Positions 1 to 64,000 of a stretch of DNA of 64,000 bases are shown in pieces (the first letter of the stretch is position 1; every line of letters starts with the position of its first letter). The notes beneath the pieces were generated by a model. That model made no database searches, was not told the origin of the DNA, and worked only from the letters and a program-made list of their open reading frames with translations. This DNA is from Marinobacter shengliensis (GTDB lineage Bacteria > Pseudomonadota > Gammaproteobacteria > Pseudomonadales > Oleiphilaceae): positions 248,001 to 312,000 of the forward strand of contig NZ_PXNO01000023.1 in the NCBI RefSeq assembly GCF_003007715.1, in the 5' to 3' direction. A program made the translations under genes and the position numbers.

Positions 1-16
1 AACATCAAACCATGCT

Positions 17-33
17 CCGGATTTACGATCCGG
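17..33 (+). promoter_or_regulatory. small hairpin before trhO
   Basis: CCGGAT and ATCCGG form a perfect 6-bp stem around a 5-nt loop, just upstream of the trhO ribosome binding site (AGGAG near 41). It could be the end of an upstream terminator or a leader hairpin. There is no T-tract, so its role is unclear. Confidence 0.3.
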
Positions 34-48
34 CCCGCAGGAGAAACC

Positions 49-1068
49 ATGAGCAACGAAATAGTCGTCTGCGCACTCTACAAGTTCGCAGTATTGAATG
101 ATTACAAAGACCTACGCCAACCCCTGCTGAACCTCATGCTGGAAAAAGACGTCCACGGCACCCTGCTGCTGGCACGGGAAGGAATCAACGGCACCATCGC
201 CGGCAGCCGCCAGGGCATCGACGCCATCAAAGACTGGATCGCCAGCGACGAGCGCTTCGACGGCGTGGACTACAAAGAATCCTTCGTAGACATCCAGCCC
301 TTCAAGCGCACCAAGGTCAAACTCAAAAAAGAAATCGTCACCATGGGCGTTGAAGGCATCGACCCCAAGCGAGTGGTTGGCACCTACGTCGATCCCAAAG
401 AATGGAACGACCTCATCTCAGACCCCGAAGTACTGCTGGTAGACACCCGAAACCAGTACGAAGTCGAGATTGGCACCTTCAAAAACGCCGTCAATCCGGC
501 CACTGACACCTTCCGGGAATTTCCAGAGTATGTGAAACAGAATCTGGACCCCAGCAAACACAAGAAAGTCGCCATGTTCTGCACCGGCGGCATCCGCTGT
601 GAAAAATCCACGGCGTACCTGAAAGAACAAGGTTTCGATGAGGTATACCACCTCAAAGGCGGCATCCTGAAATATCTGGAAGAGGTGCCCCAGGAACAGA
701 GCCTGTGGCAGGGCGAGTGCTTTGTGTTTGACGACCGGGTAACCGTCAACCACAGCCTCGAACGCGGCGATTACGACCAGTGCCACGCCTGCCGCCGGCC
801 AATCACCGAAGAAGACAAGCAACGCCCGGAATACGAACAGGGCGTTAGCTGCCACCAGTGCATTGAATCACTGACAGAAGAACAAAAAGCCCGGTTCAAG
901 GAACGTGAGCGCCAGATGCAACTGGCCCGGGAACGCGGGGAAGCGCACGTGGGTGGTGAAGCCGCCCGCGTTATTGCTGAGCGGAAGGCCCGCAAGAAGG
1001 CCGAGCGCGAAGAACAGGCCCGCAAAAGTCTGGAGGGGGAGAAAGTTCGTAAGGTTGTTAACAACTGA
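49..1068 (+). CDS. trhO: tRNA uridine(34) hydroxylase TrhO (rhodanese family)
   Basis: TrhO (formerly YceA) performs the oxygen-dependent hydroxylation of uridine 34 in tRNA, the first step to 5-carboxymethoxyuridine or 5-methoxyuridine. The 339-residue length is normal for the family. An N-terminal acylphosphatase-like segment (about 1-100) precedes a rhodanese domain (about 115-220) with the active-site loop CTGGIRCEK, placing the catalytic cysteine near residue 178. A C-terminal pair of CxxC-type motifs (CHAC, CHQC, about 244-273) and a charged, Arg/Lys-rich tail follow, as in long TrhO proteins. AGGAG lies 5 bases before ATG. The downstream gene is 25 bp away on the same strand but functionally unrelated. 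Confidence 0.93.
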
Positions 1069-1093
1069 AGACTAACCCAACCAAGGAGATAAC

Positions 1094-1825
1094 ATGGGTA
1101 TCAGAAAACCACTGGTGATTGCATGCATGGCCCTGGCCCCGATGGCACAGGCTCAGGACAGTGGCAACTGGAAAGGTGAGGCCGAGCTTGGCCTGCTGAT
1201 AACCTCAGGCAACACCGAAGAAACCAAAGTGAACAGCCGTCTGGGCCTGCAGCATGAAACCCAGACCTGGCGCAACACCGGTGAGTTCAGCTCCCGCTAC
1301 ACAGAAGCCGAAGACCAGACCACCGCTGAGGAATACAAGGCGGCTCTGGAAGCAGACTACAAGTTTGACGACCAGCAGTACTGGTTTGTGCGCGGCTCCT
1401 ATGAGGACGACCGGTTCTCCGGGTACGACTTCGAATCCACCCTGACCACCGGTTATGGCAATCGGGTCTGGCAGTCAGGGGAGCGTTCCTTTCTGGATCT
1501 CTCAGTGGGTGGCGGTTATCGCTATAACAAACTCAAGGAAGACAATGCCGATGGCCGCGATGTGGAAGAAGAGGCCATTGCCCGCCTGGCTGGTCAGTTC
1601 GATTATGCCTTCTCTGACACCGCCCTGTTTCGCCAGAAGCTGAGCACCGAAATTGGACTGGATGACAACAATGCCATCACCCAGTCTGAGACTGCATTGC
1701 AGACCACCATCGTGGGCAGCTTGTCCATGAAGGCGGCGTTTCGTGTGAAGCACGTCTCTGATGCGCCCGCCGGTTCAGAGAAAACCGACACCGAGACCTC
1801 GCTCTCGCTGCTGTACGGTTTCTGA
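1094..1825 (+). CDS. DUF481 (YdiY-like) outer-membrane protein
   Basis: A 243-residue exported protein with a signal peptide ending near AQAQD (residue 21). The body is rich in alternating aromatic and polar residues, with repeated strands such as GEFSSRYTEAEDQ and a C-terminal LSLLYGF ending in phenylalanine, typical of an outer-membrane beta-barrel. The family (DUF481, sometimes called salt-induced outer membrane protein) has no settled function. A strong AAGGAGAT lies 7 bases before ATG. It may be cotranscribed with trhO (25-bp gap) and ends at a clear terminator. Confidence 0.85.
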   Translation: MGIRKPLVIACMALAPMAQAQDSGNWKGEAELGLLITSGNTEETKVNSRLGLQHETQTWRNTGEFSSRYTEAEDQTTAEEYKAALEADYKFDDQQYWFVRGSYEDDRFSGYDFESTLTTGYGNRVWQSGERSFLDLSVGGGYRYNKLKEDNADGRDVEEEAIARLAGQFDYAFSDTALFRQKLSTEIGLDDNNAITQSETALQTTIVGSLSMKAAFRVKHVSDAPAGSEKTDTETSLSLLYGF

Positions 1826-1844
1826 TTCCGGATTCCCGGAGCCA

Positions 1845-1882
1845 AAAAAAGGGGCAGATGGTTGGTCATCTGCCCCTTTTTC
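1845..1882. terminator. bidirectional intrinsic terminator
   Basis: GGGGCAGATG (1851-1860) and CATCTGCCCC (1867-1876) form a perfect 10-bp stem with a 6-nt loop, flanked by an A-tract on the left and a T-tract on the right. It can end transcription of the DUF481 gene and of the convergent minus-strand DUF523/DUF1722 gene. Confidence 0.92.
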
Positions 1883-1895
1883 ATATCATGAAATC

Positions 1896-2843
1896 TCAGA
1901 CGTTATTCCGAAGCCCCAACTCATCCGGGTAAGGGGTCAGGTACTTCTGGGTGTGTAGATAATCCACCGGCTCCTTACGCTGGGCCAGTCGCAGCAGCGT
2001 CATCGGCACCACCAGCGGAATCTCGCCGCGCCGGTAGGCTTCAATCTGCTCCAGCAGCACCGCTTTTTCTTCCGCTGACATCCCGTCTTTCAGGTAGCCC
2101 AGCAGATGCTGCATGGCATTGACGTGAGAACCCCGGCTCACGCGCTGGGTCATGGCTTCCATAAAGCCGTGAATATAGCGCTCCGCAATCCGGGCCAGCG
2201 GCTCGGCTTTCAGATCGGCGAGCATTGGGCCAAGCTGCCGGTAGATTTTTTCAGAGTGGGCCAACAACGTGAACTTGTGGCGCTGATGGAACTCCAGCAA
2301 GGATTGCTTGGTCAGCTTGTCGCCGGCCACGTTCTGCATCCAGTCGTCGTAGGAGAACACGCGCTCAATGAAGTTCTCCCGCAACATGTCATCGTGCAGG
2401 CGGCCTTCTTCCTCCACCGGCATTAACGGGTAGGCCTTCATCAGCGCCTCGGCAAACATGCCACGGCCATCCCGGTGCATGAAATTACCTTCCGCGTTGT
2501 GTATCTTGATGCGCTCCATGCCGCAGCTGGGGGATTTCGCCATCAGGATGTAGCCACGCAGGTTGGCGAGCGAGGGCATCACCTCGGCAATGAAGTTCTG
2601 CATGCCTTCGGTGTGATCTTTCGTGCCTTTACTTTCAACCAGGTGAAGACCGTCTTCGTGCTCGCGCAGGTGAATGGCCGGGCGGGGAACACCCAGGCCG
2701 GCTTCCAGCTCCGGGCAGATAGAGCGGAACTCAAAATGCTTCGCCAACACCTGGGTGCAGTATCGGGAATGCTTGTGGCCACCGTCGTGGCGGACTTCCT
2801 TACCAAGCAGGCAAGTGCTAATGCCAACAGGAATACCGGTCAC
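1896..2843 (-). CDS. DUF523 and DUF1722 domain protein (YbgA-like)
   Basis: 315 residues. The N-terminal half (about 1-150) is DUF523, with the early ISTCLLGKEVRHDGGHK and a SPSCGM motif whose cysteines suggest metal or cluster binding. The C-terminal half (about 190-305) is DUF1722, the domain of E. coli YbgA. In many gammaproteobacteria this fusion lies near photolyase genes, but none is visible here. Function is unknown; a role in DNA repair or stress has only been inferred from context in other genomes. It ends at the shared bidirectional terminator. Confidence 0.88.
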   Translation of the reverse strand: MTGIPVGISTCLLGKEVRHDGGHKHSRYCTQVLAKHFEFRSICPELEAGLGVPRPAIHLREHEDGLHLVESKGTKDHTEGMQNFIAEVMPSLANLRGYILMAKSPSCGMERIKIHNAEGNFMHRDGRGMFAEALMKAYPLMPVEEEGRLHDDMLRENFIERVFSYDDWMQNVAGDKLTKQSLLEFHQRHKFTLLAHSEKIYRQLGPMLADLKAEPLARIAERYIHGFMEAMTQRVSRGSHVNAMQHLLGYLKDGMSAEEKAVLLEQIEAYRRGEIPLVVPMTLLRLAQRKEPVDYLHTQKYLTPYPDELGLRNNV

Positions 2844-2950
2844 TAAAACTCTCCAGCCGTTGGATGATCGGGTACTACACCACTATACGTGCTGTGAGTA
2901 TAGCCCGATCAAGCCAAGGCAGAGTGTTCATCCGGGTAATTGCGGAGCCG

Positions 2951-3970
2951 TCAGTGGCCGTACACCATCATGGTGGTATCACTGATGACAAAATCCGTGA
3001 ACTGAACCGAGCCAATGCTGGTGCCCCCCACCTTGAACACCGGCATATCGATATCGGCCCGGAATTCCACCTCATGGATCGACAAGCCTTCTTTGCCAGA
3101 AGTGGCCCCGGTACCGCGAGACAATTTGGCGGTGGCGTGGGCCATGCCGAAATGACCGAGGGTATCGTTACCCCTGCGGTTGTGTATTTGCAGGCCCTCA
3201 ATGCCCACAGCAGCGAAGTTGAAAAGCAGGATGACGTCTGCGGCGTCCCAGTTCAGGCTGCCGTCGGTCACCTCAAAATGGGTGTCGAGCTGCAGTTCCG
3301 AGCCGGAGACGGTATTGCCATTGGCCAGGGTGCGGGTGGAGCTGCCGCCGTTACGGATAACCAGATCCGTGGGGCCGATGTAGCCCTGGAGACTGATGTC
3401 TGAGAACAGGTTGGTGCTGCCATCCGTGCCGGAGGTGGTGATGCTGTCGATGGCCAGCTCAAAATCCACCGCTTTCACGTAGTCGTCCAGGCTGGTCGGG
3501 TCGCCGTAATCGGTGGCGCCCAGGTGAATCACCAAATCACCACTATTGAACTGCTTGCCAAAACTGCCGGCTACGGAATACTTCGCCAGGGCATCTGCTA
3601 CATCCGGATTACTGGTGTCCAGCAGGCCCGCATTGGCCCGGCGGGCAATCTCCGAAAAGCCGTGTTCCAGCACCTCGCCCTCACCGGCGATGTCGATGGT
3701 CAGCTTCAGGTTGTCGAGTACCGTGTCGTTGTGGCCGGACAGCCGCAGGCCGTTAACACTGAGCGAGCCTTCGTCGGTCCAGGTCAGCCGGTCGATGCTC
3801 AGTTTGGTTTCCAGCTCGATGGACACGCCAGCCTGGCCGGTAACGGCGGCCATGGAGGCATCATCCAGCGGGCGGAAATCCGCCAGTGCCGGAAGCGACA
3901 GGAAAGTAGCAGACAGGCAGGCACCTGCCAGGCGTGATGGATGACGAAAAACCCTGTGAAAAGACATCAT
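2951..3970 (-). CDS. secreted DUF6160-like protein (FilA/FilF-type)
   Basis: 339 residues with a signal peptide cleaved near PALADF (about residue 30). Right after it comes the segment DDASMAAVTGQAGVSIE, which I associate with DUF6160 and putative pilus-system FilA-like proteins. The rest is a long, low-cysteine, beta-rich sequence with repeated 'L.I..I' strands (for example LRLSGHNDTVLDNLKLTIDI), consistent with a surface or outer-membrane protein. No partner pilus genes lie nearby. The assignment rests on the N-terminal motif; the function is not known. Confidence 0.7.
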   Translation of the reverse strand: MMSFHRVFRHPSRLAGACLSATFLSLPALADFRPLDDASMAAVTGQAGVSIELETKLSIDRLTWTDEGSLSVNGLRLSGHNDTVLDNLKLTIDIAGEGEVLEHGFSEIARRANAGLLDTSNPDVADALAKYSVAGSFGKQFNSGDLVIHLGATDYGDPTSLDDYVKAVDFELAIDSITTSGTDGSTNLFSDISLQGYIGPTDLVIRNGGSSTRTLANGNTVSGSELQLDTHFEVTDGSLNWDAADVILLFNFAAVGIEGLQIHNRRGNDTLGHFGMAHATAKLSRGTGATSGKEGLSIHEVEFRADIDMPVFKVGGTSIGSVQFTDFVISDTTMMVYGH

Positions 3971-4163
3971 GGCCCCGGATTCCGTTCAGACATTCTTGTT
4001 GTTATTCAGAGGCCTGAAGGCTTGGCTACGGGCACTCTGACGGGCCGCAGGGACAGCAGGACCAAGGCTGCGGTGGTTAATAGTTACACACTGTTACTTT
4101 ATGCCGGTGCCCTGGAAGGATCTGTGAGACTGATCACACCCTGAACAGCAGACAAGTAGTGCC

Positions 4164-4820
4164 TCAGCTCAGGGCCTGTCGAATCAGCTGTTTCTGGTGT
4201 TCGGCAAAGCCGCGAATCAGCGCCTGGGCCTTGTCGGCGTCTCTGGCCAGGACTGCCTGGGGAAGTTCCGAGAAAAACTGACTGGTTTGGGCCAGCCCCT
4301 GGCGATACCGCTCCGCGCTGAGATAGTAGGCGCGGCTGACCGCGGGTTTGAAGTTGGAAAGGGCTTCCGTCAGGTACGGGTTGTCCACCACCTTACAGCA
4401 GGCCTCCATCACTCCGAAACTGGCCTCCACCACCGCGGTAATGTCGGCGGCTGGTTGCTTTACCTGGTCCACCACCTGGGCCACCGCGTCCAGCATCATT
4501 GGCTTGTCCGATTCCTGCCAGCGCTCACACAGGCGGGCAGCCAGCATCATCAGCAGGTGCATGTACACGTCATACAGCTCTGAAGCGTAATCGGCGTTCA
4601 GTTTGGTGGCAGAGGCACCTTTGCGAGGGGTGATTTCCACCAGGTGCCAGCGTTCGAGTGTATACAACGCCTCTTTCACTGACGCCCGGCTGACCTTGAG
4701 TTCGTTCGCCAGGGTGGCTTCCTGAATACGTTCACCGGGGCGGATCTGCCCGGTCATGATGCGTTCCGCCAGGTAGTTGGCTATCTGCTCCGCCAGGGTG
4801 TTGGGCACCTGAAAATCCAT
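4164..4820 (-). CDS. GntR-family (FCD/FadR-type) regulator beside alkB
   Basis: A winged-helix GntR domain (about residues 5-75, with GERIQEATLANELKVSRASV as the recognition helix region) is followed by an all-helical FCD ligand domain. I start it at 4820 (MDFQVPNTLAEQ, 218 residues) because the 25 extra upstream codons do not resemble the family and GAGAG precedes this ATG. It is divergent from alkB, and a perfect FadR-subfamily operator lies in the alkB promoter, so it is likely an alkane or fatty-acid responsive repressor of alkB. GntR genes beside alkB are known in other marine oil degraders, such as alkB2 of Alcanivorax. Confidence 0.85.
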   Translation of the reverse strand: MDFQVPNTLAEQIANYLAERIMTGQIRPGERIQEATLANELKVSRASVKEALYTLERWHLVEITPRKGASATKLNADYASELYDVYMHLLMMLAARLCERWQESDKPMMLDAVAQVVDQVKQPAADITAVVEASFGVMEACCKVVDNPYLTEALSNFKPAVSRAYYLSAERYRQGLAQTSQFFSELPQAVLARDADKAQALIRGFAEHQKQLIRQALS

Positions 4821-4952
4821 AAGGGCTCTCTGAACAGGTTGAACAATCCGGCTGGCCAAAGAGGGCAGTACGCCGGCAGATGGTTGAACGCGCATGAGTT
4901 TATCACAGCCTCTTGATGGATGGATTCAGGCCCGCGCTGGGCGGGTGTTTCG

Positions 4953-4964
4953 TGACAATTGTCA
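4953..4964. promoter_or_regulatory. perfect 12-bp palindrome between gntR and alkB
   Basis: TGACAATTGTCA is a perfect palindrome about 35 bp upstream of the alkB -35 element and about 130 bp from the gntR start. It shares the ACAA/TTGT half-site with the operator at 4998-5012 but has different spacing. It may be a second site for the same regulator or for another factor. Confidence 0.5.
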
Positions 4965-4984
4965 AAAAATAACCAGAACAATGC

Positions 4985-5014
4985 TTGACGACTGATATAT
5001 TGTAGGACAATAAT
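4985..5014 (+). promoter_or_regulatory. alkB promoter with embedded GntR/FadR-type operator
   Basis: TTGACG (4985-4990) and AATAAT (5009-5014), 18 bp apart, give a good sigma70 promoter about 60 bp before alkB. Between and overlapping them is the perfect inverted repeat TATTGT-AGG-ACAATA (4998-5012). Its core TTGTAGGACAA exactly fits the FadR-subfamily consensus TNGTNNNACNA. Binding there would block RNA polymerase, so the neighbouring FCD-type regulator is the obvious candidate repressor. Confidence 0.75.
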
Positions 5015-5077
5015 GCAGAAAAAGTAAGGCCATTATTTCCATCCCGATACAAGGTTCGACAACAAAAGGGGGCTACC

Positions 5078-6217
5078 ATGAGCTCACGTCTGATTACCTG
5101 GAATACCGAGGCTGGCCGCCGTCGGGTTCTGATTACCCTGAAAAAATACAGCTACCTGATTGCCATGATTCCCCTGGTGCTGCCGCCGTTGCTGCTGGCG
5201 GCCGGGGAAAGCACCGGCCTGATCAACCTGTTTGCCTGGGGTGTGCCGGTGGTGGTGTTTGGCATCATTCCGTTGCTGGACATGATGCTCGGCAAAGACG
5301 CCCTGAACCCGGATGAGCAGGACGACGTGCCCCGACTGAATCAGGAAAAGTTCTATAAGGTGATTACGCTGGGCTGGGTGGCTGCCTACGCCGCCTTGCT
5401 GATCTGGAGCATGATCAGCAAGGCATCCGGCGTGTTCAGCGTTGCCGGCGCCGTAGGTTGGGTGGTGTCCATCGGTATTGTGGGTGGCTTGGGCATCAAC
5501 GTTGCCCATGAGTTGATTCACAAAGATGGCAAGCTGGAACCCTGGGCGGGCGGCTTCTTGTTGTCGCTGGTGTGCTATGCGGGCTTCAAGGTGGAGCATC
5601 TGCGGGGCCATCACGTGCACGTGTCCACGCCGGAGGATGCTTCATCCTCTCGCTACAACCAGTCCCTGTACAACTTCCTGCCCCAGGCCTACGTGCGTAA
5701 CTTCATGAACGCCTGGAAACTGGAAGCCGAGCGCCTGAAGCGCAAGGGGCAGGCACCGGTGAGCTGGCGCAACGAGCTGATCTGGTGGTACGGCATCAGC
5801 CTGCTGGCTCTGGTGGCCTTCACGGTTGCGTTCGGCTGGCTCGGCGCCGCCTTCTTCCTGGGCCAGAGCTTTATTGCCTTTACCCTGCTGGAGATCGTCA
5901 ACTATCTGGAACACTACGGCCTGCACCGCCGCAAGCTGGACAACGGCCGCTATGAGCGAACCACGCCCGAGCACAGCTGGAACAGCAATTACTTCCTGAC
6001 CAACGTGTTCCTGTTCCAACTGCAGCGCCACAGTGATCACCATGCTTTCGCCAAGCGCCGTTACCAGGTGCTGCGCCATCACGACATCGCGCCGCAGTTG
6101 CCAGCCGGTTACGCCACCATGGTGGTGCTGGCCTGCATCCCGCCGCTCTGGCGCAAGGTGATGAACCCTCGGGTAGAAGCCTATTACCAGGGCGAAGAAC
6201 ACCAGCTTACTTCCTGA
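5078..6217 (+). CDS. alkB: alkane 1-monooxygenase AlkB
   Basis: Integral-membrane non-haem di-iron enzyme that hydroxylates medium-chain n-alkanes to 1-alkanols, with electrons from rubredoxin and rubredoxin reductase (neither is in this window). 379 residues with about six hydrophobic segments. All diagnostic histidine motifs are present: HELIHK (144-149), HLRGHH (174-179), the NYLEHYGL signature, and LQRHSDHH with H318, H321 and H322. GGGGG lies about 7 bases before ATG. It has its own promoter and operator and a strong terminator at 6310-6347, so it is probably monocistronic. Confidence 0.96.
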   Translation: MSSRLITWNTEAGRRRVLITLKKYSYLIAMIPLVLPPLLLAAGESTGLINLFAWGVPVVVFGIIPLLDMMLGKDALNPDEQDDVPRLNQEKFYKVITLGWVAAYAALLIWSMISKASGVFSVAGAVGWVVSIGIVGGLGINVAHELIHKDGKLEPWAGGFLLSLVCYAGFKVEHLRGHHVHVSTPEDASSSRYNQSLYNFLPQAYVRNFMNAWKLEAERLKRKGQAPVSWRNELIWWYGISLLALVAFTVAFGWLGAAFFLGQSFIAFTLLEIVNYLEHYGLHRRKLDNGRYERTTPEHSWNSNYFLTNVFLFQLQRHSDHHAFAKRRYQVLRHHDIAPQLPAGYATMVVLACIPPLWRKVMNPRVEAYYQGEEHQLTS

Positions 6218-6309
6218 CGGTCCTCTCATTAGCTCCGGCCGGCTCGGCCGGGGCGATACCGCCTTCAGAGTGTCTCTGGAGAATGCCGGGGTAACACCCG
6301 GCCTTAAAG

Positions 6310-6347
6310 CCCCGTGAATGCGTCTCTGGTTCACGGGGTCTTTTTTT
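6310..6347 (+). terminator. intrinsic terminator after alkB
   Basis: CCCCGTGAA (6310-6318) pairs perfectly with TTCACGGGG (6330-6338), followed by TCTTTTTTT. A second GC-rich hairpin (about 6237-6253) lies between the alkB stop and this terminator. Confidence 0.9.
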
Positions 6348-6417
6348 ACCCTTGAAATCCGGGAAGGGGGCACACAGGTATATTGGTTGAACCCTCAATC
6401 CGATAAGGACACTCGAC

Positions 6418-6960
6418 ATGCCCAAGCATTTCGAACAGGCGCCGGGGCTTTACGACGCCCCGATTCCCGAGACCGAAGGTTACGTATTCAACCAGACCAT
6501 GATGCGCATCAAAGAGCCCGAGCGCTCCATGGACTTCTACACCCGCGTGATGGGCATGCGCCTGGTGCGCAAACTGGACTTCCCGGAGATGAAGTTCACC
6601 CTGTATTTCCTGGGCTACCTGGATGATAAACAGGCGAACTTTGTGCCACACGACGACGCCCACCGCACCACCTTCACCTTTGGCCGGGAAGCCATGCTGG
6701 AGCTGACCCACAACTGGGGCACAGAAGATGACGCAGACTTTGCCTACCACAACGGCAATGACCAGCCCCAGGGCTTTGGTCACATTGGTGTGGCCGTGCC
6801 AGATGTGTACGCGGCCTGCGAACGTTTCGAAAAGCTGGGCGTGGAGTTCGTGAAAAAGCCGGACGACGGCAAGATGAAAGGCCTGGCCTTTATCAAAGAC
6901 CCGGACGGCTACTGGATTGAAATCCTGCAGCCGGACATGCTGGAGAAACAGCGCAAGTAA
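6418..6960 (+). CDS. gloA: lactoylglutathione lyase (glyoxalase I)
   Basis: Converts the hemithioacetal of methylglyoxal and glutathione to S-lactoylglutathione. The 180 residues match the longer, eukaryote-like form: a single-chain VOC fold with [19 protein letters not shown] near the N terminus, ELTHNWGTE in the middle, [12 protein letters not shown] (metal-binding His) and [12 protein letters not shown] (metal-binding Glu) at the end. The ribosome binding site is modest (AAGGA about 10 bases upstream). It follows the alkB terminator and is convergent with the transporter downstream, so it is likely transcribed alone. Confidence 0.93.
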
Positions 6961-6984
6961 GGTTGGCTTGGCAAAGCCCCGGCG

Positions 6985-7929
6985 TCAGTCTGAGCGACTG
7001 TTGCCGGGAGCGTTGCCGTAACGGGAAGCCACAATAACCGCAATGGTCAGTATCAAAGCCCCGGTAATGCCGATGGGCCCCAGCACCTCCCCCAGAATCA
7101 ACCAGGCCAGAAGTGCCACAAACAACGGTTCCAGCGTGACGATGATGCTGGAAAGCGTGGCCGGAGTGGTCTTCATACCCGCGAAGAAACACAGGTAGCC
7201 AATACAGGTCGGCACCACGCCGATGTACAGCACCATCAACCAGTGGGAAAGTCCCAGGCTGGCCAGCCCGGCAAAGCCACCGGTAAAGGCCACCACTGGC
7301 AGCAACAGAAGGGCGGCGGTCAGAAAGCAGATAAAGGCGGTGGTGAACACCGGTGTGCCAGCGGAATTGTAGCGGCTGGTGAGGGTAAAGCCGGTGTACA
7401 CGGCAGCTGCCAGCAACGCCATCAGAATGCCGGCAAGCCGCAGGGTGCCGGCGGTGTCCATATCACTGGCCACCAGCATGCCGGTGCCGAGGATGGCCGC
7501 AAACGCCGCCGCCAGTGTCAGCGGGCCGGGTTTTTCGCCCAACATGGGTGCCGCCAGAATCGCCACCAGGACTGGCGGCAGGCACAGGGCGATCAGCGTG
7601 GCAATGCCCGCACCGGTCAAGTCCACCGCCACCAGATAACTGCCCTGATAAAACGCCTGGAACAACCCCATTGCGGCCAAAGGCAGTAACGCCTTGACGC
7701 CGAGCCCCCTCAGGGAGCTGCCCGGTACTTTCTGGCCGGGGTGCTGCAATGCCAATTGCTGCTGTTCCCGCCGCATCAACAGGTAGAAAAACGGCAACGC
7801 AACCGCCAGGCGCAATAGCGCAAGCGTAAGGCCGGCCAGCTCGGTGCCGGTAAACAGGAACTTGGCAACAATGCCGGTGGTGCCCCACAGCAGGGCGGCA
7901 AACGCGATGAGTAAAGCGCCATGAATCAT
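6985..7929 (-). CDS. EamA/DMT-family transporter
   Basis: Drug/metabolite-transporter superfamily permease with about ten hydrophobic segments in two EamA repeats. The first begins LLIAFAALLWGTTG, the second around LAGILMALLAAAVYTGFTL. The substrate cannot be told from sequence. I place the start at 7929 (MIHGALLIAF), which begins directly at the first membrane helix; a GTG at 7983 would add 18 mostly hydrophobic residues, and neither has a good ribosome binding site. It is convergent with gloA and about 110 bp downstream of the ComEA-like gene. Confidence 0.85.
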   Translation of the reverse strand: MIHGALLIAFAALLWGTTGIVAKFLFTGTELAGLTLALLRLAVALPFFYLLMRREQQQLALQHPGQKVPGSSLRGLGVKALLPLAAMGLFQAFYQGSYLVAVDLTGAGIATLIALCLPPVLVAILAAPMLGEKPGPLTLAAAFAAILGTGMLVASDMDTAGTLRLAGILMALLAAAVYTGFTLTSRYNSAGTPVFTTAFICFLTAALLLLPVVAFTGGFAGLASLGLSHWLMVLYIGVVPTCIGYLCFFAGMKTTPATLSSIIVTLEPLFVALLAWLILGEVLGPIGITGALILTIAVIVASRYGNAPGNSRSD

Positions 7930-8005
7930 GAAAGTGGCCAACGCAATGAATGTAAAGCCAAAAAGGGTAACAGTGGCTGGCACTTGGCGCTATAGGGGAA
8001 AGAAC

Positions 8006-8023
8006 GGGCAGCCAGGGCTGCCC
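8006..8023 (-). terminator. probable terminator after the ComEA-like gene
   Basis: A perfect 8-bp GC-rich stem (8006-8013 with 8016-8023, 2-nt loop as written) is followed on the minus strand by a pyrimidine-rich GTTCTTTCCCC. Its position just after the minus-strand gene supports termination, although the T-tract is poor. Confidence 0.55.
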
Positions 8024-8038
8024 GGAAGGCTTTAACGC

Positions 8039-8311
8039 TTACTCGGCAGACAGCCTGTCGGCATTGCGCTCAACGGTGCGTGCACCAATGCCTTTCACAT
8101 TGGCCAGGTCTTCCACAGACTGGAAGGGGCCATTTTCAGTGCGGTAAGCCACAATGGCCTCGGCCTTGCTTTCGCCAATGCCGTTCAGGGTGGCCAGCGT
8201 GGCAACGTCCGCCTGGTTGATGTTAATGGTAGCCGGCTGTTCAGCGTGGGCGAAGCCTGTGACCAGGGAGAACAGCAGAACGAGGGTAGCCAGAATGCCT
8301 GTGTGTTTCAT
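8039..8311 (-). CDS. ComEA-like helix-hairpin-helix protein
   Basis: A 90-residue exported protein: signal peptide to about GFAHAEQ (residue 23), then one ComEA-type helix-hairpin-helix domain with INQADVATLATLNGIG and VKGIGARTVERN. These bind DNA non-specifically and in other bacteria assist periplasmic DNA uptake. AAGGAG lies 6 bases before ATG. The 5' side is notable: no terminator separates this gene from the upstream Rsm/Csr-type RNA, so it might be read through from that promoter. Confidence 0.88.
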   Translation of the reverse strand: MKHTGILATLVLLFSLVTGFAHAEQPATININQADVATLATLNGIGESKAEAIVAYRTENGPFQSVEDLANVKGIGARTVERNADRLSAE

Positions 8312-8399
8312 CGGAGAACTCCTTTTTAAAGACGTTGTTATGAGACGTCAGGAGTAACAAACCGTGGGTGTGGGCAATGGGTTGGAGCGATGAGAGAAT

Positions 8400-8617
8400 C
8401 GGTAAAACGGTAGGCTGTGTAAGTGCACGGAACGGGACCACAGTCCGTGTAGTCCCCAAATTCCGTGGCTGACCCCTGCCTGATCCATCAGGCGCGCATC
8501 ATCCTGAGCACTTCGTCCTTGCGTTCGTCCCTGTAAGCCCTGTTCCATCGGGCAACTCCGGTTCCGTGGAGTTTCCATCCCTGAGCCAACGTCCGTGCTG
8601 GCTTGTCATCCCTGACA
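8400..8617 (-). ncRNA. CsrB/RsmZ-like CsrA-sequestering small RNA (candidate)
   Basis: The minus strand here has about a dozen GGA motifs in about 200 nt, most exposed in loops of short hairpins. Examples (minus strand, 5' to 3'): TGTCAGGGATGACA at the 5' end, AGCCA...CACGGACG...TGGCT, AACTCC-ACGGAACC-GGAGTT, CAGGGACG, AAGGACG, CAGGATG, GCCTGA-TGGA-TCAGGC, and a 9-bp stem (within 8433-8457) with loop CGGAC. CAGGATG is the E. coli CsrB repeat. TAGAAT (8629-8624) is a good -10, and a GacA/UvrY-type box sits about 64 bp before the predicted start. No protein-coding gene fits. The 3' end is uncertain: a long stem ends at 8426 but no clear T-tract follows. Confidence 0.8.
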
Positions 8618-8672
8618 ATGCTCATTCTACGCTTGGCCGGTTCATTAAGAATCGGACATCTGCCTGTCGGTG

Positions 8673-8690
8673 TGTGCGATATTTCCTACA
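8673..8690 (-). promoter_or_regulatory. GacA/UvrY-type upstream activating box
   Basis: Read on the minus strand, TGTAGGAAATATCGCACA is an 18-bp imperfect inverted repeat. By my count it matches 12 of 18 positions of the E. coli UvrY box and is close to the Pseudomonas consensus TGTAAG-N6-CTTACA. It is centred about 64 bp before the predicted start of the small RNA, where such boxes lie in front of rsmY and rsmZ. Confidence 0.65.
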
Positions 8691-8730
8691 GCGCTGTGAG
8701 CCTGCTGGTGAACCTAAGTTCATTGTTTCG

Positions 8731-9444
8731 CTACACTTTTTGGGCAATTTCTTGCCCGCCACGATGGGCTTCAGCGGCCTCTTTTATCTTCTCCATGGTG
8801 ATTTCCCGCACCGCTTTCTGGCTGGACCGGATGTGCCGGGTCAGCCGGTCGGCGGCATCGGTAGCGTGGCCGGTGCGAAGTGCTTCCAGAATCTGGGCGT
8901 GTTCTATATAGGTGGCATCCACCCGGTCATCCCGGGTGAAATCCAGCCGGCGGATAATCCGCAGGCGGTCGGTAATTTCCCGGTGAATGCGGGTCATCTC
9001 CCGATTGCCGGCGGCGGCCACCAGATCACAGTGAAAGCTCTCGTCCAGTGCCCGCACGGTGCTGCCCACGGCCCGTTCGGAGGGGTGGTCCGGGTTCCAG
9101 ATGGCAATCAGGGTGCGCAGGGTTTGTGGCTCCTCGGGCAGGGCGCAGATTTTGTGCATGGCGGCCCGTTCGAGGGTAATCCGCAAATCGTAGAGTTCTT
9201 CCACCTGCTGAAAGTCAAAGGGCTTAACCTGCCAGCCACTGCGAAACAGGACGTCGACGTAGCCTTCCCGCTGCAACCGGTACAGGGCCTCGCGCACCGG
9301 TGTCCGGCTCGCGTTCAGGCGGGCACCCACGTCGCCCTCGCTGAACTTGTCCCCGGGAATCAGGCGGAACTCAAAAATATCGTCCTTCAGGGCTTCATAA
9401 ACCCTGTCTGCCATGGAGGCCTTTCTTTTGGTGGTCGTTTTCAT
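8731..9444 (-). CDS. GntR-family (FCD) regulator of the urea locus
   Basis: Winged-helix GntR domain (RVYEALKDDIFEFRLIPGD, then NASRTPVREALYRLQREG) followed by an FCD helical domain whose metal/ligand residues are expected in LRITLERAA, FHCDLVAAAGN and EHAQILEAL. The reading frame stays open upstream to 9579 but there runs through the repeat element at 9506-9603, so I start at 9444 (MKTTTKRKAS); 9414 (MADRV) is also possible. It sits upstream of, and in the same direction as, the urea carboxylase and hydrolase genes, so control of urea use is likely. A shared CTTGTATAC motif before the allophanate hydrolase and urtA is a candidate operator. Confidence 0.83.
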   Translation of the reverse strand: MKTTTKRKASMADRVYEALKDDIFEFRLIPGDKFSEGDVGARLNASRTPVREALYRLQREGYVDVLFRSGWQVKPFDFQQVEELYDLRITLERAAMHKICALPEEPQTLRTLIAIWNPDHPSERAVGSTVRALDESFHCDLVAAAGNREMTRIHREITDRLRIIRRLDFTRDDRVDATYIEHAQILEALRTGHATDAADRLTRHIRSSQKAVREITMEKIKEAAEAHRGGQEIAQKV

Positions 9445-9505
9445 TTTCGGAGTTTGCCCTCTTTTGGGGGTGTCCTCTTGTTTTGGAGTTTGGCGCTGGG
9501 CCGGC

Positions 9506-9603
9506 TGTTGGGGTGGGCCTTTCAAAAGACGCCGTGAACCCATCCATGGGGGCTTGAGCGCAGCATCCATGCTGCGCACACTTTTGAAAGGCCCACCCCA
9601 ACA
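9506..9603. repeat. 52-bp repeat element inside a 23-bp inverted repeat (copy 1)
   Basis: A 52-bp core (9529-9580) is bounded by a perfect 23-bp inverted repeat (9506-9528 with 9581-9603). The core contains its own palindromes: CCCATCCATGGG, and GCGCAGCAT-CC-ATGCTGCGC. The same core recurs inverted at 9757-9810 with one internal mismatch, but with entirely different flanking arms. It lies upstream of the second GntR gene and would form a long hairpin in RNA or single-stranded DNA. Confidence 0.85.
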
Positions 9604-9730
9604 TCCGTCCCGACTCCCCAGGCCTGTTAGAGGCGTCTGCCGATAAAGTGGAGCAGACAGGTCATGTCACATCCAGCTTCAGTCAATCGTAATCACTTGT
9701 TCTAAGCCGCAATCACTGGAGCCAACCAAG

Positions 9731-9836
9731 CCGCTGTGCGGGACACCCTCCACAGACTGTGCGCAGCAGGGATGCTGCGCTCAAGCCCCCATGGATGGGT
9801 TCACGGCGTGTCTGTGGAGGGTGTCCCGCACAGCGG
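9731..9836. repeat. 52-bp repeat element inside a 26-bp inverted repeat (copy 2)
   Basis: The same core as at 9529-9580, in opposite orientation (9758-9809), bounded by a different perfect 26-bp inverted repeat (9731-9756 with 9811-9836). The arms share no sequence with copy 1. It ends 50 bp from the end of the urea carboxylase gene and could act as its terminator hairpin. The stretch between the copies (9604-9730) holds nothing I recognise. Confidence 0.85.
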
Positions 9837-9885
9837 CGCAACCTCCCAGGCAACAGGCCAGCACCAAAAGCGCCGATCTCCCAAG

Positions 9886-12800
9886 TTAGACCTCTATGCT
9901 TAGCAGGGGCTCCCCGGGAGTAACAGACTTACCAGGCTCCACGTGCATGGCACTGATGGTGCCAGACAGCGTCGCATTTACCTCGAACTCCATCTTCATA
10001 GCCTCTACGATCACCAACGGATCACCCTCCGCCACCGTATCCCCCGGCTTCACCAGGCACTTCCAGATATTCCCGGCAATCTCCGCGCTCACCAACTCCC
10101 CAAACCGCTCCAAGTCTGAGGTATCCGGTTTTGGCGGGGCCTTGGCCAGGCGGTCGAGTTCTTCGGCTTCGCTCTCCTTCCACAAAGCCACCTCTTTAGC
10201 ATAAGCCGCCTGCTGCAGTTTGCGGAACTCGGTGATGGAGCTTTCGTTGGCGTCCAGGAAGGCCTGGTGGGATTTCAGATCGAAGGTTTCTTCTTCGATC
10301 TTGATTTCCAGCTTGCCGGCGCGGAACTGGTCGCGCATCTCGGTCAGTTCGTCTTCGGTGACCGGGTAGTAGCATACCTGATCAAAGAACCGTAACAGCC
10401 AGGGGGCGTCTTCGGCGAATTGTTTGTTTTTCAGGTATTTGTTCCAGATCGGCAGGGTTCGGCCCACCAGCTGGTAGCCGCCGGGGGAATCCATGCCGTA
10501 GATGCACATGTAGATGCCGCCGATGCCTACGGTGCCTTCGGCGGTGTAGGTTCGGGCCGGGTTGTATTTGGAGGTGAGCAACCGGTGGCGTGGGTCCAGG
10601 GGCACGGCGCAGGGGGCGCCGAGGTAGACGTCGCCCAGGCCCAGTACCAGGTAGCGGGCGGAGAAGAGCACGTCTTTGACGTCGTCCCGGCTGGGCAGGC
10701 CGTTGATGCGTTGCATGAAGTCGACGTTGTTGGGTAGCCAGGGCGCGGTGTCGCGGACGGACTGGCGGTATTTCTCCACGGCTTCCAGGGTGGCGCTGTC
10801 TTCGAAGGCCATGGGCAGGTGGATAACCCGGCTGCGCACTTTCAGTTCGTCGGTGGGCGGCAGGGTGGCTTCCAGGTCCAGCAGGTAGGTCATCAGCGCT
10901 TCCTGGGACAGCAGGCGGGCGTCGTACCTCAGCTGCAGGGAGCGCACACCGGGGGACAGTTCCAGCAGGCCGTTGGGTTGTACATCGGCGATGGCTTCCA
11001 TCAGGGCGTGGATGCGCATGCGCGCGCCCAAATCCAGCACGTTGGCGCCGTATTCCAGCAGGATGTACTGGTCACCGGCCTGTCGGTAGGTGACTTCCGG
11101 GCGGCCGTCGGTTTCGTCCAGGTGCGCCAGGATGGTGGCAGACAAACCATTCAATGGCGCCAGATCAGGCGCCACCAGGGTGACCTCCGGCGGGGCCATC
11201 AGGCTCTTGATGGCCAGTTCCTGGCGTTCGGCCAGTTGCACCGCCGTGTCGTTATCAATGGCCACAAACCGGATGGTGTCGCCGGGTTTTACCTGGCCGA
11301 CTTTCCACAACTCGGCTTTGGCGATGGTCACGGGGCACACAAAGCCGCCCAGGCTGGGGCCATCCTTGGTGAGGATAACGGGCATGTCGCCGGTAAAGTT
11401 GATGGAGCCGATGGCGTATTCGGTGTCGTGGATGTTGGACGGGTGCAGGCCCGCCTCGCCGCCGTCTTCACGGGTGAATTCCGGTTTCGGGCCGTTCAGG
11501 CGAATGCCCAGGCGGTTGGAGTTGTAGTGTACTTCCCAGTCCTGCTCGAAGAACTTCTCAATGGATTTTTCCGAGAAGAAATCCGGGGCGCCGTGGGGGC
11601 CATAGAGTACGCCGATTTCCCAGTGGTTGGGGTAATCCGGAATCAGGTCCGGGTCTGCCGGGGCGGGGTCGTGGGTTGGCCCCGGGGTGGTGCAGGCGGG
11701 CAGTTCCAGCTGGCTGATGCCGAGCATGTCGCCGGGGCGCAACGGACGGCCGCCGTGGCCGCCAAACTGGCCCAGGGCGAAGGTAGACCGGCTGCCCAGG
11801 TACACCGGCACGTCAAAACCGCCGCGTACCGCCAGATAGGTACGGCAACCTTTGATGGCCTTGCCCACGGCCAGCACCTGGCCGGCTTTGACGCTAATGG
11901 GTTTCCAGAATTCCACCGCCTTGCCGTCCAGGGTGGCATCAGTCAGCGCACCGGTCAGCGCCACCACGGAGTCCTTGTGGAACTTCAGGCTGGGGCCAAT
12001 CAGTGTGGATTCCAGGCCGGCGGCGTCGTTGTGGTTGCCGACAATCCGGTTGGCAATGCGGAAGGCGTAGTCGTCCATCGGGCCACTGGGCGGTACACCG
12101 ATGTTCCAGTAGCCCACACGGCCGGGGTAATCCTGCACGGTGGTGTAGGTGCCGGGTTTCAGCACTTCCGCCACTGACGGCTTGAACTCGAAGCTCTCCA
12201 ACGCGCGGGTGGAGACAATGCCATCCTCAAAACTTTTCTGGGCCACCACCTGGCGCAGGTAATCCAGATTGGTGGCGATGCCCATCAGCCGGGTTTCCGC
12301 AAGCGCCTGGCGCAGTTTGGCCAGCGCGTCGGCCCGGTTGGTGCCGTGCACAATCAGCTTGGCGATCATCGGGTCGTAGTGGGCGGACACTTCACTGCCG
12401 TTTTCCACCCAGGTATCCACCCGCACGCCGTGTTCCGGCCAGTACACATCGGTCAGTTCACCGGGGGAGGGCTGAAAATCTTTCAGCGGATCTTCCGCGT
12501 AAATGCGCACTTCCATGGACGCGCCGTTCAGTTCCGGCTGGAAGCTGGCCAGGTCCGGGCTTTCGCCGGCGGCGATTTTCAGCATCCACTCGATCAGGTC
12601 CAGGCCGGTGACAGACTCGGTCACCGGGTGCTCAACCTGTAAGCGGGTGTTCACTTCCAGGAAATAGAACTCGTCCCGGTCGGCGTCGTAAATGTATTCC
12701 ACGGTACCGGCAGAGCGGTAATTCACCGACTGCCCGAGGGAGACGGCGGCATTCAGCATGGCCTGGCGCGTGGCGGCCGGCAGATTGGGGGCCGGGGTTT

Positions 12801-13518
12801 CCTCCACCACCTTCTGGTTGCGCCGCTGCAGGGAGCAGTCCCGTTCGCCCAGGGCCACCACATTGCCCTGGCCATCGCCGAACATCTGCACTTCCACATG
12901 GCGGGCCCGGGCAATGAAGCGCTCCAGGAACACACCGCTGTCGTTAAAGAAGCTCTGGCCCTGGCGGCGAACGGTTTCGAAGGCATCCCGCAGTTCGTTC
13001 TCGCTATTGCAGCGTGTCAGGCCGATGCCGCCACCGCCGGCGGTGCTTTTCAACATTACCGGGTAGCCCAGGCGCTCGGCGGTTTGCAGGGCTTCGTCCA
13101 GGGTTTCCAGCAGGCCGCTGCCCGGGGCCAGGGGCACGCCGGCGGCTTCCGCCAGTTCCCGGGCCCGGTGTTTCAGGCCGAATTCGCGCATCTGTTCCGG
13201 GGTGGGGCCGATGAACACAATGCCTTCGGCCTCGCAGGTTTCGGCGAAGTCGGCGTTCTCGGACAAAAAGCCGTAACCGGGAATGATGGCTTCCGCGCCG
13301 GTTTGCTTGGCCGCTGCCAGAATCTGGGCCTTGTCCAGGTAGGTTTCGCTGGCACCTTTGCCCACCAGCGCCACGGCTTCATCGGCGGTGGTGACGTGCA
13401 GGCTGTGGCGGTCTTCATGGGAGTGAACGGCAACGCTGCCGATGCCCATGGCTTTCAGGGTGCGAATGGTGCGAACGGCGATTTCGCCTCGGTTGGCGAT
13501 GAGGACTTTTTTGAACAT
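9886..13518 (-). CDS. uca: urea carboxylase
   Basis: Biotin- and ATP-dependent conversion of urea plus bicarbonate to allophanate. 1210 residues with the full order: biotin carboxylase with ATP-grasp (about 1-450, KSTAGGGGIGLTRC, EVNTRLQVEHPVTE), a KipA/allophanate-hydrolase-subunit-2 domain (about 455-765), a KipI/subunit-1 domain (about 790-1000), a linker, and a C-terminal biotinyl domain whose EAMKME places the biotin-accepting lysine near residue 1175. The start MFKKVLIANRGEIAVR is the classic biotin carboxylase N terminus. It lies 58 bp after the allophanate hydrolase gene in the same direction, with a palindrome in the gap. No urease is present, so this is the urea route here. Confidence 0.95.
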   Translation of the reverse strand: MFKKVLIANRGEIAVRTIRTLKAMGIGSVAVHSHEDRHSLHVTTADEAVALVGKGASETYLDKAQILAAAKQTGAEAIIPGYGFLSENADFAETCEAEGIVFIGPTPEQMREFGLKHRARELAEAAGVPLAPGSGLLETLDEALQTAERLGYPVMLKSTAGGGGIGLTRCNSENELRDAFETVRRQGQSFFNDSGVFLERFIARARHVEVQMFGDGQGNVVALGERDCSLQRRNQKVVEETPAPNLPAATRQAMLNAAVSLGQSVNYRSAGTVEYIYDADRDEFYFLEVNTRLQVEHPVTESVTGLDLIEWMLKIAAGESPDLASFQPELNGASMEVRIYAEDPLKDFQPSPGELTDVYWPEHGVRVDTWVENGSEVSAHYDPMIAKLIVHGTNRADALAKLRQALAETRLMGIATNLDYLRQVVAQKSFEDGIVSTRALESFEFKPSVAEVLKPGTYTTVQDYPGRVGYWNIGVPPSGPMDDYAFRIANRIVGNHNDAAGLESTLIGPSLKFHKDSVVALTGALTDATLDGKAVEFWKPISVKAGQVLAVGKAIKGCRTYLAVRGGFDVPVYLGSRSTFALGQFGGHGGRPLRPGDMLGISQLELPACTTPGPTHDPAPADPDLIPDYPNHWEIGVLYGPHGAPDFFSEKSIEKFFEQDWEVHYNSNRLGIRLNGPKPEFTREDGGEAGLHPSNIHDTEYAIGSINFTGDMPVILTKDGPSLGGFVCPVTIAKAELWKVGQVKPGDTIRFVAIDNDTAVQLAERQELAIKSLMAPPEVTLVAPDLAPLNGLSATILAHLDETDGRPEVTYRQAGDQYILLEYGANVLDLGARMRIHALMEAIADVQPNGLLELSPGVRSLQLRYDARLLSQEALMTYLLDLEATLPPTDELKVRSRVIHLPMAFEDSATLEAVEKYRQSVRDTAPWLPNNVDFMQRINGLPSRDDVKDVLFSARYLVLGLGDVYLGAPCAVPLDPRHRLLTSKYNPARTYTAEGTVGIGGIYMCIYGMDSPGGYQLVGRTLPIWNKYLKNKQFAEDAPWLLRFFDQVCYYPVTEDELTEMRDQFRAGKLEIKIEEETFDLKSHQAFLDANESSITEFRKLQQAAYAKEVALWKESEAEELDRLAKAPPKPDTSDLERFGELVSAEIAGNIWKCLVKPGDTVAEGDPLVIVEAMKMEFEVNATLSGTISAMHVEPGKSVTPGEPLLSIEV

Positions 13519-13541
13519 GTTATTTAATCTCCGGAGTAGGT

Positions 13542-13568
13542 GGGGTCAGACCCGCAGGGTCTGACCCC
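13542..13568. repeat. perfect 12-bp-stem palindrome between atzF and uca
   Basis: GGGGTCAGACCC and GGGTCTGACCCC pair perfectly around a 3-nt loop. It lies in the 58-bp gap between two genes of one operon and would be part of the mRNA. GGGGTCAGACCC-type palindromes are common intergenic REP-like units in gammaproteobacteria. It may set the ratio of the two enzymes by stabilising or attenuating the transcript. Confidence 0.75.
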
Positions 13569-13576
13569 GATGCGCA

Positions 13577-15418
13577 TCATTGGGGGGCGGCGGCCCCGGA
13601 TTTGATAAAGGCGCGCCAGCCGCCGAATTCGGTGACGTCTCTGGCGCCGGTGAAGCCGTAGCCTTCGCAGATAAAGCCGTTTACCCAGCGGCCATCGGCC
13701 AGCTCGACGTTGCCGATGCCGAGGGGCGCGGGTATCAAGTCGACGAAGGAGCCGAATTCCGAGGCGGCCATTTCCCAGACTTCCAGCACAATTTCGGCGC
13801 CGCCGTCTTCCACCCGCTTCAGGCCCGGTTTGGGCGGGGTGGTGTTGGGCAGGGCGTACAGGCGGTAGTTGGGGGTGGTGGTGGTTTGCTCCAGCAGCCG
13901 GGCCTTGCGTTCGGTGAGCTGGGTGTTCAGGGGCATGCCAGACAAATGGGCGCCCACCACCGCCACCTGAATGGTCGGAACGGCCGGTTGGTAAGTAACC
14001 ACTTCCTCCGGGCGGGCTTTGTCTGTGGCGCCCAGGGGTGTTGGGTGGGCATTCAGCCACTGGCTGGCGAGGGATTGCAGTTCCCGGTCTTTCCAGGCGC
14101 CGCTTATCAAGGTCACGCCAAAGGGCAGGCCGTCGTCCCGGAAGCCAGCGGGCACCGCCAGGGCGCACATATCCGCCAGGTTCACGAAGTTGGTGTAAGT
14201 GCCCAGCTGGCTGTTCAGTGCTACCGGGTCGGCATTCACCGCTTCAATGGTCGGGGCGATGGGCGCGGTGGGCACCAGCAGGCCGTCTACTTCTGCCAGG
14301 AGGCTGTCGATCTGCCGCAGCAGCTCTTCCTTGCGGTACTGGGCGTTGAAGGTGTCGGTGGCGGTGAAGTGTTCGGCTTTGCTGATAATGGAGCGCACCG
14401 TCTCGTTCATATCGCCGGCGTGGCCTGCCATAAACCCTTTAACGGCCGCGTGGCGCTCGGCTACCCAGGGGCCTTCATAAAGCAGGGCGGCCAACTCCAG
14501 CAGCGGGCTGAAATCCAGCGGCACCAGTTCAACACCGGCGGTATCCAACTGGCGCCACTGGCCCAGCGCGGTATTCCAGGCCGCTTCCGCCTGCTGGTCA
14601 CCAAAGAACTCGGGGTGTTCAGGAATGGCCAGGCGCTGCACCGGGCCGGGGCGGCGAAGCGCAGGGGCATCCAGGGGCAGGGCGCTGGGTGCTTTCCGGG
14701 AAAACGCATCGGCTTTATCAAAGCCTGCCATCACCTCAGCCACCAATGCGGCATCGGCAATGGTCAGCCCGAACACCGAAACGCAATCCAGCGACCGGCA
14801 GGCCGGCACCACACCGTTAATGCTGAACAGGCCTTTGGTGGGTTTCAGCCCCACCAGGTTATTCAGGCCTGCGGGCACGCGGCCGGAGCCGGCGGTGTCT
14901 GTGCCCAGGGCAAAGGGCACCAGGCCCCGGGCCACTACAGAGGCAGAACCAGAGCTGGAGCCGCCGCTGATCACCTTCGGGTTAACGCTGTTGGGTACCG
15001 CACCATAGGGCGACCGGGTGCCTACCAGCCCGGTGGCGAACTGGTCCAGATTGGTTTTGCCAATCACCACGGCGCCGGCGGCTTTCAGTTTGTGCACCAC
15101 GGTGGCGTCTTGCTCGGGGGTGTAGGCAAAGGCCGGGCAACCGGCGGTGGTTTCAAAGCCGGCGGCATCAATGTTGTCTTTCACCGCGAAAGGAATGCCA
15201 TAAAGCGGTAACTGCTCCAGATCACCGTCAACGGTTTCCAGCTGGTCCGCCAGTTCGGCCATGGCCTGGTGGAAGCCGCCTGCGCCCAGCCGGGAGATCC
15301 AGGCGTTGTCGTCACCTTTCAGGTCATCCAGCAGTTTGCTGATCAGGGCTTCCGGCTCGGCGCCTTCTCTATAGGCCTGTTGCCAGTCTGCGATCGTCCA
15401 TCCAAGGGTGGTTGGCAT
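13577..15418 (-). CDS. atzF: allophanate hydrolase
   Basis: Hydrolyses allophanate to ammonia and CO2, the second half of the urea amidolyase route. 613 residues: an amidase-signature domain (about 1-460) with catalytic Lys in VIGKTNLDQFATG and the Ser pair in SGGSSSGSASVV and TDTAGSGRVPAG, then the C-terminal allophanate-hydrolase domain (about 480-610, IQVAVVGAHLSGMPLN through RDVTEFGGWRAF). GAGGA lies about 10 bases before ATG. First gene of the minus-strand operon with uca and divergent from urtA; a CTTGTATAC motif is 28 bp upstream of its start. Confidence 0.95.
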   Translation of the reverse strand: MPTTLGWTIADWQQAYREGAEPEALISKLLDDLKGDDNAWISRLGAGGFHQAMAELADQLETVDGDLEQLPLYGIPFAVKDNIDAAGFETTAGCPAFAYTPEQDATVVHKLKAAGAVVIGKTNLDQFATGLVGTRSPYGAVPNSVNPKVISGGSSSGSASVVARGLVPFALGTDTAGSGRVPAGLNNLVGLKPTKGLFSINGVVPACRSLDCVSVFGLTIADAALVAEVMAGFDKADAFSRKAPSALPLDAPALRRPGPVQRLAIPEHPEFFGDQQAEAAWNTALGQWRQLDTAGVELVPLDFSPLLELAALLYEGPWVAERHAAVKGFMAGHAGDMNETVRSIISKAEHFTATDTFNAQYRKEELLRQIDSLLAEVDGLLVPTAPIAPTIEAVNADPVALNSQLGTYTNFVNLADMCALAVPAGFRDDGLPFGVTLISGAWKDRELQSLASQWLNAHPTPLGATDKARPEEVVTYQPAVPTIQVAVVGAHLSGMPLNTQLTERKARLLEQTTTTPNYRLYALPNTTPPKPGLKRVEDGGAEIVLEVWEMAASEFGSFVDLIPAPLGIGNVELADGRWVNGFICEGYGFTGARDVTEFGGWRAFIKSGAAAPQ

Positions 15419-15445
15419 GGGATGTTGTCCTCATGTGTGGTCAAA

Positions 15446-15458
15446 CTTGTATACATGA
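15446..15458. promoter_or_regulatory. CTTGTATAC motif before atzF
   Basis: CTTGTATACATGA contains the 8-bp palindrome TGTATACA. The same CTTGTATAC occurs at 15646, before urtA. Their placement on both sides of the divergent urea promoters makes them candidate operators for the FCD-type GntR regulator of this locus. The rest of the gap (15459-15640) is AT-rich with no further recognised element. Confidence 0.5.
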
Positions 15459-15644
15459 GCAATGGCAAGCTGCGTGCCAGACACCGGATAAACGTCACTA
15501 TTTCAATAAAAACAGTTAGTTAATGGTTTCTGTGTGATGATTGGGAAAAACCGGCGTGCACCAGTAAGGCGCAGAATTGCACCAGAAGGCACCAAAATCA
15601 GGCCTTAATCCGGGTAAATTACCGGCCATAGCGGCTTCTGGTTA

Positions 15645-15659
15645 GCTTGTATACTAGAT
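15645..15659. promoter_or_regulatory. CTTGTATAC motif before urtA
   Basis: GCTTGTATACTAGAT, with CTNGTATACTAG-like partial symmetry, lies about 105 bp before the urtA start. It repeats the core of the site at 15446 and could coordinate import (urt) with degradation (atzF-uca). Confidence 0.5.
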
Positions 15660-15759
15660 AACTTGTTGGTTTTTGGTGCTTTTTGTAGGAGTTGGAACGG
15701 CAGATGCAATCACCCCGTTGCGTTTGACGACTTATAACCCAACGAAAAGGACGCACAAC

Positions 15760-17058
15760 ATGAGCATCAAAAAACACGTGAAAATGGGCCTGTCTGCACT
15801 GGCACTGTCTGTCTCCTTCCACGCCATGGCGGCGGAAGACCCCATCAAAGTGGGCATTCTGCATTCCCTCTCCGGCACCATGGCGATCAGTGAAACCGCA
15901 CTGAAAGACACCATGCTGATGCTGATCGAAAAGCAGAACGCCGAAGGCGGTGTACTGGGCCGCAAGCTGGAGCCGGTAGTGGTAGACCCCGCCTCTAACT
16001 GGCCGCTGTTCGCTGAGCGGGCACGGGAACTGCTGGAAAAAGAAAAAGTAGACGTGATTTTCGGAAACTGGACGTCGGTGTCCCGTAAATCCGTGCTGCC
16101 GGTGGTGGAAGAACTGAACGGCCTGCTGTTCTACCCGGTGCAGTACGAGGGTGAGGAATCTTCTGAAAACGTCTTCTACACCGGCGCTGCGCCCAACCAG
16201 CAGGCCATTCCGGCGGTGGATTACCTGAAGAACGAACTGGGCGTTGAACGCTGGGTTCTGGCGGGTACTGACTACGTTTACCCGCGCACCACCAACCGCA
16301 TCCTGGAGACCTACCTGAAAGACCAGGGTGTGGCCGATGCGGACATCATGATCAACTACACCCCGTTTGGGCATTCCGACTGGCAGTCCATCGTTTCCGA
16401 CATCAAGAGCTTCGGCAGCGCCGGCAAGAAAACCGCCGTGGTCTCCACCATCAACGGTGATGCCAACGTGCCTTTCTACCGGGAACTGGGTAACCAGGGT
16501 GTTTCCGCCTCTGACATTCCGGTGGTGGCCTTCTCCGTGGGTGAGCAGGAGCTTTCCGGCATCGACACCGCGCCGCTGGTGGGTCACCTGGCCGCCTGGA
16601 ACTACTTCATGAGCGTGGATAACGACGCCAACTACGACTTCATCGATGCCTGGGTAGAGTTCAAGGGCGACGAAAAAGCCGTCACCAACGACCCCATGGA
16701 AGCCCACTACATTGGCTTCAACATGTACGTTGAGGCAGTGAAGAAAGCCGGCACCACCGATGTCGACGCCATCAAAGACGCGATCATCGGCGTAGCCGTG
16801 CCCAACCTCACCGGCGGCATTGCCACCATGATGCCCAACCACCACATCACCAAGCCGGTGCTGATTGGCGAGATCCAGGACAACGGCCAGTTCTCCGTGG
16901 TCTGGGAAACGGCGTCTACCGTGGCTGGCGATGCCTGGTCTGACTTCCTGCCGGGTTCCAAAGACCTGATCAGTGACTGGCGCGCCCCGCTGCGTTGCGG
17001 CAACTTCAACGTGGTCACCGGCAAGTGTGGTGGCTCTGCGGAAGTGGCTTCCAACTAA
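15760..17058 (+). CDS. urtA: urea ABC transporter substrate-binding protein UrtA
   Basis: Periplasmic urea-binding protein of the high-affinity Urt (HAAT family) importer. 432 residues from the ATG at 15760, chosen because AAAAGGA lies 9-15 bases upstream and the protein then begins with a proper signal peptide (MSIKKHVKMGLSALALSVSFHAMAAED). The mature part starts PIKVGILHSLSGTMAISE, the standard type I periplasmic binding fold of amide and urea binders, and ends with a cysteine pair near the C terminus (LRCGNFNVVTGKC). Expression relative to urtBCDE is probably raised by the hairpin downstream. Confidence 0.95.
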   Translation: MSIKKHVKMGLSALALSVSFHAMAAEDPIKVGILHSLSGTMAISETALKDTMLMLIEKQNAEGGVLGRKLEPVVVDPASNWPLFAERARELLEKEKVDVIFGNWTSVSRKSVLPVVEELNGLLFYPVQYEGEESSENVFYTGAAPNQQAIPAVDYLKNELGVERWVLAGTDYVYPRTTNRILETYLKDQGVADADIMINYTPFGHSDWQSIVSDIKSFGSAGKKTAVVSTINGDANVPFYRELGNQGVSASDIPVVAFSVGEQELSGIDTAPLVGHLAAWNYFMSVDNDANYDFIDAWVEFKGDEKAVTNDPMEAHYIGFNMYVEAVKKAGTTDVDAIKDAIIGVAVPNLTGGIATMMPNHHITKPVLIGEIQDNGQFSVVWETASTVAGDAWSDFLPGSKDLISDWRAPLRCGNFNVVTGKCGGSAEVASN

Positions 17059-17067
17059 GCGAACCAA

Positions 17068-17093
17068 CCGGGCAGGTGAGCCTGCCTGCCCGG
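17068..17093 (+). terminator. attenuator-like hairpin between urtA and urtB
   Basis: CCGGGCAGG (17068-17076) pairs perfectly with CCTGCCCGG (17085-17093), followed by CTTTTCC. A partial terminator or 3'-stabilising hairpin after a binding-protein gene is a common way to make it in excess over the membrane and ATPase subunits. Confidence 0.65.
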
Positions 17094-17131
17094 CTTTTCC
17101 ACCCTCATTTCAACGCCAACAGGAATGAACC

Positions 17132-18736
17132 ATGAGCATCTTCCGACTGCTCGCCGGGCTCGCTTTGGCCTGGTGCCTGGCCCTGGGGCCGGCGGTGGCC
17201 ACTGCCCAGGTGCAGGACGACACCGCCCAAACGCTGTTGCAACGGCTCGCAGAAGCCAACAACGCCGAGAAAAGCAAGGTACTGAAACAGATTGCAGAAA
17301 GCGGCGACGAACGGGCCCGCAGCTGGCTGGAAGCCTTCGCCGGCGGCAAGCTCGCCACCGTAAAATCCTCCGGCTACGTGGTGCTGGTCACCAACAACAC
17401 CGGGCGCAACTGGCAAGTGGCCAGCGCCGTGACCGGTGACAGCATGGGTGAGATGTCTCGCCGGGATCTGGACAGCATTCGGGTGAACAACGCCCTGCGC
17501 AGCCAGGTGGAAGGCATTCTCTCGGTGGTAGACCTGACGGTAGCCGACCACCGCACCCGCCGCGCCGCCGCCCGCCATTTGCTGGGCCGGGTGGATGCGG
17601 TAACCGCGCCGTTGATTGAAGAACGACTTGAGGTGGAAGAAAACGACCGGGTGCGCGATTTGTTGGCTAACGCCCTGGCCATCCACCAACTGGAACAAGG
17701 CGAAATCAACGCCATCGAACAACTCTCTGGCAGCCTGAACTCCCGCGTGCGGGCTGCTTTGAACAACGCGGCCAGCAGTGACGACCCGGCCATCGCCGCG
17801 GCCGCCGAAAAAGCCCTGGCGAGCATCGAGCAGAAACTGAAACTGAACAAAGCCGCTGAGACCCTGTACTTCGGCCTCTCCCTTGGTTCCGTACTGGTAC
17901 TGGCCGCCATTGGCCTGGCCATCACCTTCGGCGTAATGGGCGTAATCAACATGGCCCACGGTGAATTGATCATGCTGGGTGCCTACACCACCTGGGGCAT
18001 GCAGCAACTGTTTCCCGGCCAACCGGGCCTGGCGCTGATTCTGTCCATCCCCGCCGGGTTCATGGTGGCCGCGCTGGCGGGCATCATCATCGAGCGCAGC
18101 GTGATCCAGCACCTCAAAGGCCGCCCGCTGGAAACCCTGCTGGCCACCTTTGGCATCAGCCTGATTCTGCAGCAACTGGTGCGCACAGTGATTTCCCCGC
18201 TCAACCGCACCGTGGTTACCCCCGAGTGGATGAGCGGCTCCATCATGATCAACGAGGCATTGTCCCTCACCCTCAACCGCCTGTACGTGATCGGCTTTGC
18301 CCTGGTGGTGTTCGCCGGGCTGATGCTGATCATGCGTAGAACCCGCCTTGGCCTGGAAGTGCGCGCCGTTACCCAAAACCGCGCCATGGCCCGCTCCATG
18401 GGCATCAAGGCCACCAAAGTGGACATCATGACCTTCGCCCTGGGCTCCGGCGTGGCCGGGTTGGCGGGTGTGGCGTTGTCCCAGATCACCAACGTGGGGC
18501 CAAACCTGGGCCAGAACTACATCATCGATTCCTTCATGGTGGTGGTGTTCGGCGGCGTGGGTAACCTCTGGGGCACCCTGGTAGCCGGGCTGACCCTGGG
18601 CACCATCAACCAGATTCTGGAACCCTGGGCTGGCGCGGTACTGGCCAAGATCATGGTGCTGGTACTGATCATCCTGTTCATTCAAAAACGGCCGCGGGGA
18701 CTCTTCCCGCAAAAGGGCCGCGCAGCAGAGGGGTAA
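17132..18736 (+). CDS. urtB: urea ABC transporter permease UrtB
   Basis: Membrane subunit of the urea importer. 534 residues: a signal-peptide-like N terminus (to about 28), a soluble alpha-helical region of about 200 residues typical of long UrtB proteins, then the LivH-type permease part from about 245 (LYFGLSLGSVLVLAAIGLAITFGVMGVINMAHGEL). The motif GVGNLWGTLVAGL near the C terminus is characteristic of branched-chain/urea permeases. It is followed 3 bp later by urtC. Confidence 0.94.
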   Translation: MSIFRLLAGLALAWCLALGPAVATAQVQDDTAQTLLQRLAEANNAEKSKVLKQIAESGDERARSWLEAFAGGKLATVKSSGYVVLVTNNTGRNWQVASAVTGDSMGEMSRRDLDSIRVNNALRSQVEGILSVVDLTVADHRTRRAAARHLLGRVDAVTAPLIEERLEVEENDRVRDLLANALAIHQLEQGEINAIEQLSGSLNSRVRAALNNAASSDDPAIAAAAEKALASIEQKLKLNKAAETLYFGLSLGSVLVLAAIGLAITFGVMGVINMAHGELIMLGAYTTWGMQQLFPGQPGLALILSIPAGFMVAALAGIIIERSVIQHLKGRPLETLLATFGISLILQQLVRTVISPLNRTVVTPEWMSGSIMINEALSLTLNRLYVIGFALVVFAGLMLIMRRTRLGLEVRAVTQNRAMARSMGIKATKVDIMTFALGSGVAGLAGVALSQITNVGPNLGQNYIIDSFMVVVFGGVGNLWGTLVAGLTLGTINQILEPWAGAVLAKIMVLVLIILFIQKRPRGLFPQKGRAAEG

Positions 18737-18739
18737 GTT

Positions 18740-19876
18740 ATGGCTTCATCACAAACCTGGCTGCTCCGGCCCCTGCAGGAGCGTTCCACCCAACTCTTTC
18801 TGGGCGTGCTGTTCGGCGCTTTGATAGTAGTCACTTTTCTGCACCTGTTCATGCCACAGGACAGCGCCCTGCACGTAAGTGCCTACACGGTCACCCTGCT
18901 GGGTAAATACCTGTGTTACGCCTTGCTGGCGGTGGCGGTAGACCTGGTGTGGGGTTACCTGGGCATTCTCAGCCTGGGCCACGGCGCCTTCTTTGCCCTG
19001 GGCGGCTACGCCATGGGCATGTACCTGATGCGCCAGATCGGCGACCGGGGCGTGTACGGCGACCCGGTACTGCCAGACTTCATGGTGTTCCTGAACTGGG
19101 ACACACTGCCCTGGTACTGGCAGGGCTTCGACATGGCCTGGTTTGCCTTCATCATGGTGCTGCTGGCCCCGGGCCTGCTGGCGCTGGTGTTCGGCTTTCT
19201 GGCGTTCCGCTCCCGGGTAACCGGGGTGTACCTGTCCATCATCACCCAGGCGCTCACCTTTGCGCTGATGCTGGCCTTCTTCCGCAACGAAATGGGCTTT
19301 GGCGGCAACAACGGCCTGACCGACTTCCGCGACATCCTCGGCTTTAACCTGCGCAGCGACGCCACCCGCCTGGGGCTGTTCATCGCCACCGGCATCGCCC
19401 TGGCCATTGGCTATGTGATCTGCCGGGGCATTGTCACCAGCAAACTGGGCCGGGTAAGCGTGGCCTGCCGGGACGCTGAAGCCCGCACCCGCTTCCTGGG
19501 TTACCGGGTAGAGCGGGTGCAGCTGTTCGTATTTGTGGTGTCCGCCATGCTGGCGGGCGTGGCCGGGGCCCTGTACGTGCCGCAAGTGGGCATTATCAAC
19601 CCCAGCGAATTCTCGCCGCTGTTCTCCATCGAGATCGTGGTGTGGGTGGCCCTCGGTGGCCGCGCAACGCTGTACGGTGCCGTGATTGGCGCCATCCTGG
19701 TGAACTACGCCAAAACCGTGTTCACCGGCGTAATGCCGGATGCCTGGTTGTTCGCCCTGGGTGCGCTGTTTGTGCTGGTGACCGTGTTCCTGCCCAAGGG
19801 CATTGCCGGCCTGCTGCAAAAGCGCAGAAAAGCCAAAGACGACGACACCGCCACCGGGCAGGAGGCCACCGCATGA
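18740..19876 (+). CDS. urtC: urea ABC transporter permease UrtC
   Basis: Second membrane subunit, LivM-type, 378 residues with about eight to ten hydrophobic segments. Family features include YLGILSLGHGAFFALGGYAMGMY, GFGGNNGLTDF and VWVALGGRATLYGAVIGA. The gene starts 3 bp after urtB and its stop overlaps the urtD start (ATGA), so translation is coupled along the operon. Confidence 0.94.
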   Translation: MASSQTWLLRPLQERSTQLFLGVLFGALIVVTFLHLFMPQDSALHVSAYTVTLLGKYLCYALLAVAVDLVWGYLGILSLGHGAFFALGGYAMGMYLMRQIGDRGVYGDPVLPDFMVFLNWDTLPWYWQGFDMAWFAFIMVLLAPGLLALVFGFLAFRSRVTGVYLSIITQALTFALMLAFFRNEMGFGGNNGLTDFRDILGFNLRSDATRLGLFIATGIALAIGYVICRGIVTSKLGRVSVACRDAEARTRFLGYRVERVQLFVFVVSAMLAGVAGALYVPQVGIINPSEFSPLFSIEIVVWVALGGRATLYGAVIGAILVNYAKTVFTGVMPDAWLFALGALFVLVTVFLPKGIAGLLQKRRKAKDDDTATGQEATA

Positions 19877-20697
19877 GCATGTTCGAACAACTGGCCAACC
19901 GCGACCGGGTATTTGAATTCCTGGCCCCCGCCGCCTCCCCGGTGGATGTGCGCCACGGCCCCATCCTGTACCTGGAAGACGTGAACGTGAGCTTTGACGG
20001 CTTCAAGGCCATTAACAACCTCAACCTCACCATCGACGACGGCGAGCTGCGCTGCATCATCGGCCCCAACGGCGCGGGCAAAACCACCATGATGGACATC
20101 ATCACCGGTAAAACCCGGCCCGATACCGGCTCCGTGTGGTTCGGCAGCCGCCACAACCTGCTGACCCTGAGCGAGCCGGACATCGCCAGCCTGGGTATCG
20201 GCCGCAAATTCCAGAAACCCACGGTGTTTGAAGCCCTCACCGTGTTCGAAAACCTGGAACTGGCCATGGCCGCTGACAAACGCATACTGCCCACCCTGAC
20301 CGCCATCATGAAAGCCGAATACCGGGACCAGATCGACGAAGTGCTGGAGATGATCAACCTGAAAACCCTGCGGGACAAACCCGCCGGCATCCTCTCCCAC
20401 GGCCAGAAACAATGGCTGGAAATCGGCATGCTGCTGATGCAGAAACCCCGGCTGCTGCTGGTGGACGAACCGGTAGCGGGCATGACCGAACAGGAAATGG
20501 AACGCACCGCCGAACTGCTCACCAGCCTGGCCGGCAAACAGTCTGTAGTGGTGGTAGAGCACGACATGGGCTTCGTGCGTTCCATCGCCCGCCAGGTGAC
20601 CGTACTGCACCAGGGCAGCGTGCTGGCCGAAGGCACCATGGACCAGGTCTCCAACGACCCGGAAGTGATCAAGGTTTACCTGGGGGAGGAGGCGTAA
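19873..20697 (+). CDS. urtD: urea ABC transporter ATPase UrtD
   Basis: LivG-type ATP-binding subunit, 274 residues from the ATG at 19873, which overlaps the urtC stop as ATGA. Walker A is GPNGAGKTT, the signature region reads LSHGQKQWLEIGMLLMQ, Walker B is LLLVDEP, and the switch His lies in VVVEHDMGF. The signature LSHGQ replaces the usual LSGGQ, as in other UrtD proteins. It is coupled to urtE by a TAATG overlap. Confidence 0.94.
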   Translation: MSMFEQLANRDRVFEFLAPAASPVDVRHGPILYLEDVNVSFDGFKAINNLNLTIDDGELRCIIGPNGAGKTTMMDIITGKTRPDTGSVWFGSRHNLLTLSEPDIASLGIGRKFQKPTVFEALTVFENLELAMAADKRILPTLTAIMKAEYRDQIDEVLEMINLKTLRDKPAGILSHGQKQWLEIGMLLMQKPRLLLVDEPVAGMTEQEMERTAELLTSLAGKQSVVVVEHDMGFVRSIARQVTVLHQGSVLAEGTMDQVSNDPEVIKVYLGEEA

Positions 20698-21395
20698 TGC
20701 TCAAGATCCAGAAGCTCAACCAATACTACGGCGAAAGCCACACCCTCTGGGACCTGGACCTGGACATCCCCCAGGGCCAGTGCACCTGCGTAATGGGCCG
20801 CAACGGCGTGGGCAAAACCACCCTGATGAAATGCATCATGGGCGAGGAAACCACCAAAAGTGGCAGCATTGAATTCGCCCAGGATGTGGAACTCACCAAA
20901 AAGAAAATCGAAGACCGCTCACGCCTCGGCATTGGTTACGTGCCCCAGGGCAGGCAGATATTCCCGCTGCTGACCGTGGAAGAAAACCTCCGCACCGGCC
21001 TGGCCGTGCGCAAGGACGGCAGCAAGAAGATACCGGAGCGGGTGTATGAGCTGTTTCCGGTGTTGAAGGAAATGAAACATCGCAGGGGTGGTGACCTGTC
21101 TGGTGGGCAGCAACAGCAACTGGCCATAGGGCGGGCGTTGGTGATTGAGCCCAGGCTGCTGATTCTGGATGAGCCGGGGGAGGGGATTCAGCCGAATATT
21201 GTGGCGCAGATTGGGGAGGTTATTCGCCGACTCATCGAAGAGGATGGGCTGACGGTGTTGCTGGTGGAGCAGAAGTTGCCGTTTGCGCGGAAGTATGCGG
21301 ATCGGTTTGCGATTCTGGATCGGGGGCGGCGGGTTGCTGAGGATGAGATTGCTGGGTTGACGGATGAACTCATCAAACAGCACCTGACTGTTTGA
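20697..21395 (+). CDS. urtE: urea ABC transporter ATPase UrtE
   Basis: LivF-type ATP-binding subunit, 232 residues from the ATG inside TAATG; GGGGGAGGAGG just upstream is a very strong ribosome binding site. Walker A is GRNGVGKTT, signature LSGGQQQQLAIGRAL, Walker B LLILDEPGEGIQPNI. Last gene of urtABCDE. Base use becomes less biased over its final third, just before the accessory island begins. Confidence 0.94.
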   Translation: MLKIQKLNQYYGESHTLWDLDLDIPQGQCTCVMGRNGVGKTTLMKCIMGEETTKSGSIEFAQDVELTKKKIEDRSRLGIGYVPQGRQIFPLLTVEENLRTGLAVRKDGSKKIPERVYELFPVLKEMKHRRGGDLSGGQQQQLAIGRALVIEPRLLILDEPGEGIQPNIVAQIGEVIRRLIEEDGLTVLLVEQKLPFARKYADRFAILDRGRRVAEDEIAGLTDELIKQHLTV

Positions 21396-21921
21396 CTAGG
21401 CGGCATGCTCGCCCTATAAAACAATGTGCGAGATCGGCACCGACTGCGGGCATGAGCATACAGCGAAACCTACTGACCAAAGTCAGGGGCGCACGCAATT
21501 TGTAGTGAGAACGAATGCTTTGTCTGAATTTCAGATTGACTGGATATATAATTTGATCAGCGTCTACTAAATTCTCAGACTTATTTTGGATGGGGGGCGC
21601 TGAACTCTGTCTCATCAGACCTGAGCTGCAATGTAGGTCAGGTTTAGATCACGACGAACCAAAAGATCACCTGCACTCTGAAAGTATCGATTTTATTTGA
21701 AGAAAGGGTTGCTAATCTCGTCCAAAATCCATCCCCGGATTTCTTGATCCGGCGCCATCCATAAAAAATCTTCGCTCATGCTCGAGCTAAAATCTTAACA
21801 ATATGGTTGAAATTCCGCTCATTTTTAACTAAAAGTGGGCGTTCCTCACTTCTGGCAGATTGAGTTGATAGAGGAGAGTTTTAAGAAATTCGTGAGAATG
21901 GATGCCCGAGGGAAAATTTTT
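21396..21921. other. gene-free border between urt operon and island
   Basis: About 525 bp with a fall in GC content. A weak hairpin (near 21397-21414) may end the urt transcript. I found no convincing gene, tRNA or att-like direct repeat; an open frame running from 21835 into the SIR2-like gene is probably leader. This is the left border of the accessory region. Confidence 0.5.
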
Positions 21922-23109
21922 ATGGCCGAGACAGTTCACAATCCCGATCAATACATGTATGACTTCAAGCATATCATTAGTAGCGGTCGAAAGAGAATTG
22001 GCTTGCTAATTGGTGCCGGCGCACCTGTTAGCATTGATGTAGGAGAGGGTTCATGGAGGCCTCTAATTCCGGATGTCGCCGGCCTGACTAAGGTCGTAAA
22101 AAGCAGTTTAGAAGGAACAGATTTTGAAGTATTTGAAAAAATAGAAAATTCAATACCTGGAAGCAATATAGAACTGGTGCTTTCTCGTGTCCGGTCTTTG
22201 GCTGAGGTGATCGGAAATTATGAGGTTGGAGGTCTCGATTCATCAGGTTACACCGCGCTATCAGAGAAGATATGTAATAAAATAAAGGATGTAGTCGGAG
22301 TTAATTTGCCAGAAGATGAGAATCCATACTCACTAATGGTCTCTTGGATTAATGGTATAAACAGAAGTCATGCAGTAGAAATTTTCACGACAAATTATGA
22401 CCTTCTGCTAGAAGAGGCTATGGAGAGAGCTCGTACACCGTATTTTGATGGGTTTTCCGGATCAAGAGTGGCCTTTTTTGATCCTTCAAGCATATCCAGC
22501 AATGACCTACCTCCCAGGTGGGTTCGCTTATGGAAAATTCATGGCTCAATAAACTGGTCAAAGAACTTGGTTGGTGAGGTTGTACGAGGGGTCGGAAGTG
22601 ACGAAGGAACGATGGTTTACCCATCTCATGTAAAATATGATCAAACACAGTCAGCTCCATTTTCATCTCTTTTTGAAAGACTAAAAAGCTTTCTATTAGA
22701 GCCCGATAGTCTTCTCCTAACCTCGGGATTTTCATTCGCGGATGCTCACATTACTGCAAAATTAGATGAGTGTTTGGCTGAGAATGCATCCGCCTCTATC
22801 CTAGCCTTTCAATTTAAAACTATTGATCAAGAAGAGCCGGCAACAAAGATCGCAATGCGTCGACCAAACATTAGCGTTTACTGTTCGGATGGAGCGATAA
22901 TAAATGGAGTGAAAGCTCCTTGGAAACTTGGAGACTTGCCAGCTAGAAACTGGGAAGTAATACGTGATGAGTATTGGGAAAATAGTAAATTTATTTTGGG
23001 CGACTTTAAGGCGTTCACCAAGTTTTTAGCTCAATCGAGTGGTGGAAAGACAGCATCACCATTTCTTGATGGTGTCGATTCCTTAGACAAGGTTGGCGAA
23101 GATGAGTAA
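21922..23109 (+). CDS. SIR2-like NADase of a SIR2-HerA defence pair
   Basis: 395 residues from ATG 21922 (MAETVHNPDQYMYDF), preferred because GAGGGA precedes it; starts at 21898 (ATG) and 21835 (GTG) are also open. SIR2-fold landmarks: LLIGAGAPVS (NAD-binding glycines), EIFTTNYDLLLEEAM (the conserved TTNYD), LWKIHGSINW (catalytic His) and a later GFSFADAHI. Such proteins degrade NAD+ when activated by phage. Its last 8 bp overlap the herA-type gene, the arrangement of the Sir2-HerA (Nezha) anti-phage system. The sequence is AT-rich compared with the core genes, which fits horizontal transfer. Confidence 0.88.
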   Translation: MAETVHNPDQYMYDFKHIISSGRKRIGLLIGAGAPVSIDVGEGSWRPLIPDVAGLTKVVKSSLEGTDFEVFEKIENSIPGSNIELVLSRVRSLAEVIGNYEVGGLDSSGYTALSEKICNKIKDVVGVNLPEDENPYSLMVSWINGINRSHAVEIFTTNYDLLLEEAMERARTPYFDGFSGSRVAFFDPSSISSNDLPPRWVRLWKIHGSINWSKNLVGEVVRGVGSDEGTMVYPSHVKYDQTQSAPFSSLFERLKSFLLEPDSLLLTSGFSFADAHITAKLDECLAENASASILAFQFKTIDQEEPATKIAMRRPNISVYCSDGAIINGVKAPWKLGDLPARNWEVIRDEYWENSKFILGDFKAFTKFLAQSSGGKTASPFLDGVDSLDKVGEDE

Positions 23110-24877
23110 TCGCGTTAACCCTACCTACTTGGGGGAAGTCGTTTCTGTGTCTGGAGCTTCGGTTACTGTCCGATTAACTCCACAAGTTAAATCAGGCTTA
23201 TTGATGATCGAGGGTAGGGCACATCGAATTGGCCAGGTTGGAAGTTTTATTAGAATACCTCAAGGTTATAACGATCTTTACGGCGTTATATCGGAAACTG
23301 GCGAGTCTGAAGGTTCGAATAATAGTGGCAATGATAATTGGGATCGACGTGTTGTAAAAGTAGAGTTGGTCGGTGAAGGGATAGGGGATGAGTTTGAAAG
23401 AGGGATAAGTCAATTTCCAAGTATTAGGGATGAGGCTCACCTCGTAACAGAAACCGATTTGAGAAGAATATATGGAAATAATGAAGACGGGCAGGTATTA
23501 GTTGGGAAGCTTTCTAGTGCAGATAGTATAAGCGTTGGAGTGAATCTTGACAGTTTAGTTAACCGTCATTCAGCAATATTGGGATCGACCGGCTCCGGTA
23601 AGTCGACAAGTGTATCGAGCTTGCTTCGGTCTATAGTGTCGAATGATCAAGATGTAATAATAAAGCCCTCAGCTCGTATTGTCCTTTTCGATATTCATGG
23701 TGAATATTCGTCTGCACTACGTGACGTTTCATCTGTTTTCTCTATTAACCCTTCTGGCGACGAGAAAGATCTGGTAATCCCTTATTGGTGTATTTCTCCA
23801 GATAAGCTGGTAGATTTTTTATGTGGCGGTCACGAGGGGGTGAAAAATAAGTTCTTAGACTTAGTAGTAGTTGAGAAGCAAGAATTTATTGTTTCTAATA
23901 ATATTAAAATGGATCCCCACAAGGTTACGCCGTACACGCCAGTTCCATATAGAATCAAGAAAATTTGGTACGATCTTTACCATGAAGACAACGTTAATTG
24001 GAACGAAAAGCAGAAGCTTACCCCGGCATATTTGAGCGAGGGTGATTTCGAAACACTCGAGGCCCCGACATTCAGGCCACCTAACACCTCCAATGAATCT
24101 TTGTCTGTAAAGGGAGGGCCTCAAGTTTGGAAGAAACAGCTTGAGCTTATGCGTTCACGCCTATTAGATGCTCAGTTCTCCTTCTGTCTTTCCCCGGGAC
24201 CTTGGACTCCTGATAGAGAAAACCAAGTTGAGAGAGGTTTGGCGGATTTAATCTCTGATTGGATAGGCGATAAATCTCCGATTACGATTTTGGATTTGTC
24301 GGGGATGCCCGAAGCCCGACTTGATTTGCTCCTAGGGTCGATGTTGGATATCTTATTTGAGGCAGCTGTCTGGGGGAGAAGGTTCTCAGGTGGCATGAAA
24401 GATTTACCTCTTTTACTGGTAATGGAAGAAGCGCACCGGTACTTGGGCAATGAAAGCAATGGTGTTTCAAAGGACATGGTTAGGAGGATCGCCAAAGAAG
24501 GTAGAAAATTTGGAGTTGGCGCAATGCTGGTCAGCCAGAGACCTTCAGAAATCGATGAAACAATCCTCTCTCAGTGCGGTACCTTGATGGCTCTGAGAAT
24601 CAATAATGCGGCTGATCGAAATCGAGTTAAGTCGGCTATGTCAGACGGTTTGTCTGGGATAGTAGACAGCCTCCCAGTTTTGAGGACAGGTGAAGCGATC
24701 TTAACCGGTGAGGCTGTTACTCTTCCTATGCGTTGCAGGTTTAAAGTTCCGAAGGATGGCAGATATCCAGATAGTAAGGATCCCGAGGTCTCGAAAAGCT
24801 GGGCGAGAGATTATAAAGAAGTGGATTTTTCAGTGCTTGTAGATTCTTGGGTTACACAAATATTAAATAATAAGTAA
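23102..24877 (+). CDS. HerA-like ATPase of a SIR2-HerA defence pair
   Basis: 591 residues from the ATG at 23102, which overlaps the SIR2-like stop. An N-terminal HAS-barrel-like region (YLGEVVSVSGASVTVRL, IGQVGSFIRIP) precedes a HerA/FtsK ATPase with Walker A GSTGSGKST, the HerA motif LFDIHGEYSS, Walker B LLLVMEEAHRYLG and sensor region GAMLVSQRPSEIDETILSQCG. HerA proteins form hexamers that move along or unwind DNA; in defence they assemble with a SIR2 or nuclease partner. AT-rich, like its partner. Confidence 0.9.
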   Translation: MSNRVNPTYLGEVVSVSGASVTVRLTPQVKSGLLMIEGRAHRIGQVGSFIRIPQGYNDLYGVISETGESEGSNNSGNDNWDRRVVKVELVGEGIGDEFERGISQFPSIRDEAHLVTETDLRRIYGNNEDGQVLVGKLSSADSISVGVNLDSLVNRHSAILGSTGSGKSTSVSSLLRSIVSNDQDVIIKPSARIVLFDIHGEYSSALRDVSSVFSINPSGDEKDLVIPYWCISPDKLVDFLCGGHEGVKNKFLDLVVVEKQEFIVSNNIKMDPHKVTPYTPVPYRIKKIWYDLYHEDNVNWNEKQKLTPAYLSEGDFETLEAPTFRPPNTSNESLSVKGGPQVWKKQLELMRSRLLDAQFSFCLSPGPWTPDRENQVERGLADLISDWIGDKSPITILDLSGMPEARLDLLLGSMLDILFEAAVWGRRFSGGMKDLPLLLVMEEAHRYLGNESNGVSKDMVRRIAKEGRKFGVGAMLVSQRPSEIDETILSQCGTLMALRINNAADRNRVKSAMSDGLSGIVDSLPVLRTGEAILTGEAVTLPMRCRFKVPKDGRYPDSKDPEVSKSWARDYKEVDFSVLVDSWVTQILNNK

Positions 24878-24892
24878 CTGAGTGAGTATAGT

Positions 24893-25102
24893 ATGGATCG
24901 ATCATCTGTAAATTCTAGTAATGTCTTATCTGTCGGTTATGATTCGGAAAATATGATTCTCGAAGTAGAGTTTCTTAAAGGAGCGATATATCAATATTAT
25001 AATGTCCCTGAGTACATATATTCGGATCTACTATCTTCGGAGTCAATTGGAGGTTTTTTACATTCCCATGTCAAGGGAGTTTTTTCGTATTCCCAAGTTT
25101 GA
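24893..25102 (+). CDS. KTSC-domain small protein
   Basis: 69 residues, almost entirely one KTSC domain: SSNVLSVGYDSENMILEVEF, then GAIYQYYNVPEYIY and a conserved glycine/histidine region near the end. KTSC domains occur as short stand-alone proteins, often in phages and mobile regions; their function is not established. It starts 15 bp after the HerA-like gene with the same low GC, so it appears to be the third gene of the same operon. A role as accessory, regulator or anti-toxin-like partner is only inference. Confidence 0.75.
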   Translation: MDRSSVNSSNVLSVGYDSENMILEVEFLKGAIYQYYNVPEYIYSDLLSSESIGGFLHSHVKGVFSYSQV

Positions 25103-25122
25103 AGGTTGTAATTAGTGAAGTT

Positions 25123-25222
25123 GTGGAAAAACCGGGACGGATTGATCTAGCCCCGGTCTTCCCTAACATTGTCGGCTTTTGAAACCAGGTTGCTCGGGGA
25201 AAACCGGGACAGATTTATTTTC
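25123..25222 (+). repeat. two REP-like units (ACCGGGACRGAT type)
   Basis: GAAAAACCGGGACGGATTGA (from 25125) and GAAAACCGGGACAGATTTAT (from 25198) are two copies of a motif that recurs at 26205, 35316, 36147 (inverted), 36912 and 36973 (inverted). The first forms a hairpin with downstream CCCCGGT. The second directly abuts a fragment of a RAYT-type transposase gene. Confidence 0.7.
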
Positions 25223-25265
25223 GCGATATTGCGCAACGCGGTCATAATCGCCAGGTGATTTTCAG
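25222..25265 (+). pseudogene. fragment of a RAYT (Y1) transposase gene
   Basis: Translated from 25222, the sequence gives RDIAQRGHNRQVIFRRA, matching HHIVQRGHNRQPVF near the N terminus of the RAYT-type transposase at 35461. About 14 codons remain, preceded by the same REP-like unit found beside the longer copy. It is a scar of a second element, cut off by the neighbouring minus-strand gene. Confidence 0.65.
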
Positions 25266-25281
25266 GAGAGCTATACTCCCG

Positions 25282-26103
25282 TCAGCTCTCAAGCCCCCTC
25301 TTAGCCTGCCGGGCCCTCTGACGTAACCTTTTGATGTACTCCGCCCCTGTAGGCTTGTCCGGATCATTGTCCAGCGCACAATCTGCCAGAATAGCCATCG
25401 ACTCATCGCTTAAGCGAAAGCCCTGTGGAAGAAAACCCGAATAACTCATGCTGTTCTCTTCGATCGAGGCAAACCATGCTCGGAAAAAATCTGCCTGAGA
25501 GGCCCTTGGCCCAGTGGTGCCGGCCTCAGTTAACGGGTCAGTCGCATAAATCTCGGTAGACGCCGCGTCCTGCCCCAATGCTCGTACAACCTGAGATAAT
25601 GAGGGCCAGTACTTGCCGTCGTACTGGGCAAACAGTCTCCGGTATTCCGTCCTTGGATACGACTGAAACATATAGTGATCTTTGGTTGCAGCCTCTGTGG
25701 CGGAACATAAATCGTAGACTTCGCCACACGAGAACCCTGTATGATTGTGGAGTTCTGATCGTTCATTGAGTAGATCCGCCAGCCGCGAGGCTAGCGATGT
25801 TATCTCTTTGTTCACATTTTCCAACTGCTTCCGCTCTTTCCGTGCCTCAGCATTCTTCTCCGGACACCAGAACGCCGCTGAACACAGCAAAGTCCTCAAG
25901 AACGTGGTTAATGCGCGATTGTCGTTACCCAGCTTGTCTTCCAGTTCGGCATAAGCCCTATGAAGTTCCTGGGATCGCATTAGGAGTCGATTGATAATGG
26001 TGTTCTCACTGGCGAGTATTTTGCAGTCTAGGTTGTAGGAAAGCTCGCCCCTGAGAATGTCTTCGCACTGCTCAAGTACCGAGTTGTCAGGTGATCGTTT
26101 CAT
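25282..26103 (-). CDS. hypothetical protein, 273 aa
   Basis: Not recognised. Start at 26103 (MKRSPDNSVLEQ) because AAAGGA lies about 8 bases upstream. The sequence is soluble and mostly helical, with a heptad-like, charged stretch around residues 95-135 (EARKERKQLENVNKEITSLASRLADLL) that could form a coiled coil. No signal peptide or membrane segment. It follows the PAAR effector and immunity-like genes on the same strand after a 120-bp gap containing a REP-like unit, so it may belong to that locus. Confidence 0.6.
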   Translation of the reverse strand: MKRSPDNSVLEQCEDILRGELSYNLDCKILASENTIINRLLMRSQELHRAYAELEDKLGNDNRALTTFLRTLLCSAAFWCPEKNAEARKERKQLENVNKEITSLASRLADLLNERSELHNHTGFSCGEVYDLCSATEAATKDHYMFQSYPRTEYRRLFAQYDGKYWPSLSQVVRALGQDAASTEIYATDPLTEAGTTGPRASQADFFRAWFASIEENSMSYSGFLPQGFRLSDESMAILADCALDNDPDKPTGAEYIKRLRQRARQAKRGLES

Positions 26104-26202
26104 CGCTTTTTCCTTTGTGGTAACCAACACCCGTCACCTTACACTCCCACCTTAATCCGTTCGGTACCTCAGCACGAGTTTTTGAAAGGGCCTTCAGGTA
26201 CC

Positions 26203-26228
26203 TAGGAAACCGCGACAGATCTATTATC
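26203..26228 (+). repeat. REP-like unit (degenerate)
   Basis: GGAAACCGCGACAGATCTAT is a diverged copy of the motif seen at 25198 and 35316. It lies between two minus-strand genes and slightly overlaps the end of the immunity-like gene. Confidence 0.5.
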
Positions 26229-26676
26229 TGGCTCTCAGTTCCAAGGCGTGAAACCACCCCTTCCGCCAGGAAACACCTCTCGGGCCGGAAATAAAAGGAA
26301 GCCGCAGCCGTTTTTTCGGCAACACCACGATCTCCCACACACAATCCCCGAAAAACTCAAAAGTGATCCCACTGGAATCCTCGCATTTCAGGTTGCGAAA
26401 GTGCCCGGTGGTGTAGGGGGCGCCGAGTGTCACTGTATCGATTCTGTTGAGGTCTTCATCCAACAAGTGGATGTGGAGCGAGTCTTCGAAGGGGATGTCG
26501 TCGGTCAGAAATAGAAGGTATCGATTGTCATGCTGTATACAGGCCTCGAGAACGGTACCCTCGAGTGGTTCCTCACACGTACGCCCCGCAATGGTTGCGA
26601 AGCTCGTTGCGAGTTCTTGATCGTTGCCTTCCCTTGCCAGTGCCAGACTGGCGTCTTCCCGGATGCATTGTTGCAT
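26224..26676 (-). CDS. putative immunity protein for the PAAR effector
   Basis: 150 residues from ATG 26676 (MQQCIREDASLALAREG), with TAAGG about 9 bases upstream, 10 bp after the PAAR gene stop. It is a soluble protein without signal peptide, with predicted beta strands (NRYLLFLTDD, LHIHLLDEDL, ITFEFFGDCVWEIVVL). I do not recognise the family. Its position directly after a PAAR-fusion gene is the usual place for an immunity gene. A soluble protein would be unusual against a pore-forming toxin, so the pairing is an inference from order and spacing. Confidence 0.6.
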   Translation of the reverse strand: MQQCIREDASLALAREGNDQELATSFATIAGRTCEEPLEGTVLEACIQHDNRYLLFLTDDIPFEDSLHIHLLDEDLNRIDTVTLGAPYTTGHFRNLKCEDSSGITFEFFGDCVWEIVVLPKKRLRLPFISGPRGVSWRKGWFHALELRAR

Positions 26677-26686
26677 GTAATAAACC

Positions 26687-27931
26687 TTACCAGAAAAAGC
26701 TGACGCCGAAGGCGGCCAATGCTCCACCTACGAACGCTCCGACGCCAACGCACACGGGCGCACCCGGTCCGCAGGCCAGCCCCGCGATAGCACCACCGGC
26801 CATCCCGCCCCCAATTCCAGCCCCCGTAATCGCTGCTTCCTGGGTGGCGGCCTCAACCTTGTCTTCAGCATTTGAAATGCGGTAGATCGACAGCCCGAGA
26901 GAAAGTACGATCAGGCCCTTTCCAGCGTTAGAAAGCCTGCGCATCGTCGCCGATACTTTAGGGTTGGATTTGCCGGCAGACTCGACGATGGCTCCGTAAA
27001 CGGCTTGTTGCTGAGAGTTCGTCAGCGCCTGGAAATTGGTACCACGGCCGAACAGCTGTTGTGTCTTGCGCCCGATCAGCTCATTGAGTGTCTTGCCTTC
27101 ACTTTTGATCTGCTGTGCCAATGCCCGCCCGACTGGCGTACTCCTCCCACGTATCATATCCATGATGAGGTTGCGTGCTTCTTCTGCCTGCCCTGCAGCT
27201 TGTCTCCAGGTAATGCGTCCTGACATTGCTTCAGTGCGCAGCTCGTCTGCCATGCGCCGTATTTGCTGTGCGTATGCCTGCCGAGCCTGTCCGTCAATGG
27301 TGGCGTGGGTTCCGATATTTGCTATTTCAGCTTCCAGAGCACGGATTGCACGTTCAAAAATTTCCCGGTCAGAACTCTCTTCCGTTGAACTAGCGGCTTC
27401 TGGAGTGGTGTGGCTGGCCGCTGGTGTGGCCTGACTGCCCGGCCGTTCACTCGCAGCGGGGTTGGCGGTATGGCCTTCTTGATCAGAGCCCGCTGTTGCG
27501 ATTGGGCCGGGAGCAGAGGCTGAAGTGCTATCGGCCTGTAATGAACTTGCTTGATTGGCACGGGAGTATGTTTGCTTGTCGGTAGGGCTTGAGCGTACTG
27601 GCGCAGGAGAAATCCCGGAAAAAGAGGCAGGCGAATATGTATCACCAATCACAACACTACCACTACCAATCGTCACGCCACCGCAACTGACGGTGCTTCC
27701 GGTAACGGCTGCCGGGATGCCGTTGATCAACACGGTTGAAGAACCTGATGCGATAGCACGAGGGTGCGGTGGGTGCTTGGGCTTGGAGTGAGGGGCGAGT
27801 GGATCTCCAACGCGGGCAACTGGCTTGCCATCAATCAGCACATCAGACGAGCCGGCAATCACCGGGGTTGGTGGAAATCCGTTGTGGTCCGTGCCCATGT
27901 CGCCGAGCAAGACGACTTTTTTTCCGCTCAT
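26687..27931 (-). CDS. PAAR-domain type VI secretion effector, glycine-zipper C terminus
   Basis: 414 residues from ATG 27931 (MSGKKVVLLGDMG), chosen because AAAGGA precedes it. An N-terminal PAAR domain (about 1-95: DHNGFPPTPVIAGSSDVLIDG, GSSTVLINGIPAAVTGS, GSGSVVIG) forms the sharpened tip of a T6SS spike. A Ser/Ala/Pro-rich linker (about 100-200), a helical region, and a C-terminal Gly/Ala-rich hydrophobic tail (AAITGAGIGGGMAGGAIAGL, then GVGAFVGGALAAFGVSFFW) follow. The tail resembles glycine-zipper membrane segments, suggesting a membrane-acting toxin. No T6SS structural genes are in the window, so it is an orphan cargo gene. Confidence 0.82.
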   Translation of the reverse strand: MSGKKVVLLGDMGTDHNGFPPTPVIAGSSDVLIDGKPVARVGDPLAPHSKPKHPPHPRAIASGSSTVLINGIPAAVTGSTVSCGGVTIGSGSVVIGDTYSPASFSGISPAPVRSSPTDKQTYSRANQASSLQADSTSASAPGPIATAGSDQEGHTANPAASERPGSQATPAASHTTPEAASSTEESSDREIFERAIRALEAEIANIGTHATIDGQARQAYAQQIRRMADELRTEAMSGRITWRQAAGQAEEARNLIMDMIRGRSTPVGRALAQQIKSEGKTLNELIGRKTQQLFGRGTNFQALTNSQQQAVYGAIVESAGKSNPKVSATMRRLSNAGKGLIVLSLGLSIYRISNAEDKVEAATQEAAITGAGIGGGMAGGAIAGLACGPGAPVCVGVGAFVGGALAAFGVSFFW

Positions 27932-28096
27932 GCTTGTTTCCTTTATCTTCCTTGATGACTGCAGTGCTGGGGATTGGTATAGCACTGCGAGCTTTCCTTT
28001 CAGTCACGCCGTTCCATCGCAACCGGTGGAAGTCTATCAAGACGCGGCGGGCTGTCAATTTGACTGATGATTAGTAAACCTGAAACAGACCTGTAT

Positions 28097-29437
28097 TTAT
28101 GAGTTAGTGTCCTCATCCTGAGGTGCCGGATTACTCTCAGTTTTCGAAATCTTCGGAGGCGGTGGCGCCCAAGCCTTCAACAACTGCCCAGCCTCCTGAT
28201 AAAAATGAGGCACAGCCTTCTCCAATTCCTCAACAAACACCTTCCGCCCACTGAACTTCCCGGCCAGATCCACCTCGTAAACGACTTCTAGCGTTGTGGC
28301 GGCCGTATTGGAGGTTTCCGATTCCAGCAACTCCGGCGAATCCCGAGGGTCTTTCAGTGGCTTGTAGGTTGTTTCTGCTTTGCCGGGTCTGGTGGCACGG
28401 ATAAAAAATCCGGCGGGTTCTGTTTTCTTCAGTTGTCGCAGGAGCCAGTTCACCCTGGCTTTGGTGCTCTGTTTGTCCTTCGGTGCGGCCAGGCGCATGG
28501 AGCAGTAAATCATTCGCCGCTGGAGGTCTGCGGTTACTTCCAGGTCTGCCGCTGCGTTGATGATGTTGAGTGCGCAGTGCAGGGCTGGTGTTTTACAAAA
28601 TGCGTCGGCATCATCTTTCAGGCGTTTGGCGGGGTCCAGGCGGTGGTCGTTTTTCAATTTAAGGGAAACGTCGCTGCCGGTCATTCGGGACATAATCAGG
28701 CAAAGGTCCCGTTGTTCCTGATGCCAGGCGGCGATGGTGTTCTGTACCTCATCACTGGTTTTCGCCAGCGTTGCGTTGCTCTTAACTTTGTTGACGACGT
28801 CTTTCCACTCAGCGTTCATCTGGTCGAAATGGCTGATGCCGGAGCGGTCGCTTTCCAGGTAGCGCAGTATTTCGCTAAGGATGAATACCTGGTCCTCATC
28901 TTCAACGCCGTCGTTCTTGAGCAGTAGCTGGCACTGGGTGCGGATGAAGGCCCAAGACCAGTGGAAAAGCGCGACAGATTTGGTGGCGGTCTTCGGAAGC
29001 TTTACCGGGTGGTGAGTTGGCAGCGCGGCGAACTGGTTGGTGATGGTGATCACGGCATCGAGTTTGTGAGTCTTGGCTTGCTGCAGGTAGCGCGACACCT
29101 GTTCCTCGCCGATGGTGTCGTTGTTCACCTTGGCCTCTATCAGCGCCCGCCATTCACGTTTGCCGGTGCGAAGTATCAGGAGACCGTCTGGGCGATCTTT
29201 GTTCTTGATGGCTTTCTTGTCTTCGTTCTGGAATACCGGCTCTATCCAAGCCTCCAGGGTTGCGCTGGTTCCGACTCGTACGTTTAGGGACTTCAACAGT
29301 GACTGTCGCAGTTCAAGCACGGAGCGTAGGCCTGCGAGGATAATGGAGACGGACTTTTGTTCCCTGGCGCTGTCGGCAGTGATAGGGATCAGGCGGGCGG
29401 GTTCTCCGCCGATAAGGAATTCGGGACGGACTGCCAT
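28097..29437 (-). CDS. PD-(D/E)XK nuclease-like protein
   Basis: 446 residues from ATG 29437 (MAVRPEFLIGG), preferred over an ATG 12 bases upstream because GGAG precedes it. Residues about 80-140 show a PD-(D/E)XK-like core: an Asp in RPDGLLILRTG, then WRALIEAKVNNDTIGEEQVSRYL, where ExK is the catalytic pair and Q follows on the next helix. The long C-terminal half (about 190-446) is not recognised and ends in a Pro-rich, acidic tail. It stands alone in the island. A restriction or defence function is plausible but not shown. Confidence 0.65.
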   Translation of the reverse strand: MAVRPEFLIGGEPARLIPITADSAREQKSVSIILAGLRSVLELRQSLLKSLNVRVGTSATLEAWIEPVFQNEDKKAIKNKDRPDGLLILRTGKREWRALIEAKVNNDTIGEEQVSRYLQQAKTHKLDAVITITNQFAALPTHHPVKLPKTATKSVALFHWSWAFIRTQCQLLLKNDGVEDEDQVFILSEILRYLESDRSGISHFDQMNAEWKDVVNKVKSNATLAKTSDEVQNTIAAWHQEQRDLCLIMSRMTGSDVSLKLKNDHRLDPAKRLKDDADAFCKTPALHCALNIINAAADLEVTADLQRRMIYCSMRLAAPKDKQSTKARVNWLLRQLKKTEPAGFFIRATRPGKAETTYKPLKDPRDSPELLESETSNTAATTLEVVYEVDLAGKFSGRKVFVEELEKAVPHFYQEAGQLLKAWAPPPPKISKTESNPAPQDEDTNS

Positions 29438-29656
29438 GGGTAGCTCCATGCTTTTATTGGTTTTAGTTTCCTACTGAATATTAGCAGTAATTCCGTGGGC
29501 CGCCGGGTATCCCCGGATTTCTTTGTAAAACCTTGAAAAATTAACTGCCCGTTTGCCTTTTGTTAGAGCGCTGTTGACCTATTACCCAACAACTGAATAT
29601 GCACTTTAGAAATACGTGTTCTACTCTGATCAATATTGGTGATCGTGAGGGTGGTT

Positions 29657-30442
29657 ATGAGAACGAACTGGGGGGTGTGCCTTCTTGGCGTTGTTTTTTC
29701 TGGTTGCGCGAGCCAGAGCATCCGCACTGAATTTATTGCGGCTGATAAGGTCGGTGTTCAGACGTATTACGCCAGTGGGTGGATCGTCCAAAGCCATCGC
29801 GATAGTGACTACGTGGTTGAGCTTGCCGTGCGCGAGGGCAAACAACCTTGGGAGAACGTAAATGCAGTTTTGTACGTCGAGAATAGGTCGGATGATCCAG
29901 TAACCGTCGGCATCAACGATATAGTTTTCTATCAGGACGAGCGCCAGGTATCCCTAAGATCCTACGAAGAACTGGAACAGCAGTACATTGGCCAGGCGCA
30001 ATCTCGCCGCACGGCTCTAGCTCTCGGTGCAATGGCCCAGAGCCTAAGTGCATCTCAGCCTGCCACGTCGTCTTCCTATGGCTCCGGTACCGCATACGGG
30101 GCCGGTGGCACGGTGAATTACTACGGAACTTCCACTACCTATTCACATGACCCTGCAGCTAGTGCTGCGGCCCAGGCTCGAATTCAGAGTAGTGCCCAAT
30201 CCGGTATCGCGAATATTAAATCTGACCTGGATCAAAACCTTAGTTCTCTCGCAGGATATCTTCAGAAGACTACCGTTTTTCCTGGCCAAAGTTTGGTGGG
30301 GCGATTTCAGTCAGAAATGACGGTGTTTGATCAGCGGCCAGAGTCCTTCTACAAGTTCAACGTAAAGGTAGGCTCAGCAAGTTACGACTTCACCTTCATT
30401 GAAAAGGCTGAGACCCAGAATAGTCAGAGGCGGCTCTTTTAG
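29657..30442 (+). CDS. putative lipoprotein
   Basis: 261 residues from ATG 29657, which has GAGG upstream and gives a proper lipoprotein signal (MRTNWGVCLLGVVFSGCASQ) with the lipid-modified cysteine near residue 17. The mature part has a region with predicted strands (NAVLYVENRSDDPVTVGINDI), a low-complexity stretch rich in Ser, Gly, Ala and Tyr (about 130-180), and a C-terminal domain (SLVGRFQSEM..FYKFNVKVG). The family is not recognised. The dGTPase gene starts 49 bp downstream on the same strand. Confidence 0.65.
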   Translation: MRTNWGVCLLGVVFSGCASQSIRTEFIAADKVGVQTYYASGWIVQSHRDSDYVVELAVREGKQPWENVNAVLYVENRSDDPVTVGINDIVFYQDERQVSLRSYEELEQQYIGQAQSRRTALALGAMAQSLSASQPATSSSYGSGTAYGAGGTVNYYGTSTTYSHDPAASAAAQARIQSSAQSGIANIKSDLDQNLSSLAGYLQKTTVFPGQSLVGRFQSEMTVFDQRPESFYKFNVKVGSASYDFTFIEKAETQNSQRRLF

Positions 30443-30491
30443 AGCTGGAATAGGAAGTACGGTATTTTGATAACTCGATGGAGCGTTGTAA

Positions 30492-32015
30492 GTGCAAGAG
30501 ATTGATTTTAGAGATCGCTTTTCAATTGAACGTCAATACAACCGTGGGGCAGGCACCGCTGATCCCGCTCAGTTCAAACTGACTGCCTGTGGTATTGAAA
30601 AAATCGAGAATCAGCTGGAAAGTGATCGCGGGAGGATCATTAACTCTGCCGCCGTTCGCCGCTTACAACAAAAGACACAGGTATTTCCGTTGGAGCGTAA
30701 TGCTGCTGTCCGAAGTCGTTTAACGCATTCTCTGGAAGTACAACAAACCGGCCGCTTCATTACGCGGAAGATCTACGAAAAACTCGGTCGAAGGGCTGAG
30801 GAATTTGGGCTACAAGGGCTGAATAGAGCGTTTGAAACCTTGGTTGAGATGTCTTGCTTGATGCACGACATCGGCAATCCACCCTTTGGCCATTTCGGTG
30901 AAGCTGCAATTTCTCGCTGGTTTGCTTCTAATCTAAACGAACTCACACCGTTTAAAGAGATCAATGAAACCGAAGCCTTCAAACAAGAGCTCGCGTCGGA
31001 ATTGTGTTCATTTGAAGGCAACGCTCAGGCCATTCGTCTAATCAGTCGGCTACAAAAGCTGAATTTGACCTATGTTCAGGTCGCGTCCGTTTTCAAGTAC
31101 ACGCGCAGGGCAACGGAGGGCAAGCCAGAAAGCGATGAACCATTGGCGTACCTGAAGAAGAAGCCTGGATATTACTTCTCTGAGTCGTCGTTTGTTGAGC
31201 GAATGCAAGCGTCTTTGGGAATGGAGTCCGGGTGTCGCCACCCGTTGGCATATGTCATGGAAGCTGCAGATGATATCTCCTATTGCCTTGCCGACCTGGA
31301 AGACGCCGTCGATAAGGGAATCATCGACTATGAGACTCTAGCGGCCAAGCTTAAGTCAGCATTTGCTCAGGTCAGGCCGTTGGACTATCAGAAGGAGCAT
31401 TTCGCTAATTTTGGGCAGAGAAACTCATTCGATCAACTAGTGGATGAGGTGCTTGAAAGGGCCGAACGAGAAGACATCAATCCTGAGCATGAATTTTTTG
31501 TCTGGTTACGGGTAAAGCTGATTCATCCCCTTGTTAATCATGCGGCGGAAGCGTTCATCGATAACATTGATGAAGTGTTTCGCGGTTGTCTGAATCGTGC
31601 CCTTCTGGAAGACAAGTCGCCATGCCACAGTGTTATCAAGGCTTTCAAAACGGTTGCCTTTGACGAGGTCTTTTCTTTTCCTGAGGTTCAGACTCTGGAG
31701 CTGCAGGGCTATCGGATTATCTCCGGGCTGCTTGAATTCTATCGCCCGTTGTTGGCTCTGGGTAAAAGTCAGTTTGACTCACTTACTGAGGGGAAAAGCG
31801 GGAATTTTCTCGTGGAGAGCCGGTTGTTTCAGCGGTTGCCTGCTAAGCACGTGAAGGCTTACAGGACCATGAGGAATGAAGCTCCTGCTGATATCTGTGA
31901 ACCATTGTGGGAGTTTTATTGCAGATGCCGCCTGATCCAAGACATGGTTAGTGGCATGACAGACCAATTTGCTTTGGATGAATTTCGTACCCTATCCGTT
32001 CTGGATGGGAAGTGA
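30492..32015 (+). CDS. dgt: deoxyguanosine triphosphate triphosphohydrolase (dGTPase)
   Basis: Releases triphosphate from dGTP. 507 residues, close to E. coli Dgt (505). HD-domain ligands are in RLTHSLEVQQTGR (first His), LMHDIGNPPFGHFGE (the HD pair) and MEAADDISYCLADLEDA (last Asp). The start is GTG at 30492 with GGAG 9 bases upstream. dGTPases can protect against phage by lowering dGTP. Its place in a defence-rich island, 300 bp before the QueC-like cluster, suggests that role here, though it may equally be a housekeeping copy. Confidence 0.88.
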   Translation: MQEIDFRDRFSIERQYNRGAGTADPAQFKLTACGIEKIENQLESDRGRIINSAAVRRLQQKTQVFPLERNAAVRSRLTHSLEVQQTGRFITRKIYEKLGRRAEEFGLQGLNRAFETLVEMSCLMHDIGNPPFGHFGEAAISRWFASNLNELTPFKEINETEAFKQELASELCSFEGNAQAIRLISRLQKLNLTYVQVASVFKYTRRATEGKPESDEPLAYLKKKPGYYFSESSFVERMQASLGMESGCRHPLAYVMEAADDISYCLADLEDAVDKGIIDYETLAAKLKSAFAQVRPLDYQKEHFANFGQRNSFDQLVDEVLERAEREDINPEHEFFVWLRVKLIHPLVNHAAEAFIDNIDEVFRGCLNRALLEDKSPCHSVIKAFKTVAFDEVFSFPEVQTLELQGYRIISGLLEFYRPLLALGKSQFDSLTEGKSGNFLVESRLFQRLPAKHVKAYRTMRNEAPADICEPLWEFYCRCRLIQDMVSGMTDQFALDEFRTLSVLDGK

Positions 32016-32312
32016 CTTGAGCACCGAGCGCGCTTTTCATTCGATAAAATCGAATTTTTACAGTGTTGTGAATGCGGCTTCTTTCAAAACACTAAATTAG
32101 TCTGCCTAAGATTGGCGGCTGTCCTATACGGGAATAACGATTACTTATATGTTTTATACTTCAATCGCGAGGGGCAATAATGAACGAGCTCGCAAGGACT
32201 ATGAAGTAGTTGTTGTCGATCAGAAGCGGATGTGAAATACACGATAACCTTGAAACGCATCGACCAACGCTAGAGGGTAAATAAGTCAATAACCAAGTAG
32301 GAGGGATTTGCT
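32016..32312 (+). promoter_or_regulatory. leader region before the QueC-like cluster
   Basis: 297 bp without a gene beyond a 9-codon open frame at 32180 (preceded by GAGGGG). AT-rich stretches such as TTATATGTTTTATACTTC (near 32145) could hold the promoter, but no strong -35/-10 pair stands out. The AGGAGGG before the next gene (about 32300-32306) is strong. Confidence 0.4.
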
Positions 32313-32705
32313 ATGGGAAGCTCGGGCTCGGGTCATTTTTCAGACTATCCAGGTACGAAAGCAAAAGTAGTCACTGGAGATGGAACAGGCATGGCAGGCG
32401 GTGCCAGCGGCGTCGACAAATGCAAGCAGGCATTTCATGTTTTGCTCGATGATGTTGGTAATAGTGACTTCTATTCGCAGTTTAATAATGTTCCAGCGGT
32501 TGGCGCTCAACTGGCCATTATTTTTGACACGAAACGTGTCTTTGCAGTCGATATGAATGGAGTTAAGGTTGGAGCGCTTCCAACATCATTCAATTATCTA
32601 GTAGCGTGCCTCGAAGACGGGGTGACTTATGTTGGTTTGGTAAGCTCCTCCGCAGCCTCGCCCGTCCCCACTGTCGCTGCCGACTTCGTGGCCCAAGAGG
32701 CATGA
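32313..32705 (+). CDS. small protein with MGSSGSG N terminus; candidate QueC-like substrate
   Basis: 130 residues, family not recognised. It begins MGSSGSGHFSDYPGTKAK: a flexible, glycine-rich N terminus with Gly at position 2, exposed after methionine removal. Glycine-rich starts of this kind occur on partner proteins of QueC-like defence enzymes (type IV CBASS and QatB-type proteins), where the N terminus is, to my knowledge, the site of deazaguanine attachment. The rest is a small alpha/beta domain (FHVLLDDVGNSDFY, AQLAIIFDTKRVFAVD). First of four genes that overlap as ATGA. Confidence 0.72.
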   Translation: MGSSGSGHFSDYPGTKAKVVTGDGTGMAGGASGVDKCKQAFHVLLDDVGNSDFYSQFNNVPAVGAQLAIIFDTKRVFAVDMNGVKVGALPTSFNYLVACLEDGVTYVGLVSSSAASPVPTVAADFVAQEA

Positions 32706-34033
32706 CCCAGACGGATGTTGTCCTAATTGTTGGCGAGCTAGTCGTGGACTATACGCTGAATCAGCGTGGCGTGATGTCCAAACTTCGTTTAGGGGGCGTC
32801 AGTCATGCGGCAAGGGGATTATGGGCGGCTGAACTTGAATATTCGGTGGCAGCTTTTTGCCCGCAATACCTAGTTGACGAGGCAAAGCGCTACCTTGCGG
32901 AGCTTGGGTGCCAAGAGTTCATCTGGCTTGGTGACGTAGTCGGCGCGCCGAACGTTATCCTAATCGGTGACGTGACCGAGGTTTCACACCAAGGTTACGA
33001 GGACTTGATGCGCGATACCAAGGTAGTGACATTTCATGCCCCGTTACCGCAACTCGACACATATGAGAAGATCGTTGTCTTCCCGGGCGGGTTCGATATG
33101 AACACACTCGCCAGCATGTTTTCTGAGGAGGCACGATTCTCATTCGACATCGCGTACGATCTAGAGGACCTCTCATCGCTCGATGCGTTCAGAGGTCGCG
33201 TGGAGGCAGTGATTATCTCGACATCATCCTCCTTGTTTCTGAGGCTTGGAAAGGACAGTGTCGACGATCTGCTCGAGACGATAAAGAGGCTTTCGCCAGA
33301 CGTATTTCTGCTCAAAGAGAATCGTGGAGGCAGTCGCCTCTTTGACGTGCGAAATAACAGCGTCGAAGAGATACCGGCAACGCTGAGTCATACGGTCAAT
33401 TCAGTCGGCGTTGGGGATGTCTATTCTGGCGTAATGGTGGCCCTCTCTCAGAAGGGATGGACTGAAGCAGCGTGGCGCGGATGCCAAGCCGCTACTGTGT
33501 ACTCCCAATCAACGTTTCCCGACGATATCAAGCGGGATGTGCAGCGCGCGTCCCGACTCTCGTTGGAGGTGCTGCAAGCTCTGGGTGGCACAATGCTCCC
33601 ATGGCATGACCGCCAAAGCTATTCAATCTACCTTGCTGGTCCGGACTTCTCATATGTCGAAAAGCAAGAGCTTGATCATGCTGTGGATAGCCTCATATAT
33701 CACAATTTCCGGGTTCGGCGTCCCCTCTTGGAGAATGGAGAGTTAAAGCGGCCCGCTAGCGAGGGAGACCTTCGTCTAACATATCAGATGGACTGTCAAT
33801 TGTTACGGGAATGCGACGTTGTCTTCGCGATTCCTCTCGACCGCGATGCTGGCACGCTCGTTGAACTAGGCATGGCAATCGAAATGGGCAAGCCTGTCAT
33901 CACCTACGATCCTCGGCGTGAAAATGAGAATACGATGGTGGTTTCCGGAAGTTCAGTATACTCGTCTAACCTTGATGTCTGCCTCAATGGCACGTTCAAA
34001 GTTATCGCTAAGTTGAGGGCTGAATCGCGATGA
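32702..34033 (+). CDS. PfkB-family kinase fused to nucleoside 2-deoxyribosyltransferase
   Basis: 443 residues from ATG 32702, which overlaps the previous stop. Residues about 1-315 are a PfkB/ribokinase-like sugar or nucleoside kinase, with the early glycines in LRLGGVSHAARGLWAAE and the catalytic Asp in NSVGVGDVYSGV (canonical GAGD region). Residues about 328-443 are a nucleoside 2-deoxyribosyltransferase: SIYLAGPDFSYVEKQEL, CDVVFAIPLDRDAGTLVELGMAIEMGKPV, with the nucleophilic Glu in GTLVELG. The combination implies handling of a (deoxy)ribonucleoside, perhaps supplying or salvaging a modified base for the QueC-like enzyme. I do not know this fusion from described systems. Confidence 0.8.
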   Translation: MTQTDVVLIVGELVVDYTLNQRGVMSKLRLGGVSHAARGLWAAELEYSVAAFCPQYLVDEAKRYLAELGCQEFIWLGDVVGAPNVILIGDVTEVSHQGYEDLMRDTKVVTFHAPLPQLDTYEKIVVFPGGFDMNTLASMFSEEARFSFDIAYDLEDLSSLDAFRGRVEAVIISTSSSLFLRLGKDSVDDLLETIKRLSPDVFLLKENRGGSRLFDVRNNSVEEIPATLSHTVNSVGVGDVYSGVMVALSQKGWTEAAWRGCQAATVYSQSTFPDDIKRDVQRASRLSLEVLQALGGTMLPWHDRQSYSIYLAGPDFSYVEKQELDHAVDSLIYHNFRVRRPLLENGELKRPASEGDLRLTYQMDCQLLRECDVVFAIPLDRDAGTLVELGMAIEMGKPVITYDPRRENENTMVVSGSSVYSSNLDVCLNGTFKVIAKLRAESR

Positions 34034-34650
34034 AGAACGCGCTCCTTTTGGCCTCTGGCGGCCTGGACTCGACAACTGTTGCATATCAGCTCGCGGACGC
34101 AGGCGTTGAGGTTGTACCGATCTTTTTTGACTATGGACAACATTGCGTAGACATAGAGTGGGATCGTGTAAACGAAGTTCTACCCTCCGATATGCATCGA
34201 CCTGAGCGTTTCAATATTTCGGACATCTTCCAAGGTTCGCAGTCGCGGCTAATTCGCGAAGCTGATCTCTGGACCGAAGAGGTTAAGGATGACGATTTGT
34301 ACATCCCGTACAGAACAATGCTATTCTTCGCCGCCGCTGCGGCGCGAGCGCAGACTGTTGGTGTTCTGGATGTCTACACTGGGTTCATCAACAGTAACCA
34401 CGCCAAAGAAATTGACTGTACCGCCGCGTTTATGGACAGCCTTGACGGGCTTACTTCGAGTATCGGTCCCGTGCGATTTCACTCGCCGTTCCGCTATTCT
34501 TCCAAAGCCGATGTGGCTAGGGCGGCTGTTGAGCTTGGCGTACCAATAGGACGAACATACTCGTGCCAAGCCTCCGCGAAATTTCCGTGTGGTGCTTGCC
34601 CGAACTGCGTTGAACGCCTGAATGCATTGAAAGAGGCTAAGTTGGTATGA
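34030..34650 (+). CDS. QueC-like 7-cyano-7-deazaguanine synthase family protein
   Basis: 206 residues. The PP-loop SGGLDSTT (about 10-17) binds ATP for activating a carboxylate; the C-terminal zinc site C-x7-C-x2-C-x2-C (SCQASAKFPCGACPNC) is complete. It is shorter than housekeeping QueC (about 230) and lacks neighbouring queD, queE or folE. Defence-associated QueC homologues (Cap9 of type IV CBASS, QatC) use the same chemistry on partner proteins. Starts by ATGA overlap with the fusion gene and ends by ATGA overlap with the glycosylase gene. Confidence 0.87.
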   Translation: MKNALLLASGGLDSTTVAYQLADAGVEVVPIFFDYGQHCVDIEWDRVNEVLPSDMHRPERFNISDIFQGSQSRLIREADLWTEEVKDDDLYIPYRTMLFFAAAAARAQTVGVLDVYTGFINSNHAKEIDCTAAFMDSLDGLTSSIGPVRFHSPFRYSSKADVARAAVELGVPIGRTYSCQASAKFPCGACPNCVERLNALKEAKLV

Positions 34651-35297
34651 CTAGTTCCGCCATCGAGGTGTTGCTCGTAGCACGTCGCATCGCCAACCGC
34701 GCGAAGGATGAAGGCGTGCTCTTTGAGGAGAAACACCCACGTGCTACCTGTGAGCATATGGGAGCCGTTCTTGCGGATTCGGTGCTACAGGCAGGGCTTA
34801 ATTACACGACGGTTGTGCGCCCACGGGTACTAGCCATTCTTAGGGGGCACCCGGATCGCCACACTATTTCCTCATTGGTCTCGTTGATTCAGAGCGGTCA
34901 GGCCGGTGCATTCTTGAATTGGCGTCATCACCAGAAGGTGAGGCGTTTCGAGGAACTAGTAACATTTTTACAGAAATGGGGAGTCGAGGATGTGCACGAT
35001 TTGTGTGCGTGTTTGGCATCCGAAGAGTTCTGCAATGCTGTTCAAACCGTCAGAGGTATCGGCCCTAAGACCGTAGATTATATGGCGTGCCTTGTCGGCG
35101 TTGACTCCGTTGCAGTTGACCGCCACGTTCGTACTTTCGCAAAAACTGTTGGTGTTGAGAATGATGACTACCACTTTCTGCGTGCGTCATTTTGCTGTGC
35201 TGCTGATCTCCTATCACTTCCACGCCGGGAGTTTGACGCCTGGCTCTGGCGTCGGGCCGCAGAGCCGACTCGGACGCAGTTGGCTCTAGTAGTCTAG
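34647..35297 (+). CDS. HhH-GPD-type DNA glycosylase-like protein
   Basis: 216 residues. The helix-hairpin-helix and catalytic region reads VRGIGPKTVDYM ... SVAVDRHVRTFA: the Lys of GPKT aligns with the lyase lysine of endonuclease III/OGG1, and the Asp of AVDRH with the catalytic aspartate, so a bifunctional glycosylase/lyase is possible. No iron-sulfur cysteine loop is present. OGG-like proteins accompany QueC-like genes in type IV CBASS. Last gene of the four-gene overlapping cluster; a REP-like unit follows 20 bp later. Confidence 0.82.
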   Translation: MTSSAIEVLLVARRIANRAKDEGVLFEEKHPRATCEHMGAVLADSVLQAGLNYTTVVRPRVLAILRGHPDRHTISSLVSLIQSGQAGAFLNWRHHQKVRRFEELVTFLQKWGVEDVHDLCACLASEEFCNAVQTVRGIGPKTVDYMACLVGVDSVAVDRHVRTFAKTVGVENDDYHFLRASFCCAADLLSLPRREFDAWLWRRAAEPTRTQLALVV

Positions 35298-35315
35298 AGC
35301 CATTCGGAAAACCTG

Positions 35316-35343
35316 CGGAAAACCGGAACAGATTTATTTTCAC
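35316..35343 (+). repeat. REP-like unit left of the RAYT gene
   Basis: GGAAAACCGGAACAGATTTA begins here. It is the left-hand partner of the inverted copy at 36147 and flanks the transposase pseudogene in the way REP units flank RAYT genes. Confidence 0.65.
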
Positions 35344-35460
35344 GGCTTCTTTGAAGGTTCAGAGCTAATCTGAGTCACTATCAACCCTCTCCACACTTCG
35401 GTTAATACTGGTTGCCGGCCCGCAGAACGGATTCTGTGGTTTAAAAGCAAGGAGGTGCGT

Positions 35461-36154
35461 ATGCCAAGGCAGGCCAGGGTGATTGTGCCCGGTTTTCCCC
35501 ACCATATTGTCCAACGCGGTCATAACCGCCAACCTGTGTTCGTAGAGCGCCGCGACTTTGAGTACTACCTCGCAAACCATTCAGGAATGGAAGCAGGTCT
35601 ATGAGCTGGAGGTGTTCAGCTATTGCCTGATGACGAACCATGTTCATCTAGTCGTTCAGGCAAACGACAATCCGACCGCAATCCCTCAACTGATGAGGCG
35701 TCTGGCTAGGCGTCAAACGCGCTTTGTAAATTCCCTCGAAAAACGCAGTGGTTCTCTCAGGGAAGGTCGCTACAAGATTAGCCCGATTGATACTGATGCC
35801 TACCTGTTGGCTTGTTGTCGCTATGTGGAGCTCAACCCTGTTAAAGCAGGGATGGTGGATAAACCTGAGTTGTATGAGTGGTCGAGCTATTGTGCACGGG
35901 TCGGGGTGTCACATTGCCAATGGCTGGATGAACCCGACACCTTTCGGGCACTGGCAGGCAGTCACCAGATGAAAATTGAAGCCTATCGGAAGTTTGTTGA
36001 GCAGGAAGATGCTTCGTCGTCAGATGAATTGATTTGTACTGCAATCAATAGCAATAAACTGACCGGCGGCAACAAGCTCGTGGATGAAATTGAAAACCGT
36101 ATCGGTATCAGAGTTGAAACTCGTAAGCGCGGAAGGCCTGCATCTAAAAAATAG
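35461..36154 (+). pseudogene. RAYT-type Y1 transposase, single-base frameshift
   Basis: Starts MPRQARVIVPGFPHHIVQRG with AAGGAGG upstream and reads correctly to YYLAN (35577). The frame then shifts: continuing in the original frame gives a stop at 35602, while the family sequence resumes as IQEWKQVYELEVFSYCLMTNHVHL in the next frame. Removing one base at about 35578 restores a full-length protein of about 230 residues ending GRPASKK. The HUH motif (NHVHLVV) and the catalytic Tyr region (CCRYVELNPVKAG) are intact. These enzymes move REP sequences, and REP-like units flank this one. A recent mutation or a sequencing error would both explain it. Confidence 0.85.
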
Positions 36155-36172
36155 ATCTGTCCCGGTTTTCGC
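36147..36172 (-). repeat. REP-like unit right of the RAYT gene (inverted)
   Basis: Read on the minus strand, GCGAAAACCGGGACAGATCT starts here; it is the inverted counterpart of the unit at 35316, overlapping the last codons of the transposase gene. Confidence 0.65.
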
Positions 36173-36543
36173 GAGTGATGTTAGCAGAAGTCGAGCAGAG
36201 AAGGCCGGGACACCCATCAGAAATAAGTCCGTTCATGGTGCTCGTTGAGGTGGCTTTAGCCGAAGCCCCAGAAACCATCGGTGCTAGTTCGTGCGCAGGT
36301 GGATGCAGATTTGGTGGTTCGCCAACGAGCTATGACAGGCTCTTGGGCATCGTCTTCTCAGTATCGAATTAATAATATTGATACCCGATCTCAAATATCT
36401 AGCGGTCTAAGGGCATAGTTGGCCATGGAGTGGCTCGATCAACTATTCTTAGGGTCATACTATTGGCGGTTCGAAGAGCTAGTATATTCAAATGGTGTTG
36501 ATGAACCAAAACGCTGCGGGCGGGTGTGGTGGGAGGAATAGGA
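36173..36543. other. gene-free stretch in the island
   Basis: About 370 bp with no convincing coding frame on either strand. It contains an AT-rich imperfect inverted repeat (GTATCGAATTA / TAATATTGATAC, 36361-36384), possibly a regulatory site for the following small gene. No tRNA or att-like sequence seen. Confidence 0.4.
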
Positions 36544-36912
36544 ATGTTCGATTCACTTAAAAAGCGATCTGCTCAGGCGAGAATTGAGGAAGAGCGATTC
36601 TACGCAAAAGTGATCGAAGAGTACGAGAATGGCGTCGTCCGCCATGGCCTATATGCAAAAGCGATAGAAAAATCTGGCGGGAACCCAGAAAAAACGAAAG
36701 CACTTTACATACAGTTCCGAGTACGATCACTTAAAGACGAATCAGAATTGAGTCACGAGTCTGATTTTGGTCGCAAGATAGATACTGATGCTTATTCGAA
36801 GGCTGCACGGATAGCCGACGCACAAGACCAAGCATGGAGCCCCCTTTTCCATATTTTACTATGGGTAATAGTGCCTTTGGTTCTGGTAATTCTTTTCAAT
36901 AATCTCGACTAA
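36544..36912 (+). CDS. hypothetical C-tail-anchored membrane protein
   Basis: 122 residues from ATG 36544 (MFDSLKKRSAQAR), with GGAGGAATAGGA immediately upstream. A soluble, highly charged helical N-terminal part (about 1-95) is followed by one hydrophobic segment near the C terminus (LFHILLWVIVPLVLVILF) and a short polar end, the layout of a tail-anchored inner-membrane protein. Family not recognised. Confidence 0.62.
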   Translation: MFDSLKKRSAQARIEEERFYAKVIEEYENGVVRHGLYAKAIEKSGGNPEKTKALYIQFRVRSLKDESELSHESDFGRKIDTDAYSKAARIADAQDQAWSPLFHILLWVIVPLVLVILFNNLD

Positions 36913-36997
36913 GAAAACGGTGACAGATTTATTTTTCTGTCCGGCGGTAACAAGTTCAAGGATGAACTTGGCAAAATAGACCCGTCCCGGTTTTGCT
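36912..36997. repeat. inverted pair of REP-like units (REPIN-like)
   Basis: GAAAACGGTGACAGATTTAT (from 36913) and, inverted, GCAAAACCGGGACGGGTCTA (minus strand, from 36996) enclose a short hairpin AAGTTCA-AGGA-TGAACTT (36952-36969). The whole is about 85 bp and has the structure of a non-autonomous palindromic element mobilised by RAYT transposases. Confidence 0.68.
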
Positions 36998-37047
36998 AAG
37001 ATCATGATTCCAGGCTCCTGAGTAAATAGCGCAGACACAGAGGCAGC

Positions 37048-37542
37048 ATGAAGTATTTCGCTTACGGCTCGAACATGTCACTCCTCAGATTAAGAGCGAG
37101 GGTTCCAAGCGCGGAGCGAATCGGTAGGTTCACACTCGTTGAGCATTCCCTTCGGTTTCATAAGTGGAGCAGGAAAGACCAATCCGCCAAATGCGACGCA
37201 CTGTTTACTGGCAATCCGAAGGACGTCGTCATCGGCGCACTGTTTGAGATACCGCGCAGCGAGAAAGGCCCGCTGGACAGGGCTGAGGGTTTGGGCTTCG
37301 GTTACGATGAAAAGCAGGTCACGGTTACGGATGCTCTTGGGAATGCCGTTGACGCTTTCACCTACTGCGCAACGTCAACGGATCCATCTTTGCTGCCTTA
37401 TTCGTGGTATTTGAATCACGTTATCGTTGGTGCGAAAGAAACCGGCGTTCCCGCTGACTACCTCGCTGCTATTTCAGCCACGCCAAGCCAGGAAGACCCT
37501 GATCGAAAACGGGATGCGAGAGAACGGGCCATCTACGATTAA
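37048..37542 (+). CDS. gamma-glutamylcyclotransferase-fold protein
   Basis: 164 residues. MKYFAYGSNMSLLRLRAR carries the YGSN substrate-binding loop, and the Glu of DRAEGLGFGY is in the catalytic position of the family, which forms 5-oxoproline from gamma-glutamyl amines or amino acids. The precise substrate is unknown. A good ribosome binding site is not evident (GAGGCAGC just upstream). Last gene of the island before the core-like block. Confidence 0.82.
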   Translation: MKYFAYGSNMSLLRLRARVPSAERIGRFTLVEHSLRFHKWSRKDQSAKCDALFTGNPKDVVIGALFEIPRSEKGPLDRAEGLGFGYDEKQVTVTDALGNAVDAFTYCATSTDPSLLPYSWYLNHVIVGAKETGVPADYLAAISATPSQEDPDRKRDARERAIYD

Positions 37543-37552
37543 AAGCGGTTCG

Positions 37553-37611
37553 CTATGGCTTAATAATAGGATCGCCCGTTGCTTTGACTGCACAGAACCA
37601 GGCAGTCGCCC
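37553..37611 (-). pseudogene. remnant of the 3' end of an aspartoacylase-like gene
   Basis: This 59-bp stretch matches, in the same orientation and at roughly 80% identity, the last codons and downstream bases of the gene at 40703-41743 (matching region 40696-40754). The coding part is frameshifted by an extra base. It forms a degenerate direct repeat about 3.1 kb apart, bracketing the acyl-CoA synthetase and AraC genes. Confidence 0.7.
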
Positions 37612-37639
37612 GCACCAGGAGCCGGTGATGACAGGCCAC

Positions 37640-39478
37640 CTAGAACCGATAGTGTCCGGCCAGAATCGCCTCGTGGATTTCCCTGGTTAATGGCACGTAG
37701 GTGTCGGCTCCGGGGAGCCAGACATAAATGGGATCGGTCACCTGGTGGATATCGAAGCCCGCCTGTTTTAGCGGCGCCTTTTTGTGTTTGAAGGTGCCGG
37801 TTTTCTCAACGTCGTCGCTGATGCGCAGGAAGACGGGAATGGCATAGGCCGGCAAGTCGCGGCGCAGTTCGGCGAGCAGGGCCTGGAAGTCGAAGGCGGC
37901 GATGTCGCAGTTCAGGCGCACGGACGCCATGCCGGCGCGGCCGTTGGTGTGGGGAATCTCTACGCCGTAGGCCACCGTTTCGCTAACGTGGTCACAGCCG
38001 TCCACAATCCGTTCCACCTCGGTCGTGGATACGTTCTCGCCTTTCCAGCGAAAGGTGTCGCCCAGCCGGTCCACGAACTGGGCATGTTTGAATCCGATGT
38101 CCCGCATCAGGTCGCCGGTGTTGAACCAGGCATCGCCCTTCTCGAACACATCGGTCAGGATGCTCTTGCGGGTTTTCTCCGCGTCGGTATATCCGTGGAA
38201 GGGGGTCTTGTCGGTGATCTCGCCGATGAGCAGGCCGGCCTCGCCTTTGCGTACACGAACCATGCGGCCCTTGCGGTCGCGAACGGGAGTCTCGTTTTCC
38301 TGATCGTACTGGACGATGGCGTAAGGAAAAGGGCACATCCCCACCGTGTTGTCGAAATTGAGCAGGTTGGTAAAGCCGATGTTTCCCTCGCTGGAGGCAT
38401 AGAACTCCATAACCCGGGGAATCCCGAAGCGTTGCTTGAAGGATTTCCAGATGGTGGGGCGCAGACCATTACCAACGATCACCCGGACCTGATTGTCGGC
38501 GTCACGAGGGGAGGACGGCTGATCTATCAGGTAGCGGCATAGCTCTCCCACATAGCCGAATGCCGTGGCGCGGTGGTCACGGATGTCCTGCCAGAACCGG
38601 CTCGCGCTGAAGCGCCGGGCGATGACCAGGCCCGCGTTGCCCGCCAGAACCGAACCCCAGCACACCGCCAGGGCCGTGGCGTGGTAGAAAGGCATGCAGA
38701 CGTACATGCGGTCTTCGCTGTTCAGCCGGACGGCGGCAAAACCGAAGGAGCCGTAGGCCTTCATGAATCGGCCGTGATTGAACACCACCGCCTTGGGCAT
38801 GCCGGTGGTGCCCGATGTGTAAATGTAGAAACAGGGGTCGTCCGGGAAGATGGTGTCGACGGTTGCCGGGGATGCATCGGACGCACGTCCGGCCAGCTGC
38901 ATCAGGTTGTGCCAGCCTTCCGGTGCGCTTGCAGGGTGTTTCAGGCCGTCGCTGTCGGCGACGAAATAGCGGTCATCGGCAGTCAGTGAGAGCGTCGATT
39001 CCACATCCTGGTACGCCTCGATCAATTCCTCCCCAATGATCGCCATTTTCGGTTCCACCAGGTTGATGCTGTGGCACAGAACCTTGCCCCGTTGTGAGGT
39101 GTTGACCAGTGCACTGATGGCGCCGATCTTGGCACACCCGGTGATCACCGCGAGGAGTTCGGGGCGGTTCTCAATCATCACGGCAACAGCGTCGCCTTTG
39201 CGGATACCGGCAGACTGCAGGCAGTGGGCAATGCGATTGGTCCATTCGTCAAACTCGCGGTAGCTGATTTCGCGGTCCTCAAAGGCGATGGCGGTACCCT
39301 GCGGGTTTGCGCGCGCACAGTCCTGCAGGCACTTACCGAGCCCCACCGGTTTCGTTTTGTCGGTGGTGTCGCCCACCTTGAGGCCTTTGATCAAACCGGT
39401 CACGCCGGAAACCAGTTGGGGGATTTTGGCTGCGAATTGGGGAAAGCTGATAACGTCCTGTCCGCTCATGACTGGCAC
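37640..39478 (-). CDS. long-chain acyl-CoA synthetase (FATP/FadD6-like)
   Basis: Activates long-chain fatty acids to acyl-CoA through an acyl-AMP intermediate. 612 residues, of the 'very-long-chain/FATP' branch. The AMP-binding motif is YIYTSGTTGMPKAVVFNH, followed by FYASSEGNIGFTN, NTGDLMRDIGFKHAQFVDR and RWKGENVSTTEVE. The family-typical C terminus ends VPLTREIHEAILAGHYRF. The divergent AraC regulator gene lies 114 bp away, so it may control this gene. It fits a lipid- and alkane-using lifestyle together with alkB. Confidence 0.92.
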   Translation of the reverse strand: MPVMSGQDVISFPQFAAKIPQLVSGVTGLIKGLKVGDTTDKTKPVGLGKCLQDCARANPQGTAIAFEDREISYREFDEWTNRIAHCLQSAGIRKGDAVAVMIENRPELLAVITGCAKIGAISALVNTSQRGKVLCHSINLVEPKMAIIGEELIEAYQDVESTLSLTADDRYFVADSDGLKHPASAPEGWHNLMQLAGRASDASPATVDTIFPDDPCFYIYTSGTTGMPKAVVFNHGRFMKAYGSFGFAAVRLNSEDRMYVCMPFYHATALAVCWGSVLAGNAGLVIARRFSASRFWQDIRDHRATAFGYVGELCRYLIDQPSSPRDADNQVRVIVGNGLRPTIWKSFKQRFGIPRVMEFYASSEGNIGFTNLLNFDNTVGMCPFPYAIVQYDQENETPVRDRKGRMVRVRKGEAGLLIGEITDKTPFHGYTDAEKTRKSILTDVFEKGDAWFNTGDLMRDIGFKHAQFVDRLGDTFRWKGENVSTTEVERIVDGCDHVSETVAYGVEIPHTNGRAGMASVRLNCDIAAFDFQALLAELRRDLPAYAIPVFLRISDDVEKTGTFKHKKAPLKQAGFDIHQVTDPIYVWLPGADTYVPLTREIHEAILAGHYRF

Positions 39479-39592
39479 TCCGTTTTACTGTTGTTTTTCA
39501 TTGAACGATCAGCATCAAATGATAGGGGCTGGAGGGCGTTGCGGTAATGGTTTAATGTCACTAATGACTGGCAATTTGTCTCACATGGGATT

Positions 39593-40681
39593 ATGGACTT
39601 GGAAATGGGAATTCAGTCACGCCCCACGGTGTCTTCGGCGCTGGTACTGGACCTTTACGACGGTCTGGTCGAGCAGGGCTTTGCGTTTGCATCGGACCTT
39701 GAAGCCATGGGCACCACACGTGAGGCCTTGCTCGATGTTGACCACCGGCCGCCGGCGACGGTTGTCGAGGCGCTGTGGCAGCTGGCCCATCAACGCGGCG
39801 CGCCTGCCCACATCGGCTTGCTGATCGGTGGTCGCCTGCATGAGGGGGCCAAGGGTGTGCTTTCCAATCTGGCCCTGACCGCAGCGACCCTGCGTGAGGC
39901 GATTTTGTTATTCCTGGAGTACCTACCGGTGATGAGCGAGATCGAGACCATCGAGGCGCAAAATGATCCCCGCGGCCTGAAACTGGTCTATGGCTTTCGG
40001 GACGCGGCTCACAACCACGAGGCCGCCATTGGCCGCAGCATGAGTGCCGGGATCACCTGGGCAAGCTACCTGACTGGTTTGGCCGTGCGCCCCGTTAAGG
40101 CGGGCTTTCGCCAGCGAGAGGTGGCCAGCCCCGAGCCGTACCGCGCTATATTCGGTGAGGACTGCGAGTTTGGTGCCGGGGCGGATTATCTGGTGGTGTC
40201 CAACGAGGATCTGGCGCGGCCTGTGCTCTCATCCAATCAACTGGTGAAGAACATACTCCTGGAAAAAGCGGCGAGCATCCGGGAAACCCTGAGCCGGAAT
40301 GGGAGCGTCTCACAGGCCGTGCAAACGGTGATCGAAGACAACCTGCATCGTGGCGGAGTGACCTCTGCCTTTGTAGCTTCACAGCTCGAGATGAGCCGCC
40401 AGACACTGCACCGCAAGCTGTCGGCGGAGGGGGTGAATTTCACTGTGCTGATGTCTCGTGTTCGCCAGGCGAAGGCCCGATATTACCTGGAAAAGAAGCA
40501 CGGCAACCTGGAGGAGCTGAGTAGGCTGCTTGGCTACAGCGAGCCAAGTGCGTTTTATAAGGCCTTTAAGAGCTGGTTTGACACGACTCCCCGGCATTTA
40601 CGGCCCCGCGGAGACGTGGTTACCGGGTCCGGTCAGCATCAACGGGTTCCGGCGGGCCACCAGCAAGATGACGATTCATAG
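39593..40681 (+). CDS. AraC-family transcriptional regulator (OruR-like)
   Basis: 362 residues: an N-terminal arabinose-binding-like ligand domain (about 20-205) and a C-terminal AraC helix-turn-helix (about 255-345: VASQLEMSRQTLHRKLSAEGVNF and LSRLLGYSEPSAFYKAFKSW). This architecture often regulates fatty-acid or lipid metabolism. It is divergent from the acyl-CoA synthetase gene, the likely target. Confidence 0.9.
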   Translation: MDLEMGIQSRPTVSSALVLDLYDGLVEQGFAFASDLEAMGTTREALLDVDHRPPATVVEALWQLAHQRGAPAHIGLLIGGRLHEGAKGVLSNLALTAATLREAILLFLEYLPVMSEIETIEAQNDPRGLKLVYGFRDAAHNHEAAIGRSMSAGITWASYLTGLAVRPVKAGFRQREVASPEPYRAIFGEDCEFGAGADYLVVSNEDLARPVLSSNQLVKNILLEKAASIRETLSRNGSVSQAVQTVIEDNLHRGGVTSAFVASQLEMSRQTLHRKLSAEGVNFTVLMSRVRQAKARYYLEKKHGNLEELSRLLGYSEPSAFYKAFKSWFDTTPRHLRPRGDVVTGSGQHQRVPAGHQQDDDS

Positions 40682-40702
40682 GCAGCTTCCGTCCACTATG
40701 GT

Positions 40703-41743
40703 TTAAAAAATAGGATCGCCCGTTGCTTTAACGGCATAGAACAGGCAATCGCTCTTCGCAATCACCGGGTTGGTGGTGATCATGAAGGTCTTGAGGGCTT
40801 GGGCGGGGTAGATTCGCCCATCCTTGATTTGAAGCACCTGTTCCATGTTCTCGGTGCGGTTGTGGCTGATCGCCGTGAGCACGTCCAGGCCTTTTTGCCC
40901 AACCCATCCAAGGGGCTCATCCGGCGACACAATCCCGAAGTTGCGGTGTTCGATGTCGGGCGGAAAGGTGAGGTCCGCCTGCCCACTGGGCGTTAACCGG
41001 TACTCGATTGTGGCATCGGGTGCCAACTCCACCCGAATCGGGTTGCGCAGTACCGCAACGTTCCATTCCGCTTTTTCCAGCGAGAGCACGTCTGGTTGTG
41101 AGGCATACCGAACAAGCCCTTCGTACGCCCGTTGGTGCGCGTGATCATCCTGGGCCCCGCCACACTCGATGGTCACGGTGGGGACCTCCTGCTCGGAATA
41201 TTCCATCAGTGCCCCCAGGCGAAGGTCCGTCATGATCAGCCGGTCGGTAAACAGCGACGCCAGCGCTTGGTGGGCAGCGTCGTTGGCGATGGTCACGGCG
41301 AAGGCAGGGCCGGTGCCAGAGGTGTTGTGCACGTCCAGCAGGCACTCGGGGTTGGCTGTCTGAAGCTCGGCCAGCATGGCCTGGGCAATGTCGCCTTCCT
41401 CTCCTTCAAACGGTTCTTTGAAGCACCGGTTCAGGTCACGTCCGCCTGGCACTTGGCGCATCGTCAATGTCGGCGGGATTTTTGCGGGCCGGACGCCGCC
41501 CAGAAGGAACAGCAGGTTGACCTCCGGGGTGTGCTGCTCCAGTAGCCATCGGTGAATCGCGAACAGCCCTGAGGGTTCGTTGCCGTGAAGCAGGGTTGCC
41601 ATGGCCCGGGTCCTGGAAGGGTCGCGGCCAGCAACGCGAACCACCGTGGGCCGTTGCAGCTGGTCCAGCCACTCCAGGGGCGAGCGGCCCAGGGTCTGGG
41701 GTGAGGGGTTGTTGAGATAATCCAGGGTGTTCGAGCGGCTCAT
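40703..41743 (-). CDS. succinylglutamate desuccinylase/aspartoacylase family protein
   Basis: 346 residues from ATG 41743 (MSRSNTLDYLNNPSPQ), which overlaps the stop of the upstream ligase gene as ATGA; more upstream starts would run into that gene. Zinc ligands: LLHGNEPSGLFA (His, Glu) and LLDVHNTSGTGPAF (His), with VTIECGG as the catalytic Glu region. These zinc enzymes remove acyl groups from amino acids. Coupling to a glutamate-cysteine ligase-like gene suggests a shared pathway on an N-acylated or gamma-glutamyl compound, not yet defined. Confidence 0.86.
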   Translation of the reverse strand: MSRSNTLDYLNNPSPQTLGRSPLEWLDQLQRPTVVRVAGRDPSRTRAMATLLHGNEPSGLFAIHRWLLEQHTPEVNLLFLLGGVRPAKIPPTLTMRQVPGGRDLNRCFKEPFEGEEGDIAQAMLAELQTANPECLLDVHNTSGTGPAFAVTIANDAAHQALASLFTDRLIMTDLRLGALMEYSEQEVPTVTIECGGAQDDHAHQRAYEGLVRYASQPDVLSLEKAEWNVAVLRNPIRVELAPDATIEYRLTPSGQADLTFPPDIEHRNFGIVSPDEPLGWVGQKGLDVLTAISHNRTENMEQVLQIKDGRIYPAQALKTFMITTNPVIAKSDCLFYAVKATGDPIF

Positions 41744-43224
41744 GGTGACAGGGTCCATTCGTGCACGGGTGTGTTTGTCTTCTGATGGCTCATGTAACGG
41801 GACAGCATACTCTTGAACGCCTCGTCGGTAGTCTGGGACCTGAAGAAAGACTCGGTGACCTGTCGCTGCCATCGCGCGCCGGTCATTCGGGTTTGAATGC
41901 GGCCTTCGATGACTCCCAGCAGGCGGTGGATCTCCGCCTCGTCCACGGCGGTTCGTTGCAAGGCTTCCCGGGCGCGCGGTAGCAGGTCACGGGCAACGTT
42001 CAGCAGGGGTGTATCCTGTAACTGTACCTGGTCTTTGTGGGGCCAGATGATGTCGGCACCGATGCCGTATTTGGCGGCACGATAGAAATTGTGTTCGGTG
42101 TAATGAAAGGGAAGTATCGACGTCAGGTGACGGATATCCTCGAGTACCGCCAACGCCGCTCCGATCACAAACAGCCCGTTCGCGCACATATCCACGGCCG
42201 TTGGCCCGGCCGGCATGGAACGAATCTCGATGCGCAGATGGCCGCCGTCGTTGTGATCAAATATGGCCCGGTTCCAGGGCCACGTAGTGCCGTGGTGCAG
42301 TCGCAGTTCGGCCAGTTCCGGTACCTCTCCCCGATCAATCACCGCCATCGGATCTTCTTCTGACATCAATGGCAGGATGGGGGGATACAGGGAGGCCGAG
42401 GCTGCAAACAGCTCCCAGGCGCTGCGTGCCCAGCCGTTGCCGTAATAGACCCGTGGCGGATGTTTCCAGGTTCTGTGGTTGGGCGACCGGCTGTCGACGG
42501 ATTGTTTGAACAGGGCGATACGGGTTTCGTCCCAGAGGTGGTGGCCGAACAGGCTGGGCGAATTGCTGGCCAGAGCCAGCGCAATGGGTGTCACCAGCTG
42601 CACGGCGTTGAAGTAGTCAGCAAAGCGGTGGGCAGGCACCCGCCAGTGCAATTGGAACGAGGTGGTCGCCCCTTCCATGGTGACGTCATCTGCTTGCAGG
42701 TCGATGACGTCGTTGCCGCCGATATGGATGCTGAAGGGCTCGCCCCGTTGCTGGATCAAGGCGTTGGAAAGCGCATGGTAGCGGGGTTCGTCTGTCATCA
42801 CCTTCGCGCCCATATCGGACTGCCGCAATGTGGGTAGAATGCCGATGGGGACCAGTTCGCCATTCAATGGGGCGGCGTGCCGGTTGATTCGCTGCATGGC
42901 CTCGAGCAGTTGCTGCTCGGTTCTGGCAAAGGGGGCACCCTTGAAGGCCTGGGGGCTGAGGTTGTATTCGAGATTGAAGCGGTTGAGCTCAACCGTCAGT
43001 TGTGGGTCCTGAACGCAGGCGGCTATGTCTGTGTTGATCGGCTGAACGCGCAGGTCCGGGTTTACGATATAGAACTCGACCTCGGCACCAATGGAAGATT
43101 CCCCCTCACCAAAGCCGGGCCGATCCAGAAGGCGGGTGAGTGCGGTCAGATCCGTTCGCACCTTGGCGGCAAAACGGTCAAATTCTTCCGGCGTAAATTC
43201 CGATTGTTTTATCGACAGTCCCAT
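41740..43224 (-). CDS. glutamate-cysteine ligase-like protein (GCS2/YbdK-related)
   Basis: 494 residues with the GCS2 fold: SSIGAEVEFYIV near the N terminus, FSIHIGGNDVIDLQ, and the arginine/glutamate-rich GGHLRIEIRSMPAGPTAVD late in the catalytic domain. YbdK-type enzymes have weak gamma-glutamyl ligase activity and their true substrates are mostly unknown. Translationally coupled to the aspartoacylase-like gene (ATGA overlap at 41740-41743). Confidence 0.85.
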   Translation of the reverse strand: MGLSIKQSEFTPEEFDRFAAKVRTDLTALTRLLDRPGFGEGESSIGAEVEFYIVNPDLRVQPINTDIAACVQDPQLTVELNRFNLEYNLSPQAFKGAPFARTEQQLLEAMQRINRHAAPLNGELVPIGILPTLRQSDMGAKVMTDEPRYHALSNALIQQRGEPFSIHIGGNDVIDLQADDVTMEGATTSFQLHWRVPAHRFADYFNAVQLVTPIALALASNSPSLFGHHLWDETRIALFKQSVDSRSPNHRTWKHPPRVYYGNGWARSAWELFAASASLYPPILPLMSEEDPMAVIDRGEVPELAELRLHHGTTWPWNRAIFDHNDGGHLRIEIRSMPAGPTAVDMCANGLFVIGAALAVLEDIRHLTSILPFHYTEHNFYRAAKYGIGADIIWPHKDQVQLQDTPLLNVARDLLPRAREALQRTAVDEAEIHRLLGVIEGRIQTRMTGARWQRQVTESFFRSQTTDEAFKSMLSRYMSHQKTNTPVHEWTLSP

Positions 43225-43342
43225 AGCGGTTGTGTCTCTAGCGCTGGCTTACTTTGATAGTAGCGGAAATGAGGGGTGCGCGAGTGACTGACCGAAGGAG
43301 AAAAGCGATATGAAGACGTCTTCCGGGGGCCTTAACCCCCTA

Positions 43343-43870
43343 TCAACGATTATCCTGGCTCAGGGTTAAAACGCCCGATTGCTGGGAGAAGTTCAGCTGC
43401 CCAAGCACGCTCATCCCCAACAACACCATGTCGGGATCCATGGCCGGGTTGATGGTGCCGGGTACATTGTAGAATGTCATATCGCCCAGGCGGAGTTCCT
43501 GAATGGTCGTGCTCCACACATTGACTGTACCAGCGGCGGTATGTGCACGGCCGGATTGGCCCTTTCTAAGGCCTGCTTTTTGGGCGAGGGATTCTGAGAC
43601 GGCCACGGTTGTGGCACCGGTATCCAGAATGAAGGTGACACGCTGGTTGTTGATGGTGCCGTTTGCCAAATAGTGGCCTTGGCGGTTGGCTTGCAGTTCA
43701 ATCTCTGTAACGCTGCCGCGGGTGTGACTGACCAGCTGCTGGTTGGGGTTGTTTTGTTGGGAGTCCCAGCTGCCGAAAAAATGCGTGACAGCGGCGAGCA
43801 ATACAACCCAGAACACTGCGAAGTACAGGAGGTATCGAATTTCGGGTTTAATGATGCCGGGTTTGCTCAT
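43343..43870 (-). CDS. membrane-anchored retropepsin-like aspartic protease
   Basis: 175 residues: one N-terminal membrane segment (YLLYFAVFWVVLLAAVTHFF), then a clan AA domain with FILDTGATTVAVS (catalytic DTG), and the second conserved region MVLLGMSVLGQLNF. Bacterial family members (TIGR02281 type) are thought to act as dimers in the periplasm; substrates are unknown. Confidence 0.86.
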   Translation of the reverse strand: MSKPGIIKPEIRYLLYFAVFWVVLLAAVTHFFGSWDSQQNNPNQQLVSHTRGSVTEIELQANRQGHYLANGTINNQRVTFILDTGATTVAVSESLAQKAGLRKGQSGRAHTAAGTVNVWSTTIQELRLGDMTFYNVPGTINPAMDPDMVLLGMSVLGQLNFSQQSGVLTLSQDNR

Positions 43871-43952
43871 CCTGTTCCTTGTTGTGGGGCATGGGCAGGT
43901 TGTTCCAATACTACCTTGACCACGCGGTCGAGCGCCTGCATTGGTTCACCCA

Positions 43953-44243
43953 TCATGCCGACGCTCTGTCATCTTCAACAGCTTCCAGCTTCACCCGAAA
44001 TCCGCAGGCCTCGGCGTATTTGCTTAGTGTTCCCCAACTCGGATTGCTTCGGCCGCGTTCTAGTCTGGATATGTTGCTTTTGTTCGTTCCGAGTTTCTTC
44101 GCAACGTCCTCCTGGGTGAGGCCCGCTTTGGTTCTCATCGTAATCAGCTGATCGATCAGGCTGAATTCGTCTTGAAGTGAATCGTATTCCCGGCGTATCT
44201 CAGGATTTTCCAGTGCCTTTTGCTTAAACTGTTTGAAATTCAT
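43953..44243 (-). CDS. HigA-like XRE-family antitoxin
   Basis: 96 residues with an XRE/Cro helix-turn-helix (LITMRTKAGLTQEDVAKKLGTNKSNISRLERGR) at about 33-65. Its ATG overlaps the toxin stop (44240-44243, ATGA), so the order is toxin first, as in higBA-type pairs. It should neutralise the toxin and repress the operon through the palindrome at 44584-44601. Confidence 0.87.
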   Translation of the reverse strand: MNFKQFKQKALENPEIRREYDSLQDEFSLIDQLITMRTKAGLTQEDVAKKLGTNKSNISRLERGRSNPSWGTLSKYAEACGFRVKLEAVEDDRASA

Positions 44244-44563
44244 GATTTTTTGACCTCCTTCAATCGCTCATTGGCGAGCTCCAGGTCTTTCTTTGGTATT
44301 TTCTGATCTTTCTTCACAAAAACATGCAGAACTATAATTCGCTTGCCTTGCATGTAGCAGAAGATGCCTCTACCTATTCCTTCCTTGGCTTTTGCGCGAA
44401 TTTCGAAAAGCTCGTCACCCAGCGGCTTTGTGTGAGGCTCCCCAAGGTTCGCCCCATGTTTCTCCATCAATTCCATCAGTCGAATCATTCTGGCCTGAAT
44501 CTTGGGCGGCAGCTTTGCCAGTTCTTCCTCTACTTTCCCGTAGAATTCTATTTCCCAGTCCAT
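44240..44563 (-). CDS. RelE/HigB-family (Gp49-like) toxin
   Basis: 107 residues beginning MDWEIEFYGKVEEELAKLPPKIQ, with LFEIRAKAKEGIGRGIFCYMQGKRIIVLHVFVKKDQKIPKKDLELA, the standard core of phage-derived Gp49-like/HigB mRNA interferases, including the late His and Lys residues. Likely cleaves mRNA on the ribosome. GGAG lies about 7 bases upstream. Confidence 0.87.
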   Translation of the reverse strand: MDWEIEFYGKVEEELAKLPPKIQARMIRLMELMEKHGANLGEPHTKPLGDELFEIRAKAKEGIGRGIFCYMQGKRIIVLHVFVKKDQKIPKKDLELANERLKEVKKS

Positions 44564-44583
44564 GGGGGCTCCTTTGTCTTTTG

Positions 44584-44601
44584 GTTATCATATACGATAA
44601 C
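44584..44601. promoter_or_regulatory. operator-like palindrome before the higBA-type operon
   Basis: GTTATC-ATATAC-GATAAC is a perfect 6-bp inverted repeat with 6-bp spacing, 21 bp upstream of the toxin start, where an autoregulatory antitoxin site is expected. The AT-rich centre may also provide the -10 element. Confidence 0.68.
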
Positions 44602-44814
44602 TATGGTTTCGAGAAGTGATTTGGAGACGCGGAAAATTGGGTCAGGGTGGAGCGTACCCAGTGGCTGTCACTGCAGGTCCGATCAATAATCCTCCATAAT
44701 GCATCTAACTCATCCGTTAGCGCCAATGGAGTAGAGGGGCTCGGCTCGCCGCTTGATTTCCGGCCATATGACCCGATTGTTTCCAATATCTGACACATCA
44801 GAGGCCGACCAATC

Positions 44815-45255
44815 ATGACTGACATCCGACACCTCGTATGCCCCCATTGCCACAAAACCAACCGCGTACCGGCCGAGAAGCTTTCGGCCGGGGGCAACTG
44901 TGGCGCGTGCAAGCAACCGCTCTGGCCAGACCAGGTGCTGGATCTTACGGAGCAGACGTTTGCGGCACACACCGGGCGCAGCGATGTGCCGGTAGTGGTG
45001 GATTTCTGGGCCAGTTGGTGCGGGCCTTGTAAGGCGATGGCGCCGCAGTTCGAGCAGGCGGCGAAAGCCTGGCGGGGTAAAGTGCGCTTTGCAAAGCTGA
45101 ACACCGAACAGTCACCGGGACCGGCCGGGCAGTTTGGTATTCGCAGCATTCCCACAATGATCCTGTTCCAGAATGGCCGGGAAGTGGCCCGTCAGAGCGG
45201 TGCCATGAATCAGGCGCAGATCAGCCAGTGGCTGCAGTCAAAGGGGATTCGGTAG
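44815..45255 (+). CDS. trxC: thioredoxin 2 (TrxC)
   Basis: Cytoplasmic disulfide reductase. 146 residues with the TrxC-specific N-terminal zinc motif (CPHC and CGAC, residues about 9-32) followed by a thioredoxin domain with the active site WCGPC and the cis-proline loop RSIPTMILF. Stands alone with about 250 bp upstream. Confidence 0.94.
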   Translation: MTDIRHLVCPHCHKTNRVPAEKLSAGGNCGACKQPLWPDQVLDLTEQTFAAHTGRSDVPVVVDFWASWCGPCKAMAPQFEQAAKAWRGKVRFAKLNTEQSPGPAGQFGIRSIPTMILFQNGREVARQSGAMNQAQISQWLQSKGIR

Positions 45256-45358
45256 GCTTATGGTGTAATTGGCAGTCCTCGGGAGGCCTCAAGCCCTTTC
45301 AATGATTATCCTGCTTTAGGGGCAGGGCGTTTTATGCCTACACTCAGGTAGTCCCTTA

Positions 45359-46579
45359 TTGATTCTGGAGACTACTATGGATTTCCACGTATACCGCCAG
45401 GCTTTAGCCGACACCCTGGAAGGCAGCGAGCTACCTTTTCCGGCAGATGAATTAAGTCTCCGTTTGGCGCGTACCCGGGCTCTGATGACTGAAGCCGGAC
45501 GTGATGCCCTGCTGTTGACCGATCCTGCCGACATTTTCTATCTGACCGGCTATCACACCTTTGAGGTCTCCGTGCATACCGCGTTGCTGGTCACGGCGGA
45601 ACGCATCGTCCTGCAGGTACCGTCGATTGAGACCGGGCCGGCTGTTGTTACCGCAAGGGTGGACGAAATCATTGGTTACCGCTGGGAAGATATCAGTGAA
45701 GTCATCGAGCCTTTGCTGGCCTTGCTGTCACCCTGCCAGCACATAGGCCTGGATGTGTATTCTGCCGGTTTGCGCTACGCCATCGTTCAACCCCTGTTAA
45801 ACCGTCTGGGCAAGGCACGCTTTCACCATGATGGCGGCGCATTGCTGGATAGTCAGCGTCTGGTCAAGAGCGAAGCCGAGCTGAACTGCCTGCGCGAGAG
45901 CGCACGCATCACCGCAATCGGTCTACGAGCTGCCGAAGCTATCATTGAGCCCGGCATTACCGACAATGAGGTGGCTGCCGAGGGTGCACGTGCCCTGCTG
46001 GCGGCGGGCAGCGAGTTCATGAGCCTGCAGCCGATCGTGACCTGCGGTCAGCGCAGCAGCGTGATACACGTCAATCATAAACGCACCGTTATTGAGGCAG
46101 GGGATCCGGTTTTCCTTGAATTTGGTTCAGCGTATCAGCGCTATACAGCGCCGATGATGCGCACCGCTGTAGCGGGCAGAGCCACGGCTGAGATGCACCA
46201 GATCGCGGAGGTTTGCCAAAGCCTCTATACCGCCCTGAAAGAAACTATGTGCCCGGGTAATACCTTTGATGATGCAGCACAGGCTGCCGAGGCGGCCCTG
46301 GCACCCTATGCGGATCGAGTATTTTTCTCTGGCGTATTTGGCTACTCAGTAGGAGCGCAGTTCCCTCCCAGCTGGGTTGAAGGCACCGGCTACATCGCCC
46401 GCGGTCTCACCCGCCGCTTTGAGGAAAACATGGTTTTCCACCTCCCCCTGTGTCTTCGCCTGCCTGGGGAGTGGGGGATTGGCCTCAGTGACACAGTACA
46501 GGTCACTGCCAAGGGTGGTGTAGCCATCACCGACAATGATTGGCAGGTCAATGAACGAGTTGGCCTGATTAAATCTTAA
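45359..46579 (+). CDS. creatinase/ectoine-hydrolase-like M24 family protein
   Basis: 406 residues: creatinase N domain (about 25-160) and a pita-bread M24 domain (about 165-400). The metal ligands of true aminopeptidases are replaced: where Xaa-Pro peptidases have a DxG...D arrangement, this protein reads VFLEFGSAYQRYTAPMMRT. That substitution is typical of non-metal creatinase-type members and of ectoine hydrolase (DoeA). It is therefore more likely a C-N hydrolase for a small amidine or ectoine-type substrate than a peptidase. GGAG lies 9 bases before ATG. No other ectoine genes are adjacent. Confidence 0.8.
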   Translation: MILETTMDFHVYRQALADTLEGSELPFPADELSLRLARTRALMTEAGRDALLLTDPADIFYLTGYHTFEVSVHTALLVTAERIVLQVPSIETGPAVVTARVDEIIGYRWEDISEVIEPLLALLSPCQHIGLDVYSAGLRYAIVQPLLNRLGKARFHHDGGALLDSQRLVKSEAELNCLRESARITAIGLRAAEAIIEPGITDNEVAAEGARALLAAGSEFMSLQPIVTCGQRSSVIHVNHKRTVIEAGDPVFLEFGSAYQRYTAPMMRTAVAGRATAEMHQIAEVCQSLYTALKETMCPGNTFDDAAQAAEAALAPYADRVFFSGVFGYSVGAQFPPSWVEGTGYIARGLTRRFEENMVFHLPLCLRLPGEWGIGLSDTVQVTAKGGVAITDNDWQVNERVGLIKS

Positions 46580-46596
46580 ACGTACCTGGACCCGAC

Positions 46597-46830
46597 ATGT
46601 TTAAACCCAGTTGTTACAGCTGCCGAAAAAAGTTTGAGCCATCTGCGTTGCGTGTTTCTTACTCGAAGAATTACTGTGAGAGCTGCGGCGTTGGGTTGTT
46701 TGGTGAGGATTACTTCAGCTTCCCGCCAAAGCCTGCTCCAACTACCCGGAGGAACCTGGTGGTTCATGGTGCTGTGGTGCTTCTCGTAGGTGGTTTCTTT
46801 TTGTTTTGGATGTCTGTTGGTGGGCTGTGA
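46597..46830 (+). CDS. small zinc-ribbon membrane protein
   Basis: 77 residues: two CxxC pairs (CYSC, CESC) within the first 30 residues suggest a zinc ribbon, then one membrane helix near the C terminus (VVHGAVVLLVGGFFLFWMSV). Family not recognised. It starts 18 bp after the M24 gene stop and is followed closely by the flavoprotein gene, so may be cotranscribed. Confidence 0.65.
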   Translation: MFKPSCYSCRKKFEPSALRVSYSKNYCESCGVGLFGEDYFSFPPKPAPTTRRNLVVHGAVVLLVGGFFLFWMSVGGL

Positions 46831-46850
46831 GAACTCGAGCTGGAGGCGCT

Positions 46851-47858
46851 ATGAACTACTCAGATAGGGTCAACAAAACCTGGTGCCACAGTGCGCCTGG
46901 CGCCTCACCTCAGGACTATCGGGAGTTGGTGCGGTACGCCACCTTGGCGGCCTCCAGTCACAATACCCAGCCCTGGATATTCGAGTTGGAACCCAACCGC
47001 ATACGGGTGTTGCCTGATCTGTCCAGGCGTTGCCCGGCGGTGGACCCAGACGATCACCACCTTTACGCCAGCCTGGGGTGTGCAGCTGAGAATTTGCTGT
47101 TGGCAGCGCAAGCTGTCGGATTAAAGGGGCATTGCCAGTTTGATGTATCGACATCCGGGGTGGTGATTGATTTTGAAGAGGCTACGGCCGTGCGGTCTGC
47201 ACTTTTCGAGGCGATTACCCTGCGCCAGTGCAGCCGTTCAGAGTACGACGGTGTGCCACTTGCGGCTGAAGTGCTGGCGCAGCTTCAGGCAGCGGGGCAG
47301 GGTGATGGCGTGTCGGTGCTTCTGATGACCGATGCCGATCAAAAGGCGCTGGTCGCAGATTATGTCGCCAAGGGCAACGATGCCCAATTTGCAGACCCTG
47401 AATGGGCTCGGGAACTTAAAGCCTGGATTCGGTTTAACGGCAAGGAGGCGGTGCTTTCCGGCGATGGGTTGTACGGGCCTGTTATGGGCAATCCGGCCGT
47501 GCCCCGCTGGCTTGGGTTGTTGGCGATGAAGGGCTCGTTTTCTGCAAACAATCAGAACAAGAAGGATCGACGGCACATTGACAGTTCTTCCGCCATTGCC
47601 GTCATCTATTCAGAGGCCGATGACATTCCCCACTGGATTGAGGCAGGCCGGTGTTACCAGCGCCTGGCCCTGCAGGCTGCGGCCCTCGGACTGCGTACGG
47701 CGTTTATTAACCAGCCGGTGGAGGTGGCGACACTGCGCCCGGAGTTTGCCCGCGCCATTGGCATTGGTGGCCGGCGCCCGGACTTTATCGTGCGGATTGG
47801 CCACGGCCCGCAGATGCCGCGCTCTCTCCGGCGACCGGTTGAGGATGTTATCCGGTGA
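46851..47858 (+). CDS. Acg-family FMN-binding oxidoreductase (nitroreductase fold)
   Basis: 335 residues from ATG 46851 (MNYSDRVNKTWCHSA) with TGGAGG 6 bases upstream. Acg-type duplicated nitroreductase-like protein: YATLAASSHNTQPWIFEL near the N terminus, LYASLGCAAENLLLAAQAVGLKG, RQCSRSEYDGVPL, and the C-terminal FIVRIGHGPQMPRSLRR. Members bind or sequester FMN; roles in stress have been proposed. Overlaps the next gene by GTGA. Confidence 0.8.
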   Translation: MNYSDRVNKTWCHSAPGASPQDYRELVRYATLAASSHNTQPWIFELEPNRIRVLPDLSRRCPAVDPDDHHLYASLGCAAENLLLAAQAVGLKGHCQFDVSTSGVVIDFEEATAVRSALFEAITLRQCSRSEYDGVPLAAEVLAQLQAAGQGDGVSVLLMTDADQKALVADYVAKGNDAQFADPEWARELKAWIRFNGKEAVLSGDGLYGPVMGNPAVPRWLGLLAMKGSFSANNQNKKDRRHIDSSSAIAVIYSEADDIPHWIEAGRCYQRLALQAAALGLRTAFINQPVEVATLRPEFARAIGIGGRRPDFIVRIGHGPQMPRSLRRPVEDVIR

Positions 47859-48673
47859 TTTTACTGGGGGTACTGATTCTGGCCGGGCTGGTGCTGTCGG
47901 CTTGGCGGCTGCTGGACCACCGGGCGGACCGCAAAGCCATGCGCGAGCTGGTGGGCGCGCAGCCCGCACAGTCCCCGGTCTTTACCGCCGGGATGGTTGC
48001 CGATCTTCCCGAGCCGGCACGGCGCTATTTTCTGTATACCATTGAACCCGGTACGCCGCTTGCGACGGTCGCCCGTATCCGGATGAAGGGGCGTTTCGGC
48101 ATGGGTGACAGGAGCAATCCCAATTATCTGGATTTTGAGGCATCCCAGGTGTTGGCCATGCCTTCTGGATTTGTCTGGAAAATGCGTGCGCGGCGGGGCC
48201 TGATGCGGCTGTCCGGTTCTGACAGCCAGCGGTGGACGCGGTTCTGGTTGATGGGGTTGCTACCTGTTGCCCGCTTTGGCGGCGACCCGGATCACACCCG
48301 CTCGGCGTTTGGCCGCTATGTTGCCGAAGCCGTTTTCTGGACGCCTGCAGCGCTGTTGCCGGGCCCCGGTGTTACCTGGGAGGGCCTGGGTACTGACAAG
48401 GTGCGGGTTACCGTGGAGTATCACGGCCTGTCTCAGTCGGTGGATCTCAAAGTGTCGGCAGAGGGCCAGCCCGTTGAGGTCAGTTTTCAGCGGTGGAGTA
48501 ACGCCAATCCCGAGAACAAGCACCGGTTACAGCCGTTTGGTGGGTATCTCTCTGAGTTCCGGTTGTTCGGCGGGTTTCGTTTGCCGACACATGTGGAAGC
48601 TGGCAATCATTTTGATACGGACCAGTATTTTCCGTTCTTTGTGGCCGATGTGAGCGTTGTTGAGTTTTTCTAA
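47855..48673 (+). CDS. DUF6920/DUF6544-type protein
   Basis: 272 residues, GTG start overlapping the flavoprotein stop. One N-terminal membrane helix (ILLGVLILAGLVLSAWRLL), then a soluble region with LPEPARRYFLYTIEPGTPL, RIRMKGRFGMGD and LPTHVEAGNHFDTDQYFPFFVADV. The family has no defined function. A decayed partial copy of this gene lies 2.5 kb downstream at 50641-50782. Confidence 0.75.
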   Translation: MILLGVLILAGLVLSAWRLLDHRADRKAMRELVGAQPAQSPVFTAGMVADLPEPARRYFLYTIEPGTPLATVARIRMKGRFGMGDRSNPNYLDFEASQVLAMPSGFVWKMRARRGLMRLSGSDSQRWTRFWLMGLLPVARFGGDPDHTRSAFGRYVAEAVFWTPAALLPGPGVTWEGLGTDKVRVTVEYHGLSQSVDLKVSAEGQPVEVSFQRWSNANPENKHRLQPFGGYLSEFRLFGGFRLPTHVEAGNHFDTDQYFPFFVADVSVVEFF

Positions 48674-48882
48674 GCATTTGCTGAATCGATCAGCGCGGTA
48701 ATTTCCCGGTCAATGTCCTCCTGATTCACCAGCTGATCAAACCACTGAATACCCCCGGGAAAGGCTTTTTCGATATCCATCGGGTTGTAGAACCAATGCA
48801 CGGGCATAGCCAGGGCATCGGCGATGAACTGGGTTTTCAGGCTATTTCTTACCCGGCTTGCGCAGCTGGCATTGGTTTGCAC
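48670..48882 (-). pseudogene. truncated ADP-ribosylglycohydrolase-like gene
   Basis: A 70-codon frame whose first half (QFIADALAMPVHWFYNPMDI, then EKAFPGGIQ) matches the N terminus of ADP-ribosylglycohydrolase family proteins, normally about 300 residues or more. The remainder (VNQEDIDREITALIDSANA) looks like the C-terminal end of the same family, which would mean a large internal deletion joined the two ends. Catalytic acidic residues are missing, so it cannot be active. Confidence 0.6.
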
Positions 48883-48911
48883 TGGGATGCCCCTTACTTT
48901 GAGTTACGTTC

Positions 48912-49103
48912 TCAGTTTTCTTTTTTGAATTTTGCTTTGCAGTTGCCGCTCATGCACATCGTGCAGTAGTGCTCACGGTCCTCGTGTTTGCTGCCCTCTG
49001 CGAGCTTGATGCCGCAGCTGTTGCAGAGCAGGATTGCAAGTTCGCCTTCAACTTTTACAAATGCGTGCTGGTAGTCCATAAGGTAGTTCTCGATAAAACC
49101 CAT
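48912..49103 (-). CDS. hypothetical small zinc-ribbon-like protein
   Basis: 63 residues with three cysteine pairs or near-pairs (CNSC, CTMC, plus a later Cys in SGNCKAKF) suggesting zinc binding, and a Lys-rich end. No strong ribosome binding site. Family not recognised; could be a genuine small gene or a remnant. Confidence 0.45.
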   Translation of the reverse strand: MGFIENYLMDYQHAFVKVEGELAILLCNSCGIKLAEGSKHEDREHYCTMCMSGNCKAKFKKEN

Positions 49104-49213
49104 TTCTTTAAATCTTTCAGTTCGTTGCTCAAGGCCATTGAGCGGCGGGTCTGATCCGGGCCTTGCGGCAGGCGCAGATTGCGTAGCCAGAGGATGTGGA
49201 CAAGACTGATGGG

Positions 49214-50530
49214 ATGAAGCCGCTCGTTCTGATCGTTGCTTACTTTGCTGCCGTTACCCTGCCGTTAGTTCTGTCGGTATGGCTCGGCGGGCCGCCGCGC
49301 CAGTTCCACCAGGAACTGGCCTCAGCCCTTGGCATTCTCGCTTTTTCGATGATCCTCGTGGAGTTCATTCTCTCCGGCCGCTTCAAGGCCATTTCAAATG
49401 GCGTGGGCATGGATGTGACCATGCGGTTCCACCAGACCATGGCGCGCATCGCGCTGGTCTTGGCGTTGGTGCACCCGTTTCTTTACCAGGGAACGCTGGC
49501 CGGTGGTCAGCGCCCATGGGACCCAACGCGCCAGTTGACCCTCACGACCGATTTCTTCGCGCTAGTGCCAGGCATTGTTGCCTGGTTGCTGCTGACAGGT
49601 CTTGTGGTTATGGCGATAGGGCGTGCCCAGTTGGGTTACCGATACGAGACATGGCGCCTTTTGCATGGGCTGGGCGCGCTCCTGATTGCGGTTTTGCTGC
49701 TGCACCATACGGTATATGGCGGGCGTTACGGGTCGCATCCGGTGATGACCTGGGTGTGGCTGGTTATGACGGGGGTGGCGGTTGGCTCGCTGCTGATGGT
49801 GTACCTGGTGGTTCCCTGGCGGCAGAAAGCGCGCCCCTGGCGGGTGACGGAGGTTGTTCGGTTAACGCCTAAACAGTGGCAAGTGACGGTGTTGCCCGAC
49901 GGCCACGATGGCCTCGAATACCAGGCAGGGCAATTCGTTTGGCTGAATGTGGGTCACAGCCCTTTCTCGATGAAGGAAAACCCGTTTTCCATTGCCTCAG
50001 CGCCGGCGGCCGGTCCGGAGGTTTCTTTCATGATCAAGGAGCTCGGCGATTTCACGCAAACCATTGGCGAAATAGAGCCTGGCACCGTCGCCTATCTGGA
50101 CGGCCCTTATGGCAATCTCACTGTCGATGGCCGGCAGGAGCCCGGTATTGCGCTTATCGCTGGTGGGGTTGGCCTCTCACCCCTGTTGAGCATACTCAGG
50201 CAATTGCGCCTGACCGGTGACCCCCGCAGGGTGAAGTTGATCTACGGAAACCGGATTGTTGATCAGGTCGCCTATCGTAAGGAGCTAGACGAGACGCTGG
50301 GAGCGGAGAACACCGTGTATGTGCTGTCTGAACCGCCTGAGGGCTGGCAGGGAGAGATCGGCGTCATCGATGGACCATTGATAGACCGCGTTTTTTCTGT
50401 GGGCGAGTTCAGGGATTGGGCCTTTGTGATGTGCGGGCCGAACGTCATGATGGATGTAGTTGAGAACCACCTGATCAAGCGCGGCACGCCTGCTCGTCGG
50501 ATTCTGTCGGAGCGGTTTAACTATGACTGA
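49214..50530 (+). CDS. ferric-reductase-like transmembrane flavoprotein
   Basis: About 438 residues: an N-terminal six-helix ferric-reductase-like haem domain (about 1-205, with paired His in FHQTMARIALVLALVHPFLY and TWRLLHGLGALLIAVLLLHH), then an FAD-binding barrel (QAGQFVWLNVGHSPFSMKENPFSIAS) and an NAD(P)-binding domain (LIAGGVGLSPLLSILRQLR, FVMCGPNVMMDV). It should move electrons from NAD(P)H across the membrane. ATG 49214 is preferred; a GTG at 49196 is possible. Confidence 0.87.
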   Translation: MKPLVLIVAYFAAVTLPLVLSVWLGGPPRQFHQELASALGILAFSMILVEFILSGRFKAISNGVGMDVTMRFHQTMARIALVLALVHPFLYQGTLAGGQRPWDPTRQLTLTTDFFALVPGIVAWLLLTGLVVMAIGRAQLGYRYETWRLLHGLGALLIAVLLLHHTVYGGRYGSHPVMTWVWLVMTGVAVGSLLMVYLVVPWRQKARPWRVTEVVRLTPKQWQVTVLPDGHDGLEYQAGQFVWLNVGHSPFSMKENPFSIASAPAAGPEVSFMIKELGDFTQTIGEIEPGTVAYLDGPYGNLTVDGRQEPGIALIAGGVGLSPLLSILRQLRLTGDPRRVKLIYGNRIVDQVAYRKELDETLGAENTVYVLSEPPEGWQGEIGVIDGPLIDRVFSVGEFRDWAFVMCGPNVMMDVVENHLIKRGTPARRILSERFNYD

Positions 50531-50640
50531 TCTGGAAGGCTTCGCCTTGTAGGTTCAGTGTTGGGAGAGCGCTCGCACGCAGCGATGAGAAAATGCTGCG
50601 CTTGGACAGTTTGGACTGCTCGGGCTTATTGAGGATGTAA

Positions 50641-50782
50641 TGACAGTCGCCCGCATCCGGATGTCGGGGCGCTTCGGGATGGGTGACAAGCGCAATCCCA
50701 ACTATCTGGATTTCGAGGCAACCCAGGTGTTGGCCACGCCTTAGCCGTTTTCTGGACGCCTGCAGCGCTGTTGCCGGGCCCA
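50641..50782 (+). pseudogene. decayed partial copy of the DUF6920-type gene
   Basis: About 100 bp here match 48064-48166 of the DUF6920-type gene (TCCGGATG, GGTGACA, CAATCCCAA, CAGGTGTTGGCCA), then the match jumps to 48328-48366 (AGCCGTTTTCTGGACGCCTG). An internal deletion of about 160 bp and loss of both ends make it non-functional. It fills part of the 408-bp gap between the reductase gene and ohrR. Confidence 0.82.
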
Positions 50783-50867
50783 CATCGCGGTCCATCTTTG
50801 CTCGCGGGCACCGAGAACTCCGCGAACAAAATAACCCCTACGGTTTTTCGATGCAGGTTGGTTATAA

Positions 50868-50892
50868 ACTTGTGTACACTTAATTTGTGCGC
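50868..50892. promoter_or_regulatory. putative OhrR operator before ohrR
   Basis: The 25-bp segment begins ACTTGTGTACACTT and ends AATTTGTGCGC. It shares ACTTG and ATTTGTGCG, at the same spacing, with the segment at 51426-51450 before ohr, and contains the palindrome GTGTACAC. It lies about 50 bp before the ohrR start, consistent with autoregulation. Confidence 0.6.
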
Positions 50893-50938
50893 TGATTAAA
50901 CGCGCGGCCACCTTGTTACCTCACTACCGGAGCATCCG

Positions 50939-51388
50939 ATGGCGAACGACGATTCCTGTTCAGAGCTGTTGCTGGATAACCAGCTGTGCTTTGCTCTGTA
51001 TTCCACGTCGCTGATGATGACCAAAACCTACAAACCGCTGCTAAAGGCACTGAACCTGACCTATCCACAGTATCTGGCCATGCTTGTGCTATGGGAAGAG
51101 GATGGCATTACCGTCAGCCATATCAGCAAGCGGATGCTGACAGATCCCGGGTCAATGACGCCGCTGCTAAAAAGGCTCGAAGCGGATAAGCTGCTAACGC
51201 GCAAGCGCCGCACCGATGATGAGCGGGTGGTTGAACTCCATCTCACCCCACAGGGTCGAGCGCTTAAGGATAAGGCCCGGGCCATTCCCGGTTGTATTGT
51301 AGAGGCCAGCGGTCAGCCCCTGCCTGATTTGATGGAACTCAAACGGCAGTTAATCAAATTGCGCAGCCACCTGAAACCGTCACTTTAA
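50939..51388 (+). CDS. ohrR: OhrR, MarR-family organic peroxide sensor
   Basis: 149 residues. The reactive cysteine sits in LLLDNQLCFALYSTSLMMTK (Cys about 16), followed by the MarR winged helix (YPQYLAMLVLWEEDGITVSHI, LLTRKRRTDDERVV). Oxidation of that cysteine by organic hydroperoxides releases DNA. It lies 107 bp upstream of ohr on the same strand, with matching operator-like sites before both genes. Confidence 0.93.
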   Translation: MANDDSCSELLLDNQLCFALYSTSLMMTKTYKPLLKALNLTYPQYLAMLVLWEEDGITVSHISKRMLTDPGSMTPLLKRLEADKLLTRKRRTDDERVVELHLTPQGRALKDKARAIPGCIVEASGQPLPDLMELKRQLIKLRSHLKPSL

Positions 51389-51425
51389 GCTCGCAAATCC
51401 TGCACTACGTAGTTGCATCAATATA

Positions 51426-51450
51426 ACTTGCGCGCAAAACATTTGTGCGA
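51426..51450. promoter_or_regulatory. putative OhrR operator before ohr
   Basis: A 25-bp segment beginning ACTTGCGCGCAA (containing the palindrome TTGCGCGCAA) and ending CATTTGTGCGA, about 45 bp before the ohr start. It matches the layout of the site before ohrR. Confidence 0.6.
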
Positions 51451-51495
51451 TAAATTGTTGTTGAGTTCATTTTAAACCGAGACGGAGTATTGCTT

Positions 51496-51924
51496 ATGTC
51501 CATTGAACAAGTGCTTTATCGTGCCTCTGCTGAAGCCACTGGCGGCCGTGATGGCCGGGCCATTTCCTCAGACGGGGTGTTGGACGTTGAACTGACAACC
51601 CCGAAAGAACTGGGTGGCGCAGGCGGCAAGGGCACTAATCCTGAACAGCTGTTCGCTGCTGGCTATTCGGCCTGTTTTATTGGTGCAATGAAGTTTGTTG
51701 CCGGTCGCGACAAGTTGCCTTTGCCGGAAGATGCTTCCATCGAGGGCGAAGTGGGCATCGGCCAGATCCCGGCCGGCTTCGGCATTGAAGTGGAGCTGAA
51801 AATCTCGCTGCCGGGCATGGACGACGCCCAAGCACGAAAGCTGATTGATGAAGCTCATAAGGTGTGCCCGTATTCGAACGCCACTCGTGGCAACATTGAC
51901 GTAACGCTTACCCGCGTCGCCTGA
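51496..51924 (+). CDS. ohr: organic hydroperoxide resistance protein Ohr
   Basis: Thiol peroxidase that reduces organic hydroperoxides. 142 residues from ATG 51496 ([20 protein letters not shown]), with GGAG 9 bases upstream. Both active-site cysteines are present: [13 protein letters not shown] and [13 protein letters not shown]. Regulated by the adjacent OhrR. Confidence 0.95.
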
Positions 51925-52086
51925 TTCGTCAGGCTTGCGGCGCAAGCATTCACGCCGTCGCCAGGTTTCAGATTCACGTTGAGCGACTTTAAGGGGGTGC
52001 CGGGCGCCTTAAGCGACTACGCTTTGTTGAGTGAGTAGAGCAGATGCGTTCCGGAGGGAGCCTGTTTTAAAGGAGAACGAAAGGGC

Positions 52087-53193
52087 ATGATCGGCGATCG
52101 CAGCGTAAAGGTGTTTTATGACGAAGTGATGCTCGGGCACAACCCGGAGGTGGATCTGCCTTTCATGCCCAGCCGGGTGGAAAAGCGCGTGAGGTCGATT
52201 CTCCAGGGGCTCAATTTCAAGTGGAGTTATCCGGAACATCCGGGCCGCCTGTCTGCTATCAAAGCATACCTGGATGAGAATCCGATAAACGGTGTGCGGT
52301 TTGTTAGTGGGGCGGCCCCTGCCACCTACGAACAGTTGGCGCGAGTGCATACCACTTCGTACTTGGACCATCTTTTTTCCATGGCGGGTAAACGGGCCTG
52401 GCTGGACAAGGATACAACGGCGGTGTCGCCGGATAGCATCAGCGCTGCCACGGCGGCGTCTGGGAATGCCATCGCCGCTGTAACCAGTGTTGTGAAGGGG
52501 GAGTGTCAAAGTGCTTTTGCACTGGTGCGGCCGCCGGGCCACCATGCAGAGCCGGTGCGGGCTCGTGGCTTCTGCCTGCTGAACAATGTTGCGATTGCGG
52601 CAGCCCACGCCCAGGCCAAACTGGGCTGTGAACGGATTTTGATCATCGACTGGGATGCCCATCATGGTAATGGCACCCAGGATATCTTCTGGGCTGATCC
52701 GGATGTGCTTTTCTTCGATACCCATTGTGCGGCGCCGTTCTATCCTGGCTCTGGTCATCTTGAGGAGGTAGGCGAGGGGTTGGGTGAAGGCTATACCATC
52801 AACGTTCCGCTGCCGGAATCCGCGGGTGACGTTGCCTTTGAGAAGGTTTTTCGCGAGATATTGATCCCGGCGGCTGATTACTTCGGGCCAGACCTTGTTC
52901 TGGTCTCTGCCGGGTTTGACCCCCACCGTAACGATATGGCGCTGAACCTGACCTACGACGGGTTCAGGGCGATCACCCGTATTGTTCAGGATATTGCCGA
53001 CAAACATTGTGACGGTCGGCTGGCCATGGTTCTGGAAGGCGGCTACAACCTGACCTCGCTCTCCAAAGGCGTTCATGCGGTGCTGGAGACCTTGGCAGGC
53101 GGCGATGCTCCCGAAATACGGGAAGTGGGTGTAAGAGAGGCGGAGCAAGCGGCGGAGTTTCATCGCTCGGCCTTTGAGGATCTTGAAGAGTAG
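52087..53193 (+). CDS. histone deacetylase family protein (class II-like amidohydrolase)
   Basis: 368 residues of the bacterial HDAC/acetylpolyamine amidohydrolase family. Active-site landmarks: ALVRPPGHHAEP (paired His), LIIDWDAHHGNGTQD (zinc-binding Asp/His), SAGFDPHRND (second zinc Asp) and LEGGYN. Natural substrates in bacteria are probably acetylated polyamines or other small amides. Convergent with the deoxyribosyltransferase gene. Confidence 0.9.
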   Translation: MIGDRSVKVFYDEVMLGHNPEVDLPFMPSRVEKRVRSILQGLNFKWSYPEHPGRLSAIKAYLDENPINGVRFVSGAAPATYEQLARVHTTSYLDHLFSMAGKRAWLDKDTTAVSPDSISAATAASGNAIAAVTSVVKGECQSAFALVRPPGHHAEPVRARGFCLLNNVAIAAAHAQAKLGCERILIIDWDAHHGNGTQDIFWADPDVLFFDTHCAAPFYPGSGHLEEVGEGLGEGYTINVPLPESAGDVAFEKVFREILIPAADYFGPDLVLVSAGFDPHRNDMALNLTYDGFRAITRIVQDIADKHCDGRLAMVLEGGYNLTSLSKGVHAVLETLAGGDAPEIREVGVREAEQAAEFHRSAFEDLEE

Positions 53194-53261
53194 TTGTTGT
53201 GGAGGGCCCGCAGTGGCGCGCCGTTAACAGCCCGCCAGGGCTTGGGCTTGCCAGAGTCGGT

Positions 53262-53807
53262 TCAGGCATGGGCGAGTGCTCTTACGCAGCGGCTAAACAC
53301 CTCCGCCGAGAAAAATCGGTGCTCGCCGGATTGCTGTGCCACGAACAGCTGGCCACCGGATTCGCGGATTCCCCCCTCAATCATCAGGTTATCACTCATC
53401 TCGAAATCCTCAATGGTATGGCCCAGTTCGTCCTGGAAGATTGCACCTGCCCGTTGCTGATAAAGCCGGCTGTCGAGGGTGAACCCGAACGCGGGCTTGC
53501 CCTGGCCGATCATGTAACCCACCTCGAACACAGTACCCGGATCGGCGCTAATACCGCGAAACGGTGTGAGGTTGGCAATGATGGCGTCGCAGCTGTCCAT
53601 CAGTTCTCGGTTGGCCCGGTATATCCGGTGGCCGCGCTCCGGTTTTGCCTCTTTGTCTGAAAATGTCAGCGCTGTGTCTAGCGGGTCGACGCCCTCGAAT
53701 CCTGCGTCCCGGAGCAGGCGTTTTTTCTCGGCCATGATGGCCTTGTGTTGCTCTGTCGGGAAGAAGACTTCCGGGCCGGCTAGATAGATGCGGTTTAGAT
53801 TTGGCAT
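53262..53807 (-). CDS. nucleoside 2-deoxyribosyltransferase
   Basis: 181 residues from ATG 53807 (MPNLNRIYLAGPEVFFP), chosen because the fold begins immediately with the IYLAGP strand. Substrate loop NRELMDSCDAIIANLTPFRG, and the nucleophilic Glu in DPGTVFEVGYMIG. Exchanges bases between deoxyribonucleosides or hydrolyses them in salvage. This is the second such domain in the window (see the fusion at 32702). Confidence 0.86.
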   Translation of the reverse strand: MPNLNRIYLAGPEVFFPTEQHKAIMAEKKRLLRDAGFEGVDPLDTALTFSDKEAKPERGHRIYRANRELMDSCDAIIANLTPFRGISADPGTVFEVGYMIGQGKPAFGFTLDSRLYQQRAGAIFQDELGHTIEDFEMSDNLMIEGGIRESGGQLFVAQQSGEHRFFSAEVFSRCVRALAHA

Positions 53808-53916
53808 GATAGAGTTATCTCTCATTTGGACGTTTGTCACCGCGCTCTGGAGACGGTGTCTTGGAATCTGTGGATGATTTTTCACCTGGAACACACAAAG
53901 CTCAAGGAGGAGCAAA

Positions 53917-54555
53917 GTGCTTATCAAATATTTCCTGGGCCACAAAAAGGCGCTCACCCTATGTGGCGGGTGCCTGGTGATTGCCCTGACGCTATACCCG
54001 ATGTTCTATCGCACCTGGGCTTTCGGTTCGGATGCCTGGGGGCTGACAGTTATAGCGCTTCTTGACCCCGAAGAAGTGCCCTGGAGCCCCTCGGATTTCA
54101 ATAGTCTGGCTATCCGGCCTGCAGTGGCCTACTGGCTTCTCACCAATTTCGACTGGCCCTATGAACGCTGCGGTAAAGCGATGACGGCGATGGGTGGCTG
54201 TTCGCAACCTTTGGTCAATTTCGTAGGCACCTCGTTGGATAGGCACGATGCTGATTCCATCATGACGCGCCGTGGCTATGCGTTACTTCGACACTTTGCC
54301 GCAAGGGGTGAGCCGTTGAACGGCTACCACAACGGGCTTGCTCCGGTGCATGAGGCCGTGCTTTACGCCGATGTGGGTTATCTCCGCGCCCTTCTGGAGT
54401 TGGGGGCGGATCCAAGCCTGCCGATTGATAGTCCGGGGAAGGACTATCATGGCTTTAACGCTTTTGAGTTTGCGGTGTTTTTGGAATCCCGGAATTCTGA
54501 ATTTTATCAGACTATTCGGGCAGAGCTTGAAGCTGAAAGGCGTCCGCAGAGATAG
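53917..54555 (+). CDS. membrane-anchored protein with ankyrin-like repeats
   Basis: 212 residues, GTG start with AAGGAGGAG upstream. One N-terminal membrane helix (ALTLCGGCLVIALTLYPMFY), two cysteines in the exported part, and a C-terminal half with ankyrin-like units (GLAPVHEAVLYADVGYLRAL, LELGADPSLPID, GFNAFEFAVFLES). Family not recognised; probably a protein-interaction module outside the cytoplasm. Confidence 0.68.
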   Translation: MLIKYFLGHKKALTLCGGCLVIALTLYPMFYRTWAFGSDAWGLTVIALLDPEEVPWSPSDFNSLAIRPAVAYWLLTNFDWPYERCGKAMTAMGGCSQPLVNFVGTSLDRHDADSIMTRRGYALLRHFAARGEPLNGYHNGLAPVHEAVLYADVGYLRALLELGADPSLPIDSPGKDYHGFNAFEFAVFLESRNSEFYQTIRAELEAERRPQR

Positions 54556-54644
54556 GTCGACTGGTTGACCCGCTATTGTGTTGCCATACCACCTGTGTGA
54601 ATGCTTTCTGATACACTCAAAAGTAAACCACTCAGGCGAACATC

Positions 54645-55058
54645 ATGGTCCCTAATGCAGTCAAACATCCCGATACCGAGAAGCTCAGTGAGATAATGGC
54701 CAGGTTTCCTCAAATCCGGGTTGCCGCTCTCTTTGGCTCCATGGCCCGAGGAACAGCCCGGCCAGACAGTGATATTGATGTCGCGGTTCAGGCTGACAAA
54801 GAACTGAGTGCAGATGAGCGCATTGCCATAACCGAAGCCATTGCTCTGGCCTTCAATCGCCCCGTGGATCTGGTGGACCTGCGCACAGCCGGCCAACCTT
54901 TACTGGACCAAATTGTCAGCACTGGCAAACAGGTGGTCGGCACGCGACACCAATGGGGTGATCTGATTTATCGAAACATCATGGAGAACGAAGACTTTGT
55001 CCCTTACCAGAAACGCATACTCGAAGGTCGGCGCAACGCATGGATGAACAACTCGTAG
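54645..55058 (+). CDS. MntA-like nucleotidyltransferase antitoxin
   Basis: 137 residues with the minimal nucleotidyltransferase signature: AALFGSMARGTARPDSDIDVAV (GSxxRG...DxD), and LVDLRTAGQPLLDQI. In HepT-MntA (type VII) toxin-antitoxin pairs this enzyme adds AMP groups to the HepT toxin. Here the following hepT gene is reduced to its two ends, so this is an orphan antitoxin. Confidence 0.85.
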   Translation: MVPNAVKHPDTEKLSEIMARFPQIRVAALFGSMARGTARPDSDIDVAVQADKELSADERIAITEAIALAFNRPVDLVDLRTAGQPLLDQIVSTGKQVVGTRHQWGDLIYRNIMENEDFVPYQKRILEGRRNAWMNNS

Positions 55059-55143
55059 CACAGAAGCTGGAATCCCTCAGAATAAGCACCTCGGCGATTT
55101 TCGGGCCTTTGCCAGAGTGTTTTCGGATTTAATCGCGAAGTAG
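55040..55143 (+). pseudogene. hepT toxin gene with internal deletion
   Basis: It overlaps the mntA-like stop by 19 bp, as intact hepT genes often do. The first 14 codons (MDEQLVAQKLESLR) match the HepT N terminus; the sequence then jumps to HLGDFRAFARVFSDLIAK (in another frame), the HepT C-terminal end, followed by TAG. About 100 codons including the RX4-6H nuclease motif are missing, so no toxin can be made. Confidence 0.78.
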
Positions 55144-55174
55144 AGGGTTAGTCAAAACGCATTTGGGGGGCTTT

Positions 55175-55630
55175 ATGGGTCTGGCCATCGCACTGCATGT
55201 CCTATCTGCCGTAGTCTGGGTTGGCGGTATGTTTTTCGCCTACATGGCTATGCGCCCGGCGGTAGTTGAGGTGATTGATGCCTCCCAGCGTGGCGCGCTC
55301 TGGTGTGCCACCTTGTCACGATTTTTTAAATGGGTATGGGCGGCGGTGATTCTGTTGCTGGTCACCGGGTACTGGATGATTTTCAGCGTGTTCGGTGGCA
55401 TGGCCGGTGCCGGTTGGCATATCCACGTGATGCAGGCGCTGGGTATTGTGATGATCCTGATCTACGCCCATGTTTACTTTGCCCCCTTCCGGCGGCTGAA
55501 ACAGGCAGTGGCCAATCAGGACCCTCAGGAGGGCGGGCGCCAGGTGGGGCAGATTCGCAAGCTGGTTGGGACTAACCTGATTCTTGGGCTGATTGTGGTC
55601 GCGATTGGGGCTGGCGGGCGGTATTTGTGA
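55175..55630 (+). CDS. CopD-family membrane protein
   Basis: 151 residues from ATG 55175, with GGGGGG 5-10 bases upstream. Four hydrophobic segments; LHVLSAVVWVGGMFFAYMA and IHVMQALGIVMILIYAHVYFA carry the conserved His/Trp of CopD-like or haem-binding small membrane proteins. It overlaps the next gene (GTGA). Confidence 0.82.
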   Translation: MGLAIALHVLSAVVWVGGMFFAYMAMRPAVVEVIDASQRGALWCATLSRFFKWVWAAVILLLVTGYWMIFSVFGGMAGAGWHIHVMQALGIVMILIYAHVYFAPFRRLKQAVANQDPQEGGRQVGQIRKLVGTNLILGLIVVAIGAGGRYL

Positions 55631-56277
55631 GCGCGTTGAATCAGAAAGGAATGCTCACTGCCTGGAATGACGCCAAGGGTTTTGGTTTTATCTCGCCGGA
55701 GGGTGGCGGTGAGCGTGTGTTTGCTCACATCAGCAGTTATGCAGGCCGGGGCCGGCCGGTTGCTAATCGCAAGGTGACATTCAGCACCACGAAAGATGAC
55801 CAGGGCCGTTTGAGGGCTGGTCGGTTCCAATATGTTGGGGCAGCAAAGGTGGGTGCCAGCATTGCGCAGGGAGTCTGGGTGGCGGCCGCTGTTGTACTGG
55901 CGTTTTTCAGTGTGCTCGCTGGCCTGTTCTATCAAGGTTATCTGCCGGTCTCGATCCCCGCCGCCTACGTCGGGGCGAGTCTGGTTCTGTTTGTCATGTA
56001 CTGGATTGACAAAAAGGCTGCCCAGCGAGGAGCCCAACGCACCGCTGAGAAAACGCTGCACCTCTTTGAGCTCTGCTGCGGTTGGCCCGGTGCACTCATG
56101 GCGCAGCAGGTTTTCCGCCACAAAACGCGGAAAGGCAGTTATCAGTTTGTGTTCTGGTTGGCGGTGTTGGCCAATCTGGGCGCGTTGGGCTGGTTGCTTG
56201 TGGCTCCGGAGGCGATGGGGTTGCGGCAGCAATTGGGCTTTGATTTGTCCAGGTCTTTACGGTCGCTAATCTGGTAG
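55627..56277 (+). CDS. cold-shock domain fused to DUF1294 membrane domain
   Basis: 216 residues, GTG start overlapping the CopD-like stop. An N-terminal cold-shock domain (KGMLTAWNDAKGFGFISPEGGGERVFAHISSY, RNP1-like GFGFI and VFAHI) of about 70 residues is joined to a DUF1294 domain with several membrane helices and the motif LHLFELCCGWPGALMAQQVFRHKTRK. Common in marine gammaproteobacteria; function unknown, possibly tethering RNA at the membrane. Confidence 0.87.
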   Translation: MSALNQKGMLTAWNDAKGFGFISPEGGGERVFAHISSYAGRGRPVANRKVTFSTTKDDQGRLRAGRFQYVGAAKVGASIAQGVWVAAAVVLAFFSVLAGLFYQGYLPVSIPAAYVGASLVLFVMYWIDKKAAQRGAQRTAEKTLHLFELCCGWPGALMAQQVFRHKTRKGSYQFVFWLAVLANLGALGWLLVAPEAMGLRQQLGFDLSRSLRSLIW

Positions 56278-56349
56278 GCGGGCATTACGCTAAACGATCT
56301 CCCTTTTGCTATGGTGAAGATATCAAGAAGCCAAAAAAGGAACTTTGTT

Positions 56350-56862
56350 ATGTGGTTTCGCAGGACGATGTTACCGCTTTGCGTGTTCTTTATCTCCCCT
56401 TTGCCACCAGCCTCTGCTGAAGTTTATAAATGGGTTGATGATGCTGGCAACGTTCACTTCGGAGACCGCATTCCGGAACAACACAAGCAGTCAGGAGAGT
56501 CTGTCGACCTTTCAGTTCGCATACCTTCTGCTGAAGAACAGCGCCAGGCTGAAGCTCGTGCTGAGTCGTTGCGAAGGGTAGCAGGAGAGTTGGGTGAGCA
56601 GCGACGGGAAAAAGAGCGCTTGGAGGAGTCAGAACAAACATATGTGCAGCAAAAATTGTCTACCCTGCCGGAGGAGGTGAAGTCGGGTCAGGGGCGCCTG
56701 ACCCGTGAGCAGCGTCTGGCCAATTATGAAGCGGAGATGCAGCGGTATAGGGAAAGTATGGCGTGTTTCGGCAAGTACCAGATCAAGGGCGGCGGTACCA
56801 GGGGATATGCCTTTGAGGAATGCGAATCCGTTAAGAAACCGCGCTATCCTGATGTTCGTTAG
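56350..56862 (+). CDS. DUF4124 domain protein
   Basis: 170 residues from ATG 56350 with AAAGGA upstream. Signal peptide to about PPASAEVYK, then the DUF4124 core EVYKWVDDAGNVHFGDRIP, then a charged, likely helical region (about 60-130) rich in Glu, Arg and Gln. Exported; function unknown. Confidence 0.83.
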   Translation: MWFRRTMLPLCVFFISPLPPASAEVYKWVDDAGNVHFGDRIPEQHKQSGESVDLSVRIPSAEEQRQAEARAESLRRVAGELGEQRREKERLEESEQTYVQQKLSTLPEEVKSGQGRLTREQRLANYEAEMQRYRESMACFGKYQIKGGGTRGYAFEECESVKKPRYPDVR

Positions 56863-57036
56863 TTCTGACGCGCGCCCTGCTTAGTCCATGCAAGGTCGGT
56901 CAGCGTTTGGTACCAGGAGCCTGCTGCTGCAGCTGTGATTGCCTCTTTAAGACCTGTAGTAACCCCTTAATACCCGCCCCGACACCACCACTGCTAATGT
57001 TTCCTGACCTGGCAATACAAACACAAGGAGACAGCC

Positions 57037-57606
57037 ATGAGCGGGAAGAAGATTCTGATGATTACCGGTGATTTCACCGAAGACTACGAAACCATGGTGC
57101 CGTTCCAGGCACTGCAGGCCGTTGGCCATACGGTTCATGCCGTCTGCCCGGACAAGAAAGCGGGCGATACGGTCGCCACGGCGATACATGATTTCGAGGG
57201 TGACCAGACCTACACTGAAAAGCCCGGCCACCGGTTTGCCCTGAATGCGGATTTTGACGGACTGAATCCGGCAGATTACGACGCGCTGGTGGTGCCCGGC
57301 GGCCGTGCTCCGGAATACCTGCGGCTCAACAAGGAGGTGCAGAGTCTGGTTCGCCATTTCTTCGAAACCAATAAGCCGGTGGCGGCGATCTGCCACGGTG
57401 CTCAGTTGCTGGCGGCAGCAGGGGTTCTGGAGGGGCGCAAATGTTCGGCTTATCCGGCCTGCCAACCAGAGGTAGAGCTCGCAGGTGGTACCTTCGCCGC
57501 TATCGAGGTTGATCAGGCGGTCACTGATGCTAATCTGGTAACAGCACCTGCGTGGCCTGCCCATCCGGCCTGGCTTGCGCAGTTCTTCAAGTTGCTGGAT
57601 CAGTAA
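57037..57606 (+). CDS. DJ-1/PfpI family protein
   Basis: 189 residues. [20 protein letters not shown] near the N terminus (conserved Glu), and the nucleophile elbow [14 protein letters not shown] with the reactive cysteine. Family members act as glyoxalase III/deglycase-like or protease-like stress proteins; the exact activity is not predictable. Strong AAGGAGA upstream; GC-rich hairpin after the stop. Confidence 0.88.
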
Positions 57607-57613
57607 CGCAGCA

Positions 57614-57633
57614 GGGGCCAGGGCGCTGGCCCC
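57614..57633 (+). terminator. GC-rich hairpin after the DJ-1/PfpI gene
   Basis: GGGGCCA and TGGCCCC form a perfect 7-bp stem with a 6-nt loop, 8 bp after the stop. It lacks a T-tract, so it may be a weak terminator or a stabilising hairpin. Confidence 0.4.
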
Positions 57634-57676
57634 TCAGTACCCTCAAGCGCCATCAACCACATTCGGGGAGGCCGTT

Positions 57677-58057
57677 ATGTGCAAGCTCTTTATTAACGCC
57701 GATTCGGAGCTTTGGGTTAGTCGCACCCACTCCCTGCGAATTGACGGCATGGTCACCAGTGTGCGGATGGAAAACGCCTTTTGGCTGGTGCTGTCGGAGC
57801 TGGCTGAGCGCGATGGCATGAATCTGCCGCAGATGATCACCCGGCTTTATCACGAGTCCATTGATGCGGGCCATGATCTGGGCAATTTCACATCCTTTCT
57901 CCGGGTCTGCGCGCTGCGCTACCTTGAGCTGCAATTGAGTGGTGACGTGCCGAGGGATACCCGGGTGCCAATCGCTTCGCTGGATGCAGACCGTATTCTT
58001 GCTGGTAAGCGCGGTAAATCGGCAACACCGAAAGTCGTGAGTAAGGCAAGCCACTAG
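57677..58057 (+). CDS. ribbon-helix-helix domain protein
   Basis: 126 residues from ATG 57677, with GGGGAGG upstream. The central part (HSLRIDGMVTSVRMENAFWLVLSELAERDGM) is a ribbon-helix-helix fold of the RHH_4 type (beta strand RIDGMVTSVRME, then two helices) found in many marine proteobacteria. Probably DNA-binding; target unknown. Confidence 0.8.
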   Translation: MCKLFINADSELWVSRTHSLRIDGMVTSVRMENAFWLVLSELAERDGMNLPQMITRLYHESIDAGHDLGNFTSFLRVCALRYLELQLSGDVPRDTRVPIASLDADRILAGKRGKSATPKVVSKASH

Positions 58058-58105
58058 GCGCGAGACAACCCAGGTTCCCATATTCGCGGATACAGTCTCT
58101 AATCC

Positions 58106-58735
58106 TCAGTCTGTCGGTTTTATACCGGTCGAATGCAATGGAATAAACACCAGCATCTCGTTGTTTGCCGGCATTGCGTAATCTTCCCGCAGTACCAACC
58201 CCACCGCCTTGGCCAGCGCAGACAAATCCTCGATATCGCGGATACCCATGTGTTGCGCCTGTGATCTTAGTGACCGGTCAAACGCCCGATTACTTTCACT
58301 GGTGAACTCACCCTGGTGCATGAACGGCCCATACAGGCAAAACGCGCCGTCATCAGGCAGGCTTGCACCGATGCCCTGGAACATTTGTTCCACTTCTGTC
58401 CAGGCCATGATGTGGGCGGTGTTGGCGGAGAACGCCCATCGGAAATCGAGTGCGGGCCAAGGGGTGTTGCCCACGTCCAGCTTTCGCATGGGGAGAATAT
58501 TTGGCAGCGCAACCTGTTCCAGCCGGGAAACAGCCAGGTGCGCGGCCGTGGGGTGGTCCGTTGGCTGCCACTGTATGTGGGGCAGGGCTGCTGCAAAATG
58601 CACGGCGTGCTGGCCGGTGCCCGTGCCTATTTCCAGCACGGTACCCGGGGCATTGAAGACCTCGCGCAGTCTTTCCAGTATGGGGCCTTTGTTGTTTTCG
58701 CAGGCTTGGGAAAAGGGCAGGTGAGAGGTCATCAA
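58106..58735 (-). CDS. SAM-dependent methyltransferase-like protein (DUF938)
   Basis: 209 residues with the class I methyltransferase motif I VLEIGTGTGQHAVHFA, then IQWQPTDHPTAA. The DUF938 family typically ends with a conserved MPANNEMLVF segment, seen here. Substrate unknown. Confidence 0.87.
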   Translation of the reverse strand: MMTSHLPFSQACENNKGPILERLREVFNAPGTVLEIGTGTGQHAVHFAAALPHIQWQPTDHPTAAHLAVSRLEQVALPNILPMRKLDVGNTPWPALDFRWAFSANTAHIMAWTEVEQMFQGIGASLPDDGAFCLYGPFMHQGEFTSESNRAFDRSLRSQAQHMGIRDIEDLSALAKAVGLVLREDYAMPANNEMLVFIPLHSTGIKPTD

Positions 58736-58745
58736 TGTGTTTTTC

Positions 58746-59189
58746 CTATTTCAGAACGGCTGGCCAGTTCGCATCGGCCTCGCGAATGAGTTGGTCGGTG
58801 TTCGCCAGCCAAGACGTTTGTACCGATTGGTTGTAGTTCAGAAACAACCGTCCGTCCCTTATGCTCCAGTGCTGTGGGTCGCCTTTGGCGAGGTAGCCCT
58901 GGCTGACAGCCCAGGCACAATAGCCGCCGTAGGCCGGTGCGAATTTTTCAGGGTTAGCGTTGAACTGTGCAAGATTTTCCGCATTGGCGAAACGCCAGGT
59001 CGCACCCTGGTACTCTGTAGTGTAACGGGGGGAGCCTTTGACCGGTTTGCCCTGAGTGAAATAGCTAACGGTGTCGTACCCTCCGGCGCCAGTATTGCTC
59101 AATAGGCCGGTGTAAACGGGCGGTTCAGCAGCCCAGGCCATGCTGGCCAGGAGCCAAAAGGCAGCAATCAGTGTGATGCGTTTGTTCAT
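58746..59189 (-). CDS. exported YHS-domain protein
   Basis: 147 residues: signal peptide to about SMAWAAEPP, then a YHS-type domain (GAGGYDTVSYFTQGKPVKGS, WRFANAENLAQFNANPEKFAPAYGGYCAWAVSQGY) with one cysteine in the usual metal-binding position. Proteins of this kind appear in metal-handling settings; the copper genes lie a few kb away. It ends 10 bp before the methyltransferase start on the same strand. Confidence 0.85.
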   Translation of the reverse strand: MNKRITLIAAFWLLASMAWAAEPPVYTGLLSNTGAGGYDTVSYFTQGKPVKGSPRYTTEYQGATWRFANAENLAQFNANPEKFAPAYGGYCAWAVSQGYLAKGDPQHWSIRDGRLFLNYNQSVQTSWLANTDQLIREADANWPAVLK

Positions 59190-59247
59190 GTCAGGGTCTC
59201 CGTGCAGTCAGGTGTTGTAGGGAATCTGACAATCGAGCCGGCATTAT

Positions 59248-59267
59248 GTTACGAAATATTGGGTAAC
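59248..59267. promoter_or_regulatory. inverted repeat upstream of the DUF6152 gene
   Basis: GTTAC and GTAAC form a short inverted repeat around a 10-bp AT-rich centre (GTTACGAAATATTGGGTAAC), in the divergent gap between the YHS gene and the DUF6152 gene. It could be a regulator site; the evidence is only symmetry and position. Confidence 0.35.
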
Positions 59268-59344
59268 AGCCTACTATTAACGCCACCTGGTTGGTGCAAA
59301 ACTTGAGCGATTACTCTGACACTATCGCGACAGGAGGATAAATC

Positions 59345-59725
59345 ATGCCTCAGCTTCGTTTCATCTTTTTGCTGAGTACCGCAGTGTTTGCTGTATTTCT
59401 GGCTATCTCGACAGCTCAGGCGCATCACGGTTGGGCCTGGGCCACAGATGAGGAATTCGAAATCACCGGTGTTATCCGATCAGTGCGCCTCGGGAATCCC
59501 CATGGCGAGGTGACGATACGCGTGGATGGCGAGGATTGGGTGGTGGAAGTGGGTCAGCCTTGGCGTAATGAGCGGGTTGGACTGACCAGGGAAATGTTGA
59601 GCGAGGGGCGGGAGATTACCGTGCATGGTCACCGTTCGGCCCGGGAGGGTGAACGGTTGGTGAAGGCCGAGCGGGTTGTGATCGACGGTCAGGACTTCAA
59701 TCTTTACCCTGGCCGTGCTTCCTGA
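59345..59725 (+). CDS. DUF6152 family exported protein
   Basis: 126 residues: signal peptide to about STAQAHHGW, then the family pattern HHGWAWATDEEFEITGVI, LGNPHGEVTIRVDG and REITVHGHRS. A paired HH at the mature N terminus could bind metal. Family often near copper genes or DUF6644 genes; exact role unknown. AGGAGG lies 6-12 bases before ATG. Confidence 0.78.
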   Translation: MPQLRFIFLLSTAVFAVFLAISTAQAHHGWAWATDEEFEITGVIRSVRLGNPHGEVTIRVDGEDWVVEVGQPWRNERVGLTREMLSEGREITVHGHRSAREGERLVKAERVVIDGQDFNLYPGRAS

Positions 59726-59733
59726 GCCCGGGG

Positions 59734-60219
59734 ATGATTGAACCGGCGTTGAGCCTCATCCAGGAGTTGGCTTTGGTCTCGGCCTTGCGTAATTCCACGT
59801 TCATGTACCCGTTGGTAAACGCTGGGCATATTCTCGGGGTTGCAATGCTGGTTGGCGGTATTGTGCCGCTGGATCTGCGTTTGCTGGGGCTTTGGCGCAG
59901 GTACCCCGTGACAATGTTCGTAGATGTACTTCGAATAACATCGGCGATGGGGCTGGTGCTGGCGATTGTTTGCGGGTTGCTGCTATTCGCCACGGCAGCC
60001 GTGGACTACGCGGGTTCGCCGTTGTTCCAGGCCAAGATCGCGCTGGTGGTGTTGGGCGTATCGAATGCTTTGGTACTGGGTAAGGTATTGAGGCGCCGGG
60101 ATGTGGAGAACTTGCCCATGATGGCGAGACTGCCTTTTTCTGTGAGAGTGGGGGCGGCGTTGTCATTGTTTGTATGGATTGGTGCGCTGATTCTTGGGAG
60201 GCTATTGGGGTATTTTTAA
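59734..60219 (+). CDS. DUF6644-type membrane protein
   Basis: 161 residues with four hydrophobic segments (NAGHILGVAMLVGGIVPLDL, MGLVLAIVCGLLLFATAAVD, KIALVVLGVSNALVLG, LSLFVWIGALILGRLLGYF). It follows the DUF6152 gene by 8 bp and is convergent with copD, so the two small genes form a pair. The His of NAGHILG is in a position used for haem in similar small membrane proteins, but this is only a hint. Confidence 0.76.
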   Translation: MIEPALSLIQELALVSALRNSTFMYPLVNAGHILGVAMLVGGIVPLDLRLLGLWRRYPVTMFVDVLRITSAMGLVLAIVCGLLLFATAAVDYAGSPLFQAKIALVVLGVSNALVLGKVLRRRDVENLPMMARLPFSVRVGAALSLFVWIGALILGRLLGYF

Positions 60220-60243
60220 CCCCACGGTATGAGCGACCCAGGG

Positions 60244-61101
60244 TTATTCCGGCCCAACCACCGTGGTCAGAAAAGCTGTTGTAACAAGAATTGCCAAACC
60301 TACGGTCATTTCTGTAACTATGGACAGGCGAAGCCGCCGCGTATAACCCACCCGCGCCAGCCGGGGCACCAGATAGAATTTGTTGATGGCGCCGAGCGCC
60401 AATAACAGTGATACCAAAGCAAGCTTGGCCAGCAACAGCCAGCCGTAAGCGCTGTTGACCAGCCCCGAAAGAGGCTGAACCAGCAGCAGAATCATGAGTC
60501 CCCCACAGATTACTAGTGCGCCAACAAAGGCCAGGGCCGTCTGGCCAAAGCACTGCATACTGGCCTGCAGTTGAGCGACCTGATGACCGTTGCTAACCCG
60601 CCACAGTGGATAGAGTGACCCTAGCCACAGGGAGATCCCCGATAGGTGAATGACTAGTAATGCGGCGCCACGGCTGTCGTTATGTAAATGTCCGGTTTGC
60701 GTAAAGGCAAACAGTAGGCTGACGGCGCCTGCAATTACCAGAGCGTAGCCGAGGCGCCGGCCTCCCCAGACTGCCACCCATAGGCCTGCCAGGGTGAGCG
60801 TAAATCCCAGCAGGTGTGCTCGTGTGGTGTCTCCTACATTGGTTTCCCAGATAATGTTCGCGATGTCCGGGTCGAAGGCACCGGCGATGCCGCCTCCAAA
60901 TGCTGCCCCTGTGTGCACCGGAAAACTGGCGGCAGTAGCTGACAGCCCCAGCACTCCTGCCGCAAGAATGTAGCTATGCATCGGCCGCTCTATGCCGTGA
61001 GGTTTAAGCAACCACAGGCAGAACAGGCCGCCAATCACCCCTGCGGTGCTGAGATAGATCAGCACCTTGGTGGCGATGGTTAGAAGGGTCCAGATGTCCA
61101 T
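60244..61101 (-). CDS. copD: copper resistance protein CopD
   Basis: 285 residues with about eight membrane helices and the CopD core in the second half (VIHLSGISLWLGSLYPLW, LVNSAYGWLLLAKLALVSLLLALGAINKFYLVPRL). With CopC it is thought to import or move copper across the inner membrane. It starts 5 bp after copC. Confidence 0.88.
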   Translation of the reverse strand: MDIWTLLTIATKVLIYLSTAGVIGGLFCLWLLKPHGIERPMHSYILAAGVLGLSATAASFPVHTGAAFGGGIAGAFDPDIANIIWETNVGDTTRAHLLGFTLTLAGLWVAVWGGRRLGYALVIAGAVSLLFAFTQTGHLHNDSRGAALLVIHLSGISLWLGSLYPLWRVSNGHQVAQLQASMQCFGQTALAFVGALVICGGLMILLLVQPLSGLVNSAYGWLLLAKLALVSLLLALGAINKFYLVPRLARVGYTRRLRLSIVTEMTVGLAILVTTAFLTTVVGPE

Positions 61102-61106
61102 GGCGG

Positions 61107-61532
61107 TCAGTGGTGACCCTCATGTGCATCCTGGCCGGAGGCTGAGTCTTGGTGACTCTCATGGGCCTCAGCGCTCTCTCCCAAGTGAAAGCTGAAGCCG
61201 CCGGTCATGGTGTGGCCGTCGTCGGCCATGGCGCGCCATTCCACTTCGTAGTGCCCTTCTTGAAGTGTTGGCAGGTCAATCCGGTAATCGGTTTTGGATT
61301 CGCGGCTGGGCCGGAAATCCACTCGTACCCGCTCGCCGGCACCGTCGGTCAGGTTTACGCGCATCAGTCTTACGGTGTCGCCGAAACGGAGTTCCAGGTG
61401 TTCCGGGGACGTTTGCACATGCTCGTCGCTTGCGGGTGATGAATAAACCACATCCGTGTGGGCTTTGGCCAGGCTGGTGCTGGTGAGGGTGACAAACATC
61501 ATTAGCAGGGGCAGAAACAGGTGTTTAGTCAT
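61107..61532 (-). CDS. copC: copper-binding protein CopC
   Basis: 141 residues: signal peptide to about SLAKAHTDVVY, then a CopC beta-barrel beginning with the copper-binding His of AHTDVVYSSPASDEHV and containing LRFGDTVRLMRVNL and VEWRAMADDGHTMTGGFSF. A His-rich end (HESHQDSASGQDAHEGHH) adds further copper ligands. Periplasmic copper carrier. Confidence 0.9.
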   Translation of the reverse strand: MTKHLFLPLLMMFVTLTSTSLAKAHTDVVYSSPASDEHVQTSPEHLELRFGDTVRLMRVNLTDGAGERVRVDFRPSRESKTDYRIDLPTLQEGHYEVEWRAMADDGHTMTGGFSFHLGESAEAHESHQDSASGQDAHEGHH

Positions 61533-61555
61533 GGCTCTTTCTCCGGTGATTGAAT

Positions 61556-62845
61556 CTATTTTGGCAGATCATTGGGAACACGATCGGTCTCGCGGGCAAC
61601 GGTGCCTGTTGGGTGCTGATACCAGCCAGGGTCTCCGTCGAGTTGATCGCGAACTTTGATGACGGTAAACATACCGCCCATTTCCATATTTCCGAACTGA
61701 CCTTTGCCCATCATCATGGCGAGGGTGTTCTCCGGGCCGGGCATATGGCCGGCATCGACATGAGTCTGGTGTTCACCCATGCCGTGTTCACCCATCGCCA
61801 TATAGCCAGGAACCAGCGCCTGAATGCGCTGCTCGACCTCGTTCTGATTCACACCCAGGGTGTTGGGGATATCGTGCCCCATCGCGTTCATGGTGTGGTG
61901 GGCCATATGGCAGTGGAAAGCCCAGTCGCCGGGTTTGGCAATAAACTCGATGTCTCGGGCCTGGCCGACGCCGACAATTTCGGTGGCTTCGGTGCGCCAT
62001 TGCGCCTGGGGCCAGCGCCCGCCGTCCCCGCCGGTGACCCAGAACTTGACCCCGTGAACGTGCATGGGGTGGTTCCACATAGACAGGTTGCCCATGCGAA
62101 TACGCACTCGTTCCCCCGTCTGTGCCACCAGTGAATCGATAAACGGAAAGACCTTGCTGTTCATGGTCCACAGATCAAAGTCTTGCATGATGGATGGGTC
62201 GGGGCGGTAGGTGCCCGGATGAATGGCCCAGTTATGCAGCATGATGGCGTAGTCCCGATCTACCGGGTTGGCTTCTGGCTCGCGGGGATGAATGATGAAC
62301 ATACCCATCATGCCCATGGCCATCTGCACCATCTCATCTGAGTGAGGGTGGTACATGTGGGTGCCGTGTTGCACCAGCGGAAACTCATACACAAAGGTTT
62401 TGCCGGGCGGGATGGAGGGCTGGGTCAGACCGGCCACGCCATCCATGCCGTTGGGCAGTATCAGGCCGTGCCAGTGCACACTGGTGGGTTCTTTCAGGCG
62501 ATTCGTCACGTAGATTCTCACCCGGTCACCCTCGACAGCCTCAAGGGTGGGCCCCGGAGTGCTGCCATTGTAGCCCCAGGCTTTGATGGTGGTGCCGTCG
62601 CCGAAGGCGTGTTCGATTTCTTCGGCAATCAGGTGGAACTCTTTTACTCCATCGCGCAGGCGATAACCCAGGGTTCGCCCGTTGGGCGTGATGACCGGGC
62701 GATAGCCCTGACTGGTCCGGTCCGGGGCTGTGAGGGGCGTGTGTGTTGTTTCGTGGCGGTTGCCAGCGGCGAAAGCCTGTGCTGGCAGGGCACCGGCTAC
62801 CAGGCCAGCGGCACTGCCCAGTATAAAATGACGACGATTAACCAT
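61556..62845 (-). CDS. Tat-exported multicopper oxidase (CopA-type)
   Basis: 429 residues. The N terminus MVNRRHFILGSAAG is a twin-arginine signal. Copper motifs: SVHWHGLILPNGMDG and HGTHMYHPHSDE in the first cupredoxin domain; MWNHPMHVHGVKFWV and WAFHCHMAHHTMNAMGHD in the last, giving type 1, 2 and 3 copper ligands. A Met/His-rich end (MGEHGMGEHQTHVDAGHMPG) resembles the copper-oxidase subgroup of CopA/CueO. Probably oxidises Cu(I) in the periplasm. Second gene of the operon, 9 bp after the TolC-like gene. Confidence 0.92.
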   Translation of the reverse strand: MVNRRHFILGSAAGLVAGALPAQAFAAGNRHETTHTPLTAPDRTSQGYRPVITPNGRTLGYRLRDGVKEFHLIAEEIEHAFGDGTTIKAWGYNGSTPGPTLEAVEGDRVRIYVTNRLKEPTSVHWHGLILPNGMDGVAGLTQPSIPPGKTFVYEFPLVQHGTHMYHPHSDEMVQMAMGMMGMFIIHPREPEANPVDRDYAIMLHNWAIHPGTYRPDPSIMQDFDLWTMNSKVFPFIDSLVAQTGERVRIRMGNLSMWNHPMHVHGVKFWVTGGDGGRWPQAQWRTEATEIVGVGQARDIEFIAKPGDWAFHCHMAHHTMNAMGHDIPNTLGVNQNEVEQRIQALVPGYMAMGEHGMGEHQTHVDAGHMPGPENTLAMMMGKGQFGNMEMGGMFTVIKVRDQLDGDPGWYQHPTGTVARETDRVPNDLPK

Positions 62846-62854
62846 GGTGCTGCC

Positions 62855-64000
62855 TCAGTGGTTGTGGTGTTCGTGGCCCTGGCCGCCAGCTTGGACGGAG
62901 GGCAGTTGGACGGCATCTGGCAGAGCGGCGTCTAGGGGCGTGGCGCTGATCATCGCCAGATGTATGCGCTGAATCCAGTACTGTTCAAGGGTTTCAGCGT
63001 GTTCGCGCCAGGCGTCGAACTCCCGCGCCCTGGCGTTGAGCAGTTCAAAGGCGCCCCTCAACATAAAGTTGTATTCACGCAGGCTCAGGTCCACTTGCCG
63101 CTGCCATTGCGGGATGACCTGTTGTTCCAGTTGCTCAACGTTGGTTCGAGTCAGCCTTAACCGGTTAGCCAAATCCGGGAGTTGCGTGCGCAGTTCGAGC
63201 TCTCTGGCATTCACCAGCGCGTCGGCTCGCAATAACTGAGCGCCAGCCCCGGCCCGTCGTGCCTGGTTGCGATCGAACAGGGGGAGGCCAATCGACATCG
63301 ACGGGCCAGCGCTGTATCCGCCGTCAGATTCCCGCTCGACATCGATACCGATGTCCCATTGGGTGATCCCGCCCTGGCGCGCGTAGAACGCCTGGCGATG
63401 CTCGGCAACGGCCTGGACTTGCCGTGCGATGCGCAGGTCCAGCCGCTGTGTCAGGGCGTGGTCTGTTAAGGCGGCAACGTCTATCTGTTCATCGTTTGGC
63501 AGTTGTGGCAGCGTGACCGGCAACTCCATCATGGCGGGGTGTTCAAGGCCCAGTCGCAGCGCCAGTGTGGTTTGCGCTTGCTGGGCGTCGGCCTGGGCGC
63601 GGCGCAGGGCACGCTGGCTCTGTAACTGCTGGTCTCGGTATTGCAGCAAGCTCAGTTCTTTAAGGTTGCCGGCCTCGTGCAGGCGTTCTGCCAGTAAAAG
63701 GGCTGTTTCCGCCGCGTTCAGGGCAAGCCGGGCGACAGCTTCACGGTGGCTGGCACCCACGGCATGGAAGTAATCCTGCTGCACCTGATAGAGCTCCTGG
63801 TTCAGAGTGTCCAACAGTTCAAGCCGAGCGCTGGTTAGCGCTTCCTCCGCCAGGGTCTTTCGTAAAGAGTGGGTCATCAAATCCAGCAGGCTTTGGCTCA
63901 GGCCCAGCCCCAGCTCCCAGCGACCACCGCCATCGGGGCGCATGGCTGACACGGCGAGGGTCGGGTTGCTCAGCATTTGTGCCTGCAGCTGTTCTGCTTC
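62855..64000 (-). CDS. TolC-family outer-membrane efflux protein (partial)
   Basis: The reading frame is open to the end of the window, so the N terminus is missing; the 382 codons present cover most of the helical barrel. Landmarks include LGLSQSLLDLMTHSLRKTLA, ARLALNAAETALLLAERLHEAGNLKELSLL (first repeat) and SIGLPLFDRNQARRAGAGAQLLRADALVNARELELR (second repeat). It ends His-rich (GGQGHEHHNH). Position before the copper oxidase suggests a CusC-like copper efflux channel or a companion of an RND pump further upstream. Confidence 0.87.
   Translation of the reverse strand, partial: EAEQLQAQMLSNPTLAVSAMRPDGGGRWELGLGLSQSLLDLMTHSLRKTLAEEALTSARLELLDTLNQELYQVQQDYFHAVGASHREAVARLALNAAETALLLAERLHEAGNLKELSLLQYRDQQLQSQRALRRAQADAQQAQTTLALRLGLEHPAMMELPVTLPQLPNDEQIDVAALTDHALTQRLDLRIARQVQAVAEHRQAFYARQGGITQWDIGIDVERESDGGYSAGPSMSIGLPLFDRNQARRAGAGAQLLRADALVNARELELRTQLPDLANRLRLTRTNVEQLEQQVIPQWQRQVDLSLREYNFMLRGAFELLNARAREFDAWREHAETLEQYWIQRIHLAMISATPLDAALPDAVQLPSVQAGGQGHEHHNH

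Follow-up and report, generated by a model that had tools for sequence, protein, structure and literature searches.

The locus described here raises the question of whether four overlapping genes of Marinobacter shengliensis encode a system that attaches a nucleobase to a small protein, as had been proposed from the sequence alone. The four genes are on the same strand (+) at positions 32313–35297 of the 64,000-nt stretch of DNA analyzed (the "window," to which all coordinates refer; GCF_003007715.1, NZ_PXNO01000023.1). Together with a neighboring gene, they are:

30492..32015, +, dGTPase, 507 aa (NF003429, 636 bits, cut-off 405); a recurrent but not universal neighbor and probable accessory
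32313..32705, +, small protein "SmG," 130 aa; predicted HIRAN-fold domain (residues 37–130) preceded by a flexible MGSSG tail (~1–36); proposed to be modified by the QueC-like enzyme
32702..34033, +, PfkB-like kinase domain fused to a nucleoside 2-deoxyribosyltransferase (NDT) domain, 443 aa; identified by Pfam NDT
34030..34650, +, QueC-like ATP-dependent ligase, 206 aa; identified by Pfam QueC, with Cap9-like motif spacing and EIDC replacing YPDC
34647..35297, +, HhH-GPD/OGG-like glycosylase, 216 aa, with Lys141 and Asp158; identified by PADLOC OGG

The ORF coordinates bear out the predicted overlapping cluster, with an ATGA overlap at each of the three junctions; a GGAGGG sequence is found upstream of the first ATG, and a promoter and terminator scan of the locus yielded only signals at or below the level expected by chance. 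Using the QueC-like protein as bait, we identified 94 loci; the small protein was present in 90 of them, the PfkB-NDT fusion in 93, and the glycosylase in 89. Gene order and strand were invariant, and all four genes were present in 85 loci; in addition, each of the 14 viral contigs found in the reverse search with the small protein also carried the QueC-like gene. Because of this shared order and the outcome of the reverse search, the association goes beyond chance, which answers the proposed check for co-occurrence of the four families across genomes. As the 94 loci include near-identical members (63 groups at 93%), conservation was counted on distinct rows from these loci plus the window. 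Occurrence is sporadic, with 102 relatives among 84,980 species genomes scanned; 80 of these relatives were used, and, since they were found by two peptide patterns, the counts represent lower bounds. The cassette is spread over several bacterial phyla and is carried on viral contigs and plasmids; no match was found in E. coli genomes searched with the Kosakonia locus. PfkB-NDT and the QueC-like protein form a single polypeptide in three Bacillaceae, and three Bacillaceae lack the glycosylase without a contig end at that site, indicating that the glycosylase is not universal. The cassette is a real, mobile, and conserved unit.

An MG[S/T] start is present in all 89 small proteins with complete N termini (two start by GTG), with Gly2 in 84/84 and Ser3 in 83/84 distinct rows, while no position between 13 and 28 in the linker that follows reaches 93% conservation. 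The conserved MGSSGSG start of the original prediction was thus too narrow, with MG[S/T] as the invariant core; SmG nevertheless presents the glycine start required of the partner in protein deazaguanylation (NDG) systems. Searches of SmG against Pfam, NCBIfam, and PADLOC assigned no family; Pfam searches with 12 relatives gave merely two weak unrelated matches, and none to the HIRAN profile, at E ≤ 10; a PDB sequence search with the SmG profile gave one S-layer match (E = 0.063); and no match was found in phage records. An AlphaFold2 model of SmG (mean pLDDT 80, <50 for residues 10–33 and mostly >90 in the domain) predicts a disordered tail and a domain for which all 11 Foldseek matches at E ≤ 0.001 were the HIRAN domain of HLTF (E = 1.8e-4). 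VIA Z scores for the model were 11.5 for lp_0118, 9.8 for HLTF, 8.7 for Rad5, and 7.7 for HamB, with 4.8 for the next unrelated structure. SmG is therefore assigned a HIRAN fold, which the original prediction had missed; this assignment rests on a predicted structure, and any binding of DNA 3′ ends could only be inferred from it. While SmG would share this fold with HLTF, Rad5, and the C-terminal domain of HamB, it is only ~14% identical to these HIRAN domains and stands alone with an N-terminal tail.

Alignment of the distinct rows confirmed that the catalytic residues are retained, including the PP-loop (SGG.DS, 87–88 of 88 rows) and the four zinc-site cysteines (87–88 of 87–88; C179-Q-(x)6-CxxCxxC) of the QueC-like protein, the kinase Asp (D239, 86/86) and NDT Glu (E388, 87/87) of the fusion, and K141 and D158 of the glycosylase (82/82). 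The QueC-like protein matches the QueC models of Pfam (E = 4.5e-32) and PADLOC (E = 1e-23) but remains below the cut-off of the canonical QueC model TIGR00364 (98.8 versus 150.3 bits), and the host encodes a separate, 230-bit QueC. Its best solved relative in a profile search of the PDB is Cap9 (9nto; E = 3.5e-16), and its motif spacings match those printed for Cap9 in the portion of PMC13329287 available to us (YxQ(x)5E, PF(x)4K, C-x-(x)6-CxxCxxC, and DCxxxF), save that the QueC motif YPDC reads EIDC, with Glu in place of Tyr. According to the accessible part of PMC13279940, an Asp reads the guanine edge in Cap9; the corresponding Asp129 is retained in 88/88 rows. The Tyr-to-Glu change at the stacking position suggests, from sequence, that the base pocket differs from that of QueC and Cap9; its use as the sole ground for excluding CDG was dropped, as Cluster 4 (see below) has His and QatC has Thr at this position.

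In the fusion protein of the window, Pfam recognizes the NDT half (NDT, E = 3.8e-16) and finds nothing in the PfkB half; among relatives, the PfkB half matches in L090 under the cut-off (E = 2.8e-4) and in L115 and L116 over the cut-off. In the cassette fusion family, S-T-S-S stands in place of the PfkB motif NxxE. The glycosylase showed no HhH-GPD match in Pfam and nothing better than E = 0.045 in a PDB sequence search, but matches the PADLOC "OGG" model (E = 7.7e-8).

Hosts of 50 of the 80 loci were checked for QueD, and 30 for QueC and QueE. A QueD-family gene was present in 35 of the 50 hosts and was not found in 15, most of which are drafts or metagenome-assembled genomes, although one (L109) is complete. 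None of these 15 showed a full-length QueC match other than the cassette protein, and Bsubt_queE gave no match above 38 bits. Therefore, the attached base, whose identity is inferred, may not be host-made 7-carboxy-7-deazaguanine (CDG).

A recurrent dGTPase neighbor was also missed previously. In 12 of the 94 loci a dGTPase gene lies no more than 600 bp from the cassette, and the window also has one near the cassette; dGTPases of different subfamilies are found in this position; under a rough Poisson model assuming two dGTPase genes per 4 Mb, 0.44 groups would be expected (P = 2e-8). An obligate role in the cassette was rejected, given its presence in only these 12 loci. Three of 61 same-genus genomes, including the genome analyzed here, have a dGTPase match; the same-genus locus L131 has only the dGTPase in common with the window, so that no empty site was obtained. 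The window also encodes SIR2-HerA, suggesting an island context, and PADLOC matches among 142 of 158 flank genes (long genes mostly omitted; no control set) included dGTPase (8), AriA (7), PtuA (4), and PtuB (4).

On our best reading of these data, the cassette is a QueC-family protein–nucleobase conjugation system additional to type IV CBASS and Qat, mobile and probably directed against phages, and we hold this with somewhat more confidence than doubt. The separate nucleobase-conjugation system originally predicted is supported by the fixed four-gene order and the invariant MG[S/T]; the conserved unit, its N terminus, catalytic residues, modeled HIRAN fold, and neighbors are observed, and the defensive phenotype, the base, and the chemistry of each step are inferred, with modification of the glycine, the base, and defense not shown. 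Removal of methionine from SmG would expose Gly2, to which the QueC-like enzyme may join an adenylated guanine-type base in the manner of Cap9 from type IV CBASS. The NDT-PfkB fusion could supply or remodel the base by making or breaking its deoxyribose bond, possibly with phosphorylation of the sugar, in which case SmG may finally carry a nucleoside or nucleotide; an adjoining dGTPase, where encoded, may supply deoxyguanosine. The HIRAN domain would then direct tagged SmG to a nucleic acid, probably the end of a DNA molecule, and the HhH glycosylase might cut or reset the base–sugar bond. Against this reading stand the absence of any experiment, the defense-gene tally without a control set, the Glu in place of the stacking Tyr, the PfkB domain without NxxE, the non-universal glycosylase, and a HIRAN assignment without a Pfam match; the disordered glycine-rich tail could also be conserved for binding alone.

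How the base is made, and whether it is attached at all, can be answered in several ways. We only tentatively suggest, with the balance still against it, that the product is a protein-linked nucleoside or nucleotide rather than 7-deazaguanine, in which an NDT-derived guanine-type base (dGTPase-fed where present) is placed on Gly2 of the HIRAN protein together with (deoxy)ribose and perhaps phosphate, giving a tag directed to DNA and removable by the glycosylase. The QueC-like enzyme may instead follow type IV CBASS chemistry and place CDG from the queuosine pathway on Gly2, with PfkB-NDT and the HhH protein acting elsewhere. The relationship to Cap9, the retained Asp129, and the hosts with a QueD-family gene favor this proposal, which we regard as rather unlikely given the 15 hosts without detected QueD and the Glu at the stacking position, although CDG supplied by a phage would rescue it. 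It is also possible, but unlikely, that the tail is a non-covalent handle or linker. The QueC-like enzyme would then act on a nucleotide, a DNA base, or a small molecule, and a defense complex that modifies or excises bases would sense DNA through the HIRAN protein. HIRAN proteins are indeed known to bind DNA, the glycosylase active site of the HhH protein is retained, and glycine-rich tails are common, but in SmG the invariance is limited to the MG[S/T] tip.

Two further explanations do not involve tagging. A toxin–antitoxin or selfish stabilization module of prophages or plasmids would fit the mobile context, and the part of PMC11706625 that could be consulted describes HIRAN proteins as predicted HipA antitoxins; this is made very unlikely by the invariant active sites of the four enzymes or partners and by the lack of a recognized toxin and of a small two-gene core. 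We give even less credence to a nucleoside (purine) salvage operon, as one sentence in the accessible text of PMC13329287 suggests for Cluster 4: PfkB and NDT are salvage-type enzymes and dGTPases occur nearby, but sporadic occurrence, viral contigs, plasmids, and defense neighbors argue otherwise, as do two proteins without a salvage role, the HIRAN protein and the DNA glycosylase.

If conjugation is correct, the chemistry would extend, with the cassette and Cluster 4, to another substrate class (HIRAN), and both would bring enzymes that make or break base–sugar bonds into protein–nucleobase conjugation. As some hosts lack a detectable CDG pathway, which base is attached becomes a sharp and testable question; at 130 residues, SmG is within reach of intact mass spectrometry. 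Should the tag prove not to be a deazaguanine, the cassette and Cluster 4 would represent a large unrecognized class of base-tagging immune systems.

Searches of open-license papers found no description of the four-gene cassette as a system. Protein–nucleobase conjugation was reportedly first described only in 2025, for type IV CBASS (CD-NTase, Cap9, the TGT-like Cap10, and OGG), and we know of no reconstituted activity for Qat. As originally predicted, the four cassette proteins showed no matches to CD-NTase, TGT (Cap10), KAP ATPase, or TatD models, nor to QatA or QatD, and no TGT was among the 25 of 41 PADLOC families listed for 59 window ORFs. The cassette has in common with type IV CBASS a QueC-like enzyme with Cap9 spacing, an OGG-model glycosylase, and a partner with an MG-start tail. 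However, the base–sugar-bond enzyme is NDT, in a PfkB fusion, instead of TGT, the tailed protein has a predicted HIRAN fold instead of being a CD-NTase with an MGGS start, the YPDC Tyr is Glu, and the cassette also occurs in hosts without a detectable QueD/QueC pathway. With qatABCD the cassette shares a QueC-family enzyme and a partner with a conserved glycine tail (MGTS in QatB), but QatB is alpha-helical whereas the modeled HIRAN fold is beta, and QatC (~400 aa) carries extensions absent from the 206-aa cassette enzyme, which scores 12.9 bits against the QatC model (cut-off 280). Membership in type IV CBASS or Qat was thus rejected, the features CD-NTase/TGT and QatA/C/D being unmet.

The sister QueC/PfkB-NDT family PF06508 Cluster 4, overlooked in the original prediction, is published as an uncharacterized QueC family with a PfkB-NDT neighbor (Libby et al. 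2026, PMC13329287); in the part of that paper available to us, neither a substrate protein nor a glycosylase is named for it. Treating both as one family was rejected, since the QueC-like proteins are only ~23% identical and their motifs differ: Cluster 4 has HADG instead of EIDC, a zinc motif, CH(x)5CxxCxGCxK, absent from the cassette enzyme, a [S/G/T]G instead of a G[S/T] tail, and an intact NxxE. Both nevertheless have a PfkB-NDT fusion in the operon, and we found an OGG-like gene in 10 of 15 Cluster 4 loci; all 14 loci with upstream sequence also encode a small HIRAN-like protein whose tail reads M[S/G/T]G (start codons picked by this pattern, by eye where longer frames exist).

The four genes at window positions 32313–35297 (+) meet at three junctions, each an ATGA overlap, as had been noted; together they form what we call the cassette:

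32313–32705, +, first gene: SmG, a small protein of 130 aa, without a match to any family in the family searches
Second gene, +: PfkB–NDT fusion of 443 aa (NDT part, Pfam E = 3.8e-16)
Third gene, +: QueC-like protein of 206 aa (Pfam QueC, E = 4.5e-32)
Fourth gene, +: HhH glycosylase of 216 aa (PADLOC OGG model of type IV CBASS, E = 7.7e-8)

The PfkB half of the window fusion is too diverged for Pfam; its relatives do score. We gathered 94 loci with the QueC-like protein, through a scan of viral contigs (14 loci) and a scan of 84,980 species genomes with an alignment of this protein (102 relatives, 80 of them analysed). Gene order and strand were constant, and all four genes were present in 85/94 loci, bearing out the co-occurrence that the original prediction had proposed; counts for the single genes were 90 loci (SmG), 93 (fusion), and 89 (glycosylase). 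Five of the ten missing genes fall at contig ends (SmG in L032, L070, and L081; glycosylase in L024 and L027) and two were lost through a single deletion in L082 (Bradyrhizobium), which joined the N-terminal portion of a dGTPase gene to the final codons of the PfkB–NDT fusion (L082:6459–7004); this junction is a deletion scar, and the locus is one more instance of a dGTPase beside the cassette. The other three are glycosylases, looked for and not found in the Bacillaceae loci L090, L094, and L098, in which PfkB–NDT and the QueC-like protein are fused in one frame of 656–660 aa. A reverse search with SmG yielded 14 viral contigs, all 14 with the QueC-like gene. The cassette is a real unit.

It is also rare: a search of 273 further genomes from the same class found no SmG, and among 97 relatives searched, the window-type QueC-like protein occurred only in the host itself (463.6 bits; next genome, 83.7). 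By record titles, hosts include alpha-, beta-, and gammaproteobacteria, Bacteroidota, and Bacillota, as well as MAGs labelled Deltaproteobacteria, a TM6 bacterium, and an Acidobacteriota MAG; loci occur on viral contigs and plasmid records. GC content at 24–37 kb of the window (0.45–0.56) mostly falls below that of the sequence outside this range (0.56–0.63), and the surroundings include:

21835–24874, +: SIR2-like and HerA gene pair, a known defence system type, 7 kb upstream of the cassette
26690–27985, −: PAAR-motif protein carrying a long C-terminal part, possible type VI secretion cargo
35558–36151, +: REP-associated tyrosine transposase, directly downstream of the cassette

Among the nearest flank genes of the loci (142 of 158 genes; no control set), PADLOC named dGTPase (8), AriA (7), PtuA (4), and PtuB (4), and Pfam named HipA, AbiEii, and TIR (two each). 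Four Bacteroidota loci (L086, L091, L092, and L097) carry an AAA ATPase and a small frame, judged PIN-like by eye, ending 11–33 bp before the cassette; AAA ATPase and PIN-like flank clusters upstream of Bacteroidota cassettes comprise four groups each (groups being loci clustered at 93%).

The active-site residues expected of the enzymes are largely kept. The QueC-like protein retains its PP-loop and four Cys, and glycosylase K141 and D158 are invariant (82/82), as anticipated. The fusion likewise keeps the expected kinase Asp (D239, 86/86) and deoxyribosyltransferase Glu (E388, 87/87); however, STSS stands in place of the PfkB NxxE motif, making kinase activity less certain than first implied. 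The best relative of known structure for the QueC-like protein is Cap9, the QueC-like enzyme of type IV CBASS (9nto, E = 3.5e-16), with which it shares the spacings YxQ(x)5E, PF(x)4K, and DCxxxF and the Cys pattern, as given for Cap9 in PMC13329287. PMC13279940 describes Tyr115 of Cap9 as stacking on the base and Asp117 as reading the guanine edge; the Asp117 equivalent is Asp in 88/88 QueC-like proteins, whereas the Tyr115 equivalent is Glu in 88/88.

A contig end truncates one of the 90 SmG proteins, which leaves 89 complete N termini. The glycine start proposed for all members was upheld as MG[S/T] in 89/89, with the third residue either S or T; two starts read VG, from a GTG codon. Among distinct rows, G2 is conserved in 84/84, S3 in 83/84, and M1 in 82/84, and none of columns 13–28 reaches 93%. 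Residues 1–5 and 10–33 have pLDDT under 50 in AlphaFold2, which thus predicts a disordered start followed by a confident domain. All 11 Foldseek matches of the model with E ≤ 0.001 were to the HLTF HIRAN domain (best, 1.8e-4), and in VIA-align lp_0118 (3k2y) scored Z = 11.5, HLTF HIRAN 9.8, Rad5 8.7, and the HamB C-terminal part (Hachiman) 7.7, ahead of the next unrelated chain at 4.8. No HIRAN sequence profile matched SmG, and the putative HIRAN assignment therefore rests on the predicted fold. Cysteines C37 and C99 are invariant (85/85 rows), with no explanation at hand.

A similar arrangement was found around Cluster 4, a sister QueC family (PF06508) located beside PfkB–NDT genes, for which PMC13329287 suggests purine salvage. 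All 14 Cluster 4-type loci having upstream sequence encode a small protein with an M[S/G/T]G start directly before PfkB–NDT, and 10/15 have an OGG-like gene nearby (in L117, Pfam Ogg-HhH E = 8.4e-13). The small protein of L123 has a predicted strand and helix order as in SmG, shares two Cys, a Gly, and a Tyr with it, and, in an alignment of four, had lp_0118 and HLTF HIRAN as best Foldseek matches (probability 1.00, E just 0.01–0.02). The build of tailed HIRAN protein, PfkB–NDT, QueC-like protein, and glycosylase thus extends beyond the window's family. The L123 cysteines (residues 39 and 100) are counterparts of C37 and C99, and both are also kept in six aligned Cluster 4-type small proteins. 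L117 has a second HIRAN-like and PfkB–NDT pair following the first (L117:5606–7146), its NDT catalytic Glu seemingly lost; a frame identified by eye as nitroreductase-like recurs downstream of the QueC-like genes in L122, L123, and L124; and a Haloarcula (archaeon) plasmid encodes a protein with an MGGGG tail and a tandem pair of HIRAN-like repeats upstream of PfkB–NDT and QueC-like genes (L115:2895–3527).

The Cap9 substrate base is 7-carboxy-7-deazaguanine (CDG). A QueD-family gene was present in 35/50 cassette hosts and not found in 15/50; in these 15, the sole full-length QueC match was the cassette's own protein, with coordinates agreeing with the cassette, and no Bsubt_queE match exceeded 38 bits, while matches of at least 43 bits occurred in the 11 hosts with canonical QueC. 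Several of the 15 are drafts, but L109 is a complete genome. Thus CDG is probably not produced by the cell in these hosts; the cassette may use a different guanine-type molecule, or phage-supplied CDG. A dGTPase releases deoxyguanosine, a natural NDT substrate, and dGTPase was the most recurrent family among 936 flank genes, lying within 600 bp of the cassette in 12/94 loci (8/63 groups), on either side and either strand. The flanking dGTPases belong to different subfamilies, and the window dGTPase, which ends 297 bp upstream of the cassette, was matched in just 3/61 same-genus genomes, its own included. This adjacency fits a guanine-type base other than CDG, but the dGTPase could equally be no more than a further defence gene.

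We lean towards protein–nucleobase conjugation on SmG Gly2, with NDT–PfkB handling the same base, although the chemistry is unproven. NDT–PfkB would act either before or after ligation to Gly2; in the latter case, a protein-linked base could be turned into a protein-linked nucleoside or nucleotide, which HIRAN might carry to DNA, both steps being inferred. The after-ligation version is attractive because OGG-bearing QueC systems share one theme, enzymes of purine–sugar bonds.

A literature search turned up no account of the four genes as a system, of a QueC-like enzyme with a HIRAN partner, or of MG[S/T] substrates other than those of CBASS and Qat; within what was searched, only the Cluster 4/PfkB–NDT adjacency has been published. 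Because the cassette fails membership of both CBASS and Qat, and its chemistry remains to be proven, we class it as a variant of the QueC-family conjugation systems, outside those two. TGT in type IV CBASS and NDT in the cassette and in Cluster 4 are alike enzymes that form or cleave purine–sugar bonds, and the glycosylase also acts on such bonds.
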